A stretch of DNA of 64,000 nt from Pseudooceanicola sp. HF7 (GTDB lineage: Bacteria; Pseudomonadota; Alphaproteobacteria; Rhodobacterales; Rhodobacteraceae). The notes under the pieces were generated by a model. It searched no databases. It was not told where the DNA came from and worked only from the letters and a program-made list of their open reading frames with translations. The DNA lies in assembly GCF_011806405.1 (NCBI RefSeq), contig NZ_JAATOW010000004.1:62001-126000 (forward strand). Direction: 5' to 3'. Positions 1 through 64,000 of the stretch are shown here, in pieces (position 1 is the first letter of the stretch; every line of letters starts with the position of its first letter). Both the position numbers and the translations under genes were made by a program.

Positions 1-606
1 GGCAAGAAGATCGCCACCTCTCCCTTCACCTCTTCCAACGTCTTCCTGCCGCTGGTGCTGGGCGACAACGGGATGAGCGAAGCGGATATCGAGCTGACGA
101 AGGCGGATCCCGGTGCCCTTGGCCCGCTGCTAGTGACCGGCCAGGCCGATGCCATCATCGCCTGGCTCACCGATGTGACGCGCTACACCAACCAAGCGAC
201 GGAAGCGGGCAAGGAAATCGTCTACCTGCCCTGGGCCGACGCCGGCCTGGAACTGTACTCCGCCTCGCTGGTCGGCAATGACGCCTACATGGCCGAGAAC
301 CCCGAGCTCACGAAAGCCTTTGTCGGTGCCTTCAAGAAGTCGCTCGAGTTCGCCTATGAGAACCCCGACCTGGCCGCCGATGCCGTGGCCGCCAACGTGC
401 CCGAACTGACCGCGGAAGACGTGAAGGGCTCTTGGCTGGATGCCTCCAAGCTGGCCTTCAACGAGGTGACAGAGGCCAACGGGCTGGGCGCCTTTGAAGC
501 CGGCCGCGTCGCCGCGACCTGGGAGCGCGTCGCCGCAAGCCAGGGCCTGGACGTCGAAAGCCTTGACCCTGAAACCGCCGTCTCTCGCGATTACCTGACC
601 GAGTAA
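1..606 (+). CDS. ABC transporter substrate-binding protein, NMT1/SsuA-like (5' end cut by window)
   Basis: The frame is open from base 1, so the start and any signal peptide lie upstream; about 201 C-terminal residues are visible. The text fits the NMT1/THI5-SsuA class of periplasmic binding proteins: a TSNVFLPLVLGDNG stretch, then an LVTGQADAIIAWLTD segment typical of the second lobe, and a C-terminal helical part. Members bind small organic solutes such as pyrimidines, sulfonates or nitrate. It is followed 86 bp later by the matching ATPase and permease, so it should be the periplasmic receptor of that importer. The substrate cannot be read from sequence; the downstream amidohydrolase and oxygenases suggest an N-heterocycle (inference). 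Confidence 0.88.
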   Translation, partial: GKKIATSPFTSSNVFLPLVLGDNGMSEADIELTKADPGALGPLLVTGQADAIIAWLTDVTRYTNQATEAGKEIVYLPWADAGLELYSASLVGNDAYMAENPELTKAFVGAFKKSLEFAYENPDLAADAVAANVPELTAEDVKGSWLDASKLAFNEVTEANGLGAFEAGRVAATWERVAASQGLDVESLDPETAVSRDYLTE

Positions 607-622
607 GCGGCGAAAGCCAACG

Positions 623-644
623 GGGCGGCGGTGCGCCGCCGCCC
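623..644 (+). promoter_or_regulatory. Intercistronic hairpin between binding protein and ATPase genes
   Basis: Perfect 9-bp arms GGGCGGCGG (623-631) and CCGCCGCCC (636-644) with a TGCG loop lie 17 bp after the stop of the binding-protein gene. There is no T-run, so it is more likely an mRNA-stabilising or partial-termination hairpin, as is common after binding-protein genes of ABC operons, than a full terminator. Confidence 0.55.
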
Positions 645-692
645 ATAGCCGAGCCCGCGGCCACGACGGCCCCGGACACTGGGGGAAGAACC

Positions 693-1472
693 TTGAGCAC
701 TGAAACCGATGCCATCAGCTTTGCCGATGTCGGCCAGACCTTCCTGACCGACAATGGACCGCTGACCGCCCTGTCGGGTGTGAATGTGAACCTGCGCCGG
801 CACGAGTTCGTCGCCGTCCTTGGCCCCTCGGGCTGCGGCAAATCCACCTTGCTGCGCCTGACCGCCGGCCTGATCAAGCCGACCGAGGGCACCGTTTCCG
901 TCTTCGGGCATCCGGTCAGCCAGCCGCGCGACGATATCGGCATCGTCTTCCAGCAGGCGACCCTGCTGCCCTGGGCCACGGTCGAGGACAACGTGGTCTT
1001 TCCCGCCAAGCACAAGCGGGGCCGCGTCAGTGCCAAGGACCGCGCGCATGCCAGGGAGATCATCGCGACCTGTGGCCTGGCCGGCTTCGAAGAACGGCTG
1101 CCCGGAGAGCTCTCCGGCGGCATGCAGCAGCGCGTAGGCATTGCCCGAGCCCTGTTCCTGAACCCCGATATCCTGCTCATGGATGAGCCTTTCAGCGCGC
1201 TGGACGCCCTAACCCGCGATGCCATGGGCTTCGAGTTGCTGCGCCTTTGGCAGGCCAGCCCCAAGACAGTTCTTTTCATCACCCATTCCATCCCCGAGGC
1301 GGTCATCCTGGCGGATCGCGTGGTGGTCATGTCCGAACGTCCCGGACGCGTGATCGAGGACCTGAAAGTGCCACTTGGACGGCCCCGCGACGAAAGCTCG
1401 CTGCGCTCTGTCGAGATGCAGGATTTCCTGGCCCATCTGCGCGGCCTTCTGATCAAGGACAAGGTGGCCTGA
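693..1472 (+). CDS. ABC transporter ATP-binding protein (SsuB/TauB-like)
   Basis: This 259-aa protein is the cytoplasmic ATPase of the importer. Visible motifs are Walker A GPSGCGKST at 44-52, a Q-loop around FQQ at 86-88, the signature LSGGM at 140-144, Walker B LLMDEP at 161-166 and the switch His at 198 (ITHS). The start is a TTG at 693, preceded by GGGGGAAGAA; no ATG fits the conserved N-terminus. The stop is followed after one base by the permease ATG, which indicates translational coupling. The length and the lack of a C-terminal regulatory domain match the nitrate/sulfonate/taurine class. Confidence 0.95.
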   Translation: MSTETDAISFADVGQTFLTDNGPLTALSGVNVNLRRHEFVAVLGPSGCGKSTLLRLTAGLIKPTEGTVSVFGHPVSQPRDDIGIVFQQATLLPWATVEDNVVFPAKHKRGRVSAKDRAHAREIIATCGLAGFEERLPGELSGGMQQRVGIARALFLNPDILLMDEPFSALDALTRDAMGFELLRLWQASPKTVLFITHSIPEAVILADRVVVMSERPGRVIEDLKVPLGRPRDESSLRSVEMQDFLAHLRGLLIKDKVA

Positions 1473-1473
1473 C

Positions 1474-2319
1474 ATGACAGCCCAAGCCGATATCCCCGCG
1501 GAAAAAGCGCCACCGGCGAAACCAGCCCCTACAGAACGGCTGCCACTGGCAGAGCGGCTGATCCGCACGCCCGTCCTGCTTCCCGCGCTGACGTTCATCC
1601 TGATCCTGCTGCTGTGGGAATTCGGAACCCGCCTTTTCAACGTGCCCAGCTACGTCCTGCCCGCGCCGTCCCGCATCGTGGAAGGCTTCGGTGTCGTGAG
1701 CTTCGGGCGCTGGATGGAACATGTCTGGTCCACCCTGCGCGTGGCGCTACTGGGCTACCTGGTCTCCATCGCCGTGTCGCTGCCGATCGCCGTGGGCCTG
1801 TCCAAGTCCCGCTTCCTGTCCCGGTCGCTCTACCCGCTGCTGGTGGTGATCCAATCCGTGCCGGTCGTTGCCGTGGCCCCGATCATCATCGTGGTCCTGG
1901 GCACCGATGATGCGCCGCGCATCGTGATCACCTTCATGATCTCCTTCTTCCCGCTCGTGGTCTCCATGACCACCGGCCTGATGGCGACCCCGCCGGAGCT
2001 GATCGAACTGTCCCGCTCCCTGCGCGCGCCTGTGCGTCGCGAGATCACCCAGATCCGCCTGCCCTACGCCACGCCTTACATCTTCTCGGGGCTCAAGATC
2101 TCCATCACGCTCAGCGTCATCGGCGCCGTTGTGGCAGAGTTCGTCGCGGCCGAAGTGGGCATCGGTTACTTCATCCAGTTCTCCACCTCCATGTTCCGCC
2201 TGCCGCAGGCCTGGGCCGGGCTGGCCGTGCTGCTGGTGATGAGCCTGGCGCTATTCCAGGCCGTCAACCTGACCCAGAAGTACTTCTTCCCATGGTCGCT
2301 TCCGAAGGACGGCCGCTGA
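1474..2319 (+). CDS. ABC transporter permease (SsuC/TauC-like)
   Basis: This 281-aa inner-membrane protein has about six hydrophobic segments. A BPD_transp_1-type EAA loop is visible around 168-205 (ELIELSRSLRAPVRREITQI, then LPYATPYIFSGLKIS). The N-terminal 35 residues are polar and proline/alanine-rich before the first membrane segment. It starts one base after the ATPase stop, and its own stop overlaps the amidohydrolase ATG (TGATG at 2317-2321), so the transporter and the first enzyme are one transcriptional unit. It forms the membrane channel for the substrate delivered by the binding protein encoded at 1-606. Confidence 0.94.
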   Translation: MTAQADIPAEKAPPAKPAPTERLPLAERLIRTPVLLPALTFILILLLWEFGTRLFNVPSYVLPAPSRIVEGFGVVSFGRWMEHVWSTLRVALLGYLVSIAVSLPIAVGLSKSRFLSRSLYPLLVVIQSVPVVAVAPIIIVVLGTDDAPRIVITFMISFFPLVVSMTTGLMATPPELIELSRSLRAPVRREITQIRLPYATPYIFSGLKISITLSVIGAVVAEFVAAEVGIGYFIQFSTSMFRLPQAWAGLAVLLVMSLALFQAVNLTQKYFFPWSLPKDGR

Positions 2320-3698
2320 TGCTTATCACGAATATCTCTGACTGCCTGACCGGCACGCTTGGCGAAGGGGAGCGCTTCCAAGGGGCGATCCGGATCGAAG
2401 GCCAGCGCATCGCGGAGATGGGTGCGCTGACACCCCGCCCAGGTGAAGACGTGCTGGACGCAAGGGGCTGCGCGGTCATCCCGGGGCTGGTGAACACGCA
2501 CCACCACCTGAACCAGTCGCTGCTAAAGGCGGTCCCCAAGGGCATGAACCTGCCGCTCGATCCCTGGCTGATGCATGTGCCCTACACCTGGTGGCCCCAT
2601 TTCGACGAGGCCACCTATCGCACCGCCGTGCGCGTCGGGCTGGCAGAGCTTGTCCTGACCGGGGCCACCACCGTGGCAGAGCACCATTATGTTTTCGCCG
2701 AAAGCTACGACTACAATCCGTCCGACGTCTTCTTCGAAGAGGCCGGCAAGCTTGGAATCCGTGCGGTCATGGCACGTGGCGGGATGACCCGGGGCCGCGC
2801 CTTCGACGATCCGGCCATCCCCCCCGCCCCCTGCGAAACGCTGGAGACCTTCCTTTCCGAAGCCGAAAAGACGGCCCTCAAATGGGCCGACACCGGTGAG
2901 CTGGCGATGCGCAAGGTAGCCCTTGCCCCCACCACGCCTACCTTCAACGTGACCCCGGAAGAGCTGCGCGAGATCGCCCGCTTCGGCCGCGAAAAAGGCC
3001 TGATGCTGCACGCCCACCTCAGCGAGAACGAGAACTACGCCCGCTTCACGCTGGAGAAATACGGCAAGCGCCCGGTCGAATGGCTGGCGACGCAGGACTG
3101 GCTGGGCAGGGACGTCTGGTTCGCCCATCTGGTGGACCTGGAACCCTTCGAGGTCGACCTGCTGGCCCAGACCGGCACGGGCATGGCGCATTGCCCCAAC
3201 GCCAACGCCCGGCTCGGTTCCGGCGTGGCACCGGCGGATGCCCTGCACGCCAAGGGTGGGAAGGTGTCGCTGGGGGTCGATGGCGCTGCGGCGAACGAGG
3301 CCGCGGACATGGGTGCCCTGCTCTTCTCTGCCTTCACGCTGCACCGTGCCACTAAGGGCGTCGGGTCCGTTAGGGCAGAGCAGGTGCTGCATTGGGCCAG
3401 CGCGGGCGGTGCCAAGGTGCTGGACATGCCCGGTATCGGCACGCTCGCCCCCGGCATGGCCGCCGACCTGGCCATCCTGGACCTGTCCGCCCCCCGCAAC
3501 CTCGGCCTGCATGACCGCGCCCTGGCCCCCGTGATCACCGGCGGTCTGGCCGTGCGCGATCTCTTCGTGGGCGGCAAACGTATCCTGGCCGACGGCAAGC
3601 TGCCCGGCCTCGACCTGGCGGAGCTTGCCGATGAGGCAATGGAAGCCACCGAAACCCTCAAGAGCCGCCAGCACAACACCGTGCTGGAGGCCGTCTGA
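2319..3698 (+). CDS. Amidohydrolase, AtzB / 8-oxoguanine deaminase-like
   Basis: A 459-aa metal-dependent hydrolase of the amidohydrolase superfamily. The metal-binding N-terminal cluster NTHHHLNQS is at about 59-67, followed by conserved LMHVPYTWWP and ATTVAEHHY segments, HAHLSEN at about 235 and GVDGAAANEAADM at about 318, where the Asp is the expected catalytic acid. These resemble the 8-oxoguanine deaminase / hydroxyatrazine N-ethylaminohydrolase branch, which removes an amino or alkylamino group from a purine, pyrimidine or triazine. I chose the ATG at 2319, which overlaps the permease stop, rather than an in-frame ATG 27 bp upstream inside the permease gene. The exact substrate is not known. 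Confidence 0.88.
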   Translation: MLITNISDCLTGTLGEGERFQGAIRIEGQRIAEMGALTPRPGEDVLDARGCAVIPGLVNTHHHLNQSLLKAVPKGMNLPLDPWLMHVPYTWWPHFDEATYRTAVRVGLAELVLTGATTVAEHHYVFAESYDYNPSDVFFEEAGKLGIRAVMARGGMTRGRAFDDPAIPPAPCETLETFLSEAEKTALKWADTGELAMRKVALAPTTPTFNVTPEELREIARFGREKGLMLHAHLSENENYARFTLEKYGKRPVEWLATQDWLGRDVWFAHLVDLEPFEVDLLAQTGTGMAHCPNANARLGSGVAPADALHAKGGKVSLGVDGAAANEAADMGALLFSAFTLHRATKGVGSVRAEQVLHWASAGGAKVLDMPGIGTLAPGMAADLAILDLSAPRNLGLHDRALAPVITGGLAVRDLFVGGKRILADGKLPGLDLAELADEAMEATETLKSRQHNTVLEAV

Positions 3699-3723
3699 TT
3701 ACCACCCGGAGTATAAGCTGGCA

Positions 3724-3739
3724 GCATCCGCCCGGATGC
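3724..3739. repeat. Short perfect hairpin between amidohydrolase and first oxygenase
   Basis: Arms GCATCCG (3724-3730) and CGGATGC (3733-3739) are separated by CC, in the 76-bp gap between the amidohydrolase stop and the oxygenase start. No T-run follows. It may be an RNA-processing or regulatory hairpin; the function is not determinable. Confidence 0.4.
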
Positions 3740-3774
3740 AGGTCATTGCTCCCCAAACTCAAGGAGAGTGTCTC

Positions 3775-4770
3775 ATGACTGACAATGCTTATGACCTGAA
3801 GGAACTGAATGACGAGACCCGCTTCGGCGGCGAGGGAGAGCTTGTCGAACGGGATATCCCGCAAATCGACATGTCCGACTTCTTCAACAGGAAGGAAGAG
3901 ATCACCGAAGCGCTCTGGAAGGCCGCGACGGAAATCGGCTTCTTCCAGCTCTACAACCACGGCATCCCGCAGGAGATCATCGACGAGGCCTTCTGGCTGT
4001 CGGGCGAGTTCTTTGGCCAGCCGACCGAGGTGAAAGAGCAATACCCCCTGAAGCCCGGGACCAACGCGGGCTGGGAATACAAGGCCCAGGTGCGCCCCTC
4101 GACCGGGACAGCGGACCAGAAGGAAAGCTACCAGATCACCCTGCCCCGCATGTCCGGCCTGTGGCCGACGGGCCGCGAGGTGCCGCATTTCAAGGAGGTC
4201 ATGATGGCCTTCGAACGGCACAACTGGGCGCTGGCCATGAAGGTGCTGTCCTGCTTTGCGGACCGGCTGGGCTTTGAACCGGGCTTCTTCACGGAAGGGC
4301 ACGATCCTGAGACCAAGGAATACCAGTCGACTCTGCGGCTTATCCATTATCTTGGCATGGAAGACGCCAAGCCGGAGGACTTCAAGTTCTGGCGCGCCGG
4401 GGCACATACCGACTTTGATTGCCTGACCCTGCTGCACCAGAAACCCGGCCAGGGCGGTCTGCAACTTTGCCCCGGCAAGGACGCCAAGGGCCGCGCCATC
4501 GCCTGGACCGACGTGCCGCCACTGGCCGGCGTGGTCACCTGCAACATCGGCGACATGCTGATGCGCTGGTCCGATGACAAGCTGCAGTCCACGCTTCACC
4601 GGGTCCGGATGCCCAAACCCGAGGAATACTTGGGCCCGCGTTACTCCATGGCTTACTTCGCACAGGCCAACATGGACACGCTGCTGGAGGGCCCTGAGGG
4701 CAAGTACGAGCCGATGACCGGCCATGACTACATCCAGATGCGTCTTGGCGCGAACTTCGCAAAGTCCTGA
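3775..4770 (+). CDS. 2-oxoglutarate/Fe(II)-dependent oxygenase, isopenicillin N synthase-like (first of two)
   Basis: A 331-aa protein of the IPNS-like DIOX_N + 2OG-FeII_Oxy architecture. The N-terminal half carries DIPQIDMSDFF and TEIGFFQLYNHGIP. The Fe(II) facial triad is visible as H211, D213 (GAHTDFD) and H275 (STLHRVR), and the 2-oxoglutarate site as R289-x-S291 (RYS). Such enzymes hydroxylate or demethylate small molecules; thymine 7-hydroxylase belongs to the same fold group. The start at 3775 follows a good AAGGAG site; the frame is open 50 codons further upstream but without a plausible start. It sits 76 bp after the amidohydrolase, so it probably acts in the same pathway. Confidence 0.92.
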   Translation: MTDNAYDLKELNDETRFGGEGELVERDIPQIDMSDFFNRKEEITEALWKAATEIGFFQLYNHGIPQEIIDEAFWLSGEFFGQPTEVKEQYPLKPGTNAGWEYKAQVRPSTGTADQKESYQITLPRMSGLWPTGREVPHFKEVMMAFERHNWALAMKVLSCFADRLGFEPGFFTEGHDPETKEYQSTLRLIHYLGMEDAKPEDFKFWRAGAHTDFDCLTLLHQKPGQGGLQLCPGKDAKGRAIAWTDVPPLAGVVTCNIGDMLMRWSDDKLQSTLHRVRMPKPEEYLGPRYSMAYFAQANMDTLLEGPEGKYEPMTGHDYIQMRLGANFAKS

Positions 4771-4780
4771 CCCAACCACC

Positions 4781-4810
4781 GGGCGGCGCACCTTTGCGCC
4801 GCCCCTTTCC
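4781..4810 (+). terminator. Hairpin between the two oxygenase genes, possible intrinsic (partial) terminator
   Basis: A perfect 10-bp stem GGGCGGCGCA (4781-4790) / TGCGCCGCCC (4795-4804) with a CCTT loop is followed by CTTTCC. It lies 11 bp after the first oxygenase stop. The U-tract is weak, so read-through into the second oxygenase is likely. Its placement argues that the second gene starts at 4830 rather than at the ATG at 4794 inside the stem-loop. Confidence 0.5.
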
Positions 4811-4829
4811 GACAGCGAGCTCTTGTCCC

Positions 4830-5792
4830 ATGTCCAAGTCCCTTCCGATCATCGACGTCTCCGGCCTGGCCTCTTCCGATCCGGTCGCCCGCACGGAGGT
4901 GGGGTCGAAGATCCGAAGTGCCTGCCTTGCCCATGGGTTCTTCTACGTGACCGGCCACGGCATTCCCGACGGGTTGATCCAGGCGGTCATGACCGAGACC
5001 CGGAACCTTTTCGACCTGCCCGAGGAGGCCAAGGATGCGCTGGACAAGTCCCTGTCCCCCTGCAACCGGGGCTATGAGCAGCTGGGCGGGCAAACCCTGC
5101 AGCCGGGCGCCCTGCCCGACCGCAAGGAAGGCTATTACATCGGCGAAGAGCTGACGCCGCGCGATCCACGGGTTACTGCGGGCAAGTTCAATCAGGGGCC
5201 AAACCAATGGCCGCAGGACCTGCCCGGCTTCCGACCGACGATGATGGCTTACTTCTCTGCGCTGAGCACCCTGGGGGAAACGCTCATGCGGGGCATGGCG
5301 CTGTCGCTAGACCTTGAGGAGGGCTACTTTTCAGGGTTCTGCGAACAGCCGCTGGCGACCCTGCGCCTGCTGCACTACCCCCCTGCCCAACCCGATGTGC
5401 CCGAGGAAATGGGCGCCGGTGCCCATACCGATTTCGGCGGGCTGACCATGCTGTTTCAGGACAGTGTCGGTGGCCTGCAGGTCATGGACGAGGATGGTAG
5501 CTGGATCGATGCGCCGCCGATCCCCGGGGCCTTCGTGGTCAACCTGGGCGACATGATCTCTCGCTGGACCAACGATCACTATCGTTCCACCCTGCACCGG
5601 GTCATAAACCGCTCGGGGCGCGAGCGGTATTCGGTGCCGTTCTTCTATTCCGGTTTTCCCGGGCACGAGGTGGCCTGTATCCCGACCTGCCTTGCCGGCG
5701 ATGAGACCCCGAAGTATCCGCCCATCACGGTCGAAGAGCACCTTCGCGCGATGTATGAGCGCACCTACGTGAACGACAAAAAATCCGGGTGA
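4830..5792 (+). CDS. 2-oxoglutarate/Fe(II)-dependent oxygenase, isopenicillin N synthase-like (second of two)
   Basis: A 320-aa paralogue in the same family. It begins MSKSLPIIDVSGL, the usual DIOX_N opening, and has AHGFFYVTGHGIP at about 34-46. The iron ligands are H199, D201 (AHTDFGG) and H256 (STLHRVI), and the 2-oxoglutarate-binding pair is R266-x-S268 (RYS). All catalytic residues are intact, so both oxygenases should be active. The start at 4830 is chosen because the upstream in-frame ATG lies in a strong hairpin. It is the last gene of the plus-strand unit; the next gene is convergent, 16 bp away. Confidence 0.9.
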   Translation: MSKSLPIIDVSGLASSDPVARTEVGSKIRSACLAHGFFYVTGHGIPDGLIQAVMTETRNLFDLPEEAKDALDKSLSPCNRGYEQLGGQTLQPGALPDRKEGYYIGEELTPRDPRVTAGKFNQGPNQWPQDLPGFRPTMMAYFSALSTLGETLMRGMALSLDLEEGYFSGFCEQPLATLRLLHYPPAQPDVPEEMGAGAHTDFGGLTMLFQDSVGGLQVMDEDGSWIDAPPIPGAFVVNLGDMISRWTNDHYRSTLHRVINRSGRERYSVPFFYSGFPGHEVACIPTCLAGDETPKYPPITVEEHLRAMYERTYVNDKKSG

Positions 5793-5808
5793 TCGCCCTC
5801 TGCCCTCC

Positions 5809-6702
5809 TCAGGCCCAGCTGGGATCCTCGATGCTGATCATGTCGACGGCCTGACGGGTGCTTTGCCCGCCGGCGATGCGCAACGCGCCCTTCACCGGGG
5901 CCACGTCGAAGTAATCGCGCCCGTGGGCGATGACAACGTGGTCATCCCCGGCAAGGACTGCGTTCGTTGGGTCGAATTCCACCCAGCCCATGTCCTTTCC
6001 GCACCAGGCCCGCACCCAGGCATGCATGGCATCCGCACCTTCCAGGCGGGCCTGCCCCTCTGGCGGAAGCGTACGCAGGAAGCCCGACACGTAGCCCGCC
6101 GGAATTCCCAGGGACCGCAGCGCGCAGATGGCGATATGGGTGAAATCCTGGCAAACGCCCCGGCGCAGGGCAAAGGCCTCGGCCACCGGGGTGTCCACCA
6201 GCGTGGCAGTGGGATCGAAGGTCATGTCCCGATGCAGCGCCCTGCAGATCGCATCCACCGTGGCAAAGGCGGTATCGGCGCCATCGGCAACATCGGCCGC
6301 CCAGCGGGCAATGCCGTCGTGATCGGGCACCCGAGGCGATGCCGGAAGGAAATGGTAGGGCGACAAGGGGCCAAGCGCCATCTGGCTGGAGAGCTCTGCC
6401 CGAAAGCCCGGACGGCGGGAGGAGACGTCGAAAATGCCTTCGGGCTGGTGGCGCCTGACCTGCGCCCGCATGGTGAACTCCGTACGCTCCTGATTTTCGC
6501 GGTAGGAAATCTCCGTACAGGTATTGCCGAAGAAATCCCTGCGCGTGCAGGTCTCTGACGGCTGCGGATCGCAGGTTAGCTCAGCGGACAGGACGTTCTG
6601 CTGGCCCGGAATTTCCAGCGGCAGAACGCGCAGCACATGGCGACCGACCTCCGCCGGGCTGTCATACTTGTAGCTTATGCGCAGGGTGATCGAGTAAAGC
6701 AT
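5809..6702 (-). CDS. Transglutaminase-like protein (bacterial TGL N-region type)
   Basis: A 297-aa protein with an N-terminal beta region (ITLRISYKYDSPAEVGRHVLRVLP) typical of bacterial transglutaminase-like proteins, followed by the catalytic core. The triad is readable as C184 (RRGVCQDFTH), H227 (DAMHAWVRAW) and D244 (VEFDPTNA). No signal peptide is seen, so it is probably cytoplasmic. It is the third gene of a minus-strand operon and starts 3 bp after the stop of the ATP-grasp/alpha-E gene. Comparative work by Aravind and colleagues grouped these families as a predicted peptide amide-bond forming and cleaving system; the natural substrate is unknown. Confidence 0.92.
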   Translation of the reverse strand: MLYSITLRISYKYDSPAEVGRHVLRVLPLEIPGQQNVLSAELTCDPQPSETCTRRDFFGNTCTEISYRENQERTEFTMRAQVRRHQPEGIFDVSSRRPGFRAELSSQMALGPLSPYHFLPASPRVPDHDGIARWAADVADGADTAFATVDAICRALHRDMTFDPTATLVDTPVAEAFALRRGVCQDFTHIAICALRSLGIPAGYVSGFLRTLPPEGQARLEGADAMHAWVRAWCGKDMGWVEFDPTNAVLAGDDHVVIAHGRDYFDVAPVKGALRIAGGQSTRQAVDMISIEDPSWA

Positions 6703-6705
6703 GCA

Positions 6706-9315
6706 TCACCTCAGATAGGCATCGGCCAGCAGATCCGAGAACTCCGCCGTGGCGGTGGCGATCTCTGACAGCCTGTCGAATGGAATGGCGTCCGCCTCGG
6801 CGACGGAGAGCTCCACCTGAAGCTTCATGACCTCGCGGCGGATCCCGGTCACATGGGGCCTTCCCGAGGTGGAAGGCAATGTTTCCAGCCGTGTCAGATG
6901 GCTCAGGATCTCATTCAGCTGGCTGAGGATGGAGCGCGGATTGGCATCATCCAGCAGCAGCATGTCCAGGACACTGTCGCGCGTGATCCGGGAAAAGCGG
7001 TGACGATGGGTCATGACCGCATCCCCCACCTCGATCGCGGCTTCATAGGCCCCTTCCGGCGCCCAGGGCGCGGTAAAGATCTGGAGCATCCCGGAGGTGG
7101 CCCAGGACCGTTCAATCGCGCGCCCCAATGCAAGGAACTGCCAGCCCGTGCCATGGTACATGTTCTCATGCACCAGCCCGGTGAAGCCTGAAATCTTGCG
7201 CAGCAGCACGCTCATCGCGCGGGCAACGTCATCGCCGGGCAACAGCAATGGACCGACCTGTTCCGCCGTGCGCGTCAGATCCGTCAGTGCGTTCCAGCCA
7301 TCCGAGGAGAAGCGATCCCTGACACGCCCCGCGCTCGCCATGGCCGATTGCATGTCCAGCTTGAGGCCCGATGGCATCGGCTCTGCAACGTCCACCCCCA
7401 TGAACTTGAGGTTCTCTGCCAGGTAATCGGTCAGCGGCAGGCCCGCCTGTCCGTTCTCTGCCAGGCGCAGGTGATAGGCCCTCAAGAGCCGGATCTTGTG
7501 TTCCACCCGCTCAGTGTAGCGGCCCAGCCAGAACATGTTCTCGGCCGTCCGCACCGGCAGAGCCGCGTGGCGGGTCAGCCTGTCGCGGCCGTCAGAGGCC
7601 GCAAGAAGCGTGTCATCCTGGGGCATTTCCGGCGCGACCACCCAGACGTCGCTGACCGAGCCGCCGCGCTGAACGGAGATATCGGCGGATTCGGCGGAAT
7701 GGCCGATCCTGGCGAAGCCCCCCGGCATGACCTGCCAGCCCTCTTTCGTGCGCGCCAGGATCACCCGCAGGGACATCGGGCGCGCCGTCAGCTTGTCGCC
7801 ATCCAGCGCCGGTGCGGTCGAGAGAGAGATGATCTCTTGCGCGGCAAGGGCCCCGCCCTGCCGTTCGATCCACTCCGGGTCGATCGCTGAGCCATCGGCC
7901 CGCTTGCCGCCGATGATAACATCCGGCCCGTGATCGAAAGGAAGGCTGGTGGACAGCGCCGTGTCGATTGTCATGCGCGCGGCATTGGCCTTGACGTATT
8001 CGCGCGCGTTCTTCTGGCCGCACCACCAGGTCGCGATGTTCGGGATTGCCAGGTCACGCCCCAGCCAGGTGCGGGCAATCCGCGGGATGAAGGCCATGAG
8101 CGCGCGCGTCTCAAGCACACCAGAGCCGGGCGCGTTGATCATCGTCAGCCGCCCCGAGCGCAGGGCGCCCAGGATACCCGGCGTGCCGATCTGGCTGTCC
8201 TCCCGCAGTTCAAGCGGATCCAGCCAGGCGCTGTCCAGCCGCCGCCAAAGCACGGAAACAGGTTGCAGCCCGCCCACGGTGTGGACCATCAGCTGGCCGT
8301 CCCGGATCACCAGGTCTTCGCCCTGCACCAGCAGAAACCCTAGGTAACGCGCGATATAGGCATGTTCGAAATAGGTGTCGTTCAGCGGTCCAGGCGTCAG
8401 GATGGACACCCGGCTGTCCGGCTCAGCCCGCAGCCCCAGCAGCGCATCCCGGAACGACCGGAAGAACCCGGCCAGCCGCATCACATGGGTGCGGGACATG
8501 ATATCCGCGAAGCTGCGCGCCGTGGCCATGCGTGTCTCAAGCGCGAAACCGGCGCCTGAGGGCGCCTGGGCGCGATCCCCCAGCACCCACCACTTGCCAT
8601 TGGGGCCGCGACCGATGTCAAAGGCCAGCATGTGCAGGTAGTGACCGGAGGCAGGCCGGACCCCGACAAGAGGGCGCAGCCATTCGGGGTTGTCGGCGAC
8701 CACTTCCGGCGGGATGATCCCCTGCGCGGCAAGGCTGTTGTCCCCGTAGAAATCCGCCATGACGCGCTCAAGAAGATCGGCGCGCTCCACGAGGCCAGAG
8801 GCGATCCGCGACCAGTCCTCGCTGTCGATCAGAAGGGGCAAGTGGGCCAGGGGCCATTCGCGCTCTTCCTGGCTGTCAGGGCCATAATGGCGGAAGAAGA
8901 CACCGGCATCGCTCAGGTACTGGCTGCCCCGCGCGGTACTGCGCGACAGGTCCTCGGGTGAGAGACGGGAGAGTTCCTCGAGAAACGGTTTCCAGACCGG
9001 GCGGATATTGCCGGCGGCATCCATCAGCTCATCCGCCACCCCTTTCAGCGGGCGGTAATCCCGCAGCAGCGCGGCGCGGCGTTCCTGTGGGCTTTCGCCA
9101 GCGGCTTCCGCCGGGCGGCCGGAGCGGGCCTGCGATTGGGTTTGGGTTTGCGATTGGGATTCCGACTGGCCGTCGGACCCGCCGCCCGCATCCTGCAGGG
9201 TGTCGCGCGTCATCGCCGCCCTGCCCGGAGCACCGCTTGCGGCACCGTCGCTCCACCTGTCGGAGGCATAAGCCTCTCTCCCACGCCCAAGGGCGGCCCC
9301 GAAGAGCCGCCGCAT
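6706..9315 (-). CDS. Circularly permuted ATP-grasp (DUF404/DUF407) fused to alpha-E (DUF403) protein
   Basis: An 869-aa fusion. After a polar N-terminus with a Gln-Ser/Gln-Thr tract at about residues 50-65, residues of about 90-540 match the circularly permuted ATP-grasp family. Examples are ITPEVVADNP-like IIPPEVVADNPEWLRP, then SILTPGPLNDTYFEHAYIARYLG and INAPGSGVLETRALMAFIP. Residues of about 595-869 match alpha-E (MFWLGRYTERVEHKIRLLRAYHLR, MYHGTGWQFLALGRAIERS). The predicted role is ATP-dependent peptide ligation. Many genomes encode the two domains separately. An alternative start at 9213 (MTRDTLQDAGG) would drop a low-complexity leader; neither start has a strong Shine-Dalgarno site. 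It lies 50 bp downstream of the transglutaminase-DUF2126 gene. Confidence 0.93.
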   Translation of the reverse strand: MRRLFGAALGRGREAYASDRWSDGAASGAPGRAAMTRDTLQDAGGGSDGQSESQSQTQTQSQARSGRPAEAAGESPQERRAALLRDYRPLKGVADELMDAAGNIRPVWKPFLEELSRLSPEDLSRSTARGSQYLSDAGVFFRHYGPDSQEEREWPLAHLPLLIDSEDWSRIASGLVERADLLERVMADFYGDNSLAAQGIIPPEVVADNPEWLRPLVGVRPASGHYLHMLAFDIGRGPNGKWWVLGDRAQAPSGAGFALETRMATARSFADIMSRTHVMRLAGFFRSFRDALLGLRAEPDSRVSILTPGPLNDTYFEHAYIARYLGFLLVQGEDLVIRDGQLMVHTVGGLQPVSVLWRRLDSAWLDPLELREDSQIGTPGILGALRSGRLTMINAPGSGVLETRALMAFIPRIARTWLGRDLAIPNIATWWCGQKNAREYVKANAARMTIDTALSTSLPFDHGPDVIIGGKRADGSAIDPEWIERQGGALAAQEIISLSTAPALDGDKLTARPMSLRVILARTKEGWQVMPGGFARIGHSAESADISVQRGGSVSDVWVVAPEMPQDDTLLAASDGRDRLTRHAALPVRTAENMFWLGRYTERVEHKIRLLRAYHLRLAENGQAGLPLTDYLAENLKFMGVDVAEPMPSGLKLDMQSAMASAGRVRDRFSSDGWNALTDLTRTAEQVGPLLLPGDDVARAMSVLLRKISGFTGLVHENMYHGTGWQFLALGRAIERSWATSGMLQIFTAPWAPEGAYEAAIEVGDAVMTHRHRFSRITRDSVLDMLLLDDANPRSILSQLNEILSHLTRLETLPSTSGRPHVTGIRREVMKLQVELSVAEADAIPFDRLSEIATATAEFSDLLADAYLR

Positions 9316-9365
9316 TCCATCGCTGGTCTCAAGGGTCCGCGCGATGCGGACCCGCCAGAGGGTAT

Positions 9366-12300
9366 TTAGACGCCGGGAGCGCGCCGAAGGTCAAGGGTCA
9401 TGGGGAATTCGCCCCCGATGATTTCCTGCGGCGGCAGGTAGAGACCCGGCGTATGGCCACGATCCTCGAACCGGGCAAGGCGGCGCGCTTCGGCTTCGTT
9501 GGCGTTGACCGGGAAGGTTTCGTAGTTCCGCCCGCCGGGATGGGCCACGTGGTAGGTGCAGCCCCCGATCGCCCGCTTGGACCAGGTGTCAAAGATGTCG
9601 ATGGTCAGGGGCGTGTGGACCGGAATGACGGGATGCATGGCCTCTGGCGGTTGCCATGCCTTGTAACGGATACCGCCGACCGAAACGCCGGAAGTATCTG
9701 TCCGCGCCATGGGCACACGCCGACCATTGCAGGTGACCACGTAGCGGGAGGGATCGGTGGTGGAAAGCTTGACCTGCAGCCGTTCGGTGGAACTGTCGGT
9801 GAAGCGCACCGTGCCGCCGATGGCCCCGGTTTCCCCCATGACGTGCCAGGGTTCCAGCGCCTGACGCAGTTCCAGGTGGACGCCCTCGTGCTCGATCTCA
9901 CCGCAGAAGGGGAAGCGGAACTCGGCTTGGGCTTCGAACCACTCGGGGCGGAAATCGAAGCCATGGCGGCGCAGGTCCCCGAGCACATCCAGGAAGTCGG
10001 TCCACAGGAAATGCGGCAGCATGAAGCGGTCATGCAGCGTGGTGCCCCAGCGGGTGAAATCGCCGGTCAGCGGGCTTTGCCAGTAGCGCGCAAGCAGGGC
10101 ACGGATCAGCAGTTGCTGGGCAAGCGACATGCGCGGATCGGGCGGCATCTCGAAGCCGCGGAACTCGATCAGGCCAAGACGGCCCGTCGGCCCATCCGGA
10201 GAGAACATCTTGTCGATGCAGATCTCTGCCCGGTGGGTGTTGCCCGTGACATCGACCAGCAGATTGCGCAGCAGCCGGTCCGTCAGCCAGGGCAGCGGCG
10301 GCGTTCCCTTGCCCGGGGCCGGGATCTGGGACAGCGCGATTTCCAGCTCATAGAGGTTGTCGGCACGTCCCTCATCCACTCGCGGCGCCTGGGAAGTTGG
10401 CCCGATGAAGAGACCGGAGAAGAGATAGGACATGGAGGGGTGACGCTGCCAGTGCAGCACCAGGCTGCGCAGCAGGTCCGGACGCCGCAGGAAGGGCGAG
10501 TCGTTCGTGGTTTCGCCGCCAACGACCACGTGGTTGCCGCCGCCCGTGCCCGTGTGCCGCCCGTCGATCATGAACTTGTCCGCGCCAAGGCGGCATTGGC
10601 GAGCCTCTTCGTAGACCGCCTGGGTGATGGACTTGCAGTCTTCCCAGCTGGAGGCAGGGTGGATGTTGACCTCGATCACGCCGGGGTCCGGCGCCACCCG
10701 GATCACGTTCAGGCGCGGGTCATGCGGCGGTGCGTAGCCTTCAATATGCACCGGCAGGCCAAGCTTGCCTGCAACATCCTCGGCCACGGCGATCAGCTCA
10801 AGGTAATCTTCCACATCCACCACCGGCGGCATGAAGATGCAGAGCTTTCCATCGCGCGGCTCCACCGCCAGCGCGGTCCGGACCGCGCCGTGGATGTCGT
10901 CCACGATATGCTGCTGAACGCGGTCCTGGCCCTCCTGGGCGGCGCGGAACATCGCGCGGGACTGGGCGCGGGCTTCTGCCCCGGTGGGTGCCCCCGCCTG
11001 CGTGGCGGAACGTTCGAATACCGGCAGTTCCGCCCGGTCCACCGTAGGATCGGCGGGGTTGATGTAGGGGTATTCCGCGGGCGGCACGTAGGGCAGCGCG
11101 CTCAGTGGCAGGCGATACCCCATCGCGCTGTCACCGGGCACGAGGTAGAGGTTCTTGCGCCGGAAGCTCCAGACCTCGGACACCCATTTCTCTGCACGCG
11201 CGCGGGTCTGCCAGCGCTGGATCGGCAGGACGTACCCCGTGGGCGAAGTCAGGCCTTGGTCGAAGACCTTGGCGATGCGGTGGCGGGCCTCTGCATCTTC
11301 CAGCTTGGAATTCGCGGGAGTCACGTTGTCGGGAAGCTGGGCTTCCTTCAGGATCCACTCTGCAGGGTCCTCATAGGCGGCCACCACGTTTTCCGGCGCG
11401 ACCTCAAGTTCTTGGGCCATCTCGCGCAGGAACAGCGCGGCATCCTCGGCGGTGACCTCCTCTTCCGGGGTTTCTTCCGATCGCTCCAGGGCGATCAGGT
11501 CGGGATCCTTCCAGATCGGCTCTTCGTCCTTGCGCCAGTAGAGCGAGAAGGTCCAGCGCGGCAGGGTTTCGCCCGGGTACCACTTGCCTTGCCCGTAGTG
11601 AAGGAAGCCACCCGGCGCGAAACGGTCACGCAGGCGTCGAATCAACTTGTCCGCCAGGTCCCGCTTCATCGGGCCGACAGCCGCCGTGTTCCACTCATCG
11701 CTTTCAAAATCGTCGATCGAGACGAAGGTGGGTTCCCCGCCCATGGTCAGGCGCATGTCAGCAGCCGCAATGGCCTCGTCCACCTGTTCGCCCAGCTCGT
11801 CCAGCGCCTCCCAGGCCTCTTCCGAGAAAGGCTTGGTGATCCGCGGCGTTTCCGAGACCCGGCTCACCTGCATGTCGAATTCGAAGTCGACTTCAAGCTC
11901 CTTGTCCGCGGAATAGCCCCCGGAAATCGGCGCGGCGTTGGAATAATGCGGCGTGGCGGCCAGCGGGATATGGCTTTCCCCAGTCAGCAGGCCGGAGGTC
12001 GGATCGAAGCCGATCCAACCTGCCCCCGGCAGGTAGACCTCGCACCAGGCATGAAGATCGGTGAAGTCCACCTCGGTGCCCGCCGGGCCATCCAGCGCCT
12101 TGAGATCGGGCTTGAGCTGGATCAGGTAGCCCGAGACGAAGCGCGCGGCCAGTCCCATGTTGCGCAGGATCTGGACCAGCAACCAGGAGGTATCCCGGCA
12201 CGATCCCTTGCCCTCTTCAAAGGTCTCTTCCGGGGTCTGAACACCCGGCTCCATGCGGATGGTGTATTCGATCTCCTGGGACAGGCGCATGTTCAGCGCC

Positions 12301-12740
12301 ACCAGCATGTCGACCGTATGTTGCCCCTCGGACCAGTCGATGGTCTTCATGAAGGCCTTCAGCCGCGGCCCCATCGGTTCCGGCTTCAGGTAGATCGACA
12401 AGTCTTCGCTGATGTCTTCCGGGTATGTGAAGGGCCATTCCTGGGCCACGTCCTCCACGAAGAAGTCGAAGGGGTTGTAGACGGTCATGTCCGCAACGAT
12501 ATCGACCTCGATCTTGAATTCGCGCACCGGCTCGGGGAAGACGAAGCGGGTCATCCAGTTGCCGTAGGGGTCTTGCTGAAGATTCACGAAATGCTCTTTC
12601 GGCAGAACCTTGAGCGAATAGGAGATCACCTTTGTCCGGCTGTGCGGCGCTGGCCGCAAACGGATGATCTGGGGTCCGAGCGTCACAGGACGGTCGTATT
12701 TGTAGTGGGTTACGTGGTGAATCGCCGCCTTGATCGCCAT
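9366..12740 (-). CDS. Large transglutaminase-DUF2126 fusion protein
   Basis: A 1124-aa protein and the first gene of the operon. The N-terminal 250 residues form a transglutaminase-like domain with C181 ([10 protein letters not shown]), H230 (DLHAWCEVY) and D246 (GFDPTSG). From about 325 to the end is the DUF2126 region, with signature stretches [30 protein letters not shown] and [15 protein letters not shown]. No signal peptide or membrane segment is seen. It is usually found beside the ATP-grasp/alpha-E and TGL genes, as here, and probably acts with them on an amide-linked peptide. The biochemical reaction is not established. Confidence 0.94.
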
Positions 12741-12957
12741 GGAGTCCGCCCGTTCTGGTTCCCTGATGCAACGCTTTCACGTTTCCTTGGACCCTACAAA
12801 CAGATCAAACACTTGTCGCCTGTTTCCTCATGGTTGCGGCGGTCTTTGCCTGTCCCGTCGGCAGCCATCGCTCGCTGGGCAGGCAAGGCGTCGCGCAGGG
12901 GACTTGGCGTTGCCATGGGGCGCGGCTAGAAGTGTCTTCCCAAGACCGGAGGACGTC

Positions 12958-15321
12958 ATGACCAAAGCCGCAGCCGCTGCCACATCCGGCACCGCACCGC
13001 GCATCGCCCGCATCATCGCCACAGAGATCGGCGCCCGGCCGGAACAGGTCACCGCCGCCGTCACCCTGCTGGACGAAGGCGCCACCGTGCCCTTCGTCGC
13101 GCGCTACCGCAAAGAGGTGACCGGGGGTCTGGACGATACGCAGCTGCGCAACCTGAACGAGCGGCTCGGCTACCTGCGGGAGCTGGAAGACCGGCGCGCC
13201 GCAATCGTGAAGAGCATCGACAGCCAGGAAAAGATGACCGACGACCTTGCCCGCGCGATCGCCGGCGCAGAGACGAAGGCCCAACTCGAAGACATCTACC
13301 TGCCCTACAAGCCCAAGCGACGCACCAAGGCGATGATCGCCAAGGAAAACGGCCTGGAACCCCTGGCCGAAGCCATCCTTGCCAACCGCGCCGCCACGCC
13401 GGAGGCCCTGGCCGAAGGCTACCTGACAGAGAACGTGGCCGATGTGAAAGCCGCGCTGGACGGCGCACGGGATATCCTGACCGAACGGCTGGCAGAAGAT
13501 GCAGAACTGCTGGGCCAGCTGCGCGGCTGGATGCAGCGCGAAGCGGTCCTGTCGGCGAAGCTTGTCCCCGGCAAGGAACAGGAAGGGGCCAAGTTCTCTG
13601 ACTACTTCGCACATACGGAAAGCTGGGCCAGGGTCCCCTCTCACCGGGCGCTGGCGATGTTGCGCGCCTCCAACGAGGGGGTGGTGACGCTTGAGATCGC
13701 CCCGCCTGAGGACCAGGCGGATCGCCCGCTCGACATGGTCGCGGCCAAGTTGCAGGCAGGCGGCTCAGGCCCCGGCGACATCTGGCTGCGCAAGGTGGCC
13801 GGCTGGACCTGGCGGGTGAAGCTGTCGCTTTCCATGACGCTGGACCTCATGTCCCAGATGCGGGCCCAGGCGCAGGAAGAAGCCATCGCGGTTTTTGCCC
13901 GCAACCTGAAGGACCTTCTGCTGGCAGCGCCCGCAGGTTCCAAGACGACGCTTGGCCTGGATCCGGGGATCCGCACAGGGGTCAAGGCCGCCGTCGTCGA
14001 TGCCACGGGCAAGTTGCTGGGCACCGACACGCTTTATCCCTTCCAGCCCAAGAACGACATTCGCGGGGCCCAGCACGCGATCCTGTCGCTGATCTCCCGG
14101 CATGGCGTGGAGCTGATCGCCATCGGCAACGGTACCGCTTCCCGCGAGACAGAGAAACTTGTGACGGAAACGCTGAAGATGCTGCCGGACCAGGTGAAGA
14201 AACCGGTGAAGGTGGTGGTGAGCGAGGCCGGCGCCTCGGTCTATTCCGCCTCCGAACTCGCGGCCCGGGAATTCCCGGATCTCGACGTGTCTCTGCGCGG
14301 CGCGGTCTCCATCGCGCGGCGGCTCCAGGACCCTCTGGCGGAACTGGTCAAGATCGAGCCGAAGTCGATCGGCGTGGGCCAGTACCAGCACGATGTGGAC
14401 CAGTTCAAGTTGACCAAATCCCTGGAAGCCGTGGTCGAGGATGCCGTGAACGCCGTGGGCGTGGACCTCAACACCGCTTCCGCCCCCCTGCTGGCGCATG
14501 TCTCCGGCCTTGGGGCGAATCTTGCCGAAAGCATCGTGGCGCACAGGGAAGCCAACGGGGCGTTCCGGTCCCGCAAGCAGCTCAAGGATGTCTCCCGCCT
14601 GGGGCCGCGCGCCTTCGAACAATGCGCCGGGTTCCTGCGCATCCGCGACGGGGAAGAGCCGCTGGATGCCTCTTCGGTACACCCGGAGGCCTATGGGGTC
14701 GCACGTCAGATCGTGAAGGCCTGCGGCAAGGATCTGCGGTCCATCATGGGCGATGGTACAGCCCTCAGGGGCCTGCGGGCAGAGCAGTTCGTGTCCGGCG
14801 ATTTCGGCCTGCCCACGGTAAGGGACATCTTTGCAGAGCTTGAAAAACCCGGCCGCGACCCCCGCCCGTCTTTCAAGACCGCAAGCTTTGCCGATGGCGT
14901 GGAAGAGATCACCGACCTCAAGCCCGGCATGGTGCTGGAAGGCACGGTCACGAACGTCGCGGCCTTCGGTGCCTTCGTGGATATCGGGGTGCACCAGGAC
15001 GGCCTGGTCCATGTCAGCCAGCTTGCCGATCGCTTCGTCAAGGATCCGCATGAGGTGGTCAAGGCCGGCGACGTTGTGAAGGTCACGGTGACCGAGGTGG
15101 ACGTACCCCGCAAGCGCATCGGGCTGTCGATGCGCAAGGATGGCGGGGCCTCTGCCAAGGAGGATCGCAAATCCCGCGATACGCCCATGCGCGGTGGTCC
15201 GAAAGGCGCGCCCGGAAAGCCCAAGGGCGGCAATCGTGGCGGCAGTGCCGGTCCGAAGCAACGTGACGATCAACCCGGTGCCTTCGGGGCCGCGCTGCTG
15301 GATGCGATGAAGAAGAAGTAA
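12958..15321 (+). CDS. tex: Tex-family S1 RNA-binding transcriptional accessory protein
   Basis: A 787-aa protein with full Tex architecture: an N-terminal helical domain, a YqgF/RNase H-like domain with [20 protein letters not shown] at about 341-360, helix-hairpin-helix repeats ([20 protein letters not shown]), and a C-terminal S1 domain ([24 protein letters not shown]). A basic Gly/Lys-rich tail follows. The start at 12958 is preceded by CGGAGGA. Tex binds nucleic acid and influences transcription and stress tolerance. It is divergent from the transglutaminase operon (217 bp gap), and its stop abuts the stop of the convergent TetR gene without any intervening base. Confidence 0.96.
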
Positions 15322-16548
15322 TCAGTCCAGGAAACCAAAGGCGAGCGGTCCGGCATAGGCCCGGATCGCCGCCTCTCTGGAGGGCCAGCGGGCCACGCGC
15401 GGCGCCATGTCCACGGCAGAGTTCACCGCCCCCATAAGGATCTGGCTGGCGAGGTTCGGATCAACGGGGCGGATCGTACCCGCTGCGATCCCGTCGCTCA
15501 TCATCCCGGCAAAACGCCGCGCGAGCCTGTCGTTGCGGCGCAGCACATCGGGGCGCAGTTCTTCGGGCAGGGCAAGAAGGGCGGTGTCCCGTAGCAAGGG
15601 CATCTGGTCGCGCAACTGCACGTCCATGAGGCTGGCGATGGCCGAGGTCACCCTGGCCCAGTCATCCGCACCCTGCGCGACAGCGGCGTGTTGGGTTGCC
15701 GAAATGCGGCTGTAGGAGCGGTCAAAACAGGCCCGCACCAAGTCATCCTTGCCCGAGAGGTGATGGTAGAAGGATCCCTTGGATACATTCAGTTCTGCCG
15801 CGATCCGTTCGACCGAAGCCCCCCGGTAGCCGCGTTCATTGATCAGCCGTGTGGCCACCCGCAGATAGGTTTCGGAGGTGATGACAGAGGCCACCTGCTC
15901 TGCCGGGTCCACGGGAATGAGCGCCGGGGCCCAGGTCGCTCCGGGCATGGCGAACCCGTTTTCCAGCAAGTCCAGAAGGCGGGCACGGACACGGGGCAGA
16001 TCCGCCTCTGCGTAAAGATCGAGCCAGCTGCGCGACCAATGCAGGATATCGCAGAACAACTGGGCCCGGGCGATGTTGCGGCCCTTCTCTTCGGGTGTCT
16101 CCATGCTGCCGAAGCGCGCGGCGACCTGACGGATCAGCGCGAAATACCGGTTCAACAAGGTCGAGCGGTCAGGCTCTTCCAGGGCGCGCATGTCGCTCAG
16201 GCAGCGCAACGGCGCCGCCGATCCCCTGCGGATCTGCAGGACAAGGTCCATATTTTGGTCAAGGACCCGGGCCATGTAGCTGCGCGGATCAGATGCCTGC
16301 GGCAAGAGAAGATCCGTGAACCTGTCCAACGCACGCTCCATCACGGCCGCTGCAAGCAGTTCCTTGCGGCGGAAATAATAGGTGATGGATGTGGTGTTCA
16401 GACCGACGGCCTTTGCCGTGCCGGTCAGGGTCAGCCCCTTCAATCCCCGGTCCGCGATCTGGCGCATCGCCGCGTTCAGGATCTCTTCCCGCTTGCGCGC
16501 AAACCGTTCAGAATCCGGCTGGTTCTCTGAAATGAAGGCGTCTTCCAT
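15322..16548 (-). CDS. TetR-type regulator with two tandem TetR_N DNA-binding domains
   Basis: At 408 aa it is about twice the usual TetR length. A first helix-turn-helix region spans about 18-64 (REEILNAAMRQIADRGLKGL, then NTTSITYYFRRKELL). A second spans about 225-272 (SETYLRVATRLINERGYRG, then NVSKGSFYHHLSGKDDL). Each is followed by a helical ligand-binding-like segment, so it reads as two TetR proteins fused head to tail. The stop codons of this gene and tex are directly adjacent. The target and ligand are unknown. Continuous reading frame and intact motifs in both halves argue against an assembly artefact. Confidence 0.88.
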   Translation of the reverse strand: MEDAFISENQPDSERFARKREEILNAAMRQIADRGLKGLTLTGTAKAVGLNTTSITYYFRRKELLAAAVMERALDRFTDLLLPQASDPRSYMARVLDQNMDLVLQIRRGSAAPLRCLSDMRALEEPDRSTLLNRYFALIRQVAARFGSMETPEEKGRNIARAQLFCDILHWSRSWLDLYAEADLPRVRARLLDLLENGFAMPGATWAPALIPVDPAEQVASVITSETYLRVATRLINERGYRGASVERIAAELNVSKGSFYHHLSGKDDLVRACFDRSYSRISATQHAAVAQGADDWARVTSAIASLMDVQLRDQMPLLRDTALLALPEELRPDVLRRNDRLARRFAGMMSDGIAAGTIRPVDPNLASQILMGAVNSAVDMAPRVARWPSREAAIRAYAGPLAFGFLD

Positions 16549-16668
16549 GCCACAGCTTAGCAGGCTGGTGCAGGGCTAGAAAAGAGCCGGGGCACCCATC
16601 GGCTCAAATGGCCTTCACGGCACACATGCCCTAGAACGCGGGACCTATATCGGAATCGCAAACCGCCT

Positions 16669-16989
16669 TCAGTTGCGCCGCAGATAGAGCAGGCAGGCCA
16701 CCGCCAGAATAAAGGGAGTCCCCGCGACATATACCAGAACGGAGGTCACCAAACTGCCACCGTTCGCAAAGACAAGGCAGGCCAGCAGAAGCCCGATCAA
16801 GGCGGAGAAAACAGTCAGTACCATGCCGCCGCCGGCGATGCCGGCGTGATCCGGATCGCCCAAACGATCCATGGCTTGGACCTGGGACGCCATGCCCTGG
16901 CTTGGGCCCGTCGGATAGACCCGTCCAAACCCGGCACCAGGATAGCCGCTGTCCCGGTAGACACCGGTCTGTACGGAATGCTTGTTCAT
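16669..16989 (-). CDS. Small membrane protein of unknown function
   Basis: A 106-aa protein not recognised as a named family. Residues 1-50 are polar and Gly/Pro-rich; two hydrophobic segments at about 53-75 and 80-102 are followed by a short basic end (LRRN), which suggests a two-pass inner-membrane protein. The ATG at 16989 has a strong upstream AGGGGAG site on the minus strand, the main evidence that it is a real gene. It stands alone between the tandem-TetR gene and the RND pump; no operon partner is evident. Confidence 0.6.
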   Translation of the reverse strand: MNKHSVQTGVYRDSGYPGAGFGRVYPTGPSQGMASQVQAMDRLGDPDHAGIAGGGMVLTVFSALIGLLLACLVFANGGSLVTSVLVYVAGTPFILAVACLLYLRRN

Positions 16990-17181
16990 TTGACCGCTCC
17001 CCTGATCTGGCGGGCATCGTGCTGCGGCTCACGCTAGGGCCGAAAGTCTTAACAAGGGGTAACTATCCGTGCCGGAGTACCCCGCATTTGGCATAATTCA
17101 CGCACTCCGGCCGGCTTGACCTGCGCGCAGATACCGTGCCCACAAGAGGGCCCGGCTTGCAGGGGTGGCCCTGATCATGTC

Positions 17182-20100
17182 CTAGGCGTGGTCAGGGGCC
17201 TTGGGCAGATATCGCACCACCCGTTTTCCCAGGCCGTCCAAATAGGTCAGGATCACGGGCACCACGACCAGTGTCAGAAGCGAGGATGAGATCAGCCCGC
17301 CGATCACCGCATGGGCCATCGGTGCGTTCTGGTCAGAGCCCCCGTGAATGTTGAGCGCCATGGGCAGCATGCCGAAGATCATCGCAAGGGTCGTCATCAC
17401 GATCGGTCGGAACCGCGTGCGTCCCGCGACCACCAAGGCATCAAAGAGGTGCAGACCCTCTGCAAGCCGGTGATTGGCATTGTCGACCAGCAGGATCGCG
17501 TTTTTCACCACCAGCCCCATCAGCATGATGAACCCGATGATGGAGAACATGTTCAGCGTTGACCCACCGATAAGCAGACCCAGCATCACCCCGATCAGCG
17601 ACAAGGGCAAAGAGGACATGATGGCAAGTGGTTGCAGGAAGCTGCCGAACTGCGACGCCAGCACCAGGTAGATGAAGATCACTGCCAGCAGCAGGGCCGA
17701 GGCGGCCGAAGAGGTCGTATCCGCGATGTCCTCTGCATCCCCGCCCATGCCGATGGAATAGCCGACGGGCACGGAGAGTTCCGCGATCTTCGCGTTGAGC
17801 GCCGGGGTCACCTCGCCCACGTTCTTGCCATCAAGGTTGGCCGTCACGTTGACCGAACGCTGCCGGTCTTCGCGCGTGATCTCGCCCGGCCCCTCGGAGC
17901 GCACGACCTGTGCGATCTGGTCCAGCCGGACCACCCCGCTGCCGTCAGGCGTGGAAACAATCGGCAGCGCGCCCAGGGCGCTTGGGTCGTCGCGGTAGCT
18001 TTCGGGCAGCCGCACGACTACGTCCAGGCTCTTGCCCTGCGGGTCCACCCAGTCCGAGACGGTCGTTCCCCCCAGCATCGGGTTCAGCGCGTTCCCGACC
18101 TGGCTGAGCGTGACACCCAGGTCTGATGCGGCCTCCCGATCAAGGCGGATCGCAAGGGTGGGCTGCGGGTCATCAAGAGAAGTGCGGATATCGACCAGCC
18201 CTTCCACGTCCCGGATGGAGGCGGCGAACTCATCGGCAAGCCGTTCCAGCACATCCAGGTTGTCACCGCGGATCTTGACCTGTATCGGAGCCGAAACGCC
18301 CCCAAGGCCGGCATCCGCCGCAACTGTGTACTTGGCGCCGGGGATCCTTGCCAGCGCTTGACGGACCTGACCGGTCAGCTCTGCCGGAGAGACATGGCGA
18401 TCCTGCGGATCTGTCATGCGGGCATAGACCGTGGCCACGTTATCGCCGCTCTGGCTACCGGAGTTGACCGTGGCATAGGTCGCCGTGATCTCGGGGAATT
18501 CCCTGAGCAGCGCATCGACCTGAGCGATCTTGTCGGCGGTCCTGTCGATGGTCGTGCCCACCGGCGTCTTGAGCTCCACCTGGATCTCGGAATTGTCTGC
18601 CGGGGGTACGAACTCCGCCCCGACCACCGGGAACAGCATCAGCCCGCCGACGAAGGCGAAAAGGGCCACCAGCAGCGTCACCACCCGGCGGCGCAGGCAC
18701 CAGCGCAGAAGGTGTTCGTAGCCCCGGCCGATCCAGTCGAAGAACCGATCGAACTGCGCCACGGCGCGCCCGACGGGGCCACGCTTGGCATCGGGTTCCG
18801 CCGCCGGGTCATACCAGACGGACGACAGCATCGGGTCCAGCGTGAAGGAGACGAAGAGCGAGATCAGAACCGCAACAGAGACGGTCACGCCGAATTGCAG
18901 GAAGAACCGCCCGATGATGCCTTCCATGAAGGCCACGGGCAGGAAGACGGCACAGATCGAAAGTGTCGTGGCCAAAACGGCCAGCCCGATTTCCTTGGTG
19001 CCTTCCAGTGCCGCCTGCCTGTGGGTCTTGCCCATGTGCAGGTGGCGCATGATGTTTTCGCGCACCACGATCGCATCGTCGATCAGCAGGCCCACGGAGA
19101 GGGAAAGCGCCATCATCGTCATCATGTTGAGCGTGAAGCCAAGGAAGTAGATCACCCCCATAGTACCGATAACGGCAATGGGCAGCGTCAGCCCGGTGAT
19201 CACGGTCGAGCGCCAGGAGTTCAGGAACAGGAAAACGATGGCGGTCGCCAGGAACGCCCCTTCAACCAGCATGGACTGCACGGAGTCAAAGCTCCGCTCC
19301 ACCGGCTTGGCATTGTCACGCAATACCTCGAGCTTCACGCCCTCGAACTGCGGCTCTGCGGACATCTTGGCGATATCCTCGCGCACGGCCTCTGCCACGC
19401 CGACGGTGTTGGCCCCCTGGGTCTTGACGACGTCCACGGCCAGGGCACGCTGGCCATTGAGCATGGCGAGGGAGTCAGGCTCTGCCAGGTCCGTTCCGAT
19501 GACGGCTACATCGCCAAGGCGCACGGGCTGGCCGCCGCGGCGGGCGATGATGATGTCATCAAAGTCGCGCAGCAGCTCGATCCGGCCTTCGACTTGCACC
19601 GATTGCTGGAAGCTTCCTTCCGTCACGCTGCCCGCCGGCAGGTCAAGGTTGCCCGCCCTGACCGCGCCTGTCAGTTCGACCACGCCGATGCCAAGCGCAG
19701 TCTGGCGATCCGGGTCCAGTTGGACCTGCACCTCTCGCGGCAGACCACCGACGACAGAGGCGCGCCCAACCCCGTTCAGATTGGCAAAGCGGGTCGCGAT
19801 CACGTCTTCGGTCAACTGGGTCAGCGCGCCGGGCGAAAGCGTGTCGGAGGACACGCCGATGGAAAGCACCGGGATTTCGCTGGGATCAAAGCGCAGGATT
19901 TGCGCCTCTTCGGCGGCATCCGGGAAATCGCCCGAGATCTGAGAGACCTTCTCCCGCACCTCTTGGGACGCCGAGGCGCTGTCGATCTCCAGGTCGAACT
20001 GAAGCAGGACCATGGCGGCGCTGGCCTGGGCCGTGCTCTGAATGGAATCGAGGCCTGAAAGCGTCGAAACGGCCTCTTCGATCGGCTCGATGATATCGCT

Positions 20101-20280
20101 TTCCACGGCCTCCGGCGTCGCCCCGGGATAGGACACGACGACCGCCACGATCGGAAAATCCACGTTGGGCAGCTGTTCGACCGGCAGGCGCTGGTAGGAA
20201 AACAGGCCGATGACGAACATGGCGACCATGATCATCGTCGCAAAGACCGGCTGGTTGACGGAGATGCGGGTCAGGAACAT
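17182..20280 (-). CDS. RND efflux pump permease, HAE1 family
   Basis: A 1032-aa inner-membrane proton-driven transporter beginning MFLTRISVNQPVFATM. The TM4 proton-relay motif GLLIDDAIVVRENI lies at about 400 and the TM10 lysine motif GLVVKNAILLVDNAN at about 930. Two large periplasmic loops separate the two halves. The start is set at 20280, 4 bp after the adaptor stop; a longer open frame adds 11 residues that overlap the adaptor gene. It pairs with the adaptor at 20285-21505 to export hydrophobic or amphipathic compounds. An outer-membrane partner is not encoded nearby. Confidence 0.95.
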   Translation of the reverse strand: MFLTRISVNQPVFATMIMVAMFVIGLFSYQRLPVEQLPNVDFPIVAVVVSYPGATPEAVESDIIEPIEEAVSTLSGLDSIQSTAQASAAMVLLQFDLEIDSASASQEVREKVSQISGDFPDAAEEAQILRFDPSEIPVLSIGVSSDTLSPGALTQLTEDVIATRFANLNGVGRASVVGGLPREVQVQLDPDRQTALGIGVVELTGAVRAGNLDLPAGSVTEGSFQQSVQVEGRIELLRDFDDIIIARRGGQPVRLGDVAVIGTDLAEPDSLAMLNGQRALAVDVVKTQGANTVGVAEAVREDIAKMSAEPQFEGVKLEVLRDNAKPVERSFDSVQSMLVEGAFLATAIVFLFLNSWRSTVITGLTLPIAVIGTMGVIYFLGFTLNMMTMMALSLSVGLLIDDAIVVRENIMRHLHMGKTHRQAALEGTKEIGLAVLATTLSICAVFLPVAFMEGIIGRFFLQFGVTVSVAVLISLFVSFTLDPMLSSVWYDPAAEPDAKRGPVGRAVAQFDRFFDWIGRGYEHLLRWCLRRRVVTLLVALFAFVGGLMLFPVVGAEFVPPADNSEIQVELKTPVGTTIDRTADKIAQVDALLREFPEITATYATVNSGSQSGDNVATVYARMTDPQDRHVSPAELTGQVRQALARIPGAKYTVAADAGLGGVSAPIQVKIRGDNLDVLERLADEFAASIRDVEGLVDIRTSLDDPQPTLAIRLDREAASDLGVTLSQVGNALNPMLGGTTVSDWVDPQGKSLDVVVRLPESYRDDPSALGALPIVSTPDGSGVVRLDQIAQVVRSEGPGEITREDRQRSVNVTANLDGKNVGEVTPALNAKIAELSVPVGYSIGMGGDAEDIADTTSSAASALLLAVIFIYLVLASQFGSFLQPLAIMSSLPLSLIGVMLGLLIGGSTLNMFSIIGFIMLMGLVVKNAILLVDNANHRLAEGLHLFDALVVAGRTRFRPIVMTTLAMIFGMLPMALNIHGGSDQNAPMAHAVIGGLISSSLLTLVVVPVILTYLDGLGKRVVRYLPKAPDHA

Positions 20281-20284
20281 CTGC

Positions 20285-21505
20285 TCACTCCCCGACGATC
20301 TGGATTTCCGCACCCGGGCGCAGCTGCTCCAGGTTCTCGGAAACGATCACGTCCCCCGGCTGCAGGCCCTCCGCGATCTCGATCATGCGGCCGCCATCCC
20401 AGTTGCGCGCGATCTCGATGTCCTGGCGCTCGACCAGATCATCGACCTTTTTCATCACATAGCTGCCCGCGGCATCTTCGTGCACCGCCCCGTAAGGCAC
20501 GCCGATGGCGCCGGGCTTTTCATCGATGATCAGCCGGCCAGAGGCGAACATCCCCCCGCGCAGGAGCGCATTTTCGTTGTCCATCAGTACGAAGACCGGA
20601 AGCATCCGCGTTCCGGCAATGGCCACCGGGCTGATCCGGCTCACCTCTCCGGCGAACTGGGTGTCGCCAACGCCCTCGACGGTCAGCTCCACCGCCATTC
20701 CGGACTTGATGGTGGGGGCATAGCGCACAGGGGCTGCTGCCTCGAACTCAAGCTGGGTCAGGTCGACAATCGTCAGCAGGTCCGTGCCGGGGGAAACATA
20801 GGCGCCCGGATCGACCGATCGTTCAGAGACGACACCGGCAAAGGGCGCCGTGATCGCCGCATGATCCAGGGAGCTTTCGGCCGTCGCGACAAGCTGTTCC
20901 TGCGCCTTGAGGCTGGCCTGAAGCTGATCCACCTGGGCCTGGTCGCGCTCAAGCTCGGAAGAGGCCGTCAGCCCCCTGTTCACCAGGCTTTGCGTCCGGT
21001 CCAGCTGGTTCTGGGCCAGGCGAAGCTGCGCCCGGGTTGCCTCTGCCGTGGCGCGCTGCTGTTCCAGCTGGTTGCGCAATGTCTCCACGTCGATCTGGAT
21101 CAGCGGGTCGCCCTCTTCCACCCTGTCGCCCGCGCGAACGAAGACCTGTTCCAGCCGCCCCGTGACCTCTGAAGAGATATGTTCGCGCCGCAAGGGGGTG
21201 AGGGAGCCGGTCACCTTGACGGTATCGCGCAGCAGTGTCGGCTGGATCTCAAGCAGTTCCGCGCGGGTCAGTTGCAGGACGATCCGGTTCTCTGCAGGCT
21301 CTGCCGTCTCTGCAACTTCCTGCCCCTGAGTCTGGGTGAAAACATAGCCCCCTGCCCCGACCAGGATGACAAGAACCACCAGCACCAGCCAACCGCGCCG
21401 CTTCTTGGGCGGCAGGCCTGCCTCTTCGCGCTCCCGCGCCTTGCGTTCACGCTTGTTGAGGGCCCAGTCGGGTTTGCTTGGCGATTTCGGAGTCTCTTCG
21501 GTCAT
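20285..21505 (-). CDS. RND efflux periplasmic adaptor (membrane fusion protein)
   Basis: A 406-aa adaptor. Its N-terminus is highly charged (NKRERKAREREE), with a single membrane anchor at about 40-60 (GWLVLVVLVILVGAGGYVF). The barrel-sandwich half-motifs EHISSEVTGRLEQVFVRAGDRVEEGDPLIQID and APFAGVVSERSVDPGAYVSPGTDLL flank a coiled coil rich in Glu/Gln/Leu at about 140-210. It links the inner-membrane pump to an outer-membrane channel. It starts 24 bp after the regulator stop on the same strand, so the regulator, adaptor and pump form one operon. Confidence 0.94.
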   Translation of the reverse strand: MTEETPKSPSKPDWALNKRERKAREREEAGLPPKKRRGWLVLVVLVILVGAGGYVFTQTQGQEVAETAEPAENRIVLQLTRAELLEIQPTLLRDTVKVTGSLTPLRREHISSEVTGRLEQVFVRAGDRVEEGDPLIQIDVETLRNQLEQQRATAEATRAQLRLAQNQLDRTQSLVNRGLTASSELERDQAQVDQLQASLKAQEQLVATAESSLDHAAITAPFAGVVSERSVDPGAYVSPGTDLLTIVDLTQLEFEAAAPVRYAPTIKSGMAVELTVEGVGDTQFAGEVSRISPVAIAGTRMLPVFVLMDNENALLRGGMFASGRLIIDEKPGAIGVPYGAVHEDAAGSYVMKKVDDLVERQDIEIARNWDGGRMIEIAEGLQPGDVIVSENLEQLRPGAEIQIVGE

Positions 21506-21529
21506 GTCGGTCTGAATCCTTGGGCACCC

Positions 21530-22036
21530 TCAGCCGGTGAACTTAGCGGCGCCATGATCGGTGGACAGGTCAGAGGCATTCTCTTCCTGCCTGTCTGGCA
21601 GGTTGGAGATCCATTCCTCAATGAATTCGGCGGAATTGAAATAGAAATCGGCCAGGTGAACAACGCGGCTGCGGGCCTCTGCCCGGTCGGGCGGGAAGGC
21701 TGCCGCGGCCTCGCCGATGGCCTCGCCGCTCTTGCGGAACCGTGTGGCCACTGTCGCCAGGACATCGCGATTGGGGTTCGAAACGGCCTCCCAGGCGTCC
21801 TGGCGAGAACCCAGTTGAGACACCCGGCGCAACTGCCCGCGATTTTCCAGAAGCCGCGCGTTCGTCGAGGCCGACGCCTTTGAGATGCTCAGCGCCTCGG
21901 TCATCTGCGTCAGGGTGCGCGGTTCGCCCTCTACGACAAGATACCCCAGGATCTGGCCAGCGATCCGGGTCCCGCCTTCTGACTGGGCTAGGCTGCCCAT
22001 CGTCTCAATGAATTTCTCGATCGCCACGTCGCTCAT
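21530..22036 (-). CDS. GbsR/MarR-type transcriptional regulator
   Basis: A 168-aa protein with a winged-helix region at about 20-85 (GQILGYLVVEGEPRTLTQMTEALSISKASAS, NARLLENRG) typical of the GbsR branch of MarR-like regulators. A C-terminal helical part with FYFNSAEFIEEW follows. It is the first gene of the minus-strand RND operon, so it probably regulates its own promoter and the pump. An inverted repeat at 22066-22083 upstream of its start is a candidate operator. Confidence 0.85.
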   Translation of the reverse strand: MSDVAIEKFIETMGSLAQSEGGTRIAGQILGYLVVEGEPRTLTQMTEALSISKASASTNARLLENRGQLRRVSQLGSRQDAWEAVSNPNRDVLATVATRFRKSGEAIGEAAAAFPPDRAEARSRVVHLADFYFNSAEFIEEWISNLPDRQEENASDLSTDHGAAKFTG

Positions 22037-22065
22037 GGATCCTAAGTGGCATATTTATTCAGAAC

Positions 22066-22083
22066 GTTCAATAAAAACTGAAC
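22066..22083. promoter_or_regulatory. Inverted repeat upstream of the GbsR-type regulator, candidate operator
   Basis: Arms GTTCA (22066-22070) and TGAAC (22079-22083) are separated by an A/T-rich 8-bp spacer. They overlap a second small palindrome GAACGTTC (22062-22069) in a locally AT-rich stretch 30-47 bp upstream of the regulator start. Position and symmetry fit a MarR-like dimer site. Confidence 0.45.
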
Positions 22084-22133
22084 GACCTGACAAGGACGAC
22101 CTTGAACGGGAAGCCGATTATCGCGCCCCGGTA

Positions 22134-22164
22134 CAAAAAGGGCCCGGAACCGACGTTCCGGGCC
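22134..22164 (-). terminator. Intrinsic terminator of the glycosyltransferase/flippase operon
   Basis: A perfect 10-bp inverted repeat GGCCCGGAAC (22141-22150) / GTTCCGGGCC (22155-22164) has a CGAC loop. On the minus strand it is followed by CTTTTTGT (22140-22133). It lies 107 bp downstream of the first glycosyltransferase stop and is oriented to end transcription coming from 25493. Confidence 0.85.
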
Positions 22165-22271
22165 GAGTTGGCCAGGCTGGCACAGATGTGCATTGGCAGG
22201 CTTTGTGGGGAAAACCCGCCAGGCAGCCCGGCGATCCTTGAAACTGAAGATCTCGTGTAAACTGGCCCTGC

Positions 22272-23276
22272 TCAGGAGCGTGAGACGCCGTGCCTCCGGG
22301 CGAAAAGCCGCATGAGAAGCTCGCCTCCGCCGGCCCGAAGCACCCAGGCAGCGGCCAGCGTGCCAAGGGTTCCCAGCGGGTCTTCCAGCAGGGGACGGCG
22401 CGAGGTCTTCACGGACTCGACGGCCAGCGGAAGGGCGTCCTCAGCGATCCCGCACCGCACCGCCTGTCGGGCAAGCCGGCGCAGCTTGTAGGCATGGGCC
22501 GCCGGAAGATTTTCGTGGAAGAACTCGGGGGCCTGCGGGGTCAACCGGCGCATCACGCGCATCCAGTAGGCATATTGCACGTCGATACCGGCCGCCTGTC
22601 GCGGGGATTTCACACGATGGCGCGCAGACACGCCCTCCACCGCCGCGATTTTCCAGCGCGTCTCCAGCAGCAGGCGCAGCCAGAACTCGGTATCCTCCGC
22701 GTGGCGCAGGCGTTCATCGAAGTACCAGTCCCGCGCGTCTTCCTGCGCCCGGCGGAAGGCCATATCGCGCAGGACCTCACGGCGTAAGACCGGGGTGGAG
22801 CGCCCGATGAAGTCATGCTGCATCACATCCGCTGCGCCGATGGGGCCGGACGGCAGCGGGCGCGCAACCTGCGCCCCGCATTCGCGCAAGGGATCGCACA
22901 AGGCATCGCAGCCGCGAAGCGGCGCAGAGGCCGAGAAGCTGACACCCAGATCCGGGGTCGCATCCAGGTGAACCACGTGATCGGCAAGCTTCCAGGGCTG
23001 CCACAGGTCGCCGGGCTCACAGAACCCGATGTAGCGCCCGCGCGCCTTGGAAATGCCCGTGTTGCGCGCCCCGGCCATGCCGCGTTTTTCCTGCCGCAGG
23101 ATACGCAGGCGCGGATCCAGGAAAACCTCTGCCACGGCATCCACCTGATCACCTTCACCGTCATTCACAATGATGATCTCGAAATCGGAATAGCTTTGCG
23201 CCAGCAAGCTGCGCAGCGTGTCGCCGAAGCCGGCTTCGGTGATGCAGACCGGGACAATGATGGAAACGCGGGGCAT
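22272..23276 (-). CDS. Family-2 glycosyltransferase (distal)
   Basis: A 334-aa GT-A fold protein. The N-terminus PRVSIIVPV and the nucleotide-binding run SYSDFEIIIVNDGEGDQVDAV are typical of GT2, followed by KRGMAGARNTGISKARGRYIGFCEPGD, where the usual DxD position reads EPGD. A later W-rich acceptor region and a hydrophobic stretch near the C-terminus follow. It is probably cytoplasmic or membrane-associated and adds sugars to a polysaccharide or lipid. The start at 23276 has AAAGGAC upstream. It is the last gene of the three-gene operon, with a terminator after it. Confidence 0.88.
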   Translation of the reverse strand: MPRVSIIVPVCITEAGFGDTLRSLLAQSYSDFEIIIVNDGEGDQVDAVAEVFLDPRLRILRQEKRGMAGARNTGISKARGRYIGFCEPGDLWQPWKLADHVVHLDATPDLGVSFSASAPLRGCDALCDPLRECGAQVARPLPSGPIGAADVMQHDFIGRSTPVLRREVLRDMAFRRAQEDARDWYFDERLRHAEDTEFWLRLLLETRWKIAAVEGVSARHRVKSPRQAAGIDVQYAYWMRVMRRLTPQAPEFFHENLPAAHAYKLRRLARQAVRCGIAEDALPLAVESVKTSRRPLLEDPLGTLGTLAAAWVLRAGGGELLMRLFARRHGVSRS

Positions 23277-23344
23277 GGCTTTGTCCTTTCTGGTCGGCAA
23301 AGCGGAAGATCGGAGGGGTGGAAGAGCGAGGCGGCCGGGGCTTG

Positions 23345-24277
23345 TCAGATCGTGAAGAGAACTCGCCTGAGCCCGGGCGGCAACACGGAAGAAACCAGGC
23401 CCCCCGCCAGGGTCATGATCGCCGTGGCAGGCTGGGCAAAGAAGCCACGCGGGCTGATCCGCAGGCCGTCCAGGGCAATGCCCAGGGCCCTGAACCCGTG
23501 GCTGCCCTGCCGCAGCGCGCTCCAGGCCAAACTACGCAGCTGGATCGCCTCATCGGCCGGAGTGGGGTGGACGCCGTATCGCGCAGCCGTACGCAGGCTT
23601 GCCGCACGCCCACCCCGCAGGCTGTCCAAATCGACAGGGGCAAGCTTCCCCGCCCGCCCGAAGCGTGTCAGGGGCGCCTCGACCGGGGTGATGCGGAAGC
23701 CGTGCCCGACCAGCCGGATCAACCATTCCAGCTCATCCCCATGGGCGAGCCCGGTGTCGAAGCTGCCCGTGGCAAGGAAGGCGCCGCGCCGCACGCAGAG
23801 GTTGGACAGGGTGACAAGGGGGTTCGCCCCCAGAAGCTGGCCGATGCTCAGGTCCGTGTCTGGCAGAACGTAGAAGGCCCGGCCACGGCGCGCGCCGAGT
23901 GGAAGGACCTCGCCGTAAGCTCCATCCACCGTGGAGTCGCAAAGCGCCTGATCCAGGATGGCCAGCTTGTGTGGTTCGAACAGGTCACCCGGCTCACAGA
24001 AGGCCAGGAAATCGCCGCGCGCCAGCCCCCGGGCCATGTTTCGGGCGGCTGCACAATTGCGGCTTGGGCCACGGAATGCCCGGAAGCGTCGGTCGGCTGC
24101 CACGGCACCATCCATGATCCCGGCGGTGCCGTCATGACTGAGCGCATCGACCAGAAGCACTTCGAAATCCTTGAAGGTCTGGGCCCTCAGGCTTTCAATC
24201 GTCCGTTCAAGCAGCCGACCGTCATCAAGGCACGGCAGGATGACAGAGAACCGAGGGGCGTCACTGTTACGGGCCAT
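23345..24277 (-). CDS. Family-2 glycosyltransferase (proximal)
   Basis: A 310-aa GT2 protein, paralogous to its downstream neighbour: FSVILPCLDDGRLLERTIESLRAQTFKDFEVLLVDALSHDG is the nucleotide-sugar fold, and RNCAAARNMARGLARGDFLAFCEPGD again carries EPGD. A hydrophobic C-terminal segment at about 285-305 may attach it to the membrane. The start at 24277 (MARNSDAPRF) lies one base from the flippase-like gene's stop; the frame extends 21 residues further upstream but would overlap that gene. Confidence 0.87.
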   Translation of the reverse strand: MARNSDAPRFSVILPCLDDGRLLERTIESLRAQTFKDFEVLLVDALSHDGTAGIMDGAVAADRRFRAFRGPSRNCAAARNMARGLARGDFLAFCEPGDLFEPHKLAILDQALCDSTVDGAYGEVLPLGARRGRAFYVLPDTDLSIGQLLGANPLVTLSNLCVRRGAFLATGSFDTGLAHGDELEWLIRLVGHGFRITPVEAPLTRFGRAGKLAPVDLDSLRGGRAASLRTAARYGVHPTPADEAIQLRSLAWSALRQGSHGFRALGIALDGLRISPRGFFAQPATAIMTLAGGLVSSVLPPGLRRVLFTI

Positions 24278-24278
24278 C

Positions 24279-25493
24279 TCAGAACGCCTCCGACTGGAGG
24301 GAGGACCGCGTCCGCGCCAGAATCGGAAGCAGCGCCACAAGGCTGGCGCCGCCCTGGGCCAGAAGCGCGGTGATCAGGTAACCCTGGACGATGGCCCCAA
24401 GACCGTAGGGCGACAACAGCGCGATATTGGCGAACAGCGCCCCGGCCATGCCAAGCGACATGGCGAATTCCAGCGGGATCTGCCGGGCCTGGGGCAGGCC
24501 TTCGCAGGCCACCTCCCAAAGGGCGGTGGGCAGGGCCGCCAGCGCGAAGACCAGGAAGATGGCCGGACTTGGGGCGACAAGCCATTCCAGAGCCGACCAG
24601 GACAGGAAGTGCGTCACCAGAAGGGACAGCAGCACCGTGCCAGGCAGGGTGATGCCGAATAGTCGGACCATGCCGGCACGCAAGCCGTCCTTGAGCGGCG
24701 CCTGGCTGGACAGGCTCTGCATCAGGCGCATCATGGCGCGGCCCAGGTGCAGGGCGATCACGTAGACGCCCAGAATCTCCATCCCCAGGAAAATACCCAC
24801 GGCAATCTTGTCCACTTCTAGGCGGAGGACACGGGCCAGCGCCAGGACGGGCTGGGTCACATGGGCGCTGGCGCAGGACACGAAGCCTTCGGACGCCAAA
24901 GCGCCTGCGCGGCGCGCGCAGGGCAAGACAGCACGCAGCGGAATGGGCAGGACGCGGGGCAGGATCAGGGCAAATACAGAAGGCCATGCCAGCAGTGCCA
25001 GCACGGTCAACAGGTTAGCGAGGAGGGCAGAGCGACGCCGGTTCGCCCGGCAGTTTGCCTCGTCGCCCCGCCGTTCCATGAGCGCCTGGCGCAACTGATC
25101 GCCCGGCACGAAAAGCAGCTCCGCCGAGAGCAGCGCAAGCAGCAACGGGACCGTCCCCTGCCCCGTTGTGCCCCACAAAAGCCCGGCCATGCCAAGCTGA
25201 AGACCCGCGAGTCCCCGGCAACGCAGGCGCAGCTCTCGGCGGATGCCGATACAGACCTCTTCAAGGGCCTCTGCCCTCGCCGTCAGAACACGGGCCGGGG
25301 CCTCGGAGGCCGCTAGGGCGCGCAGGAGTTCTGATACGGCAAGGGCCAACGCCGCCTGGCCGATCTCTGCCGGGGCCAGCTGACCGACCGCCACGAAGAG
25401 GGCCAGCAACACGGAAAGGCGCAGGGCGCCCTTCGACGTGCAGGGCACCTTAAGGCAGGTGGAAAGGTGGCCCGTCAGGGCAAAAAGCGACAT
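24279..25493 (-). CDS. Polytopic membrane protein, probable polysaccharide flippase (MOP/Wzx-like)
   Basis: A 404-aa protein of roughly ten to twelve hydrophobic segments with short charged loops. Examples are LRLSVLLALFVAVGQL, LGMEILGVYVIALHLGRAMM and MSLGMAGALFANIALL. Overall layout and its place before two glycosyltransferases suggest a lipid-linked saccharide flippase, but no diagnostic motif is seen and identity rests on topology and context. It is the first gene of the operon. The start at 25493 has only a weak ribosome-binding site. There is no polymerase or priming transferase gene beside it. Confidence 0.62.
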   Translation of the reverse strand: MSLFALTGHLSTCLKVPCTSKGALRLSVLLALFVAVGQLAPAEIGQAALALAVSELLRALAASEAPARVLTARAEALEEVCIGIRRELRLRCRGLAGLQLGMAGLLWGTTGQGTVPLLLALLSAELLFVPGDQLRQALMERRGDEANCRANRRRSALLANLLTVLALLAWPSVFALILPRVLPIPLRAVLPCARRAGALASEGFVSCASAHVTQPVLALARVLRLEVDKIAVGIFLGMEILGVYVIALHLGRAMMRLMQSLSSQAPLKDGLRAGMVRLFGITLPGTVLLSLLVTHFLSWSALEWLVAPSPAIFLVFALAALPTALWEVACEGLPQARQIPLEFAMSLGMAGALFANIALLSPYGLGAIVQGYLITALLAQGGASLVALLPILARTRSSLQSEAF

Positions 25494-25743
25494 TGGGGCG
25501 TAGTCCGTGAGTGGTGGCCGAAGAAGGCTGTATACAGCCCCTTCTACGCCACCCGGGCCTCCTTGGAACGTTCACGGGGGGACAGGTTCTATGCCCTAAG
25601 GGAGAGGGACCTATCCTTTTGGACAGGTCTTTTACCCTTGAAACAATCTTGGCAATTATCCTTTCAGAAAAATCCCTAAAGTTGAGCGCCAGACCCTTCT
25701 TTACCAGAAGGTCAAGCATCGGCCTTTCCCGGATCAACTCTGT
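25494..25743. other. 250-bp gap without a supported gene; leader of the glycosyltransferase operon
   Basis: The gap between the sensor kinase stop and the flippase start holds an AT-richer segment. It contains two copies of GGACAGGT (25580-25587, 25621-25628) around one near-complementary ACCTATCC (25609-25616), and a GAACGTTC palindrome (25566-25573). No coding frame is convincing here. Confidence 0.6.
25580..25628 (-). promoter_or_regulatory. Mutually exclusive hairpin elements in the operon leader
   Basis: Read on the minus strand, ACCTGTCC (25628-25621), four A residues, GGATAGGT (25616-25609) and, 21 nt later, a second ACCTGTCC (25587-25580) follow one another. The middle element can pair over 8 bp (one G-U) with either flanking copy. 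This resembles an attenuator or two operator half-site pairs; no T-run follows. Confidence 0.35.
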
Positions 25744-28368
25744 TCAGTCGCTCTGCCGCGCCAGCGCGCACCATTCAAGAAGGGCGGCCCGGCTGCGCGA
25801 CCATAGGTCAGGAAGCTGGTCGATCTGCTCCTGCCGCGGGGTCTGGCCGGACTTCTCCGCAAGTTCAATGTCGCCCAGCTTGCGGCGCAGCGCCAGAAGG
25901 CCAAATACCCCGCAACTGCCCGCCGCCTTGTGCGCCCGGCGGCGAAGATCGGGGCTTTCCGGGGTCTGCTCGGCGAACCAGCCCATGTCCTTGCCCATGT
26001 CCTTCAGGAAGCGTTCCAGAAGATCCTCAAGCGCCGGCTCCGGCAGATCCTGCCACAGGCGGTCCAGAAACGCCCTGTCGATCAGCTCGGACGGCGGGCC
26101 TTCAGCCGCGTCCGGTCGCAGGGGCACCACGGTCGCGGCCGCGTTGCGCGAGGGCGGCAGGGTGATTTCCGCCAGCGCCTCAAGCAGTTCCGCCCGATGA
26201 AGCGGCTTGGAGATGCAACGCACCATCCCGGCGTCGCGGAACCGGGCCACCTCTTCCGGCAGGGCATGGGCCGTGACCGCAAGGATCGGTGTTTCCGCAC
26301 AGGGTCCGCCCCCCGTCCGGATCCGGCGCGCGGCCTCCTGCCCGTCCATGACCGGCATGGAGATATCCATGAGGATGGCGTCAAAGCTTTCCTGTTCCGC
26401 CTTCTCGACCCCCGCAGCGCCATCGGCAGCCTCGGTCACCTTATGACCCGCCGCCTCCAGCATCTGGCGGGCGACGAAACGGTTGATCTCGTTGTCCTCG
26501 ACCAGAAGAACGGAAAGCTGGCCGCGTCGCCGCCATGCCGCATCGAGCTCCTCCTCGGTACGCTCCAACCCGTCGATGACAGAGGCCGGATCGGCCTTTT
26601 CCAGCGGCAGCCGAAGCCAGAAAAGGGATCCCTCCCCCGGTTCGCTCTCCGCGCCCATCGCCCCCCCCATGAGCCCTGCAAGACGCTTGGCGATGCCCAG
26701 GCCCAGGCCGGTCCCCCCCGCCTGGCGCGCATAAGAGGAATCGAGGGTTTCGAAATCGTTGAAGATCCGGTCGAGGTCCCGCGCCTGAATGCCGATACCC
26801 GTGTCAGCTACGCGAATTTCCAGCTCGGGATTGCGGAAACCCACGACCTCCACCTCGATCTCGACAGACCCGTCGCGGGTGAACTTGACCGCGTTTCCGA
26901 CAAGGTTGAGCAGCACCTGGCGCAACCGCCGGGGATCGCCCTGTATCGCGTCCACCTCCCGCCCCAGCCAAGTCCAGGTCAGGCTGTTGCCCTGCTCTGC
27001 CGCAAGCGCGGCCATCGTTGCCACCACCCCGTCCATCAGGCGGGAGACGGACATGGGCCGCCGCTCTGCCACAAGCTTGCCGGCCTCGTACTTGGCCAGA
27101 TCCAGAACGTCGTTCACCAACCCCAGCAGAAGCCGCCCGGAAGAATGCATCCGCGCCAGAAGCTCCGCCTCTGCCGGGGACAGGTCATGATCCCGCAAGA
27201 GCTGCATGGTGCCCAGAAGCCCGTTCAGCGGCGTGCGCATCTCATGGCTCATCACCGCCAGGAACTCTGCCTTGGCACGCTCACCGGCAAGGGCGCGGTC
27301 GCGCGCTTCGGTCAGGCCGTCCTCTGCCGCCTTGCGCCGGGAAATGTCGCGGATGTAGGCGACGTAGACTGGCCCGTCATCGCCGTCCGCCCGATCAAAG
27401 GACATCTCTGCCGGAAAGCTGCGCCCGCCGCGCGCCATGGCCTGCACCTCGATCGTATGTTCCTGGCCCCGCGGATCGGTGCGGCTGTCACGCCGGGACG
27501 ACTGGAAGTACAGGTTGGAGCTTTTGACGATCTTCTCGCGGCTGGCCGGCGGGAAGAGCAGATCCAGCATGTCCGCCTGCCGGGCCTCATCCCGGCTGTA
27601 GCCGAAGATCCGCTGGGCAGAGCTGTTGAATTCCCGGATCCGCCCCTGTGCATCGCTCAGCACGATCGCATCCAGAGAGGTTTCGACAATCGTGCGCATG
27701 CGGCCGGCGGTTCGTTTCACCTCGGCTTCGCGCAACGAGGCCAGGCGATTGAGCCGCCAGAGAGCCAGCGCAAGAAGCATCAGCCCGGCCAGGACCACGG
27801 CAAGCACGGCAGCCAGCCGCAACAGCGTGCCAATGACTTCCTTCCGCTGGGCAACCGACTGGTTCGAGAAGGTGCGCAGCCCCGACAGGGTTACCCTCCG
27901 CACGTCGGACATTACCTGGTCTGCAGCCTCCTCCAACTCGGGAAGGGCTGCCAGCAGGCCCTGGTCCGTGCCGTCGATATAGGGCACCGTTTCTTCCAGG
28001 AACTCATTGATGCGGTCGCGGGAGACCTGGAAATCAGGCGTGTCGCGAAGGGTCTGGTAGACGTCGCCGCGTTCCAGCGTGTCGATCCTACTGTAGAAGA
28101 TATCGAAGCGCGGGCGCAGCTCGGACAGCGCGGCGGGATCTTCCTCGGCCCGCTCCAGCGCCAGGCGAAACTGCATGAACTCCACATCGGCCTGCGCCAG
28201 ACTCCATTGCAGGTTGTCCGAAGTCGATGAGCCGATCGAGTTGATCTCTCTCAGGACGACCAGGGCCATGCCACCGACAAGACCCGTACAGAAGACCAGC
28301 ACCAGGATCGCCGCCCCGGTCCGGGTCCAGAGCCGCACGCGCTCTGTCGGGTCATCTGTCAGGCTCAT
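25744..28368 (-). CDS. Hybrid sensor histidine kinase (PAS-HisKA-HATPase-REC-Hpt)
   Basis: An 874-aa membrane-bound kinase. TM1 at about 18-39 and TM2 at about 182-206 bracket a roughly 140-residue, mostly helical periplasmic sensor. A PAS domain spans about 222-345; HisKA has H375 in MSHEMRTP. The ATPase boxes are NAVKFT (491-496), DTGIG (521-525) and GTGLGLGIAK (551-560). The receiver has VEDNE at 622 and D667 (LMDISMP), with K720. A C-terminal Hpt has H812 (AHKAAGSCG). The start at 28368 has a near-perfect AGGGGAGGAG site. The Hpt suggests phosphorelay to a separate regulator, perhaps the divergent one at 28805. Confidence 0.94.
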   Translation of the reverse strand: MSLTDDPTERVRLWTRTGAAILVLVFCTGLVGGMALVVLREINSIGSSTSDNLQWSLAQADVEFMQFRLALERAEEDPAALSELRPRFDIFYSRIDTLERGDVYQTLRDTPDFQVSRDRINEFLEETVPYIDGTDQGLLAALPELEEAADQVMSDVRRVTLSGLRTFSNQSVAQRKEVIGTLLRLAAVLAVVLAGLMLLALALWRLNRLASLREAEVKRTAGRMRTIVETSLDAIVLSDAQGRIREFNSSAQRIFGYSRDEARQADMLDLLFPPASREKIVKSSNLYFQSSRRDSRTDPRGQEHTIEVQAMARGGRSFPAEMSFDRADGDDGPVYVAYIRDISRRKAAEDGLTEARDRALAGERAKAEFLAVMSHEMRTPLNGLLGTMQLLRDHDLSPAEAELLARMHSSGRLLLGLVNDVLDLAKYEAGKLVAERRPMSVSRLMDGVVATMAALAAEQGNSLTWTWLGREVDAIQGDPRRLRQVLLNLVGNAVKFTRDGSVEIEVEVVGFRNPELEIRVADTGIGIQARDLDRIFNDFETLDSSYARQAGGTGLGLGIAKRLAGLMGGAMGAESEPGEGSLFWLRLPLEKADPASVIDGLERTEEELDAAWRRRGQLSVLLVEDNEINRFVARQMLEAAGHKVTEAADGAAGVEKAEQESFDAILMDISMPVMDGQEAARRIRTGGGPCAETPILAVTAHALPEEVARFRDAGMVRCISKPLHRAELLEALAEITLPPSRNAAATVVPLRPDAAEGPPSELIDRAFLDRLWQDLPEPALEDLLERFLKDMGKDMGWFAEQTPESPDLRRRAHKAAGSCGVFGLLALRRKLGDIELAEKSGQTPRQEQIDQLPDLWSRSRAALLEWCALARQSD

Positions 28369-28804
28369 TGCTCCTCCCCTCGTGCGGGGCATTTCACGGG
28401 TCTCACGACCGCCAGTGTGAAGCGGAGACGCCGCCGGGTAAATGCCCATGACAAAACGGCGGAGGCGGGAACAGGGCCCTTTGCACGCGGCTGGTCAGGC
28501 AACGTGACGCTTGCGGCTGGCTGTCTCGAACGGATCGGCATGGAGAAGTCCCTGTAGCCTGGTTAAGATGTGACCCCCACATAGTTTTACGGGCAAAGGG
28601 GCATTGGCACTAAATCCTATCCATTCGTATAGGATCCGCCTATCAAACCTTCTCTTCTTCGCTGCACGGGCCACCTTTTCGCAGCGATTAAACAGTCGTA
28701 AAATCGAAACAATCCCGGTAGACTGACGCGCGTTAGTGTCAGGCCCATGCCTAGCCGAACGGATAGCTCCGGCCCCTTTCGGCGAGCAGTCCAGTGAGAA
28801 GACG
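28369..28804. other. 436-bp divergent intergenic region, sensor kinase / LuxR-type regulator
   Basis: No supported gene lies here. A minus-strand open frame (28495-28848) overlaps the response regulator and has no recognisable protein features. The middle (about 28560-28720) is AT-richer than its surroundings and contains a 22-bp inverted repeat, so it probably holds the promoters of both genes. Confidence 0.6.
28614..28635. promoter_or_regulatory. Inverted repeat, candidate regulator binding site
   Basis: Perfect 7-bp arms ATCCTAT (28614-28620) and ATAGGAT (28629-28635) are separated by 8 bp, about 170 bp upstream of the response-regulator start, in the AT-richer part of the divergent region. 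Symmetry and size fit a dimeric regulator site; the cognate protein is not known. Confidence 0.45.
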
Positions 28805-29419
28805 ATGCGCATATTGATCGCGGATGACCATGACCTGCTGCGGGACACGCTGGTCCTCTACCTTGAGACCGAAAGCGGGATGGAGACCGAAACCGCCGCG
28901 ACCTTCCCGGAGGCGCTTGAGGCGGTGCGGAAGAATCCCCCCTTCGATCTTGTCCTGCTGGACTTCTCCATGCCCGGGATGAACGGCCTGCAGGGGCTTG
29001 AGATCATGTCGGTAGAGGAAGGCGCGCAAAGGGTCGCCATCATCTCAGGCACGGCCAGCCGCGATGTGGCAGAACAGGTGCTGGCCTCAGGTGCGGCCGG
29101 CTTCCTGCCCAAGACGCTGTCGGCCAAGTCGCTGGTCAACGCCGTCCGCTTCATGTCGATGGGAGAGCAATACGCCCCCCTGGACTTCCTGCGGGGCGGC
29201 GAGGACCGCCCGGCCCATCCCTTGGCAGAGAAGCTGTCCCAGCGGGAATACGAGGTCCTGGAGGGGCTGACCCAGGGCAAGTCCAACAAGGAAATCGCCC
29301 GTGATCTGGATATCCGGGAACCCACCGTGAAGCTCCACGTCAAGACGCTCTACCGCAAGATTGGGGCGGCCAACCGCACCCAGGCCGCGATGATTGCCAA
29401 GGACGAAGGGCTGTTCTGA
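28805..29419 (+). CDS. NarL/LuxR-family response regulator
   Basis: A 204-aa two-domain regulator: receiver with the acidic pair in IADDHD at 5-10 and phospho-acceptor D53 (VLLDFSMPGMNG), then a LuxR-type helix-turn-helix at about 140-200 (LSQREYEVLEGLTQGKSNKEIARDL and KLHVKTLYRKI). The start at 28805 matches the family N-terminus MRILIADDHD; the frame extends 23 codons upstream without a better start. It is divergent from the hybrid kinase, so it is a plausible phosphorelay partner. Its stop is 4 bp from the convergent TetR gene's stop. Confidence 0.93.
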   Translation: MRILIADDHDLLRDTLVLYLETESGMETETAATFPEALEAVRKNPPFDLVLLDFSMPGMNGLQGLEIMSVEEGAQRVAIISGTASRDVAEQVLASGAAGFLPKTLSAKSLVNAVRFMSMGEQYAPLDFLRGGEDRPAHPLAEKLSQREYEVLEGLTQGKSNKEIARDLDIREPTVKLHVKTLYRKIGAANRTQAAMIAKDEGLF

Positions 29420-29423
29420 ACGC

Positions 29424-30128
29424 TCAGCGCGGGGCGGCCCGCCGCTCGGCACGGATCATTTCCGCCCGGTGGATCAGGCTGTCTTCCGGGGCCTCCAGCG
29501 GCGCGACCTGCATCCGGGAGAACGCCAGCGCCTCCGCCGCCGGTACCCCGAGCAGGCGCAGAACCGCCGCGGTCGTTTCCGCCCCGTCAGAGGGCATCCC
29601 CGCCAGCCTGCGACGGAAGGACATGACCACCCCGCTGCGCAGGAAATCAAAGGCCACGGGCACCGGCATGTCGACGAAACGCCCCGCCTCAATACCTGCG
29701 GCCAGCATGGGCGGCACGGTCTGATGCAGCACCTTCATGGTCGATGTATCATCATTCAGCGGGTTCAGCCCGGTGCGGGCGGCGAATTCCCCGATCAGCG
29801 GATAGCGCGCGAAGGTGGCAAAGAAACGCAGCATGGATTGCGCCAGCGCTTCTGCCGGATCCTCGACCGGTGTCTCGCAGGCCAGCACCAGCTCAAGCAG
29901 CTCCGCGCCCAGCCGCAGCTTGGCTTCCAGCAGAAGATCCTCCACCCCGGTGAAGTACTTGTAGAAGGTCCCCCGCGACACTCCCGCCTCCCGTACCACG
30001 TGATCGATGGCGGTTTCATTGGGACCGCGTGCGGCCACCACGAGGATCGCGGCCTCTACCAGGCGCTGGTGCATGCGCTGGCGGCGCTGCGCCGCGACGG
30101 CCTTGCGGTGGTCGAGCTTGCAGATCAT
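29424..30128 (-). CDS. TetR-family regulator of the two-adaptor RND operon
   Basis: A 234-aa protein with an N-terminal TetR_N domain at about 20-66 (RQRMHQRLVEAAILVVAARG, then GVSRGTFYKYFTGVEDLL) and a helical ligand-binding region. It is the last gene of the minus-strand operon; its ATG overlaps the RND stop by 4 bp (ATGA), so it is co-transcribed with the pump it probably represses. The perfect inverted repeat at 35482-35495, in front of the operon, is a candidate target. Confidence 0.88.
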   Translation of the reverse strand: MICKLDHRKAVAAQRRQRMHQRLVEAAILVVAARGPNETAIDHVVREAGVSRGTFYKYFTGVEDLLLEAKLRLGAELLELVLACETPVEDPAEALAQSMLRFFATFARYPLIGEFAARTGLNPLNDDTSTMKVLHQTVPPMLAAGIEAGRFVDMPVPVAFDFLRSGVVMSFRRRLAGMPSDGAETTAAVLRLLGVPAAEALAFSRMQVAPLEAPEDSLIHRAEMIRAERRAAPR

Positions 30129-33100
30129 GCGGGCGCGCCTTCCTCATCCTCGCTCGGCGGACGCACGCCGAAGACCGCGCAGTAGAGGGCCGGCGCGAAG
30201 AGCAGCGTGATCACCGTGCCCACGACGATGCCACCCATCATGGCAACGGCCATGGGCCCCCAGAAGACCTGGCGCGAAATCGGGATCAGGGCGAGCGAGG
30301 CCGCCGCCGCGGTCAGCAGGATCGGGCGCGCGCGGCTGTCGGAGGCCAGGTAGATCGCATCCCAGCGGCTTTTCCCAGCCGCCAGCAGATCCTTCACCTC
30401 CTGGAACAGGATGACGGAGTTCCGGATCAGGATGCCGATCAGGGCCAAGACCCCCAGCAGGGCGACGAAGCCAAGCGGCGCCCCTGTGGCCAGCAGGGCC
30501 GCGACCACCCCGATCAGGCCCAGCGGCGCAACGGCGAAGACCACGAAGGTCAGGCGGAAGCTCTGCATCTGGACCATGACCAGGGTCAGCATGATCATCA
30601 CCATGACCGGCACCACGGCCAGGATCGGTTGCTGGCTTTCAGCGCTTGTTTCCACGGTGCCGCCGATGACCACCTTGTAGCCAGCAGGCAGGGACTGGCG
30701 GAACTCCTCGATCACGGGGGTCAGATCCTTGACGATCGTGTCCGGCTGATCCTCACCCAGCACCGCGGCCTCCACCGTGATGGTGGGCACGCGGTCGCGC
30801 TGGTTGATGACGGGCTGTTCGACGGTCCATTCCAGCCGCGCAAAGGCGGCCAGCGGGATCGGCTGCCCCTCTGCATTGCCGAACTGCATGTTCTCCAGCA
30901 GGTCGATGGAGCTGCGGTCCGTTGCGACGCCGCGCGCCAGCACATCGACCAGCTTGTCGCCCTGGCGCAGGTCCGTGATGCTCGCCCCGTTGAAGACGGT
31001 GTACAGCGCCTTGGCCACGTCCGACTGGGTCAGGCCAAGCTGGCGCAGCCGCGCCTGGTCCAGCACCACCCGGACCACCCGGATCGGTTCGTTCCAGTCC
31101 AGCGTGATGGAGGTCAGACGGGAATCCACCGCGATCCGCGACGCCAGATCCCGGGACAGGTCACGCAGAACCTCTGGCTTGGGGCCGGAGACGCGGTATT
31201 GCACCGGCTTGCCCACCGGCGGACCAAGCTCCAGGAACTTGGCAAAGAACTCCGCATCGAAATGGGACGCGTCATAGGCGCGGATCTTGTCGGTCAGGCT
31301 GTCGCGGGCCGCAAGGTCCGGCGTCATGATGACGATCTGCCCGATGTTCGGCGTGGCCGTCGGCGCATCCAGTGTCAGGATGAAGCGCGGCGCGGCACGG
31401 CCGATATAGGTGGACCAGTAGCTGACCTCTTCCTGCTCGCCCAGCCAGTCCTCGAAGTGGGCGATTTCCCGGTCCGTGGCGCCGAATTCGGCGTTCTGGC
31501 GCAGGGTGACATCGACCAGCACTTCAGGCCGGTCAGAGGTGGGGAAGAACTGCTGCTCCACGAATTGCATTCCGAAGAGCGACGACGCGAAGACCAGCAC
31601 GGTCGCCACGATGGTCACCCACTTGTGGCGCATCGCCTGAATCAGCGTGCTCCGGAAGACCCGGCGCACCCGCCCGGCCTGCGCATGTTCATGCTTGAGC
31701 TTCTTGGGCAGGAATGTCGTACCTAGGACCGGCGCCATGAGCACCGCGACAACCCAGCTCAGCACCAGCGAAATGGCAATCACGTAGAAGAGCGAGCGCG
31801 TGTATTCCCCGGCTTGGGAGGAGTTCAGTCCGATCGGAATGAAACCCGCCACCGTCACCAGCGTGCCGCTGAGCATCGGGAAGGCGATGGAGGTCCAGGC
31901 GTAGGAGGCCGCCTTTGTCAGGCTTTCCCCCACTTCCAGCCGAGAGATCATCGTCTCGATCGCGATCATGGCGTCATCGACCAGCAGGCCAAGCGCGATG
32001 ATCAGCGCCCCGAGGGAGATCCGCTGCAGGGTGATGCCCATCATGTCCAGGATGACGAAGGTCATGGCCAGCACCAGCGGAATGGACAGCGACACCACCA
32101 TCCCGGCCCGGAAGCCGAGAGAGACGAAGCTGACCGCCAGGACGATGATCACCGCCTCTGCCAGTGCCCGCACGAAATGGCCCACGGAGTCATCGACCAC
32201 ATGGGGCTGGTTCGCCACGTGCTCCACCCCGATGCCGACGGGCAGCTGCGCGACCAGGTCATTGGCCAGCTTGTCCAGCTCTTCCCCGAACTCAAGGATG
32301 TTGCCGCCATCGCGCATCCCGATGATCAGGCCGATCGCATCCTTGCCGTTGACGCGCATCAGCTCCGAGGGCGGATCCTCGAAGCCCGGCGTCACATCGG
32401 CCACGTCTCCAAGGGTGAAATAGGTATCCCCGCTGCGCAGGGGGGCATTGGCCAGTTCTTCGGCGGTAGAGAACTCTCCGGACACGCGGATCAGGATCTG
32501 CTCCTGCCCCGTCTGGATGATCCCGGAAGGGACGATGGCGTTCTGCTCTGCCAGGGTGTTCAGGACCGTGGCGCGGTCCAAGCCAAGCGCCGCGAGGCGG
32601 GTGTTGGAGAATTCCACGTGCACGACCGGTTCGCGCACGCCGACCAGCTCCACCTTGCCGGTGCCGTCCAGTTGCAGGACAGCGGTGCGGATATCCTCGA
32701 CGTAGCTTTCCAGCTCCCTCGGCGTGTAGCCATCGGCCGTGAAGGCATAGATATTGCCGAAGACATCCCCGAAATCATCGTTGAAGCCGAAGCCCGCGAA
32801 TTCCTCGGGCATGTCGCCTTCGATGTCGGACATCATGTTGCGCACGCGCAGCCAGATCCCGTCCACCTTGTCGGCAGGCGTATCGGCCCGCAGGTTCACG
32901 TAGACGACCGAAACGCCCGGATAGGTCACCGAGTTGGTGTAATCCAGCGTGTCGAGCTCCTGCAGCTTCTTCTCCATCCGGTCGGTGACCTGGGTGACGG
33001 TCTCTTCCGCGGTGGCCCCCGGAAGGGCGGCAGAGACGACCATGACCTTGATGGCGAAGCTCGGGTCCTCTTCCCGCCCCATGGACACGTAGGAAAAGAT

Positions 33101-33187
33101 CCCCGCCACGAGCGAGATGATCATGATGTACCAGACGAAGGAGCGGTGATGCAGCGCCCAGTCAGAGAGGTTGAATCCGGTCTTCAT
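30125..33187 (-). CDS. RND efflux permease of a two-adaptor system (TriC-like)
   Basis: A 1020-aa inner-membrane transporter starting MKTGFNLSDWALHHRSFVWY. TM4 has LLVDDAMIAIETM at about 405; the TM10 position reads GILIRNSVILF, with Arg instead of the Lys usual in AcrB-type pumps. The adjoining MFP genes overlap it (ATGA at 33184-33187), giving an adaptor-adaptor-pump-TetR operon like TriABC of Pseudomonas, in which both adaptors are needed. The substrate is unknown and no outer-membrane channel gene is present. Confidence 0.94.
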   Translation of the reverse strand: MKTGFNLSDWALHHRSFVWYIMIISLVAGIFSYVSMGREEDPSFAIKVMVVSAALPGATAEETVTQVTDRMEKKLQELDTLDYTNSVTYPGVSVVYVNLRADTPADKVDGIWLRVRNMMSDIEGDMPEEFAGFGFNDDFGDVFGNIYAFTADGYTPRELESYVEDIRTAVLQLDGTGKVELVGVREPVVHVEFSNTRLAALGLDRATVLNTLAEQNAIVPSGIIQTGQEQILIRVSGEFSTAEELANAPLRSGDTYFTLGDVADVTPGFEDPPSELMRVNGKDAIGLIIGMRDGGNILEFGEELDKLANDLVAQLPVGIGVEHVANQPHVVDDSVGHFVRALAEAVIIVLAVSFVSLGFRAGMVVSLSIPLVLAMTFVILDMMGITLQRISLGALIIALGLLVDDAMIAIETMISRLEVGESLTKAASYAWTSIAFPMLSGTLVTVAGFIPIGLNSSQAGEYTRSLFYVIAISLVLSWVVAVLMAPVLGTTFLPKKLKHEHAQAGRVRRVFRSTLIQAMRHKWVTIVATVLVFASSLFGMQFVEQQFFPTSDRPEVLVDVTLRQNAEFGATDREIAHFEDWLGEQEEVSYWSTYIGRAAPRFILTLDAPTATPNIGQIVIMTPDLAARDSLTDKIRAYDASHFDAEFFAKFLELGPPVGKPVQYRVSGPKPEVLRDLSRDLASRIAVDSRLTSITLDWNEPIRVVRVVLDQARLRQLGLTQSDVAKALYTVFNGASITDLRQGDKLVDVLARGVATDRSSIDLLENMQFGNAEGQPIPLAAFARLEWTVEQPVINQRDRVPTITVEAAVLGEDQPDTIVKDLTPVIEEFRQSLPAGYKVVIGGTVETSAESQQPILAVVPVMVMIMLTLVMVQMQSFRLTFVVFAVAPLGLIGVVAALLATGAPLGFVALLGVLALIGILIRNSVILFQEVKDLLAAGKSRWDAIYLASDSRARPILLTAAAASLALIPISRQVFWGPMAVAMMGGIVVGTVITLLFAPALYCAVFGVRPPSEDEEGAPA

Positions 33188-34305
33188 TCCACGCGTGCTC
33201 CGACTTCCTGCCCGTCTTCAAGGGAGTGCGCCCCCCGTACCACGATCTCGTCTCCGACAGAGATCCCGTCTTTCACGGCCACCCGTGAGGCAACCTGAAA
33301 GCCCAGCGTGACCGGCACCTTTTCCACATGTCGCTTGCCGCCGCTCTCCGTCACCCGCCAGACAAAATGGCTGTCCTCGCTGCCCGCGATGGCGCTGAGC
33401 GGCAGGGTCATGATCGGATCCCCCACGGCGGCGAAGGTCGCGGTGACCAGGCTGCCGATGCGGAACTGTCGCGGCGCGTCCTCAAGCGTCAGACGCAGAG
33501 TGCGTCCGCGCATGGTTTCATCGGCCACGGGTTCGACAAGGCTGAGCCGCGCGCGCACGGTCTGATCGGTGTTTTCCATCGCGGTCAGCGTGAACAGCGC
33601 ATCCGCGGGCAGGAAGGTCATGAATTCCGCCGGCACGTCGATCACCGCTTCGCGGCCCTCGAGATCGGCCAGCGACACCACCGTCGTCCCGGCAGAGACC
33701 ACGGTGCCCTGCTCTACCGGTGTTTGCAGGACGATCCCGGCGTTGGGTGCGGTCAGGGTCGCGTAGCTCAGCGCCTCTTGCGCGCTGGCAAGGCTGGCCT
33801 GCGCCGCCAGCAGCGAGGCGCGGGCCGAATCCCGGCTGGCGCGCGCCGCTTCAACGGCGGCCTCCGGCGAGATGTCGCGCTGTTGCAGGGTCATCGCGCG
33901 GGAATAGCTGGTCTCTGCGTATTCGGCCTGGGCCTTGGCAGAGCTGACGGTGGCCTGCGCCGCCTCCAGATCCTGCTGCAAGGAGACCCGGTCGAGCCTG
34001 GCCAGCACCTCTTCCTTCTCGACCGTATCGCCGGGCGCGACGTTGAGCGCCGCGATGCGGCCGATGGTCTGGAAGGCCAGCGCCGTCTCATGGGCGGCCT
34101 TGATCTGTCCGGGGAAATAGCGCTGACGGGTGGGATCAGAGGTGATGACCTCTGTCACCACGGGGCGGACGGCCTGGGTGGTCAGGCGCTCTTCCTCTGC
34201 GCGGGCGGCCGGCGGCGAAGCCAGCATCCCAAGCGCAAGGACGGTTAGGCAGGACAGGGCCCGCAGGCGGTCTGGCGCGCAGAGGCGTGTCAGGGAACGG
34301 GGCAT
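33184..34305 (-). CDS. RND periplasmic adaptor (second of the pair)
   Basis: A 373-aa membrane fusion protein with a signal sequence (LRALSCLTVLALGMLASPPAARAEEE). Barrel-sandwich segments are IGRIAALNVAPGDTVEKEEVLARLD and APNAGIVLQTPVEQGTVVSAGTTVV around an Ala/Gln/Glu-rich coiled coil at about 105-175. It overlaps the upstream adaptor gene by one base at 34305 and the pump by 4 bp. It probably forms a mixed adaptor ring with its neighbour. Confidence 0.92.
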   Translation of the reverse strand: MPRSLTRLCAPDRLRALSCLTVLALGMLASPPAARAEEERLTTQAVRPVVTEVITSDPTRQRYFPGQIKAAHETALAFQTIGRIAALNVAPGDTVEKEEVLARLDRVSLQQDLEAAQATVSSAKAQAEYAETSYSRAMTLQQRDISPEAAVEAARASRDSARASLLAAQASLASAQEALSYATLTAPNAGIVLQTPVEQGTVVSAGTTVVSLADLEGREAVIDVPAEFMTFLPADALFTLTAMENTDQTVRARLSLVEPVADETMRGRTLRLTLEDAPRQFRIGSLVTATFAAVGDPIMTLPLSAIAGSEDSHFVWRVTESGGKRHVEKVPVTLGFQVASRVAVKDGISVGDEIVVRGAHSLEDGQEVGARVE

Positions 34306-35450
34306 TACGGGACCTCCTTCACGGCAACCAGCCGGTCTGGGTAGAGCGCATGAGAGCCGCCGGTGACGATGATGTCGCCGTCCTTCAGCCCCTCTGCCAC
34401 GTCCACGGTTTTGCTGTGGTATTCATCGACGGTAATAGGCCGAAGGGCGACCCGATTGGTGGCAGGATCAAGGACCCAGACGGCGGGGCCGCTGGCATCG
34501 GCGTTCAGGGCCTGCCAGGGGATGGTGATCCCCGGCGGCTGATCCAGCACGATGCGGCCCACGACGGCCTCTCCGATGGTGTAAAGCCGCCCCTGCCCCG
34601 CGGGGATCTCTGCCTTGACGGTGACGGTGCCATTCGGGGCCACCACGGGCGACACCTCTGTCACCTGGACTGTCAGCGCCTCTCCGCCCTCGAGCGGGGT
34701 CAGCGTCACGTCCTCTCCCTTCACGTTCATCAGGTCCCTGACGTTGGGCACGTAGAAGACCGCCTCTCGTCCATCCAGGCTGGCCAGCGTGCCGATCGGC
34801 TGTCCGGCCCCGACGACCTGCCCGGGCTCTGCGGTGCGTTCGGTGATGATCCCGTCCCGAAGCACCGTGAGCACGGTGTCTTCCAGCGTCTGGCGCGCGG
34901 CTTCAAGCCGGGCCTTTGCCTGGTCCCGCGACGCCTGTGCCGTCAGGAAGCTCTCCGTCGCCGAATCCAGGTCCGCCTGCGTGCCCGACCCACGCTCAAG
35001 CAGGCTTGCGGCGCGATCCCGGGCCTGCTGCGCCTGCACCAGCGCCGCGTTGGCCGCATCAAGGGACGCCTGGGCAGAGTTGAAACCGGCCTGTGCCTGC
35101 GTCGGATCGACCGCGGCGATTTCATCCCCCGCGCGGACCACATCGCCGACATCGGCATTGACGGAGATCACCCGACCGCCGTCCCGGAAGCCCGCGGAAT
35201 AGGAATCCAGCGCGGCGATGGTCCCGGTCAGCTGGTATTCCTGCGCATGGGTGGTGGTCTCAACCGTGACCGTGCTGACGGGAAAGGGCGTGACCGTTTC
35301 AGCGGATTGCGCCTGTGCCTGCCCGGCGAAGGGCAGCGACAGCCCCGCCAGGACCACAAGCGCCCGCAAGGGGGGCCTGCGCCGCCCCTGTCTCACGCCC
35401 CTTGCCATTCCGCTCCAAGATCTCATCCGGCCCGCCTTTCGCACTGGCAT
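34305..35450 (-). CDS. RND periplasmic adaptor (first of the pair)
   Basis: An adaptor of up to 381 aa with a basic N-terminus and signal-like hydrophobic stretch (LRALVVLAGLSLPFAGQAQAQ). Sandwich motifs DGGRVISVNADVGDVVRAGDEIAAVD and ITERTAEPGQVVGAGQPIGTLA flank the coiled coil. Starts at 35450, 35426 (AAAGG upstream) or 35408 (GGAG upstream) are all possible; the last two leave more room for a leader after the promoter. It is the first gene of the operon. Confidence 0.9.
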   Translation of the reverse strand: MPVRKAGRMRSWSGMARGVRQGRRRPPLRALVVLAGLSLPFAGQAQAQSAETVTPFPVSTVTVETTTHAQEYQLTGTIAALDSYSAGFRDGGRVISVNADVGDVVRAGDEIAAVDPTQAQAGFNSAQASLDAANAALVQAQQARDRAASLLERGSGTQADLDSATESFLTAQASRDQAKARLEAARQTLEDTVLTVLRDGIITERTAEPGQVVGAGQPIGTLASLDGREAVFYVPNVRDLMNVKGEDVTLTPLEGGEALTVQVTEVSPVVAPNGTVTVKAEIPAGQGRLYTIGEAVVGRIVLDQPPGITIPWQALNADASGPAVWVLDPATNRVALRPITVDEYHSKTVDVAEGLKDGDIIVTGGSHALYPDRLVAVKEVP

Positions 35451-35481
35451 TTCATCCTGTCGCGGGCATCTGCGGTCAAAG

Positions 35482-35495
35482 TGACAGACCTGTCA
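35482..35495. promoter_or_regulatory. Perfect inverted repeat between divergent RND operons, candidate TetR operator
   Basis: TGACAG (35482-35487) and CTGTCA (35490-35495) flank two bases. On the minus strand the right arm forms part of a consensus -35 hexamer TTGACA (35496-35491), so a bound regulator would block the promoter of the two-adaptor RND operon. It could also affect the divergent operon starting at 35689. Confidence 0.6.
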
Positions 35496-35688
35496 AGATG
35501 AACACTGCATTCATTTCGACCCTTTCGCCCATGCGGCCCTCTGATCCGGGGTGCCTTTTCGGGCATTCAACCGGCCAGCGGCATGGGGCAGGCACGGATC
35601 GGGCGCAGAAAAAATTGCCTTTCCCGCGAAATACATGCGACGGAACCATGCCTGATCTTCGTAAAGACCCGGTAACAAGGAGGATTGG

Positions 35689-37215
35689 ATGCGTATCTAC
35701 TTCCGGCTGGCCATCGTGCTGGTCCTGACCCTTTGCGCCGGTGTCTTCGCCGCGACAGAGGCCCTGCGGCTGGCCGATCGCCTTGGCGGAGGCTCAGAGG
35801 CGCGCGGGCCGGCGGGCGGGCCACCCGGCATGGGGCGCAGCGCGGGGGGACCTGGTGGCGCGGCCGCACGCGCACCGGAAGTGGACGTGGCGCGTGCCTT
35901 TGCCACCACGGCCCAGCCCACGATCACCGCCTATGGCCGCCTGGCCAGCCGATCGACCGCCACACTACGCCTGCCCGCCGCCGGGACCGTCGCCGCCCTT
36001 GGCCCCAGCCTGACGGACGGCGGGATGGTCACGGCAGGCGCGATGCTGGTGCAGCTGGACACCCGGGCGGCAGAGGCCACGCTGGGCACGGCCCAGGCCG
36101 CACAGCGCCGGGCAGAGCTGGCGCTGACGGACAGCCGCCGCCAGCAGGCCGACCTGGCAGAGGATATCGCCATCCAGGAGCAGATCGTGCAGATCCGCCA
36201 GACCGAGGTCGAGCGGCTCAGCGCGCTGCTGGACCGGGGCGCGGGGGTGCAGACCGATGTGGAAACTGCCCGCCTGTCGCTTCTGTCCGCCCAGCAGGGC
36301 CTGGCCGCCAGCCGGACGGAGATGGCCAATCTCTCTGCGGCGGAGGACCAGCTTGAACTGGATATCGAAGACGCCCGGCGGGACGTCTCCACCGCCCGCG
36401 ACGCGCTTCAGGACCTGACCCTCACCGCCGGGATATCTGGTGTCTACAATGGCGCTCGCCCCGTGGTGGGCGAGGCGCTGAGCGCCAATGCGGAGCTGGG
36501 CACGATCACCGATCTCACCGCCCTTGAGGTGCGCCTTAACCTGACCGCGCAGGAGATCGCCCGCGTCACCAGCCCCGACGGGCGCCTGCTGGATCTTGAG
36601 GTCACGCTGACGACGCCCGGCTCTGACAAGGCCTACGCGGCCCGGTTACACCACGTCTCGCTGACCGCCTCGGAAGAGGTCGGCACGACCCGGCAGCTGG
36701 TGGCCTGGCTCGCGCCAGAGGCCTGCCCCTGCCCCCTGCCCGGAGAGTTCGTGCTGGCCCGGATCCGCGAACCGGTGCTGGAGAACGTGACGCTTCTGCC
36801 CGCCAGCGCGGTGTCGCTGTCCGGAGAGGTGCTGGTGGTCAACGCCGAAAACCGGCTGGAAACCCGGCAGGTCCAGGTCCTTCGCCGGATCGGGGAAGAG
36901 GTCGCCATCGCGCCGCAGGACTTCACCTACGTGATTGAGCGCAGCCCGCAACTGGGCGCGGGACTGCTGATCGCCCCGCAGCTGGAGGCGGCGGACCAGA
37001 CCAGGCGGGAAAGCGCGGCCCCTGCGTCTATCCGCACCCAGGATGCAACCGGCGAAGCCGTGATCAAGCTGGATGACAGTCGTCGCGCGGCGTTGATCGC
37101 GCAGGTGAAGGCCGCGCAGGACATGCCCGAACCCGCCCGGGCGCGCACCGTAGAACTGCTGCAAGGTGACGAGGTGCCCCGGCGCCTGGTGCAGCGTCTG
37201 GACGCGCGGAACTGA
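35689..37215 (+). CDS. Large RND-type periplasmic adaptor
   Basis: A 508-aa adaptor, longer than the usual 350-420. The N-terminal hydrophobic segment at about 5-22 is an anchor or signal, followed by a Gly/Pro/Arg-rich linker (35-65). Residues of about 70-340 give the sandwich and a Gln/Glu/Arg-rich coiled coil. The C-terminal 170 residues include a CPCPLPGEFVLARI barrel and an extra tail (RTQDATGEAVIKLDDSRRAA) not typical of simple MFPs. The start has a strong AAGGAGG site. The pump gene follows after 2 bp. Confidence 0.9.
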   Translation: MRIYFRLAIVLVLTLCAGVFAATEALRLADRLGGGSEARGPAGGPPGMGRSAGGPGGAAARAPEVDVARAFATTAQPTITAYGRLASRSTATLRLPAAGTVAALGPSLTDGGMVTAGAMLVQLDTRAAEATLGTAQAAQRRAELALTDSRRQQADLAEDIAIQEQIVQIRQTEVERLSALLDRGAGVQTDVETARLSLLSAQQGLAASRTEMANLSAAEDQLELDIEDARRDVSTARDALQDLTLTAGISGVYNGARPVVGEALSANAELGTITDLTALEVRLNLTAQEIARVTSPDGRLLDLEVTLTTPGSDKAYAARLHHVSLTASEEVGTTRQLVAWLAPEACPCPLPGEFVLARIREPVLENVTLLPASAVSLSGEVLVVNAENRLETRQVQVLRRIGEEVAIAPQDFTYVIERSPQLGAGLLIAPQLEAADQTRRESAAPASIRTQDATGEAVIKLDDSRRAALIAQVKAAQDMPEPARARTVELLQGDEVPRRLVQRLDARN

Positions 37216-37217
37216 CC

Positions 37218-40200
37218 ATGGGCATCCTGCGCTTCTTCACCCGTCACGGCACGGCGGCGAACCTGTTCCTGCTGGGGGTTCTGATCTTCGGCCTTTATGC
37301 CGTCACCCAGATCCGCGCCCAGTATTTCCCCGACATCATCACCGAAAGCATCGAGGTCCGGGTCACCTGGGAGGATGCCTCTCCGGAAGATATCGATGAC
37401 GGGATCATTGCCGTGGCAAGCCCGCCCCTGCTGGCGGTGGATGGCGTGAGCGCGCTTTCCGCCACCGCGCGGGAGGGCAGCGCCCGGATCGAGCTGGAGT
37501 TCGAGCCCGGCTGGGACCTCAACCAGGCTCTGACGGATGTGGAGGCCGCTATGCCCGGCGCCTCGTCCCTGCCCGACGGGGCCGAAACGCCCGAGATCGC
37601 CCGTAATACCTGGCGCGACCGGGTGCTGGACGTGGTGCTTTCGGGGGATTTCGACCGCGTCCAGATGGAACGCTACGGAGAGCAGCTGGAATCCGACCTG
37701 CAGCGCGCCGGCGTGACCCAGGCCAGCCTGCGTGGCCTGACCGCGCCGCGCATCGCCATCATCGCGGACCCCGCCGCCCTGGCGCAATACGGGCTGACCC
37801 TGTCAGACCTCTCTGCCGCCGTGCTGGAAGAGGCGCGCCAGACGGCCTCCGGCAGGCTGGAAACAAGCGCCACGACCCTGCGCGCCGGGGTCGAGCGGCG
37901 CGACGCAGAGGCCATTCGCGCCATCGAGGTGGAGACCGGTGAGGGCCCGATCCCGCTGGACCAGATCGCCCGCGTGGAAAGCGACCCCGCCGGGTCGGGG
38001 CGGGCCTATTTCCTTGAGGGGCGGGCGGCTGTCTCCATTTCCGTGGAACGGGGCGCGGGCGGGGATTCCCTGAAGATCGAAAAGACCGTGCGCGCCGTGG
38101 CCGACCAGTTCCTGGAGACCGCCCCGGAGGGGCTGCGCGTGGACCTGATCCGCAACGAGGCCGCACAGATCATGGCCCGGCTGGAGATCCTGCTGGAAAA
38201 CGGGGTCTTCGGCCTTCTGCTGGTGCTGGTGCTGCTCTACCTCTTCCTGTCCCCCTCTGCCGCGATCTGGGTGGCGGTCGGCATCCCGGTGTCGCTGGCG
38301 GCCGGGGTCGGGCTGATGTGGATGACCGGGCAATCGGTCAACATGATCTCTCTCTTCGCGATGATCCTCTGCCTTGGGATCATCGTGGATGATGCCATCG
38401 TGGTCGCGGAACATACCGAGTTCCGCGCCAAGACCCTGGGCGAACCTCGCCCCCGCGCCGCCGAACGCGCGGCCCTTTGGATGCTGGGGCCGGTGCTGGC
38501 CTCGACCGTGACGACGGTCGCGGCCTTCCTGTCGCTGACCTTCATCACCGGGCATTTCGGGTCCTTCCTGGCCACGATCCCCCTGGTTGTCGCGGCCGTG
38601 CTGGTCGCCTCGCTTGCCGAATGCTTCCTGGTCCTGCCCCATCACATGGCCCATGGGCTGAACGGGCTGGACCGCAGCTGGGTCGGGGCCCCGGCGCGGA
38701 TGGTCACCCGCGCGTTCGACAGGCTGCGCCTGCATGTCTTCGTGCCGCTGCTGAAGTGGGTCATCCGTCTGCGTTACGCGGTCCTGCTGCTGGCCATCGG
38801 TGCCACCCTGCAGGCCGCGCTGATGATCGCGGAGCGCGATGTGCAATGGCGCTTCTTCTCAGCCCCTTCCACGCCCACGCTGTCGCTCAACATCGCCATG
38901 GTGGACGGTGCCACGCGGGAGGACACGCTGGCGATGCTGGCAGAGATGAACCGCGCCGCCACTGTCGTGCGGGACCGGTTCACGCAGGAGTACGGCGCCG
39001 ATCCCGTGGTCTTCATCCTGAGCGAGGTCGGTGGGATGGCGGGCCGGGGCCTGGCCACGGGCGACGACAAGGATGCCGATCTGATCGCTGCCGTGACCAT
39101 CGAACTGATAGAGGCCGACGCGCGCCCCTATGAGCCCAACACTTTCCTGCAGGCGCTGGAAGCAGAGATGCAGCGCCCCGAGGAACTGGAAAGCTTCGCT
39201 TTCCGGGCCGGGCGCTACGGGCCGGGCGGGGACAGCCTGGACGTGATCTTCTACGGGCAGGACCTGGAGGATCTGAAGGCGGCCTCGCTTGCCCTGCAGG
39301 AGGCGATGGAGGCCTATCCCGAAGTCACCGGGATGGAGGACAACCTTGTCTTCTCCGGCCTGGAGCACGCGCTGGCGCTGAACGGCTACGGCCGCGCGCT
39401 TGGCCTGCAAAGCCGGGGCCTGGCGAGCGAGCTGAAGGCGCGGTTGTCCGGTCTTGAGGTGATGACCTACGTGGATGGCACGCGCGAGGCCAGCGTGGAG
39501 GTCGAGCTGCCGGAGGGCACCGTGACCGCCGCCTACCTGGACGAGATCCGCCTGGAGGCCCCCACCGGCGAATGGGTGCGCCTGGGCGAGGTCGTGGATG
39601 TCTCCTCTGCTCCCGCCATCGCCGCGCTGCGCCGTGAGCAGGGGCTGAACCTGATCCGGGTCACCGGCGAGATCGGCGATGAAGACGCCGCACGATCAGA
39701 GGCAATCCTGGGCGCGTTGGAACAAAGCATCCTGCCGCGCATCGCCCGGACCCACGGGGTCGGTTACCGGTTCGACGGGCTGAAGGCGCAGGAGCAGGCC
39801 TTCCTGAGCGAAGCTGCGGTGGGCTTCGGCATCTGCCTGCTGGGCATCTACATGACCCTGGCGCTGGTCCTTGGCAGCTGGCTGCGCCCGCTGACGATCA
39901 TGTCCGTGGTGCCCGTGGGGCTGACCGGCGTGGTCTGGGGGCACTGGGCCTGGGACATGCCGATGTCCATCTTCTCTGTCGTCGGCATGATCGGGATGAG
40001 CGGCATCATCGTGAACGATTCCATCGTGCTCGTCTCGGCCTTCCAGGACAAGCTGGCGACACGCGCCACCATCCCCGCCGTGATTGAGGCCACCGCCGAA
40101 CGCCTGCGCCCCGTACTGCTGACCACGCTGACCACGGTCCTGGGCCTGGCGCCCCTTCTCTTCGAGCGGTCGACCCAGGCGGAGTTCCTCAAGCCCATGG

Positions 40201-40349
40201 TGGTCACGCTTTGCTACGGGCTGGGCCTGGGCTTCTTCATCGTGCTGCTGGTGATTCCCTCTCTCGTGGTTGCGCAGCACGACCTGCGCCGCGCGCTAAA
40301 GAGTACCCATCGGTACCTAAAATCGCGCTTTCAGCGCCGCATGGCCTGA
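37218..40349 (+). CDS. RND efflux permease (AcrB/AcrD/AcrF superfamily)
   Basis: A 1043-aa transporter. The TM4 motif IIVDDAIVVAEHTEFRA is at about 393; periplasmic loops are of normal length. In TM10, where AcrB-type pumps have a Lys, this protein reads GIIVNDSIVLV, so the lysine is replaced by Asn with an adjacent Asp. The ATG follows the adaptor stop by 2 bp. The substrate is unknown. No regulator gene is adjacent on the same strand. Confidence 0.93.
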   Translation: MGILRFFTRHGTAANLFLLGVLIFGLYAVTQIRAQYFPDIITESIEVRVTWEDASPEDIDDGIIAVASPPLLAVDGVSALSATAREGSARIELEFEPGWDLNQALTDVEAAMPGASSLPDGAETPEIARNTWRDRVLDVVLSGDFDRVQMERYGEQLESDLQRAGVTQASLRGLTAPRIAIIADPAALAQYGLTLSDLSAAVLEEARQTASGRLETSATTLRAGVERRDAEAIRAIEVETGEGPIPLDQIARVESDPAGSGRAYFLEGRAAVSISVERGAGGDSLKIEKTVRAVADQFLETAPEGLRVDLIRNEAAQIMARLEILLENGVFGLLLVLVLLYLFLSPSAAIWVAVGIPVSLAAGVGLMWMTGQSVNMISLFAMILCLGIIVDDAIVVAEHTEFRAKTLGEPRPRAAERAALWMLGPVLASTVTTVAAFLSLTFITGHFGSFLATIPLVVAAVLVASLAECFLVLPHHMAHGLNGLDRSWVGAPARMVTRAFDRLRLHVFVPLLKWVIRLRYAVLLLAIGATLQAALMIAERDVQWRFFSAPSTPTLSLNIAMVDGATREDTLAMLAEMNRAATVVRDRFTQEYGADPVVFILSEVGGMAGRGLATGDDKDADLIAAVTIELIEADARPYEPNTFLQALEAEMQRPEELESFAFRAGRYGPGGDSLDVIFYGQDLEDLKAASLALQEAMEAYPEVTGMEDNLVFSGLEHALALNGYGRALGLQSRGLASELKARLSGLEVMTYVDGTREASVEVELPEGTVTAAYLDEIRLEAPTGEWVRLGEVVDVSSAPAIAALRREQGLNLIRVTGEIGDEDAARSEAILGALEQSILPRIARTHGVGYRFDGLKAQEQAFLSEAAVGFGICLLGIYMTLALVLGSWLRPLTIMSVVPVGLTGVVWGHWAWDMPMSIFSVVGMIGMSGIIVNDSIVLVSAFQDKLATRATIPAVIEATAERLRPVLLTTLTTVLGLAPLLFERSTQAEFLKPMVVTLCYGLGLGFFIVLLVIPSLVVAQHDLRRALKSTHRYLKSRFQRRMA

Positions 40350-40424
40350 ATAATCAGCAAACAAAGGGGATTTGGCGCCCGGAAGGCTTGCGCGGTTGGT
40401 GGCTTTGTGCCCTTATACATTTAA

Positions 40425-40437
40425 GAACACATCGTTC
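40425..40437. promoter_or_regulatory. Inverted repeat upstream of the FAD monooxygenase gene, candidate operator
   Basis: GAAC (40425-40428) and GTTC (40434-40437) flank ACATC, 27-39 bp upstream of the monooxygenase ATG in an AT-rich stretch with TATACAT and CATATATG around it. The size suits an IclR-type dimer site, and two IclR genes lie just downstream. Confidence 0.4.
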
Positions 40438-40463
40438 ATATATGGACATACGGGAGATATGAC

Positions 40464-41600
40464 ATGCTGAAGATCGGTATCTGTGGTGGTGGGCCGGGCG
40501 GCCTGGTGGCGGGGCTGGCGTTGTCGCGGCAGGGCCACGAGGTGGCGATCTTCGAACGGACGTCCTCTTACGGGCGCATCGGCGCGGATATCAACCTGAC
40601 GCCGAACGCGGTTCACGCGCTGGACGGCCTGGGTATCGGAGAGGCGCTGAGAGAAACCGCGGCACGCCCCCAATACCGGATCAGCCGAACCTGGGACACG
40701 GGCGAGGAGACCTCTCGCCTCGAGATGCAGGGAGACCGCTACGAGGCGCCGCAACTCACGATCCACAGGGCCGATCTGATCACTGCCCTTGAGTCGAACA
40801 TGAAACCGGGGGTTTTGCGTCTGGGCGCGCAGGTGCGCACGGTGACCCCCCTTGAGCAGGGCGCAGAGGTTGTTCTGGAAGACGGCAGCACGGAGGCCTT
40901 CGACCTGGTGATCGGCGCGGATGGCATCCACTCGCTGGTGCGCAAGGCCCTTTTCGGAGAGGACCACCCGAAGTTCACCGGCCTGGTCTCCTGGCGCGCG
41001 GTCTTCCCGCGCGAGGTGGCCGGCGACATCCCCAACCTGGACAGTTTCACCAAGTGGTGGGGGCCGACCTCTGACCGTCAGCTGGTGGTCTTCCCGCTGC
41101 TGCGCGGGGAAGAGGTCTTTGTCTTTGCCACCACCCCGCAGACCGACTGGTCCGAAGAGGGCTGGACCCTGCCCGGCGACATCGAAGAGCTGCGCGCCGC
41201 CTATGCCGATTTCCACCCAGAGGCCCGCGCCATCCTGGACTGCTGCACGACCGTGACGCGCTCTGCCCTGCATGTGCGCGAACCGATGGAGACCTGGTCC
41301 AGGGGCCATGTCACCATCATGGGCGATGCCGCGCATCCCATGGTGCCCTTCATGGCCCAGGGCGCGACCATGGCGATCGAGGACGGCGTGGTGCTGGCCC
41401 TTGCGCTGAAGGATGCCTCCCCCGCCGATGTGCCCGCCGCCCTTGCCCGCTATGAGGGAGCGCGGCTGGACCGCACGGCCAAGGTGCAGCGGGGCAGCCT
41501 GGCGAACGAATGGCTGAAGAAGCCCGAGAACGCCGATTGGGTCTATGCCTACAAGGCCTGGGAGGCCTTCGACACCCCCGAAACCGCCACCGCAGGCTGA
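40464..41600 (+). CDS. FAD-dependent aromatic-ring monooxygenase (salicylate hydroxylase-like)
   Basis: A 378-aa group-A flavoprotein monooxygenase. The Rossmann motif GGGPGG lies at 8-13, the DG motif in VIGADGIHSLVR at about 150, and the second FAD motif in MGDAAHPMVPFMAQGATMAIEDG at about 288. The order and length fit the salicylate / 3-hydroxybenzoate hydroxylase group, which uses NAD(P)H and O2 to hydroxylate a phenolic or N-heteroaromatic acid. It has a GGGAGA site at the start. A linked IclR gene and a nearby cupin suggest an aromatic degradation step. Confidence 0.9.
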   Translation: MLKIGICGGGPGGLVAGLALSRQGHEVAIFERTSSYGRIGADINLTPNAVHALDGLGIGEALRETAARPQYRISRTWDTGEETSRLEMQGDRYEAPQLTIHRADLITALESNMKPGVLRLGAQVRTVTPLEQGAEVVLEDGSTEAFDLVIGADGIHSLVRKALFGEDHPKFTGLVSWRAVFPREVAGDIPNLDSFTKWWGPTSDRQLVVFPLLRGEEVFVFATTPQTDWSEEGWTLPGDIEELRAAYADFHPEARAILDCCTTVTRSALHVREPMETWSRGHVTIMGDAAHPMVPFMAQGATMAIEDGVVLALALKDASPADVPAALARYEGARLDRTAKVQRGSLANEWLKKPENADWVYAYKAWEAFDTPETATAG

Positions 41601-41768
41601 CGCCCCGGCCCGGCTGTGCGCGACCGCAGCCGGGCCCCGCAGCCGCGCGGTTCGCGCCCTGCCTCCCCCGCCGGGACGGTTCGCTTTCTCAGCTCTTGGT
41701 TGCATTCCCATAACGAAAGAAACGCGGAGTGCTTGCTTTCGGCCGGTCTCTGTTCAAAATGGCACAAG

Positions 41769-42602
41769 ATGTCCATTGCCGGAGCCGGTCCCATCCAAGA
41801 CGACACCCCTGCCAAGACCGCCTATGACGTGCCCCCAGTTACCCGGGCCTTTGCCCTGCTGCGCTACATCGCGGAAGGGCACCGGTGCCGGAACATGTCC
41901 CGCGCGGCCTCTGAACTGTCGATCAACCGCACCACGCTGATCCGCCTGCTGCACACGCTGGAGCGGGAGAAGATGATCGAGCAGGACGCCCAGGGCGGCG
42001 GCTACATCCTGAGTTTCGGCGTGCTGGAGCTGGCCTCTCACCTGTTGGCCAGCCGCGATATCGTTCGCGTCTCTCGCCCGCTGCTGTCAAGGCTGGCGGC
42101 AGAAACGGGGCTGTCGGCGCACCTGGGCGTGCTTTCGGGCACCGATGTCATCATCCTGGCGCGCGAAACCCCGGATGTGCAGCTGGTCAGCAATATCCGC
42201 GAGGGGTCCCGCCTGCCCGCCCATGCCACGGTCATGGGCCGCATGATCCTCAGTCACATGCCGCGCGAGAACGTGCAGGCCCTGCTTGAGGGCCATGACT
42301 TTCCCGCCATCACCGATCAGACCCCGACCACGATGGACAGCCTGTTCAGCCAGCTTCGCCAGGATCGGGAGGCCGGGCTGGCGTGGTCCGTGGCCTTTTT
42401 CGAGGAAGGCATCGGATCCTGCGCCGGCGTGGTGCTGGGCATGGACGGGCGGCCGCTGGCAGCCATCAGCGTTTCCGGCGCGCAATCGGCCTTTGACGCC
42501 GGATCGGACAAGCACGAGGCCATCGCCCAGGGCGTGCGCCAGACCGCCGAGCGGCTTTCGGCGATCATGGGTTACACGGCGGCGGGCGAACTGGCCGGCT
42601 GA
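41769..42602 (+). CDS. IclR-family regulator (plus strand)
   Basis: A 277-aa protein: winged helix at about 20-80 (VPPVTRAFALLRYIAEGHRCRNMSR in pieces, SINRTTLIRLLHTLE), then an IclR effector domain with SAHLGVLSGTDVIILAR and SRLPAHATVMGRMIL. The start at 41769 (MSIAGAGPIQDD) is inferred; the frame continues upstream without features. It lies 168 bp after the monooxygenase on the same strand. Its N-terminal half closely resembles the IclR protein at 58010-58837. Its 3' end overlaps the convergent IclR gene by 31 bp. Confidence 0.9.
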   Translation: MSIAGAGPIQDDTPAKTAYDVPPVTRAFALLRYIAEGHRCRNMSRAASELSINRTTLIRLLHTLEREKMIEQDAQGGGYILSFGVLELASHLLASRDIVRVSRPLLSRLAAETGLSAHLGVLSGTDVIILARETPDVQLVSNIREGSRLPAHATVMGRMILSHMPRENVQALLEGHDFPAITDQTPTTMDSLFSQLRQDREAGLAWSVAFFEEGIGSCAGVVLGMDGRPLAAISVSGAQSAFDAGSDKHEAIAQGVRQTAERLSAIMGYTAAGELAG

Positions 42603-43441
42603 TCCCAGCCCAGCAGGACAGAGATCCGGGCAGCCGTGGCCACCAGGGCCTCCCGCACTTCTCCGCTGACCAGGGCCTGGGTTTCGGGCGATTGCGGCGC
42701 TGTGACGTTGATCGCGGCCACGACCTGGCCTGTCATGTCCCGCAGCGGCGCGGCGGCAGAGACCATCCCGGCCTCGAAATCACCCGTGTGAACAACGCTT
42801 TGCGTCTTCCGATCCGTGGCGGCCTGCGTGACGATACCGGGCAGGTTAGGCCCCTTGCCGCGCGGGCCGCGTTCGTTGCGGAACAGGCCGATCAGCTCGT
42901 CCTCCGGCAGGTCGGCCAGCAGCACCCGCCCCATGGTTGTCGCCCGCGCCGGCAGGCGAGAGCCGACCTGGACGATGGAGCTGTCCCGCTGCGGCCCCGG
43001 CACCCGCAGCACGTAGAGCACGGAGGCCCCGTCGAGCACGCCCAGGTGCACGGACCAGCCGATCCGGTCGCGCAGCTGTTCCAGCGCGGGTTGGGCGATC
43101 TCGACCACCTCGCGGGTGGCGACATAGCCATAGGTCAGGCGCAGCACGCCCGGCCCCAGCGAATAGCTTTGGCTGCGCTGGTCATGCAGCAGGCAGCCGG
43201 CCTCGTTCAGGGTATAGACCGTGCGGAAGGCGGCTGAACGCGTGATCCCCAGCTCCCGCGCGATGTCGGACAATCCCAGGGCGGAGCGGTCGGGCGTGAA
43301 GAGCTTGAGCACCGCCAGCCCCCGGATGAGGCCCGGAACAAGGTAGCGGTCTTCTGTTTTGGCGTCTGTCTTTGCATCTGCTTTCCGGTCTTCGGCCCCG
43401 GGGGCCGGGGCTTGCGGGGAATCGGCGTTTGGGTCGGTCAT
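42572..43441 (-). CDS. IclR-family regulator divergent from the bicupin gene
   Basis: A 289-aa IclR protein with a charged, repetitive N-terminal leader (ADAKTDAKTEDRY) before the winged helix at about 38-92 (IRGLAVLKLFTPDRSALGLS, ITRSAAFRTVYTLNEAG). The effector domain has SVHLGVLDGASVLYVLRV and SRLPARATTMGRVLLADLP. The start at 43441 is taken from the compact family N-terminus; 33 further codons are open upstream. It is divergent from the cupin gene (119 bp apart), so it probably controls that gene. Confidence 0.9.
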   Translation of the reverse strand: MTDPNADSPQAPAPGAEDRKADAKTDAKTEDRYLVPGLIRGLAVLKLFTPDRSALGLSDIARELGITRSAAFRTVYTLNEAGCLLHDQRSQSYSLGPGVLRLTYGYVATREVVEIAQPALEQLRDRIGWSVHLGVLDGASVLYVLRVPGPQRDSSIVQVGSRLPARATTMGRVLLADLPEDELIGLFRNERGPRGKGPNLPGIVTQAATDRKTQSVVHTGDFEAGMVSAAAPLRDMTGQVVAAINVTAPQSPETQALVSGEVREALVATAARISVLLGWDQPASSPAAV

Positions 43442-43560
43442 GTCGTGCTCCGGGATCGGCAGATGTGCTTTGCGGGCAAAACACCGTATGCCATATGAAA
43501 CGCTGCGGCGGTAGGTTTGGACCAGACGCAAACAGGACACAAGCCGAAAGGATCAACAGG

Positions 43561-44508
43561 ATGACCGTGCAGGACCAGGATTTCAAAACCCTTAAGGATG
43601 CGCTCAAGGCCCATACCGGCCGCTTCGTGGACAAGACGTTCGACTGGAATGCCTTCCCCTCCAACGCTGGCTTCGATGACCTGGCGCGGGCGCAGATGCG
43701 CTTTATCGGCGCCGGCGGGTCGCCCAAGGTGGGCGACACCACGACGATGAAGCCGGACAACTTCACCGTCTCGCTGATCTACAAGGAGCCGGGCAAATAC
43801 GCCGCCTGCCACTCCCACGAGATCGAGGAGAGCTTCCTGATCATCGACGGCGCGCTGATCGTCGGCTGGGAAAAGGACGGCGAGGTCTGCGAAGTCAACC
43901 TGGGCCCCAAGGACATGATCCTGAACGCCCGTGAAATCGGCCATGGTTTCCGCGTGGACGGCGTGGAGCCGGTGATGATGTCGATCTCTGTTGACGTGGG
44001 CAAGCCGCTGCCCCCCGTCTACCATTACCACCCCAAGGAACATGCGCCCGAACTGGCCCGCGCCTTTGGCGCAGAGCCGGGCAAGACCGTTTATTATGAC
44101 CCGAACGGCGAGCATCCCCTGCAGAAGCTGATGTCCAAATACGTCGTGCGCCACAACGAGCTGGAGACGATCTGGGAAGACGCGGGCTTCAGCCGCAAGA
44201 TCTACTGCGGCCCCGGCGGCGTGGAGACCGACACCTGCCGCAAGGAAATGCTGGGCGTGCCGAGCCGCGTGGGCGTGAAGCCCTTTACCCGTGACGTGGA
44301 GGATGCCTTCCTGGTGCTCGAAGGCTCGCTGACCGTGGGCTGGGAAGAAGACGGCGAAACCGTGGAAGTCGAACTGGGTCCGCGCGACCTTGTGAAGACC
44401 CCGGCGGGGCGCAAGCACTGGTTCCGCAACAACGGCGCGCAGGCTGCAACCGTCTGGTATATCGTCGGTTCCGCGGAGCCCGAAGCGGTGAACTTCGAAG
44501 CCGCCTGA
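43561..44508 (+). CDS. Bicupin protein, possible ring-cleaving or related metal enzyme
   Basis: A 315-aa protein with two cupin domains. The first (about 65-140) has an intact metal site: H84 and H86 (ACHSHEIEE), E90 and H128 (IGHGF). The second (about 235-305) repeats the fold (EDAFLVLEGSLTVGW, KHWFRNNG), but the two histidines are replaced by Phe and Arg (PFTRDVED), so it probably binds no metal. Gentisate-dioxygenase-like proteins share the bicupin layout, but identity is too uncertain to name a substrate. AAAGGA precedes the start. Confidence 0.8.
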   Translation: MTVQDQDFKTLKDALKAHTGRFVDKTFDWNAFPSNAGFDDLARAQMRFIGAGGSPKVGDTTTMKPDNFTVSLIYKEPGKYAACHSHEIEESFLIIDGALIVGWEKDGEVCEVNLGPKDMILNAREIGHGFRVDGVEPVMMSISVDVGKPLPPVYHYHPKEHAPELARAFGAEPGKTVYYDPNGEHPLQKLMSKYVVRHNELETIWEDAGFSRKIYCGPGGVETDTCRKEMLGVPSRVGVKPFTRDVEDAFLVLEGSLTVGWEEDGETVEVELGPRDLVKTPAGRKHWFRNNGAQAATVWYIVGSAEPEAVNFEAA

Positions 44509-44529
44509 GCGCTTTTTACCTGATGTGCA

Positions 44530-44562
44530 GGGGCCGTCCTTCGGGGCGGCCCCTTGCGTTTT
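44530..44562 (+). terminator. Intrinsic terminator after the bicupin gene
   Basis: GGGGCCGTCC (44530-44539) pairs with GGGCGGCCCC (44544-44553), with one U-G pair, around a UUCG tetraloop. TTGCGTTTT follows. It lies 21 bp after the cupin stop. Confidence 0.85.
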
Positions 44563-45098
44563 CGCCGCCCCTTGTGCGCTGGTGCAGGGTGCATGAGGCG
44601 GGGTTTTCGGCGTCGGTGGGACGTCTGTTTCCTGTCGGTATCACGTCGGTATTACGTCGGTGCGCAGCGCGCGGTGGGGTAAGGGATTGGTGATGTGTGG
44701 GGATGCACAGGCTGCGGGCTTTGCGCCCGGGTTTCCGGCGGGGCGGCGGCGGAGAGGGACGGCGGCCTCCGGCGGGAGTTTTCCGGCAAGAAGAAGACTG
44801 GGGTGGGGTGCCATTCGGGGGCGGCGGGGGGCTTTCACGCGCGCCCTGCGGTGAGCACGGGAGGCGCAGGCCGACGACGGGCGAAGGGCCCTCGATGGGG
44901 GCTTCGGGCGTTCGCGGGCCTTTCCTGCCAGGGGCTTTCCTGTGGGCTGGGCGCGCCGGTTGATTGCGGGTTCCCCGGGACCGGGGCAGGCCTGTTGCGC
45001 GGGGTTGGCAAGCGCCGCTTTCCTGTATCGTCTTTTCATTCTTGCATGCTATGGATGCAAGACATGGACCCGACACCCGCCTGGCGAAAGGACATTGC
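44563..45098. other. Gene-free, G-rich stretch of about 540 bp before the second hybrid kinase
   Basis: No frame here has a credible start, ribosome-binding site or domain; the open frames on both strands are Pro/Arg/Gly-rich low-complexity shadows. The plus strand is conspicuously G-rich (long runs of G and GGCGG). A short 11-bp tandem repeat lies near the left end. The kinase promoter is probably near 45020-45060, where the sequence becomes AT-richer (TTTTCATTCTTGCATGCTATGG). Confidence 0.6.
44634..44661. repeat. Three tandem copies of an 11-bp GTCGGTA-type repeat
   Basis: GTCGGTATCAC (44634), GTCGGTATTAC (44645) and a partial GTCGGT (44656) follow each other with exact 11-bp spacing. A further CGTCGGT occurs at 44611. 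The period is close to one helical turn, which would place repeats on one face of the DNA. Function unknown. Confidence 0.6.
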
Positions 45099-47087
45099 AT
45101 GTCGAGCGACCCGGAAAGCCCGAAGGCCGGCCTGCGCCATCTGGCCCGTTTCCTGAGCGATGCAACCGGTGCGCGGATGGGCATCCTGGTCTTTGCCCTG
45201 ATCTGCATGTTGCTCATCCCCGGGCTGACCCTTCTGGGGCGCGATCACCAGAGCGATTCCGAGATCGCCGCCACGGGGCTGCCGGTTGCGCTTCAGGACC
45301 TGGAGCGCGCGCTTGGCTATGACGGGTTCATTCACCACTTCAAGAACGCCATCCTGCGCCCGGACGAAGGCGTCTACCACGACCTGGCGGTCGAGGATTA
45401 CGAGACCGCGCTGGAGATCCTGCGCGACATCCAGGCCATGGGCCTGGCCATCGACGAGCGCTTCGACATTGCCGCCCTGGAAGGGACCCTTGCCATCTAC
45501 CGGGAGAACCTGGATGCCGCGCGCGAGGCTCAGCTGGCCGGGCTGAGCATCGCCGAGGTCGACGCGCTGGTGCGCACCCCGGATGCCGAGGCCGCGGCCG
45601 ACCTGGACCGGCTGCATCGCAGTGTCACCGCCGGGCTGACGGACTGGCTGGCGCGGGATTTCACCCGGTCGCGGATCCAGCTGGCGGCGCTGTCGGGGAT
45701 GCTGTTCCTGATCGCCGTGGTGCTGTTGATGTTCCTGGTCGCCACCCACCTGGCCAGGCGCGAGCGCGAGCGTCAGTCCATGGAGCTGCATGACAGGCTG
45801 GCCTCTCTCGGGCAGCTGACCTCTGGCATTGCCCATGACGTAAACAACCTGCTGGCCACGATCTATTACGCCGTGGACCTGACCCTGGGAGAGACGATCC
45901 CGGACACCTCCCGCAAGTTCCTGACCTCGGCCCAGCGGGCGGTGGAGCGGGGGCAGAACCTGACCGCGCGCCTGCTGGCGTTTTCGCGCCCCCAGCCCGG
46001 GAATGCCCAGACCGTCGAGGTCGCCAGGCTGTTCGAGACGATCAAGGAGCTGGCGGCGCCGCAGCTGGACGAGGGGATCCGCCTGCGGCTGAGCGAGGAG
46101 AGCGCGGGGCTGACGCTGCATTGCGATCCCGCGCAGGTGGAGAACGCGCTGCTGAACCTGGTGCTGAACAGCCGCGATGCGATCAAGATGTCCGGCCAGG
46201 GCCGCCTGATCACGCTGAATGCGCGGATCCACGAGGGCGACCAGCTGCCCCATCACGGGCGCGACGGGGACAAGGTTATTCACCCGCTGCCCGACGAGGC
46301 CGGCGCCCGCCCCCTGCGCGCCAGCGAACATGGCTACCTGCTGATCAGCGTGCGGGACGACGGGCCGGGGATGCCGGCGGATGTGCGCAAGCGCGCGCTG
46401 GAGCCTTTCTTCACCACCAAGGCATCGCAGAACGGCAGCGGCCTGGGTCTGTCCATCGTCTACGGCTTTGCCCAGAGCGCCGGCGGCGACATGCAGATCC
46501 GCTCTGCCCCGAAGGAGGGGACCGAGGTGCAGCTCATGCTGCCGCGCGGCCAGAGCGCCGATCAGCCCCTCCCCTCCGCCACTGCGGAGCGCACGGCGGG
46601 CCGCGGGCCGATCAGCGCGGTGATGAAAGCGGTCGAGAAACGTGTGCCGGAGGGCAGCGCGGGCCCGGTGGCGCCGGCCGGGGGCGCCGCGCCGCGGACA
46701 ACGGTCCTGCTGGCCGAAGATGAGCCGGGGCTGAGAGAGCTGCTGACCGTGACGCTGGAGCAGAAGGGCTTCGAGGTGATCTCTGCCGAGGACGGGCGGC
46801 AGGCCCTACAGCTGGCGACATCGGGCGAGCATTTCGACCTGTTGCTGACCGATATCGTCATGCCCGGCGGCATCGACGGGTTCGAGCTGGCGCGCTCCGT
46901 CCGGGAGAGCTTCCCGGATCTGCCGGTGCTTTACCTGACCGGCAACGCGGGCCCGATCCTAAGCACGCAGGTTGCGGTCAAGGCCCCGGTCCTGCGCAAG
47001 CCCTGCCCGCCCGACCGCCTGTTCGAGGCCATTGCCAAGGCGCTGCCAAGCCTGTCGCTGGCGCCGATGGGACAGCCGGAAACCTGA
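45099..47087 (+). CDS. Hybrid sensor histidine kinase with C-terminal receiver
   Basis: A 662-aa kinase. TM1 at about 27-46 and TM2 at about 197-219 flank a helical periplasmic sensor of about 150 residues. HisKA carries H246 in the IAHDVNN variant. ATPase boxes are LVLNSRDAI (about 347-355), VRDDGPGM (about 418) and GSGLGLSIVYGFAQ (about 447). A receiver from about 540 has LLAEDEPG and TDIVMPGGIDG. The start at 45099 is preceded by GAAAGGAC. The neighbouring convergent receiver gene could be its partner, but no output domain is encoded nearby. Confidence 0.92.
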   Translation: MSSDPESPKAGLRHLARFLSDATGARMGILVFALICMLLIPGLTLLGRDHQSDSEIAATGLPVALQDLERALGYDGFIHHFKNAILRPDEGVYHDLAVEDYETALEILRDIQAMGLAIDERFDIAALEGTLAIYRENLDAAREAQLAGLSIAEVDALVRTPDAEAAADLDRLHRSVTAGLTDWLARDFTRSRIQLAALSGMLFLIAVVLLMFLVATHLARRERERQSMELHDRLASLGQLTSGIAHDVNNLLATIYYAVDLTLGETIPDTSRKFLTSAQRAVERGQNLTARLLAFSRPQPGNAQTVEVARLFETIKELAAPQLDEGIRLRLSEESAGLTLHCDPAQVENALLNLVLNSRDAIKMSGQGRLITLNARIHEGDQLPHHGRDGDKVIHPLPDEAGARPLRASEHGYLLISVRDDGPGMPADVRKRALEPFFTTKASQNGSGLGLSIVYGFAQSAGGDMQIRSAPKEGTEVQLMLPRGQSADQPLPSATAERTAGRGPISAVMKAVEKRVPEGSAGPVAPAGGAAPRTTVLLAEDEPGLRELLTVTLEQKGFEVISAEDGRQALQLATSGEHFDLLLTDIVMPGGIDGFELARSVRESFPDLPVLYLTGNAGPILSTQVAVKAPVLRKPCPPDRLFEAIAKALPSLSLAPMGQPET

Positions 47088-47141
47088 TCAGCCTGGTGCG
47101 TCGCGCGCCGGGATTGCCCGGGAGGATCGGGGATCGGCCTG

Positions 47142-47567
47142 TCAGGCCGTATCGCGCTCTGCCAGCAGTTTCTCGATGGCGGCCAGCAGCTGCTTGGGGT
47201 GCACCGGCTTCATCATCCGCAGGTTGGCCCCGACGGAATCGGCCATCTTCAGGAAATGGTCATCCGTCGGCCCGCCCAGCACGCCGGAAATCGCGATGAT
47301 GGGAATGTCATGGGGGGTCGCGCCCGTGTCCGGGCGCTTGCCGTTGCGGATGTTGCCGATCAGGCGCAGCCCGCCGTTGCCGACCATGACGCCGCCCTGG
47401 CGAATGAAGATATCGGTGATGGCAAGATCGAAGACATCGGAGCTGAGCGCCTCGATCGCGACCGATGCGTCAGAGACGATCCGAACCTCGTGCCCGACCT
47501 GGTAGAGATACTGGGCCATGAGTTCGGCCTGATCGGTATCATCTTCCAGCAACAGAATTTTTGCCAT
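47142..47567 (-). CDS. Single-domain response regulator (CheY-like)
   Basis: A 141-aa receiver: acidic pocket E8/D9/D10 (LLLEDDTD), phospho-acceptor D52 (AITDIFI), Ser94 (AISG) and K120 (MMKPVHP). No output domain follows. A longer loop after the phospho-site (RQGGVMVGNGGLRLIGNIRNGKRPDTG) is unusual; standard receivers have a short one. It is convergent with the hybrid kinase (54-bp gap) and may pass or sink phosphate in its pathway. Confidence 0.88.
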   Translation of the reverse strand: MAKILLLEDDTDQAELMAQYLYQVGHEVRIVSDASVAIEALSSDVFDLAITDIFIRQGGVMVGNGGLRLIGNIRNGKRPDTGATPHDIPIIAISGVLGGPTDDHFLKMADSVGANLRMMKPVHPKQLLAAIEKLLAERDTA

Positions 47568-47663
47568 ACCAGCTTACCCGGAAAACCACCTGTTCCCTGT
47601 CATGTTTAAGCGGAACCGCGTGACGCTGCAATCGTGCGATGCGGTTTGGGAGGGAGGGGCCCT

Positions 47664-48743
47664 TCAACCCTGGCCAGAGCGGATCAACATGCCGAAGAGG
47701 TCACGGGGGTCATCGGGGTCCGCCAGAAGATCCAGCGGCTGGGCATAGGCGGTCTGCGCGATCAGCCCGTGCAGGTAGCGCAGGGCCGAGAAATCCTCGA
47801 TCGCGAAGCCGACGGAATCGAACAGGGTGATCTGTGCGGCATCGCGCCGGCCCGGTGCCGTGCCCCGCAGGACTTGCCAGAGCTCTGTCACCGGGTGGTC
47901 GGGGGCAAGCTGCTGGATCTCGCCTTCGATGCGGGTCTGTTCGGGGTATTCCACGAAGATATCGGCCCTGTGCAGGATGGCCTGGGCCAGTTCGGTCTTG
48001 CCCGGGCAATCGCCGCCGATGGCGTTGATATGCACCCCCTGCCCGACCATGTTGTCCGACAGCACGGTCGCGTTGCGCTTGTCCGCCGTGCAGGTGGTGA
48101 TGATCTGCGCGCCCTGCACTGCCTCTGCGGCAGAGGGGCAGCAGGTGATGCGGAAGCCCTGGGCGGTGAGGTTGGTGCGGGCCTTTTCGGTGGCGCGGGG
48201 GTCGATGTCGTAAAGGCGCAGGTCGGTGATGCCGCAGATCGCGCGGAAGGCCAGCGCCTGGAATTCGCATTGCGCGCCGTTGCCGATCATCGCCATGACC
48301 TGCGCGCCCTGTGGCATCAGCCGCGTGGCCATCAGCGCCGAGGTCGCCGCCGTGCGCAGGGCGGTCAGCAGCGTCATCTCCGACAAGAGCAGCGGGTAGC
48401 CGGTATCGACGGAAGCGAGCACCCCGAAGGCGGTCACGGTCTGGAAGCCGCGCGCCATGTTGGCGGGGTGGCCGTTGACGTATTTGAACCCGTAGAGCGC
48501 CTTGTCCGCGGTCGGCATCAGCTCGATCACGCCATCGGGGGAATGGCTGGCAACGCGGGGCGTCTTGTCGAACTCCGGCCAGCGCAGGAAGTCCTGTTCG
48601 ATCGCCTCGGCAAGGCCGCGCAGGAAAGGCTCCACCCCCGTGTCGCGGACCAGCTGCATCATCCGATCGACGGAGAGGAAGGGCACATAGGCCAGCGCGG
48701 AGGGCTGGGGCTTCATCTGGCGGGGCATGGTCTGGAGGGTCAT
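47664..48743 (-). CDS. Ornithine cyclodeaminase / mu-crystallin family protein
   Basis: A 359-aa protein of the OCD family. Substrate-side segments are KTPRVASHSPDGVIELMPTA and YGFKYVNGHPANMARGFQTV. The NAD-binding region has MAMIGNGAQCEFQALAFR, with a GxGxQ pattern typical of OCD. It converts L-ornithine to L-proline and ammonia. I chose the ATG at 48743, with GAAAGGTG upstream; an ATG at 48779 overlapping the arginase stop by 4 bp is the alternative and adds 12 residues. With arginase upstream, it completes an arginine to proline route. Confidence 0.9.
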   Translation of the reverse strand: MTLQTMPRQMKPQPSALAYVPFLSVDRMMQLVRDTGVEPFLRGLAEAIEQDFLRWPEFDKTPRVASHSPDGVIELMPTADKALYGFKYVNGHPANMARGFQTVTAFGVLASVDTGYPLLLSEMTLLTALRTAATSALMATRLMPQGAQVMAMIGNGAQCEFQALAFRAICGITDLRLYDIDPRATEKARTNLTAQGFRITCCPSAAEAVQGAQIITTCTADKRNATVLSDNMVGQGVHINAIGGDCPGKTELAQAILHRADIFVEYPEQTRIEGEIQQLAPDHPVTELWQVLRGTAPGRRDAAQITLFDSVGFAIEDFSALRYLHGLIAQTAYAQPLDLLADPDDPRDLFGMLIRSGQG

Positions 48744-48775
48744 CGGGGCACCTTTCTGGATCAGGTCGCGGGGAT

Positions 48776-49699
48776 TCATTCAGCGCTCAGGCGGGCCGGG
48801 GCGCGCGCACCGGCCAGGCTGGCGGCCAGGTCGACCATCAGCCGAGCGGTGCGGCCCTGGACGTCCAGCAGGGGGTTGAGCTCTACCAGGTCGAGGGCGG
48901 AGACGAGGCCGGAGCGCTGCAGCACCTCCATGATCAGATGCACCTCAGGCCCGGAAACGCCGCCGGGGACGGGGGTGCCCACGGCGGGCGCGATGGCGGG
49001 GTCCAGGACATCCACGTCCAGGCTGACATGTAGCAGGCCATTGGCGGCGCGCACGCGGGACAGGAAGCGGGTGAGCGGGGGCAGCACACCCTTTTCTTCG
49101 AGGCGGCGCATATCCCGACTGTCGATCCCCAGGGACTGGATACGCCGGGCCTCTGCCCCATCGACGGAGCGCAGGCCCATCAGCAGGACATTTGCGGGAT
49201 CGACCGCATGGGCCAGCGGCGGGAAGTCCGCGAAGCCCGCTTCGCCCAGCGCATAGGCCAGAGGCGTGCCGTGCAGGTTGCCCGAGTGGGTCGAGCCGGG
49301 GTCATGCAGGTCCGGGTGGGCATCGAGCCAGAGCAGGAACAGCGGGCGCCCCTGCTCTGCCGCGTGGCGGGCCATGCCCGTCACCGTACCGGCAGAGATC
49401 GAGTGATCGCCGCCAAGGAAGATCGGCAGGTCATGGGCGCGTGCCGCAGCCTGTGCCGCATCGGCCAAGGCCGCGGTCCAGGCCACGATGTGGCCCAGGT
49501 GGTGGACGGCGGGATTGGCATGTGGGCGCGGGCGTACCCCGGGGATGCCCAGATCGCCCAGGTCGCGGACCGTCCACCCCTGCCTGGACAGCGCGCGCCC
49601 CAGCCCGGCGCAGCGCAGGGCGTCAGGCCCCAGTGCGCAGCCCGGGCGATCCGTGCCGGTTTCGACGCGCGCACCAAGTAGAGAGATCGTTCGGGTCAT
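48776..49699 (-). CDS. rocF: Arginase
   Basis: A 307-aa ureohydrolase. Manganese ligands and active-site motifs are visible: GGDHS at 96-100, DAHPD at 126-130, and SLDVDVLDP at about 225-233, plus THSGNLHG at about 137-144, the arginine-side loop. It hydrolyses L-arginine to ornithine and urea in the cytoplasm. It is transcribed just before the ornithine cyclodeaminase gene and divergently from an Lrp/AsnC gene 159 bp away, which probably controls it in response to arginine or ornithine. Confidence 0.95.
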   Translation of the reverse strand: MTRTISLLGARVETGTDRPGCALGPDALRCAGLGRALSRQGWTVRDLGDLGIPGVRPRPHANPAVHHLGHIVAWTAALADAAQAAARAHDLPIFLGGDHSISAGTVTGMARHAAEQGRPLFLLWLDAHPDLHDPGSTHSGNLHGTPLAYALGEAGFADFPPLAHAVDPANVLLMGLRSVDGAEARRIQSLGIDSRDMRRLEEKGVLPPLTRFLSRVRAANGLLHVSLDVDVLDPAIAPAVGTPVPGGVSGPEVHLIMEVLQRSGLVSALDLVELNPLLDVQGRTARLMVDLAASLAGARAPARLSAE

Positions 49700-49799
49700 C
49701 GGCCACTCCTGTCATCGCGCCCCATCCTGTCCAATCGGGGGCTGCCTTCATCGGGATGGCCTGAGTTTGCCGGTTTGAAACGCCGTTTTCGCGTGGTAA

Positions 49800-49860
49800 A
49801 TTGATCATATAAAGGCATTTTTCGGCCATTTTGGCTGCTCTATTGGGCGAAATGATCAAT
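49800..49860. promoter_or_regulatory. Inverted repeat in the arginase/Lrp divergent promoter, candidate Lrp operator
   Basis: Perfect 9-bp arms ATTGATCAT (49800-49808) and ATGATCAAT (49852-49860) lie 43 bp apart; each contains a TGATCA palindrome. The right arm runs into the Lrp start codon, so occupation there would block its own expression. The segment between is AT-rich, with GCCATTTTGGC near its centre. Confidence 0.6.
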
Positions 49861-50290
49861 GGCAGAGATCCTATCGGAAACGGACCGGGCGCTGATCGGG
49901 GCGCTGCGCGGCAATGGCCGGGCCTCTGTCACGGAGCTGGCCCATGGGCTGGGCCTGTCGCGCACCACGGTGAAGACGCGGCTGGATGCGCTGGTGGACA
50001 GCGGCAAGATCCGGCGTTTCACCATCGAGACCGACACCGACGTGGAAGGCGGCGTGCGTGCCATCACCATGGTGGAGCTTCAGGGCAGCATGAGCCGGGG
50101 CGTCATCCGCACCCTGTCGCGCCTGCCGGAGGTCTCCGCGATCCATTCGACCAATGGGGCCTGGGACCTGGTGGTGGAGATCCGCACAGACAGCCTGGCC
50201 GCCTTTGACCTGGTGCTGCGCGCGATCCGGGATGTGCCGGGGGTCGTGAACTCCGAAAGCTCCATCCTGCTCAGCCACGTCGGCGGGTAG
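49859..50290 (+). CDS. Lrp/AsnC-family regulator
   Basis: A 143-aa protein: AsnC-type helix-turn-helix at about 5-55 (ETDRALIGALRGNGRASVTELA, LSRTTVKTRLDALVDSG), then a RAM ligand-binding domain at about 65-138 (GVIRTLSRLPEVSAIHSTNGAWDLVVEI). It is divergent from the arginase operon and is the natural candidate for its arginine/ornithine-responsive activator. The ATG sits inside an inverted-repeat arm with almost no Shine-Dalgarno site, which suggests autoregulation or a near-leaderless mRNA. Confidence 0.92.
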   Translation: MAEILSETDRALIGALRGNGRASVTELAHGLGLSRTTVKTRLDALVDSGKIRRFTIETDTDVEGGVRAITMVELQGSMSRGVIRTLSRLPEVSAIHSTNGAWDLVVEIRTDSLAAFDLVLRAIRDVPGVVNSESSILLSHVGG

Positions 50291-50510
50291 CGATCCGCCT
50301 GCCATCCCCGGGCCATGCCTGCCCCGGCGTGGTTTTGACCTGGCTGGTGAACAGGGTTGGTGAAGGGGGCGGCAGAATGCGCGCCGCCGGCCCTGTGCGC
50401 GCCTTTCCTTCGGGCTAGCTGTAACGACCTGTTGGCCTTTCCCGCGAATCTGCGAGAGGGTCACGGAACAGGGGCGGTGTTCCATCGTCCTGTCAGCTGG
50501 AGACTTCCCA

Positions 50511-51287
50511 ATGCGCTTCGAGATCGACGTCCGGATGCGGTACCGCTTTTCCGAGCCAAATACCGTGGCGCTGGTGCTGGAAGCGGCCCGCACCCCGGGG
50601 CAGATCGTCCAGCAGGAATACCTGCAGATGGGCGATGCGATGGTCACGCGGATCGGGGGCGATTGCGGCATCGGCACGCGGATCTGGGCGCAGATCCCCG
50701 GCACGGAGATGCAGCTGACCTACCAGGCCACGATCGAGACCACGCGCCCCGCGCTACAGCTTGACCTGATGTATTCCGCGCCCCTGCATGAGCTGCCATC
50801 AGAGGCCGCGCCCTTCATCCGCCCGTCGCGCTATTGCCAGTCCGACAAGTTCGTGTCTTTCGTCAATAAGCGCTTCGGGCATCGCCATGGCGGGGCCAAG
50901 GTGGCCGCGATCCGCGACTGGATCGAGGACAACCTGTCCTATGTGCCGGGCAGTTCGGACAGCGATACCAACGTGCTGGACACCTTTGCCGGGCGCGAGG
51001 GCGTCTGCCGGGATTACGTGCACCTGTTCTGCGCCATGGTGCGCGCCGCCCAGATCCCCGCCCGCGCGGTGGCGGCCTATGGGCCGGACGTCTGGCCGCA
51101 GGATTTCCACGCGGTGGCAGAGGTCTGGCTGGATGGCAGCTGGCACCTGGTGGATGCCACGGGCATGTGCGCGGCCATCGACCTGGCGGTGATCGCCGTG
51201 GGACGGGATGCCTATGACATCGCCTTCATGGAATCCCAGGCCCCGGCCACCCTGCTGACCCAGGAGGTGCGGGTGAACCGGGTCTAA
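50511..51287 (+). CDS. Transglutaminase-like protein (solitary)
   Basis: A 258-aa protein with the catalytic triad C166 (GREGVCRDYVHL), H200 (DFHAVAEVWL) and D215 (HLVDATG). The N-terminal half is beta-rich. It differs from the transglutaminase genes of the 5809-12740 operon and has no ATP-grasp partner nearby. No signal peptide is seen. It follows a 220-bp gap with no supported gene and is convergent with the aldehyde dehydrogenase gene. Likely a cysteine peptidase or amidase; the substrate is unknown. Confidence 0.88.
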   Translation: MRFEIDVRMRYRFSEPNTVALVLEAARTPGQIVQQEYLQMGDAMVTRIGGDCGIGTRIWAQIPGTEMQLTYQATIETTRPALQLDLMYSAPLHELPSEAAPFIRPSRYCQSDKFVSFVNKRFGHRHGGAKVAAIRDWIEDNLSYVPGSSDSDTNVLDTFAGREGVCRDYVHLFCAMVRAAQIPARAVAAYGPDVWPQDFHAVAEVWLDGSWHLVDATGMCAAIDLAVIAVGRDAYDIAFMESQAPATLLTQEVRVNRV

Positions 51288-51330
51288 GGGCGCCCAAGGT
51301 CCTGGGCACCCCCGGTCTTCTGCGCCGGTG

Positions 51331-52776
51331 CTAGCGCCAGCCTTCGGGCAGCAGCACCGCCTTGACCTCGAGAAACTCCTCGATCCCGTATTTGCCGCCT
51401 TCGCGTCCCTTGCCGGACAGGCCGTAGCCGCCGAAGGGGCTGCCCCAGCCCATCCCCTGCCCGTTGAAATGCACCATGCCGGCGCGCAGCGCGCGCGACA
51501 GGCGCTCTGCGCGGTCCCGGTCGCCGGTCTGGACATAGGCGGCCAGCCCGTACTCCGTGTCATTGGCCAGGCGGATCGCATCTGCCTCATCCGAGAACGG
51601 GGTCAGGCAGAGGACGGGGCCGAAGATCTCTTCCTGCCAGATGGTCATCTGGGGCGTCACGTCGGCAAAGAGCGTGGGGCGGGCGAAATGCCCGCAGGTG
51701 GGGCCATCGGGCAGGCCTTCGCCCCCCGCCAGAAGGCGCGCGCCCTCTTCGATCCCGGCAGAGATGAAATCCTGCACGCGCTGCCACTGGATGCCGGAGG
51801 CAAGCGGGCCGATATGGTCGCCCTCTTGCGTGGGATCGCCCAGCTTCGTGCCCGCGATGGCATCGGCGGCGATCGCGCAGACCTGGTCGTAGACCGAGCT
51901 TTCCACGATCATCCGGGTGGGCGCATCGCAGCTTTGGCCGGTGTTCAGCATGACCTCTGCCACCGAGTCCCGCACGCGCTGTTCCAGATCTGCAGCGCAA
52001 TCGGCGAAGACCAGGTTGGGGCTTTTGCCACCCAGCTCCAGCGCGACGCGCTTGACGCTGTCCGCCGCGCCTTGGCTGATCGCCACCCCGGCGCGGGTGG
52101 AGCCGGTGAAGGAGACAAGCCGCACGTCGCGGTGACGGGTCAGCCGCGTGCCGGCCTCTGGCCCGGTGCCGTTCACCAGGTTGAAGACGCCCGGGGGCAC
52201 GCCGGCCTCATGCAGGATTTCGGCGTAGACCATGGCCGAGAGCGGCGTCAGCTCTGACGGTTTCAGCACGCAGGTGCAGCCGGCGGCCAGCGCGGGCAGC
52301 ACCTTGAGCACGATCTGGTTCATCGGCCAGTTCCACGGGGTGATCAGCGCGCAGACACCTGCGGCTTCCTTCACGACCCTGTCGCCGTTGGGCAGCACCT
52401 CTTCCCAGTCGAAATCCTCCATGGCTTCCAGGAAGCCTTCGAGGTGACCGATGGCCACCCCGGCCTGGTCGGACCGCGACATGGAGATCGGCGCGCCCAT
52501 CTCCGTGGTGATCGCGCGAGCCAGGTCCTCGTACCGGTCGCGGGTCACCTGCAGGATGCGTTGCAGCACCGCGATACGCTGCGCAGGCGTTGTGGTGGAC
52601 CAGGCGGGAAAGGCGGCATGGGCGGCAGCGACGGCGGCATCCACGTCTTCGGCATCGGCCAGGGCGATCTGCGCGACGGTCTCTTCGGTGGCGGGGTTTT
52701 CCACCTCCATCCGGGTGGAGGCATGGGGCGCGACCCAGGCGCCGTTGATGTAGAAGGCGGTCTTGTCTTCAGTCAT
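51331..52776 (-). CDS. Aldehyde dehydrogenase (polyamine operon)
   Basis: A 481-aa NAD(P)+-dependent aldehyde dehydrogenase. Key residues: N149 (PWNWP), E247 (ALELGGKSPN), C283 (NTGQSCDAP) and the C-terminal FGGYGLSGKGREGG. It is the last gene of the operon and overlaps the metallo-hydrolase gene by 4 bp (ATGA). With the polyamine-type importer it probably oxidises an aminoaldehyde such as 4-aminobutyraldehyde; the substrate is an inference from context. Confidence 0.93.
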   Translation of the reverse strand: MTEDKTAFYINGAWVAPHASTRMEVENPATEETVAQIALADAEDVDAAVAAAHAAFPAWSTTTPAQRIAVLQRILQVTRDRYEDLARAITTEMGAPISMSRSDQAGVAIGHLEGFLEAMEDFDWEEVLPNGDRVVKEAAGVCALITPWNWPMNQIVLKVLPALAAGCTCVLKPSELTPLSAMVYAEILHEAGVPPGVFNLVNGTGPEAGTRLTRHRDVRLVSFTGSTRAGVAISQGAADSVKRVALELGGKSPNLVFADCAADLEQRVRDSVAEVMLNTGQSCDAPTRMIVESSVYDQVCAIAADAIAGTKLGDPTQEGDHIGPLASGIQWQRVQDFISAGIEEGARLLAGGEGLPDGPTCGHFARPTLFADVTPQMTIWQEEIFGPVLCLTPFSDEADAIRLANDTEYGLAAYVQTGDRDRAERLSRALRAGMVHFNGQGMGWGSPFGGYGLSGKGREGGKYGIEEFLEVKAVLLPEGWR

Positions 52777-53522
52777 TCCTGTTCTTTCGTATCGAGCCAG
52801 GCGCGGATGATCGCGCGGTGGCGGTCGCCGTCGTAGCTGGCAAAGTGGCCGCCGTGGACCGTGCGCACCGGCAGCTCCAGCAGACGCTTCATGGAGGCAA
52901 GGTAATCCTGCGCATCGGAATGCCAGGTCTCTTCGATCAGGGGGCCGTCATAGACGATATCGCCGGAAAACAGCGTTTCGCTTGCCGCCTCCCAGAGCGC
53001 GATGCCGCCGGGGGAGTGGCCGGGGGTGTGGATCACCTCGAAATGGCGATCGCCCAGGTCGATGACGTCGCCGTCCTCCAGAAGCCGGGTCGCGGGGGCC
53101 GATTTCACCTTGTAGGTGGCAGAGCTGTAGGGCGCGGGCGGCAGGGCATCGAAGATGTCATCGGTCACGTAGGGATCGGCCATGGTCCAGTCATTGCGCG
53201 GATTGGCCAGGATATCGGCCTCTGCATGGTGCACGCAGCGGTCGGGGAATTCGTGGTGGCAGCCGATGTGATCGAAATGGGTATGGCTGGCCACGCAGGT
53301 CACGGCGCGTTCGGTGACCAGCGGCACCCAGTCGCGCAGGGGCAGGACGCCCATGCCGCTGTCCACCAGCATGTCCCCGTCCCGGCCACGGACGTGCCAG
53401 CAGTTGCAGCGGTAGAACTCCTTGATCCAGGGTTCGGAAATCAGGGTGACGCCATCGGCCTTGCGGTCGAGGCGATACCAGTCTTCGGGGCGGGCACGTT
53501 TCAGGGTCATATCAAGGCTCAT
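52773..53522 (-). CDS. Metallo-beta-lactamase-fold hydrolase
   Basis: A 249-aa MBL-fold protein with SHTHFDHIG at 79-87 (H80, H82, D84, H85), TPGHSPGG at about 170 and SGDIVYDG at about 189, plus a final HGGHFASY. The binuclear metal site appears intact. The ATG at 53522 overlaps the ATPase stop by 4 bp; a second ATG at 53510 is possible. It is unusual for polyamine ABC operons. A lactonase or thioesterase-like step is possible but unproven. Confidence 0.9.
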   Translation of the reverse strand: MSLDMTLKRARPEDWYRLDRKADGVTLISEPWIKEFYRCNCWHVRGRDGDMLVDSGMGVLPLRDWVPLVTERAVTCVASHTHFDHIGCHHEFPDRCVHHAEADILANPRNDWTMADPYVTDDIFDALPPAPYSSATYKVKSAPATRLLEDGDVIDLGDRHFEVIHTPGHSPGGIALWEAASETLFSGDIVYDGPLIEETWHSDAQDYLASMKRLLELPVRTVHGGHFASYDGDRHRAIIRAWLDTKEQE

Positions 53523-54544
53523 GCGGGAAAGACTGTCAGATCCTCGGGGGCCACGGCAAGGGCAATGCGCGTGCCGGGAGGCGGAACGTCGCCCGGGGGC
53601 AGATGTGCGGTCAGGATGACCTCTGGCGCGGCCTCCGGCGCCAGATGCGCGCGGCAATGGGTGCCGAAGAAGGCGGCATCCTTCACGACAGCGGTGCCAA
53701 GGGGCAGCGATCCGGTGGTGCCAAGCGCCTCTGGCCGCAGGCAGAGCGTCTGGGGGCCGCTGGCGGCGACGGGCAGCGTGCCGAGGGGCGTTTCAAGCGC
53801 CGCGCCGGTGCCCATGGCGGCGATCTGGTTCATTTCCCCCATGAAGCCGGCGGCGAACAGGGAACGGGGCTGGCGGTAGATCCGCTGCGGCGTGCCCTCA
53901 TCCTCTATCCGCCCGGCGTTCATGACGACGATGCGGTCGGCGATGGCCATGGCTTCCTCTTGATCATGGGTGACATGGACGAAGGTGGTGCCCACGCGGC
54001 GCTGGATCTGCTTCAGCTCATCCTGCATCTGGCGGCGTAGCGCGAGGTCGAGCGCGCCAAGCGGTTCGTCCAGCAGCAGCACCTCAGGCTCCACAGCAAG
54101 GGCGCGGGCCAGGGCGACGCGCTGGCGCTGCCCGCCCGACAGCTCATGCGGGCGCTTGCTGGCCGCCTGCGCAAGGCCAACGAGGTCCAGCATCTCTTCG
54201 GCCTTGGCGTGGCGCGCGCGCCGCCCCTGCCCCGCCATGCGCAGCCCGAAGCCGACGTTGTCGCGCAGGCTCATGTGCGGGAACAGCGCGTAATCCTGGA
54301 AGACCGTGGTGGTGGGGCGTTTCGCGGGGGCCACGCGGGCCATGTCCTGCGTGCCGATCATCACGCGCCCCTCATCGGGCTGGACAAAGCCGCCCAGCAC
54401 CGAGAGAAGCGTGGTCTTGCCGCAGCCCGAGGGGCCCAGCAGGGTGACGTATTCCCCGGCCTCGATCGAGAGCTCGATCTGGCGCAGGGCGTGGTAGGTG
54501 CCGAACCAGTGGTTCAGCCCTGTCAGCGTGACGGGGGCGGTCAT
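53519..54544 (-). CDS. ABC transporter ATP-binding protein (PotA/spermidine-putrescine type)
   Basis: A 341-aa ATPase: Walker A GPSGCGKTT at 37-45, signature LSGGQRQRVALARAL at about 137, Walker B LLLDEPLGALD at about 157, H-loop THDQEEA. A C-terminal TOBE-like regulatory domain from about 235 gives the greater length and fits the PotA class. It overlaps the upstream permease and the downstream hydrolase by 4 bp each. It powers uptake of the binding protein's ligand. Confidence 0.94.
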   Translation of the reverse strand: MTAPVTLTGLNHWFGTYHALRQIELSIEAGEYVTLLGPSGCGKTTLLSVLGGFVQPDEGRVMIGTQDMARVAPAKRPTTTVFQDYALFPHMSLRDNVGFGLRMAGQGRRARHAKAEEMLDLVGLAQAASKRPHELSGGQRQRVALARALAVEPEVLLLDEPLGALDLALRRQMQDELKQIQRRVGTTFVHVTHDQEEAMAIADRIVVMNAGRIEDEGTPQRIYRQPRSLFAAGFMGEMNQIAAMGTGAALETPLGTLPVAASGPQTLCLRPEALGTTGSLPLGTAVVKDAAFFGTHCRAHLAPEAAPEVILTAHLPPGDVPPPGTRIALAVAPEDLTVFPA

Positions 54545-55314
54545 TTGCGTTTCCCGAACAGAAGGGTTTCCATCGCCAGGACGACCACCACGGAGACGAG
54601 GAAGACGAGGCTGCCGATGGCGTTGAGCCGCGGCGAGAGGCCGGAGCGCAGCATCGACCAGATCTCGACAGGCAGGGTGACGTCAAAGCGGGTGAGCAGG
54701 AAGGAGATGATGAATTCGTCCCAGGAGAGCGTGAAGGACAGGAAGAAGGCCGCCGCGATGGCGGGCAGCAGCATCGGCACGGTGATCAGCAGGACCACCT
54801 TTGCCTCTGTCGCGCCAAGGTCGCGGGCGGCGCGTTCGGCGCTGAGCTGCTGCGCACCCATGGAGGCATAGATGATCGAGAAGCAGAGCGGCAGGTTGAT
54901 CACCACGTGGCCGATCCCGGCGGTGCCCAGCGAAAGGCCAAGGCCAAGGCCAAGGCGCTGCACCATGATCAGAAGGCCCAGCCCGATGATCAGGTAGCTG
55001 ACGCAGAGCGGCGCGATCAGCATGGCCCGCATCAGCGTCGTGCCCGGCAGGTGGTGGCGCGCCAGCCCATAGGCGGCGGTAAAGCCCAGCAGCGTCGCCA
55101 CGGCCGAAGAGCCGAGCCCCACCAGCATGGAATGCCCGAGCGCCGCCATCAGGTCCCGGTCCCCCAGGATATCGGCATACCATTGGAAGGACGGCCCGTT
55201 GAAGGGCGGCACGGGCAGCGTGCCCCCCTGGAAGGAGAAGAGCACAAGCGCGCCGACAGGCAGATAGATGAAGACACCCATCGCGGCCAGGAAGATCCAG
55301 GGAAGTGCCTTCAT
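54541..55314 (-). CDS. ABC transporter permease (PotC-like)
   Basis: A 257-aa inner-membrane protein with six hydrophobic segments and an EAA-type loop (RAARDLGATEAKVVLLITVPMLLP) at about 160-183. The N-terminus LPWIFLAAMGVFIYLPVGALVLFSF is typical of the second polyamine permease. It overlaps both neighbours by 4 bp. Confidence 0.93.
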   Translation of the reverse strand: MKALPWIFLAAMGVFIYLPVGALVLFSFQGGTLPVPPFNGPSFQWYADILGDRDLMAALGHSMLVGLGSSAVATLLGFTAAYGLARHHLPGTTLMRAMLIAPLCVSYLIIGLGLLIMVQRLGLGLGLSLGTAGIGHVVINLPLCFSIIYASMGAQQLSAERAARDLGATEAKVVLLITVPMLLPAIAAAFFLSFTLSWDEFIISFLLTRFDVTLPVEIWSMLRSGLSPRLNAIGSLVFLVSVVVVLAMETLLFGKRK

Positions 55315-56162
55315 ATCCGATCAAGCCTCAGCCAGCGGGCGCAGGCCAGGTAGGCCAGCGTCACAAGGCCCATCAGCACGATGGCCAAGGCGGCGGCCAG
55401 CGGGAAATCCGCGCGCCGGCCCAGCTGGACCATGATGACCTGAGGCACGGTCAATTCGGTATTGCCGCCCAGGATCTGCGGCGTGATGTAATCCCCGATG
55501 CAGAGCACGAAGGTCAGGAAGGCCCCGGTGACGATCCCAGGCAGCGTCAGCGGCAGCACCACATGGCGGAAGGTCTGAAACGCGCTGGCCCCAAGGTCCA
55601 TGGCCGCGCGTCGGTAGTTCGGCGGTAGCTGGATCAGGTTGGCAAAGATCGTCAGCGTCAGCAGCATGGTGAAGAAATGGACAAAGCCCGTGACGGTAGC
55701 GAAACGGGTATTGGCCAGGGTGATCGGCTCCGCGATCAGGTGCAGGCTGAGCAGCACCTGGTTCACCACGCCCTCTTTCGAGAGCACCGTCAGCCAGGCA
55801 TAGGAGCGCACCACGTAGGAGGTCCAGAAGGGCAGGATTGCCAGCAGCAGCGCCAGGCGCTGCCAGCGCTTGGGCACCCGGAAGGCGATGATCCAGGCCA
55901 GCGGATAGGCCAGCGCCACGGAGACCGCCGTGACGGTCAGCGTGATCTGGAGCGACACGACCACCGCCCGCCAGAGGTAGCGTTTTTCCAGCAGTTCGCG
56001 GTAGTTGTCGGCATGCAGGCCCCAGACAAGGGTGCGCCCCTCCAGCGTGGCCAAGCTCATCGCGGCCATGACCAGGAAGGGCACCACGAAGAAGGCCAGC
56101 GTCCAGATCAGGGCCGGGGCGGTAAAGCCCCAGCCCCTCAGGGTGTCACGTGACAGGCTCAC
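55311..56162 (-). CDS. ABC transporter permease (PotB-like)
   Basis: A 283-aa inner-membrane protein. The first membrane segment, ALIWTLAFFVVPFLVMAAMSLA, is followed by a periplasmic loop; the EAA-type loop RAAMDLGASAFQTFRHVVLPLTLPG lies at about 189-213. Its stop overlaps the PotC-like start (ATGA). It starts 8 bp after the binding-protein stop. Confidence 0.93.
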   Translation of the reverse strand: MSLSRDTLRGWGFTAPALIWTLAFFVVPFLVMAAMSLATLEGRTLVWGLHADNYRELLEKRYLWRAVVVSLQITLTVTAVSVALAYPLAWIIAFRVPKRWQRLALLLAILPFWTSYVVRSYAWLTVLSKEGVVNQVLLSLHLIAEPITLANTRFATVTGFVHFFTMLLTLTIFANLIQLPPNYRRAAMDLGASAFQTFRHVVLPLTLPGIVTGAFLTFVLCIGDYITPQILGGNTELTVPQVIMVQLGRRADFPLAAALAIVLMGLVTLAYLACARWLRLDRI

Positions 56163-56170
56163 CTAGCGCC

Positions 56171-57226
56171 TCACTGGGAGAGGGTTTCAAGCCAGAGGTC
56201 CTGCATCTCGATATCGAGATCCATATCCGGCGCGGGGTAGAGCTGGGCCTTGGCAAGGTAGTCTTCCTGGTTGTCCCAGCGCAGGATCTCCTTCTGCTCG
56301 GGCGTCAGGTGATCGGCGGCCAGCTTGTTGGCGGGCATCCCCCAGAAGCAGGAGGATGTCGCGAGCCGCGCCTGCCCTTCGGGCGAGGTGATGTATTTGA
56401 CGAATTCCACCGCCAGGTCGGGCTTTTCGGAGCCGGCCAGCACGCCAATGGACTGGGTCCAGACAACCGCGCCCTGGTCCGGGATGGTCCAGGTCAGCTC
56501 TGGCTGTTCGGCCTGCAGAACGGCGGTCAGCCATTCGCCCCCGCCCACGACAATGTCGGCTTCGCCCGTGGCCAGCGCCGTCTGGGCCGAAACCACATCC
56601 GCCACGGAAATGGCGTGGCTGCGCATGGTGGAGAGCGTCTTGCCGATGCTCTCAAGGCTGTCGGCCGTGATGTCCGCGGTGGCGATGCCATCCGCCATGG
56701 CCGCCAGGCCCATCACCGGCATGTAGTAGTCATAGATCGAGATCTTGCCGGCGTACTTGTCCGACCAGACGGTGGACAGGTCCTGCATGTCCGCCTCATC
56801 CACCTTGTCGGCGTTGTAGGAGATCGTGTTGTAGCCGAACTTCTCCGTCACGGCGTAAGCGGTGCCATCGGGGGCGTTGTTGGCCTTGAGTACAACCTGC
56901 GGGAAGAAGTCATCCTCGGGCAGGGCCTCTTCGGGCAGGGGCGCCAGGATGCCGGCCTCCACCGCGCGGAAGACGTCGATGCCGTCGATGACCAGCACGT
57001 CCCAGTCGCCGGGGCGAGATTGTTCCAGCAGGGCCAGCGCGGCGCCGGTGCCTTCGTATTCGCGCAGGTTCACCTTGACGTCATGGGCGGCCTCGAAGGG
57101 TTGGATCAGGGCCGGGTCGGTGTGATCGCACCAGACCAGCGCATTCAGCTCATCCGCCGCCTGGGCGCCCGTGGTCAGGGCCGTCAGCGCCGTACCGGCG
57201 AGGAGGGCTTTGGTAAGTTTCTTCAT
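56171..57226 (-). CDS. ABC transporter substrate-binding protein (PotD/PotF-like)
   Basis: A 351-aa periplasmic protein with a clear signal peptide (KKLTKALLAGTALTALTTGAQA, cleavage after about 23). Polyamine-binding-type features include LVWCDHTDPALIQPFE, then a ligand-side DWDVLVIDG and TYAVTEKFGYNTISYNADKV. It is the first gene of the operon. The class binds putrescine, spermidine or related cations, but ligand residues were not checked in detail. The divergent TetR gene starts 122 bp away. Confidence 0.93.
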   Translation of the reverse strand: MKKLTKALLAGTALTALTTGAQAADELNALVWCDHTDPALIQPFEAAHDVKVNLREYEGTGAALALLEQSRPGDWDVLVIDGIDVFRAVEAGILAPLPEEALPEDDFFPQVVLKANNAPDGTAYAVTEKFGYNTISYNADKVDEADMQDLSTVWSDKYAGKISIYDYYMPVMGLAAMADGIATADITADSLESIGKTLSTMRSHAISVADVVSAQTALATGEADIVVGGGEWLTAVLQAEQPELTWTIPDQGAVVWTQSIGVLAGSEKPDLAVEFVKYITSPEGQARLATSSCFWGMPANKLAADHLTPEQKEILRWDNQEDYLAKAQLYPAPDMDLDIEMQDLWLETLSQ

Positions 57227-57297
57227 CGTCGTCTCCCTGTTTTTCGGGTCTTTGAGGCCTGTTTCGGCCGCCCGTCATGAAAAAACTTGAATGGCTT

Positions 57298-57322
57298 CAT
57301 CTTTGTAGTCAACACTAAGATG
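57298..57322. promoter_or_regulatory. 25-bp pseudo-palindrome in the polyamine/TetR divergent promoter, candidate TetR operator
   Basis: Outer arms CATCTT (57298-57303) and AAGATG (57317-57322) are perfect; the match extends inward to GT...AC with one mismatch. The element lies 26 bp upstream of the TetR start and 71 bp upstream of the binding-protein start, in the AT-richest part of the gap. Confidence 0.55.
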
Positions 57323-57348
57323 GGGACGGCGGTCACAAAGGAGCGCGC

Positions 57349-57969
57349 ATGGCGCGGCAGGGATTAAGGGAGCGGCAGAAAGCGGCACGGGAGAAACGGA
57401 TCCTGCATGCGGCGGTCGAGGCGTTCCGCAGGGAAGACTACCGATCGGTGCGAATCGAGGACCTGGCCGAGCGCGCGGAAGTCGCCGTGGGGACGGTCTA
57501 CAATTACTACCGCACCAAGGGGGATATCCTTGTGGCCACCGTCGCGATGGAGGTCGAAGAGGTGCTGGCCGGGGGCGAGGCCATGCTGGCCGATCCGCCG
57601 CCGGGCGCGGAGGCCGCGCTGATGCAGCTGATCTTTTCCTACTATGATCACTCGCTGGAGTACCTGTCCAAGGACATGTGGCGCAAGGCCATGGCCCTGG
57701 CGATCGAGGCCCCGGAGACCCCCAACGGGCAGCGCTATTCAGAGCTGGACGCGCGGCTGGCCGCCCAGATCACCGCGCTGATCCGCCTGCTTCAGGCGCG
57801 CGGCCAAGTGGCGGATAAATGGCAGGCGGAGCCGCTGGGGCAGCTGATCTTCAACAACCTCAACATGCAGTTCATCGAGTTCGTGAAGGACGAGGGGATG
57901 ACCCTGGCCGCCCTGCGCGCCCGGGTCGCCGCGCAGATGGCACCGCTGCTTGAGATGATCCGGGGCTGA
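57349..57969 (+). CDS. TetR-family regulator of the polyamine-type operon
   Basis: A 206-aa protein with TetR_N at about 8-55 (KAAREKRILHAAVEAFRRED, then VAVGTVYNYYRTKGDILVA). AAAGGAG precedes the start. It is divergent from the importer operon, which it probably controls through the pseudo-palindrome at 57298-57322. Ligand unknown; a polyamine or aldehyde would be a natural guess. Confidence 0.9.
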   Translation: MARQGLRERQKAAREKRILHAAVEAFRREDYRSVRIEDLAERAEVAVGTVYNYYRTKGDILVATVAMEVEEVLAGGEAMLADPPPGAEAALMQLIFSYYDHSLEYLSKDMWRKAMALAIEAPETPNGQRYSELDARLAAQITALIRLLQARGQVADKWQAEPLGQLIFNNLNMQFIEFVKDEGMTLAALRARVAAQMAPLLEMIRG

Positions 57970-58009
57970 GCGCCCCTGCCCCGCGATCGGCACGCGGCTG
58001 GCGCCGGAC

Positions 58010-58837
58010 TCAGTGCGCCAGGCGGTCCGGACGGACATCGCGCCAGCCCAGCCCGGCAGAGATCGATTCCGCGCACTCCCGGATCGCCCGTTCGATTCCT
58101 TGTGTCTGCGGCGTGCCCGGAATGAAGAAATCATTCGGCCCGGAAAGGTTGATCGAGGCCACGACCCGCGCGGCATGATCCAGCACCGGGCAGGCACAGG
58201 AGCCGATCATCGGTTCGAAGTTGCCATCGCTCCAGACGATGCCACGGGCGCGGTCGCTTTGCAGCTGGTCGAACAGCGCATCCGGCGTGGTCGCCGTGAC
58301 CGAGGAATATTCCGGCATCGGCTGGTCGGAATAGAGATCGAAAAGCTCCTGCGCGGTGAGATGGGCCAGCATCATCCGCCCCATCGTGGTGGCATAGGCC
58401 GGCAGCCTGGTCCCTTCGCGCACGTTGGAGACCAGCTGGGACTTGGGCACTTCGCGGATCATGTAGACCACGTCGCGCCGATCCAGCACCCCAAGGTGGG
58501 CCGAAAGCCCGGTGGCCTGGGCCAGGGCCGCCAGCCGCGGGCGCGCCGCCTGCAGAAGGTCACGGGAGGAGAGAGCCTCGGCCGCGAGGCCCAGCAGGCC
58601 GAAGCCCAGCCGGTAGCCGCGCCCGTCCCCCTGCCATTCGATCATCCCCTCTTCGCTGAGCGTGGTCAGAAGACGGATCAGCGTGGTGCGGTTGATGCCA
58701 AGCGTCTTGGAGGCCGCTGAAATGTTCGTGCAGCCGTTCCCCGCCGCGATATGGCGCAGGACCTTGATCGCCCGCGCGACAGGCGGGACGTTGTAGACGG
58801 TCTTTTCCTCGACCTCATTGGCGGCACCGGCCTGCAT
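58010..58837 (-). CDS. IclR-family regulator (flavodoxin operon)
   Basis: A 275-aa IclR protein: winged helix at about 18-75 (VPPVARAIKVLRHIAAGNG, INRTTLIRLLTTLSEEGMIE) and an effector domain (SAHLGVLDRRDVVYMIREV, TRLPAYATTMGRMMLAHL). The start at 58837 is inferred because its open frame otherwise enters the flavodoxin gene. It is the last gene of the minus-strand catabolic operon. It closely resembles the regulator at 41769-42602. Confidence 0.9.
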   Translation of the reverse strand: MQAGAANEVEEKTVYNVPPVARAIKVLRHIAAGNGCTNISAASKTLGINRTTLIRLLTTLSEEGMIEWQGDGRGYRLGFGLLGLAAEALSSRDLLQAARPRLAALAQATGLSAHLGVLDRRDVVYMIREVPKSQLVSNVREGTRLPAYATTMGRMMLAHLTAQELFDLYSDQPMPEYSSVTATTPDALFDQLQSDRARGIVWSDGNFEPMIGSCACPVLDHAARVVASINLSGPNDFFIPGTPQTQGIERAIRECAESISAGLGWRDVRPDRLAH

Positions 58838-58842
58838 CGGGG

Positions 58843-59304
58843 TCAGCTTTCCGCAAAGAGGCTCTCGGCCTCTGCGATGCGGTCCTCGGCCCATGGAAAG
58901 GCTAGGTCTTCGGGCATGTCGCTGCCCATGGCGTCGTGGATCGTGCGTTCGCCCACCTGCTTTGCGCCGAACTTGACCAGCAGCTCAGCCAGCTTCTGGG
59001 AGCCTTCGTTGTAGGTGTCGTAGCTGCTGTCGCCCAGGCCGAAGATCGCGAAGCGGATCGCCGACAGGTCCGGCGCGGCCTTTTCCAGCGCCTCGGCAAA
59101 GGGCTGGGCAGAGGCAGGCAGATCGCCGTCGCCATAGGTCGAGCAGACGATCAGGTGGAAGGCTTCGCCGTCCAGGGCTGCGGGATCGGTATCGCCAAGG
59201 TCCGCCATGGCGACATCATGATCGCCTTCCAGGTGGCCTTCGATATCCTCGCAGAGCATCTCGGCATTGCCGGTCTCGGTTCCGTAAAGCAGGGCGATTT
59301 TCAT
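58843..59304 (-). CDS. Flavodoxin (cindoxin-like)
   Basis: A 153-aa flavodoxin: the FMN phosphate loop LYGTETGNAE is at 6-15, with CSTYGDGDLP at about 62-71 and FGLGDSSYDTYN at about 94-105 as the other FMN loops. The ATG at 59304 overlaps the reductase stop by 4 bp. It carries one electron at a time; together with the reductase it is the type of redox chain used by cytochrome P450s such as P450cin. No P450 gene is in view. Confidence 0.93.
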   Translation of the reverse strand: MKIALLYGTETGNAEMLCEDIEGHLEGDHDVAMADLGDTDPAALDGEAFHLIVCSTYGDGDLPASAQPFAEALEKAAPDLSAIRFAIFGLGDSSYDTYNEGSQKLAELLVKFGAKQVGERTIHDAMGSDMPEDLAFPWAEDRIAEAESLFAES

Positions 59305-60572
59305 GAGTCGGTCTCCGGTTGTCCTTTTGCGAGGGTCAGCATCTGGGAAAGATCGGCGACCTTTGCCCTGACGCGTCCCTCTGCGCAAGCAGCAGTTTCG
59401 GCGGCGTCGATGCGCTGCCAGCCTTGGTAATCGGTGGTCTCCGGGCAGCGCGTGAGAAGTGCGGCAGAGCCGGGTTTTTCGCCGGTGGGAAGGGTGCCAA
59501 GATCCGCCGCGATCCGCTTGGCCAGGGCCTGTGCGGCCTGCCGGTTTTCCGGGATCGTGCCGCGCGGGCCGCGGGCGAACCAGCCAGTGGCGTAGAGCCC
59601 GGGGCGGATCACGCCCAGGTCGGCGTCTTCGGCCCCGGCAAGCAGGTCGTCGCGGATGCCCGGCACGTGGGTTTCGAACCCGATGGCGGAAATCACCGTG
59701 TCACAGGGCAGAGAGAGCTCTTCGCCACCGCAGGCGAAGCGGGCAGAGGCCACGCGGCCAGCGTCGCTGCACAGCTTCACCGGCGTCGCGCCGAAGTGAA
59801 AGGTCACGCGGATGTCGTGATCCCCGGCAGCCGGCAGGCTTGCCAGCGCTTCAAGCCGGGTGTCTTCGCGGCCATCGGAATGGTGCAGCCCTTCGAAGGC
59901 AAAACCCATGTGCGGCAGCTGGGCCAGCTCCTTGACCATGACCGGATCGAACTTTGCCTCATGGGCGGGAGAGCGGCCGAAGATGTCGATGCTTTCGATG
60001 CCCGCCGCCGCGATGTGATCGGTATGGCGGTGGGACAGGTCGGAGCCTTCGAAATGCTCTTCGCGCTTGGCGAGGATCCGCAGCACGTCGATCGCCACGT
60101 TGCCCTGCCCCACGATGACCACGCGGCGGCCCAGGTCCGGCAGGTCGGCGGCATCGTCGGGGTGGTCGTTCCAGTGCCGCGTCAGGGCGCCCGCGCCGAT
60201 GACACCGGGCAGGTCGCCGCCGGGCAGCGGCAGTGCGCGGTCCCTGGGCAGGCCAAGGCCAAGCGCGACCACGTCATAGGCCTCTTGCAACTCAGTCAGG
60301 GCAATCGTGCCCTCTTCGCCGTCCTGGCCCAGGGTGACATTGCCGAAGAAGCGCACGCCCTGTTTCTCGAACAGGCGGGAGAACTGGCGCGCGACGGCCT
60401 TGGTGCCCTGGTGATCGGCGGCCACGCCATAGCGGACAAGGCCGAAGGGCACCGGCAGGCGGTCCAGCATGTCGATTTCCGCGCCCGGCACGGCCTTCAG
60501 CAGGGCCTGGGCAAGGTAGCAGCCGGAGGGACCGGCGCCGACGATGGCGATCTTGGGGGCGATCTGGGTCAT
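59301..60572 (-). CDS. Ferredoxin/flavodoxin-NADP+ reductase, adrenodoxin-reductase type
   Basis: A 423-aa FAD/NAD(P)-binding protein: the FAD motif VGAGPSGCYLAQAL is at about 11-24, VRYGVAADHQGTK at about 46-58, and the NADPH region VIVGQGNVAIDVLRIL at about 152-167. A C-terminal GWFARGPRGTIPENR matches the adrenodoxin reductase family. It overlaps the flavodoxin gene by 4 bp, so the pair is probably a matched NADPH to flavodoxin electron chain. An annotation as glutamate synthase small subunit would be the usual mislabel. Confidence 0.92.
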   Translation of the reverse strand: MTQIAPKIAIVGAGPSGCYLAQALLKAVPGAEIDMLDRLPVPFGLVRYGVAADHQGTKAVARQFSRLFEKQGVRFFGNVTLGQDGEEGTIALTELQEAYDVVALGLGLPRDRALPLPGGDLPGVIGAGALTRHWNDHPDDAADLPDLGRRVVIVGQGNVAIDVLRILAKREEHFEGSDLSHRHTDHIAAAGIESIDIFGRSPAHEAKFDPVMVKELAQLPHMGFAFEGLHHSDGREDTRLEALASLPAAGDHDIRVTFHFGATPVKLCSDAGRVASARFACGGEELSLPCDTVISAIGFETHVPGIRDDLLAGAEDADLGVIRPGLYATGWFARGPRGTIPENRQAAQALAKRIAADLGTLPTGEKPGSAALLTRCPETTDYQGWQRIDAAETAACAEGRVRAKVADLSQMLTLAKGQPETDS

Positions 60573-60581
60573 GGCGCTACC

Positions 60582-61325
60582 TCAGTTGAAGACGAAACCA
60601 TGGTCGACGGGCAGCGTCTGACCGGTCAGCGTGATGGCGGGTTCGGAGACGAGGAAGGCGGCGACCTCGGCCGCCTCCAGCGTACCCTGCTTGCCGGGCA
60701 CGGCGCGGCCCGTTTCGTAGAGCTTGTGGCGCGCTTCGGGCACGTATTCGGTGCTTTCCGTGGTCATGATGCCGGGTGCGATGGCGGTCAGGCCCACGCC
60801 TTCGGGACCCATCTCACGCGCCAGGCTGCGGGTCATGGCCATGACGGCCCCCTTGGAAGAGGTATAGGCCAGCAGGTTCTGCGCGCCCCAGAGCGCGGTG
60901 TCGGAGGCAAGGTTCACCACCCGGCCCGAGCCGCTGGCGATCAGCGCATCCGCGCAGGCCCGGATCATCAGCCAGGTGCCGCGCACGTTGACCTGCATGA
61001 CCTTGTCCCAGACGTCGATCTCGATATCGCGGTAGCCGATGCCGCCGATGCCGGTGGCAATCGCGCCGTTGTTGATCAGCCCATGCAGCGGGCCGTCAAG
61101 GCTGGCCCCGAGAGCCGCGATGGAAGCCGGGTCCGAGAGGTCCGCCAGGCGGATTTCCCCCGTGCCGCCCGCCGATTCCAGCGCGGCGAGGGAGGTTTTG
61201 GCGAGGTCCTTGTTGTAGTCCGAGAGGATCACATGGGCCCCTGCCCGCCCGCAGGCCAGCACGATGTCGCGACCCAGGCCGCCGCCCGCGCCTGTGACGA
61301 GGATGGTACGGTTCTTCAGGCTCAT
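60582..61325 (-). CDS. Short-chain dehydrogenase/reductase
   Basis: A 247-aa classical SDR: TGAGGGLG at 11-18, NNG at 85-87, catalytic N113, S141, Y154 and K158 (YTSSK). It oxidises or reduces an alcohol/ketone with NAD(P). It overlaps the aldehyde dehydrogenase gene by 4 bp and lies 9 bp before the reductase gene. Likely converts an alcohol intermediate of the pathway. Confidence 0.92.
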   Translation of the reverse strand: MSLKNRTILVTGAGGGLGRDIVLACGRAGAHVILSDYNKDLAKTSLAALESAGGTGEIRLADLSDPASIAALGASLDGPLHGLINNGAIATGIGGIGYRDIEIDVWDKVMQVNVRGTWLMIRACADALIASGSGRVVNLASDTALWGAQNLLAYTSSKGAVMAMTRSLAREMGPEGVGLTAIAPGIMTTESTEYVPEARHKLYETGRAVPGKQGTLEAAEVAAFLVSEPAITLTGQTLPVDHGFVFN

Positions 61326-62818
61326 TGGTCGATCCTTGCCCAGGGGTGGGGGTTGCCGGTGAGATCCGCGTAGATCCCCTTTTGCCGCTGCCAGGCGCGC
61401 AGGCCCTCGCGGCCCTTCTCGCGCCCCATGCCAGAGGCACCGTCACCGCCGAAGGGGGTGGAGATCGAGAACTGCTTGTAGGTGTTGATCCAGACGGTGC
61501 CCGCGCGGATCGCCTTGGCCAGACGCCAGGCGCGGGAGAAGTCCTTCGTCCAGATGCCGCAGGCCAGGCCGTAGTCGTTGTCGTTGGACTGGGCGATCAC
61601 GTCGGCCTCGTCCTCGAACGGCAGGACGACCAGCACGGGGCCGAAGATTTCCTCGCGGCAGGTCTGGGCGTCATTGGTGAGGCCCGCGATGATCGTGGGC
61701 TTGAGGTAGGAACCCTTGGCGAAGGTGTCACCTTCCGGACGGGTGCCGCCGCAAAGGACTTGGCCACCTTCGGAGCGCGCCAGTTCGATGTATTTTTCCA
61801 CGCTGTCGCGGTGTTCGGCACAGATCATGGGGGCGACCTGCGTGGCGGGATCATCGGGCGCGCCGACAACCAGTTTTTCGGTCGCGGCCACCAGATCGGC
61901 GACGAAATCGTCGTAGATCGCCTTCTGCACGAAGAGGCGCGAGCCCGCGATGCAGCTTTGCCCAGAGGAGGAGAAGATGCCGAAGAGGATGCCCGCGATG
62001 GCAAGGCTGCGGTCGCAGTCCTCAAACACGATGGTGGGGGACTTACCGCCCAGCTCCAGCGACACGGGCATCAGCTTTTCACCCGCCTGTGCGGCCAGCC
62101 GCTTGCCCGTGACGGTGCCGCCGGTGAAGGCGACGCGGCCGATGTCCGGGTGTTCGACCAGCAGGTTGCCGATCTCGCGCCCCGCGCCGGGCAGGACCGA
62201 CAGCAGGCCCTTGGGCAGGCCCACCTCTTCGCAGATCTCTGCCAGCACGAGGGAGACCATGGGCGACCAGCTGGAGGGCTTGATGATGACCGCGTTGCCG
62301 GCGGCCAGCGCGGGCGCGACCTTCTGGGCGTCCGAGGCGATGGGAGAGTTCCAGGGCGTGATTGCCGCCACCACCCCGATGGGTTCATGAACCGAGGCCG
62401 TCAGCGCGGTGGCACGCTGCACCGTCAGCTCGTCATCGGCGGTTTCCAGAACGGCGGCGAAATAGCGGAAAGTGCCCACGGCAGAGCCTGCCAGCGCAGC
62501 CGTCTCGCCCCGGGTCTTGCCGGTGTCGCGCGACTGGACGAAGGAAATCCGCTCGATGTTCGCCTCGATCCCGTCGGCGATGCGGTGCAGCATCCGGGCG
62601 CGCTCATGGGGCAGCAGGTTGGCCCAGGCGGGATCGGCCTGCGCGGCCTTGGCACGCGCAATGGCCTTTTCGCCATCGGCGCGGGAGGCCCCCTTGAAGC
62701 TGAGGTTGAAGGAACCGTCATGCGGATAGGTCGAGGTGATTTCCGCCCCGGTGCCCGTCTCCCATTCACCGCCGATGAAAAGGCGGCCGTCGGGAAGCTC
62801 TGTCGTCAGGTCTTTCAT
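61322..62818 (-). CDS. Aldehyde dehydrogenase (flavodoxin operon)
   Basis: A 498-aa aldehyde dehydrogenase: N157 (PWNSP), E255 (SLELGGKSPT), C289 (SSGQSCIAG). It overlaps the downstream SDR gene by 4 bp and starts 8 bp after the aspartate-dehydrogenase-like gene. The SDR and this enzyme could act in sequence, alcohol to aldehyde to acid. Confidence 0.93.
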   Translation of the reverse strand: MKDLTTELPDGRLFIGGEWETGTGAEITSTYPHDGSFNLSFKGASRADGEKAIARAKAAQADPAWANLLPHERARMLHRIADGIEANIERISFVQSRDTGKTRGETAALAGSAVGTFRYFAAVLETADDELTVQRATALTASVHEPIGVVAAITPWNSPIASDAQKVAPALAAGNAVIIKPSSWSPMVSLVLAEICEEVGLPKGLLSVLPGAGREIGNLLVEHPDIGRVAFTGGTVTGKRLAAQAGEKLMPVSLELGGKSPTIVFEDCDRSLAIAGILFGIFSSSGQSCIAGSRLFVQKAIYDDFVADLVAATEKLVVGAPDDPATQVAPMICAEHRDSVEKYIELARSEGGQVLCGGTRPEGDTFAKGSYLKPTIIAGLTNDAQTCREEIFGPVLVVLPFEDEADVIAQSNDNDYGLACGIWTKDFSRAWRLAKAIRAGTVWINTYKQFSISTPFGGDGASGMGREKGREGLRAWQRQKGIYADLTGNPHPWARIDQ

Positions 62819-62826
62819 GTCATCCT

Positions 62827-63627
62827 CTAGATTGTCAGCGGAGAGGTCTGGTTCAGCACCGCCCGTGCCAGCGCATAGACCGTCGAGACACTGGTCTTGG
62901 GGTTGTCGGGCGAAGGCTTGCCCTCCAGCGTCACCGTGAAATCCAGCGCGCCGGAGCGCACCGTGAATTCGTGGATATTGGCCGAGACCGAGGGGTCAGC
63001 GACCATGCGGACCGTGGTGGCCTGCCAGCCCGCGCCGGCAAGGGCGATGGTGGCGGCCACGTTGGCGTTCTTGGGATAATCCGTCGCCGCCTGCCGCGCC
63101 GTGCCTTCGTAGAAGGTGGTGGCCTGGGTCAGGGCGGGCAGGTCGAGCAGCTTTTCTGCCGGCGTGCCGCCCCAGGCCTGCGGCGGCTTGCGCGAGGTAT
63201 AGGCGACGCTGTCGATGCCCGAGAGCCGGGCGGCGGCCAGCATGTCGATGCCCCCCACCGCGCCGTTCGAGAGATGCGCCTGGGTCTTGCCGGCGGTGGC
63301 GGCCTCGCGGATCGCGGCCTCTGTCTCTGCGTCGGCCAGCGCGCCGATCGAGACGACCAACACCGGGATGCCCGCGCGCAGGGTGTCGAGCACGGGGCCC
63401 TTCACCGCGGCATGGGTCGCGGCCTCGACCACGTAGGCGGGGGTTGCCGCGATGAAGTCCGCCGCTTCTTCAAAGACCTCCACGGGAAAGGCGAAGGCCG
63501 CCCTTGCCGCTTCTGCCCGGCCCGGACGGGCTAGCACGGAGATGCGGGAGGGCAGCGCGCCCTCCGCATCGAGGATCTTCAGAAGGGTGGCCGCGATGTT
63601 GCCGTAGCCGATCAATCCCAGGTGCAT
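62827..63627 (-). CDS. Aspartate dehydrogenase-like protein (DUF108)
   Basis: A 266-aa NAD(P)-dependent enzyme: GYGNIA at 7-12 is the nucleotide site; VEAATHAAVKGPVLDTLRAGIPVLVVSIGALAD and SNGAVGGIDML are typical of L-aspartate dehydrogenase proteins; a C-terminal NIHEF carries the expected active-site His. In such catabolic operons the real substrate may not be aspartate. It starts 3 bp after the ThDP enzyme stop. Confidence 0.88.
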   Translation of the reverse strand: MHLGLIGYGNIAATLLKILDAEGALPSRISVLARPGRAEAARAAFAFPVEVFEEAADFIAATPAYVVEAATHAAVKGPVLDTLRAGIPVLVVSIGALADAETEAAIREAATAGKTQAHLSNGAVGGIDMLAAARLSGIDSVAYTSRKPPQAWGGTPAEKLLDLPALTQATTFYEGTARQAATDYPKNANVAATIALAGAGWQATTVRMVADPSVSANIHEFTVRSGALDFTVTLEGKPSPDNPKTSVSTVYALARAVLNQTSPLTI

Positions 63628-63630
63628 GTC

Positions 63631-64000
63631 TTACTCCGCCTTGCCGGCAGCACCCGCGGGCGGGCCTGCGAATTGCTGGGCGTAAGGGCCGATGGCAACC
63701 ATGTCCACCTCAAGCACCACGGGACCGGGGCGGGCGATGGCCTCGTCCAGGGCCGCTTCGAAGGCGTCGATATCGGTGACCTTCATATGCGGCATCTCGA
63801 CCGCGTCGCAGAGCTTGGCAAAGTTCGGCACCGCGATCTTGGAGTAATGCCGGCGTCCGTCGTACTGCGCGTCCTGGATGTTCTGGATCACGCCATAGGC
63901 GCTGTCGTTCATCAGCACGTAGACCAGGGGCGCGTCCTCATCCACGGCGGTGATCAGCTCGGCAATGCCAAGCATCGCGCCGCCGTCGCCAACCAGCGTG
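63631..64000 (-). CDS. Thiamine-diphosphate-dependent enzyme, C-terminal part (5' end cut by window)
   Basis: About 123 C-terminal residues are visible and the frame stays open to the window edge. GDGGAMLG followed about 24 residues later by NDSAYGVI is the ThDP/Mg2+-binding GDG...N motif of the acetolactate synthase/benzoylformate decarboxylase superfamily. The protein ends in a short Gly/Ala/Lys tail. It is the most upstream visible gene of the minus-strand operon. Whether it decarboxylates a 2-oxoacid or ligates two aldehydes cannot be told. Confidence 0.9.
   Translation of the reverse strand, partial: TLVGDGGAMLGIAELITAVDEDAPLVYVLMNDSAYGVIQNIQDAQYDGRRHYSKIAVPNFAKLCDAVEMPHMKVTDIDAFEAALDEAIARPGPVVLEVDMVAIGPYAQQFAGPPAGAAGKAE

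Follow-up and report, generated by a model that had tools for sequence, protein, structure and literature searches.

A conserved xanthine riboswitch-associated importer, deaminase and oxygenase module, probably for an N-heterocycle, in Pseudooceanicola sp. HF7

The xanthine riboswitch (NMT1 motif) regulon was described by Yu and Breaker 2020 (PMC7373994), and the accessible text of that study lists pcbC/IPNS-like dioxygenases, NMT1/tauA, PRK12393 amidohydrolases and tadA as riboswitch-associated genes, with the precise functions of the dioxygenases not established there. The riboswitch binds xanthine or urate (PMC7373994, accessible text; PMC8266621), and the same text reports rejection by the aptamer of pyrimidine nucleobases, of xanthine or uric acid carrying one methyl group on N1, N3 or N7, and of 9-methyluric acid. 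The enzyme group of isoxanthopterin deaminase is active on isoxanthopterin, according to the accessible part of a paper citing Hall et al. 2010 (PMC5270733). In the literature searched, which covered purine, pteridine and riboswitch topics mostly outside subscription papers, we recognized no characterized pathway with the gene set analyzed here and found no later functional assignment for the riboswitch-linked oxygenases. The gene set lies in a 64,000-nucleotide stretch of the Pseudooceanicola sp. HF7 genome (the window). It had been suggested to specify a possibly undescribed pathway, a description that needs narrowing: the accessible text of PMC7373994 already ties the gene types to the riboswitch, although it leaves the oxygenase functions to be established.

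Operon layout and riboswitches

The original prediction placed an importer, an amidohydrolase (AH) and two 2-oxoglutarate (2OG) oxygenases (OX1 and OX2) in a single gene series (Table 1), and both the Pfam domains and the gene overlap agree with this, the AH ATG (2319) sharing one base with the TGA stop codon of the permease (2317-2319). The AH frame likewise starts no more than 4 bases from the permease stop in loci L007 and L008. Alternative starts are possible for AH (an upstream ATG at 2292), for the ATPase (a later start than the listed TTG) and for OX2 (TTG 4794, ATG 4830 being the best). Correcting the original prediction, the binding-protein gene begins 387 bases upstream of the window (full gene, L006 9614-10606), and the closest solved chains to the full protein are 4nmy and 3ix1, the latter a formylaminopyrimidine-binding protein.

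Table 1. Features of the operon, in window coordinates
Feature	Position	Strand	Basis
NMT1-type importer substrate-binding protein, C-terminal part	1-606	+	Pfam NMT1, E 3.3e-19
ABC importer ATPase	693-1472	+	Pfam ABC_tran, E 3.6e-35
ABC importer permease	1474-2319	+	Pfam BPD_transp_1, E 6.1e-25
AH, PRK12393-subfamily amidohydrolase	2319-3698	+	NF009059, 572.7 bits; 2paj, E 2.8e-116; metal-site and APTT motifs
Aptamer of the RF03054 xanthine riboswitch (NMT1 motif), occupying the space between AH and OX1	3704-3756	+	46.7 bits
OX1 Shine-Dalgarno sequence	3762-3767	+	Sequence; GGAG repeats 5' strand of riboswitch stem P1
OX1, IPNS-like Fe(II)/2OG oxygenase	3775-4770	+	DIOX_N and 2OG-FeII_Oxy; 5c3p, E 9.6e-27
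Possible attenuator, a GC-rich hairpin in the OX1-OX2 gap	4781-4804	+	MFE of 59-nt gap
OX2, second IPNS-like 2OG oxygenase	4830-5792	+	DIOX_N and 2OG-FeII_Oxy; 9ovh, E 2.5e-74; 6jyv, E 8.8e-66

The aptamer in the gap between AH and OX1 exceeded the RF03054 gathering score of 36 in a covariance model search (E 7.9e-9 in 1501 bases) and was the best of three RF03054 matches reported for the whole genome, with no riboswitch matches in 14 control genomes. It had been missed in the original prediction. In the RF03054 crystal construct, mutants of G10, C11, G35 and U40 lost binding, and A39 forms a triple with G35 and C11 (PMC8266621); hand alignment to the construct found all five nucleotides in the window aptamer. 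At crystal position 7 the window aptamer has U, where the consensus is G, and the same U occurs in the OX1 copies of L008, L009, L016 and L011. A second, weaker riboswitch lies upstream of the importer, just outside the window (29.4, below the Rfam cut-off of 36), and our own model found weak copies at the corresponding place in L007-L009. The pre-importer copy and the copy between AH and OX1 represent two subtypes. While the presence of both riboswitches in the operon is directly seen, their ligand and regulatory sign in this host are predicted from sequence.

Stem P1 of the OX1 leader (GGAG...CUCC) repeats the Shine-Dalgarno GGAG, and with P1 open CUCC could mask the ribosome site, which would make the riboswitch an ON switch. 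In a first set of OX1 leaders, 13/25 scored ON and none OFF (from 26, L015 left out), compared with 28% ON for shuffled spacers (n = 420), 23% for GGAG starts of other genes (n = 650) and 8% when importer-type aptamers were placed on OX1 starts (n = 375). A second set gave 6/26 ON and 0 OFF; once L138, L142 and L147, which duplicate first-set leaders, were removed, 4/23 were ON (counted from printed values), no more than in the controls, and the OX1-leader riboswitch is not established as an ON switch. Importer leaders gave 0 ON and 2 OFF of 19 in the first set (from 22, L007-L009 left out) and 2 ON and 0 OFF of 9 in the second, where L145 repeats L085; the single AH leader (L121/L140) scored ON. 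Riboswitches in the second leader set, the wider phylum sample, the swap and stand-alone loci described below and the duplicate check were found by a short pattern rather than by covariance model.

The amidohydrolase and its relatives

AH carries Pfam Amidohydro_1 and scored 572.7 bits against the curated family NF009059 (PRK12393; cut-off 543), which NCBI describes merely as "amidohydrolase family protein", whereas against the 8-oxoguanine deaminase family (PRK08203) it reached 390.4, below the cut-off of 532. Its best solved relative is 2paj, which we take to be the isoxanthopterin deaminase of Hall et al. 2010. At aligned places AH has the Gln, the Tyr and the TT of 2paj, the TT standing after beta strand 5, where AH lacks CS. 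In the 2paj enzyme, a Gln, a Tyr and two Thr reportedly bind the pterin, and purines are said not to be used; 8-oxoguanine deaminases have Cys after beta strand 5. The residue there is T in the window AH and in 23/23 close AH loci and C in 51/52 distant loci (L063 is unaligned there). On sequence, AH belongs with the PRK12393 subfamily of isoxanthopterin deaminase and not with the 8-oxoguanine deaminases, and the AtzB/8-oxoguanine-deaminase-like assignment originally given to it is not supported. Our best single guess for the AH substrate, held with slightly less than even confidence, is isoxanthopterin or a related 7-oxo-pterin. Papers on isoxanthopterin from shrimp and insects exist, as far as their accessible parts indicate.

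The window genome encodes a separate, true 8-oxoguanine deaminase (C15, 668.5 bits). The surroundings of C15 were not informative as a purine cluster: 5 of the 10 frames scanned had a Pfam match, namely another amidohydrolase, a LysR regulator, a 5-FTHF cyclo-ligase, MgtE and an inositol phosphatase. The existence of C15 would suit a damage-control role in which the operon enzymes clear oxidized guanine or pterin compounds and the cell reads oxidized purines as a sign of stress instead of food, as would locus L029, in which an 8-oxoguanine deaminase adjoins an OX2 homolog and a CDA gene; we consider this role very unlikely, since the overlap of the deaminase gene with the genes of a dedicated importer favors scavenging from outside.

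Conservation of the module and the two oxygenases

AH loci were collected by short peptide patterns, and homologs were called at identity thresholds of 45% for the binding protein and OX1 and 55% for the ATPase and permease. OX1 was directly downstream of AH in 22/23 close loci and the importer was present in 21/23, compared with 0/52 for each in the distant loci, a set biased by the pattern NTHHHLNQ, which is common to 8-oxoguanine-deaminase-like sequences; related genomes were counted separately, and the fragments L073 and L077 were excluded from both groups. All 23 close loci contained one or more riboswitches scoring above the Rfam cut-off, and none was detected in the 52 distant loci with our own model at E up to 0.1. 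In the distant locus L068, lower-identity matches to the ATPase (45%) and permease (35%) accompany a CDA gene (52%). Among 394 genomes of the family, a sample not wholly fresh because the leaders of G854, G832 and G971 are identical to L013, L085 and L084, 14/16 riboswitch matches preceded an OX1 gene. An AH of at least 54% identity was encoded in 8/15 riboswitch-positive and 0/15 riboswitch-negative genomes of the same family sample. A same-genus genome in this sample, G927, has no riboswitch.

Conservation of the linkage across genomes, named as the refuting test in the original prediction, holds for the importer, AH and OX1, in agreement with a conserved module probably serving an N-heterocycle, but is loose for OX2. 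An OX2 (at least 55% identity) directly follows OX1 in just 4/23 close loci (L007, L008, L009 and L028) and is found anywhere in the locus in 9/23. The status of OX2 as a fixed part of the pathway is thus not supported. OX2 homologs lie in purine gene clusters, at most 8 kb from the urate hydroxylase gene hpxO and, in one record, equally close to an NCS2 permease and allantoicase. The 59-nt gap between OX1 and OX2 has an MFE of -25.3 kcal/mol (z -4.18); its hairpin was absent from the terminator scan output and has no T run, and comparable GC-rich inverted repeats were seen by eye in L007-L009.

Both oxygenases retain the HxD...H triad and RxS 2OG site, as originally claimed: H211-x-D213, H275 and R289-x-S291 in OX1 (P0002 numbering), invariant in 24 aligned OX1 sequences, and H211-x-D213, H268 and R278-x-S280 in OX2 (P0003 numbering), invariant in 13 aligned OX2 sequences. 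The structure model of OX1 had a mean pLDDT of 60.9, too low for a fold search. The nearest solved relative of OX1, thymine-7-hydroxylase (5c3p), is remote (97 bits); counterparts of its pocket residues N87, E122, R190, Y217 (as F/Y) and F292 are kept and N294 is replaced by Q, several of these residues occurring also in 9ovh and 6jyv and hence not being specific. Retention of five of the six pocket residues, together with plasmid OX1 operons of Rhizobium and Agrobacterium that adjoin a gene annotated as cytosine deaminase, could point to the methylated pyrimidine or purine favored originally, deaminated or dealkylated and then oxidized twice in the fashion of thymine-7-hydroxylase. Such a substrate is nevertheless highly improbable because the published aptamer, in the accessible text, rejects methylxanthines, methylurates and pyrimidines (PMC7373994), and xanthine riboswitches are present in the window operon and in both rhizobial operons; the Q at N294 and the remoteness of the similarity also weigh against it.

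OX1 persists where other parts of the module change. Loci L165 and L166 have the order importer, CDA-type deaminase, riboswitch, OX1, and the retention of riboswitch and OX1 while another deaminase replaces AH in these two genomes makes the deaminated product the probable substrate of OX1. Riboswitch and OX1 occur without any recognized importer or deaminase in L157 and L158 and with weak ATPase matches alone in L159 and L161, so OX1 may not need an imported substrate. Across the wider sample of the phylum, the riboswitch is also upstream of importer, CDA and unrecognized genes, and in L166 also upstream of a more distant AH (36-38%, APTS motif).

The swap and stand-alone loci would also fit a plain purine route, in which AH and the CDA-type deaminase make xanthine from guanine or isoguanine, OX1 is a molybdenum-free, 2OG-dependent xanthine hydroxylase yielding urate, and the riboswitch exerts end-product control. 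The window-genome relative of the CDA-type deaminase resembles, among others, guanine deaminase 1wkq, the proximity of OX2 homologs to hpxO and allantoicase is in line with purine breakdown, and fungal XanA is a precedent for a 2OG xanthine hydroxylase, from a different 2OG subfamily. The published ligand, xanthine or urate, suits this route as well (PMC7373994, accessible text). Xanthine dehydrogenase (TIGR02965), however, was over its cut-off in 30/30 family genomes tested (15 riboswitch-positive and 15 riboswitch-negative), so plain xanthine oxidation does not require OX1, and OX1 as a general replacement for xanthine dehydrogenase is rejected. The 15 negatives, defined by the lack of a match up to E 1e-4 under strict filters, were the first listed riboswitch-negative genomes apart from G747, G751 and G927. 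With the TT motif of AH and the reported failure of the 2paj enzyme to use purines also against it, the plain purine route is in our judgment unlikely, though a serious contender.

Proposed function and comparison with known systems

We consider it probable that the operon is a xanthine-riboswitch-controlled module for the import, deamination and oxidation of oxidized purine-like or pteridine rings. Weighing against this reading are the U at crystal position 7, the sub-threshold score of the pre-importer copy, the same-genus genome devoid of the riboswitch, the loci in which riboswitch and OX1 lack the rest of the module, the other gene contexts in the wider sample and the occurrence of xanthine dehydrogenase in every family genome tested. 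A ThiY-like importer would take up an amino-substituted ring, from which AH, judging by its subfamily, would strip the exocyclic amine by metal-dependent hydrolysis to leave a xanthine-like dioxo ring. OX1 would then oxidize the deaminated ring using Fe(II), O2 and 2-oxoglutarate, our commitment on its substrate extending to the deaminated ring only; it stays constant within the module, the deaminase appearing exchangeable. The two riboswitches would sense the deaminated or oxidized product, and OX2 may be an accessory oxygenase from a purine-linked clade. The riboswitch points to purine-like or pterin-like compounds as food, and the pteridine and plain purine routes are both viable. A more specific and rather improbable version has the operon feeding pterins into purine breakdown. 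In the old Alcaligenes pathway, tetraoxopteridine is contracted to xanthine-8-carboxylate and xanthine. In the operon, AH would convert imported isoxanthopterin to 7-oxolumazine, OX1 would hydroxylate the latter to tetraoxopteridine, and a putative isomerase would contract this to the same two products. The two riboswitch subtypes would then respond to the xanthine-like flux with outputs that differ, and are perhaps opposed, between importer and oxygenase.

The locus wires a deaminase whose nearest solved relative is an isoxanthopterin deaminase through a xanthine sensor to one oxygenase and narrows the question of oxygenase function to a few buyable compounds; solving the OX1 substrate would give that oxygenase group a function and may shed light on the bacterial recycling of isoxanthopterin and other pterins. 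Among single enzymes, isoxanthopterin deaminase (2paj) has in common with AH the metal-site motifs, the Gln, the Tyr and the two Thr that follow beta strand 5, and a related plasmid gene bears the annotation "isoxanthopterin deaminase". 8-Oxoguanine deaminase (PRK08203) is a related amidohydrolase with the same metal-site motifs but differs in the family score and in the C where AH has T. Thymine-7-hydroxylase, like OX1, is an IPNS-like 2OG oxygenase, acting on a nucleobase, and shares most pocket residues with OX1 but for the Q at N294 and at a remote overall similarity. The xanthine riboswitch regulon has the same RNA family and gene types as the window operon. Its accessible text (PMC7373994) describes genes in series and a divergent pair, whereas the genes of the window operon form a same-strand series carrying two riboswitches of different subtype, one of them internal and immediately ahead of an oxygenase, a layout not found in that text. 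We regard the operon as a member of the known regulon, in a layout that we have not seen described in the accessible text.

Conservation of the importer-amidohydrolase-oxygenase module

Scanning the genomes of bacterial and archaeal species by sequence pattern turned up 77 loci encoding the amidohydrolase (AH). These were grouped by AH identity into 23 close (53-72%) and 52 distant (34-41%) loci, with the fragments L073 and L077 excluded from both sets. The close loci include Rhodobacterales, Hyphomicrobiales, Inquilinus, and Granulosicoccus. The first IPNS-like Fe(II)/2-oxoglutarate (2OG) oxygenase gene, OX1, lies directly downstream of AH in 22 of the 23 close loci (the contig of L026 ends there), and the NMT1-type ABC importer is present in 21 (absent from L010 and L017), whereas neither was found in the 52 distant loci at the identity thresholds used. 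The importer-AH-OX1 linkage noted in the original prediction is therefore real and conserved. Gene order and aligned sequences likewise confirm an importer, an AH, and two oxygenases with intact sites: the iron triad and 2OG site are intact in OX1 and in the second oxygenase, OX2 (31% identity between them), and are invariant across 24 OX1 and 13 OX2 aligned sequences. A CDA-type deaminase gene accompanies 14 of the 23 close loci. In the own genome, its domain starts only near residue 105 of the mechanical frame, and translation probably begins further into the frame than listed; the nearest solved chains are CMP/dCMP-deaminase-type proteins, with guanine deaminase next.

Coordinates of the operon and of associated features (window positions unless a locus is named; L006 is a longer stretch of the own genome, G000)
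Feature	Position	Strand	Remark
Binding-protein gene, ABC importer	ends 606	+	window begins inside gene; complete upstream as L006 9614-10606
Importer ATPase	693-1472	+	
Importer permease	1474-2319	+	
AH	2319-3698	+	
Xanthine riboswitch RF03054	3704-3756		AH-OX1 gap
OX1	3775-4770	+	
OX2	4830-5792	+	
CDA-type deaminase gene	L006 8675-9460	opposite	mechanical frame; upstream, beyond binding-protein gene
Guanidine-I riboswitch	L006 2644-2752	-	G000:C37:54644-54752
Frames of second ABC importer	L006 1489-2631; 621-1433		
Third RF03054 match	L106 3487-3532		G000:C36:13487-13532
Alpha/beta-hydrolase-like gene	L011 11833-12576		beside OX2
Alpha/beta-hydrolase-like gene	L013 2413-3195		beside OX2
Alpha/beta-hydrolase-like gene	L023 11531-12304		beside OX2
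Alpha/beta-hydrolase-like gene	L028 12478-13209		beside OX2
Alpha/beta-hydrolase-like gene	L029 830-1618		beside OX2

OX2, which had been counted as a fixed part of the module, is less tied to the operon than the importer, AH, and OX1: among the 23 close loci, nine have it anywhere in the locus at an identity of at least 55%, and just four have it immediately following OX1. A strong hairpin, which was not among the terminator-scan predictions, lies between OX1 and OX2 in the window; similar inverted repeats are found in L007-L009, and the two genes overlap in L028. In five loci OX2 adjoins an alpha/beta-hydrolase-like gene, called by scan in L011 and L028 (scores below curated cut-offs), by clustering with L011 in L013 and L023, and from sequence in L029; it is possibly a partner enzyme, and is absent beside OX2 in the window. 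The genes for an 8-oxoguanine deaminase (659.1 vs 532 bits), an OX2 homologue, and a CDA-type protein make up a divergent set in L029.

Within sampled genomes of the family, 8 of 15 riboswitch-positive ones, three of which (G832, G854, and G971) had been encountered previously, have an AH of at least 54% identity, vs 0 of 15 riboswitch-negative ones; one same-genus genome lacks the riboswitch. On Klebsiella pneumoniae plasmid p2B17602 (L108), a riboswitch (7856-7909) is followed serially by genes for the binding protein, for an AH with 44% identity, and for a 57% identical OX1 homologue (7994-11423), and the module therefore extends to enterobacteria. Approximately 7 kb before the window, a guanidine-I riboswitch (77.7 bits, cut-off 63) stands upstream of frames reading as a second ABC importer, which is a probable guanidine importer.

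Xanthine riboswitches at two positions

The 76-base AH-OX1 gap contains an RF03054 xanthine riboswitch (46.7 bits vs a gathering score of 36). At E up to 0.1, three matches were reported for the 4.27-Mb genome, of which this is the top one. The second, at 29.4 bits and under the gathering score, stands before the binding-protein gene, and no RF03054 match was found in the 14 control genomes searched. The third match is sub-threshold (24.3 bits) and lies near frames that appear to encode a RidA-like protein and a further ABC importer. When the window copy was hand-aligned to the crystal construct, G10, C11, G35, U40, and A39 were all kept; in the study of that construct, mutation of each of the first four abolished binding, and A39 forms a triple with G35 and C11 (PMC8266621). 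Position 7 is U, not G, as in a few relatives. Across 36 aligned copies, 6 of 13 predicted pairs changed on both sides at least once.

All 23 close loci carry at least one riboswitch over the Rfam cut-off. Using the Rfam model together with our own model (R1), built from close loci, a copy was detected in the AH-OX1 gap in 20, before the binding protein in 19, and at both positions in 17, and L017 has one before AH only. Copies found by R1 alone lay outside its training set: those preceding the binding protein in L007-L009 and, as a partial copy, in L029, and the one preceding OX1 in L027. With E up to 0.1, R1 detected none in the 943,303 bases of the 52 distant loci. The two positions correspond to two subtypes, the importer type GAGUAGAAGCGGUCAGG...CGGGACAUUGCUC and, at OX1, usually GGAGUAGAAGCAGUCA...GGUCAUUGCUCC; exceptions include L016, L024, and L087. 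At one pair of stem P2a (columns 18/46 of the 36-copy alignment), 10 copies have U-U and 5 have G-U, all of the OX1 type, and importer-type copies have U-A, C-G, or U-G, a steady difference between the types; the window copy has G-U.

In Yu and Breaker's study, RF03054 RNA binds xanthine (KD about 3.7 μM) and urate (about 25 μM), refuses methylated xanthines, methylated urates, and pyrimidine nucleobases, and exerted OFF control in one reporter; isoxanthopterin was bought, presumably as a test ligand (PMC7373994). A first set of leaders made an ON sign seem likely for the copy at OX1 (ON in 13 of 25, OFF in 0). A second set, in which three of the 26 leaders repeat the first, gave 6 of 26 against 23-28% in controls, and because it failed to repeat the first set, an ON sign is not claimed.

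OX1 and its riboswitch as the constant part

Among 394 family genomes there were 16 riboswitch matches; 14 immediately precede an OX1 gene, and the other 2 precede the binding protein. Upstream of the 14 lies AH in six (own genome included) and a permease in L154; the other seven have neither within the stretch covered. Ten neighbour frames were identified or tried around these riboswitch-OX1 loci: L157 and L158 have no recognised importer or deaminase in the neighbourhood, L159 and L161 gave weak ATPase matches only, and distant importer genes lie near L160, L162, and L163. In two more distant genomes, G520 and G587, a CDA-type deaminase gene replaces AH: it follows the importer and is itself followed by the riboswitch and OX1. 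G587 (L166) additionally has a riboswitch, divergently oriented, that precedes an AH of lower identity (36-38%, motif APTS). Plasmid records from Agrobacterium and Rhizobium show both riboswitches on importer and OX1, which adjoin a gene annotated cytosine deaminase. Sampling the phylum more widely (riboswitch in 17 of 398 genomes), OX1, binding-protein, CDA, or AH homologues follow it, and at 14 pattern matches, which include repeats, none of the homologues sought does so.

What lies upstream varies while the riboswitch-OX1 pair stays, so that pair is the constant part within the family, and the deaminases seem to be feeders that can be exchanged for one another. Most simply, OX1 would act on the deaminated, xanthine-like product that they share.

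The amidohydrolase and the candidate substrate rings

The AtzB/8-oxoguanine-deaminase-like assignment originally made for AH (459 aa) is not supported: its score is over the PRK12393 cut-off and under that of 8-oxoguanine deaminase, and TT, not C, follows beta strand 5. TT is found there in the window AH, all 23 close loci, five plasmid AH genes (L084, L085, L089, L108, and L109; 44-60% identity), and the solved structure 2paj, whereas C is found in 51 of 52 distant loci (L063 is unaligned there) and in 3hpa and 7ww2. 2paj, the best solved relative, was deposited as 'putative cytosine/guanine deaminase', and is taken here as the isoxanthopterin deaminase that Hall et al. 2010 described. A related plasmid gene carries the annotation 'Isoxanthopterin deaminase'. 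PMC5270733 credits Hall et al. 2010 with activity on isoxanthopterin and pterin-6-carboxylate.

The AH subfamily favors a pterin as the substrate ring. A purine is suggested by the xanthine/urate ligand of the riboswitch (PMC7373994), by the CDA-type deaminase in module loci, by the location of OX2 homologues no more than 8 kb from hpxO and, in one record, from genes for an NCS2 permease and allantoicase, and by the ability of OX1 to stand alone with a riboswitch; however, xanthine dehydrogenase in 30/30 genomes argues against a plain xanthine-to-urate role. Solved relatives of the binding protein include the aminopyrimidine-binding protein 3ix1 and, more weakly, sulfonate- and taurine-binding proteins, and are compatible with either ring. 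OX1 keeps five of the six pocket positions described for thymine-7-hydroxylase in PMC4787775, which is a nonspecific fit to a flat ring. The substrate range of the enzymes is predicted to be bounded to purine-like or pterin rings.

The gene set found with xanthine riboswitches is already known, and this locus is a member of it, laid out with two riboswitches in one gene series. Yu and Breaker state that the precise functions of the neighbour dioxygenases are not established, and their list of riboswitch neighbours includes the same gene types as this locus: pcbC-like dioxygenases, NMT1/tauA, PRK12393, and tadA (PMC7373994).
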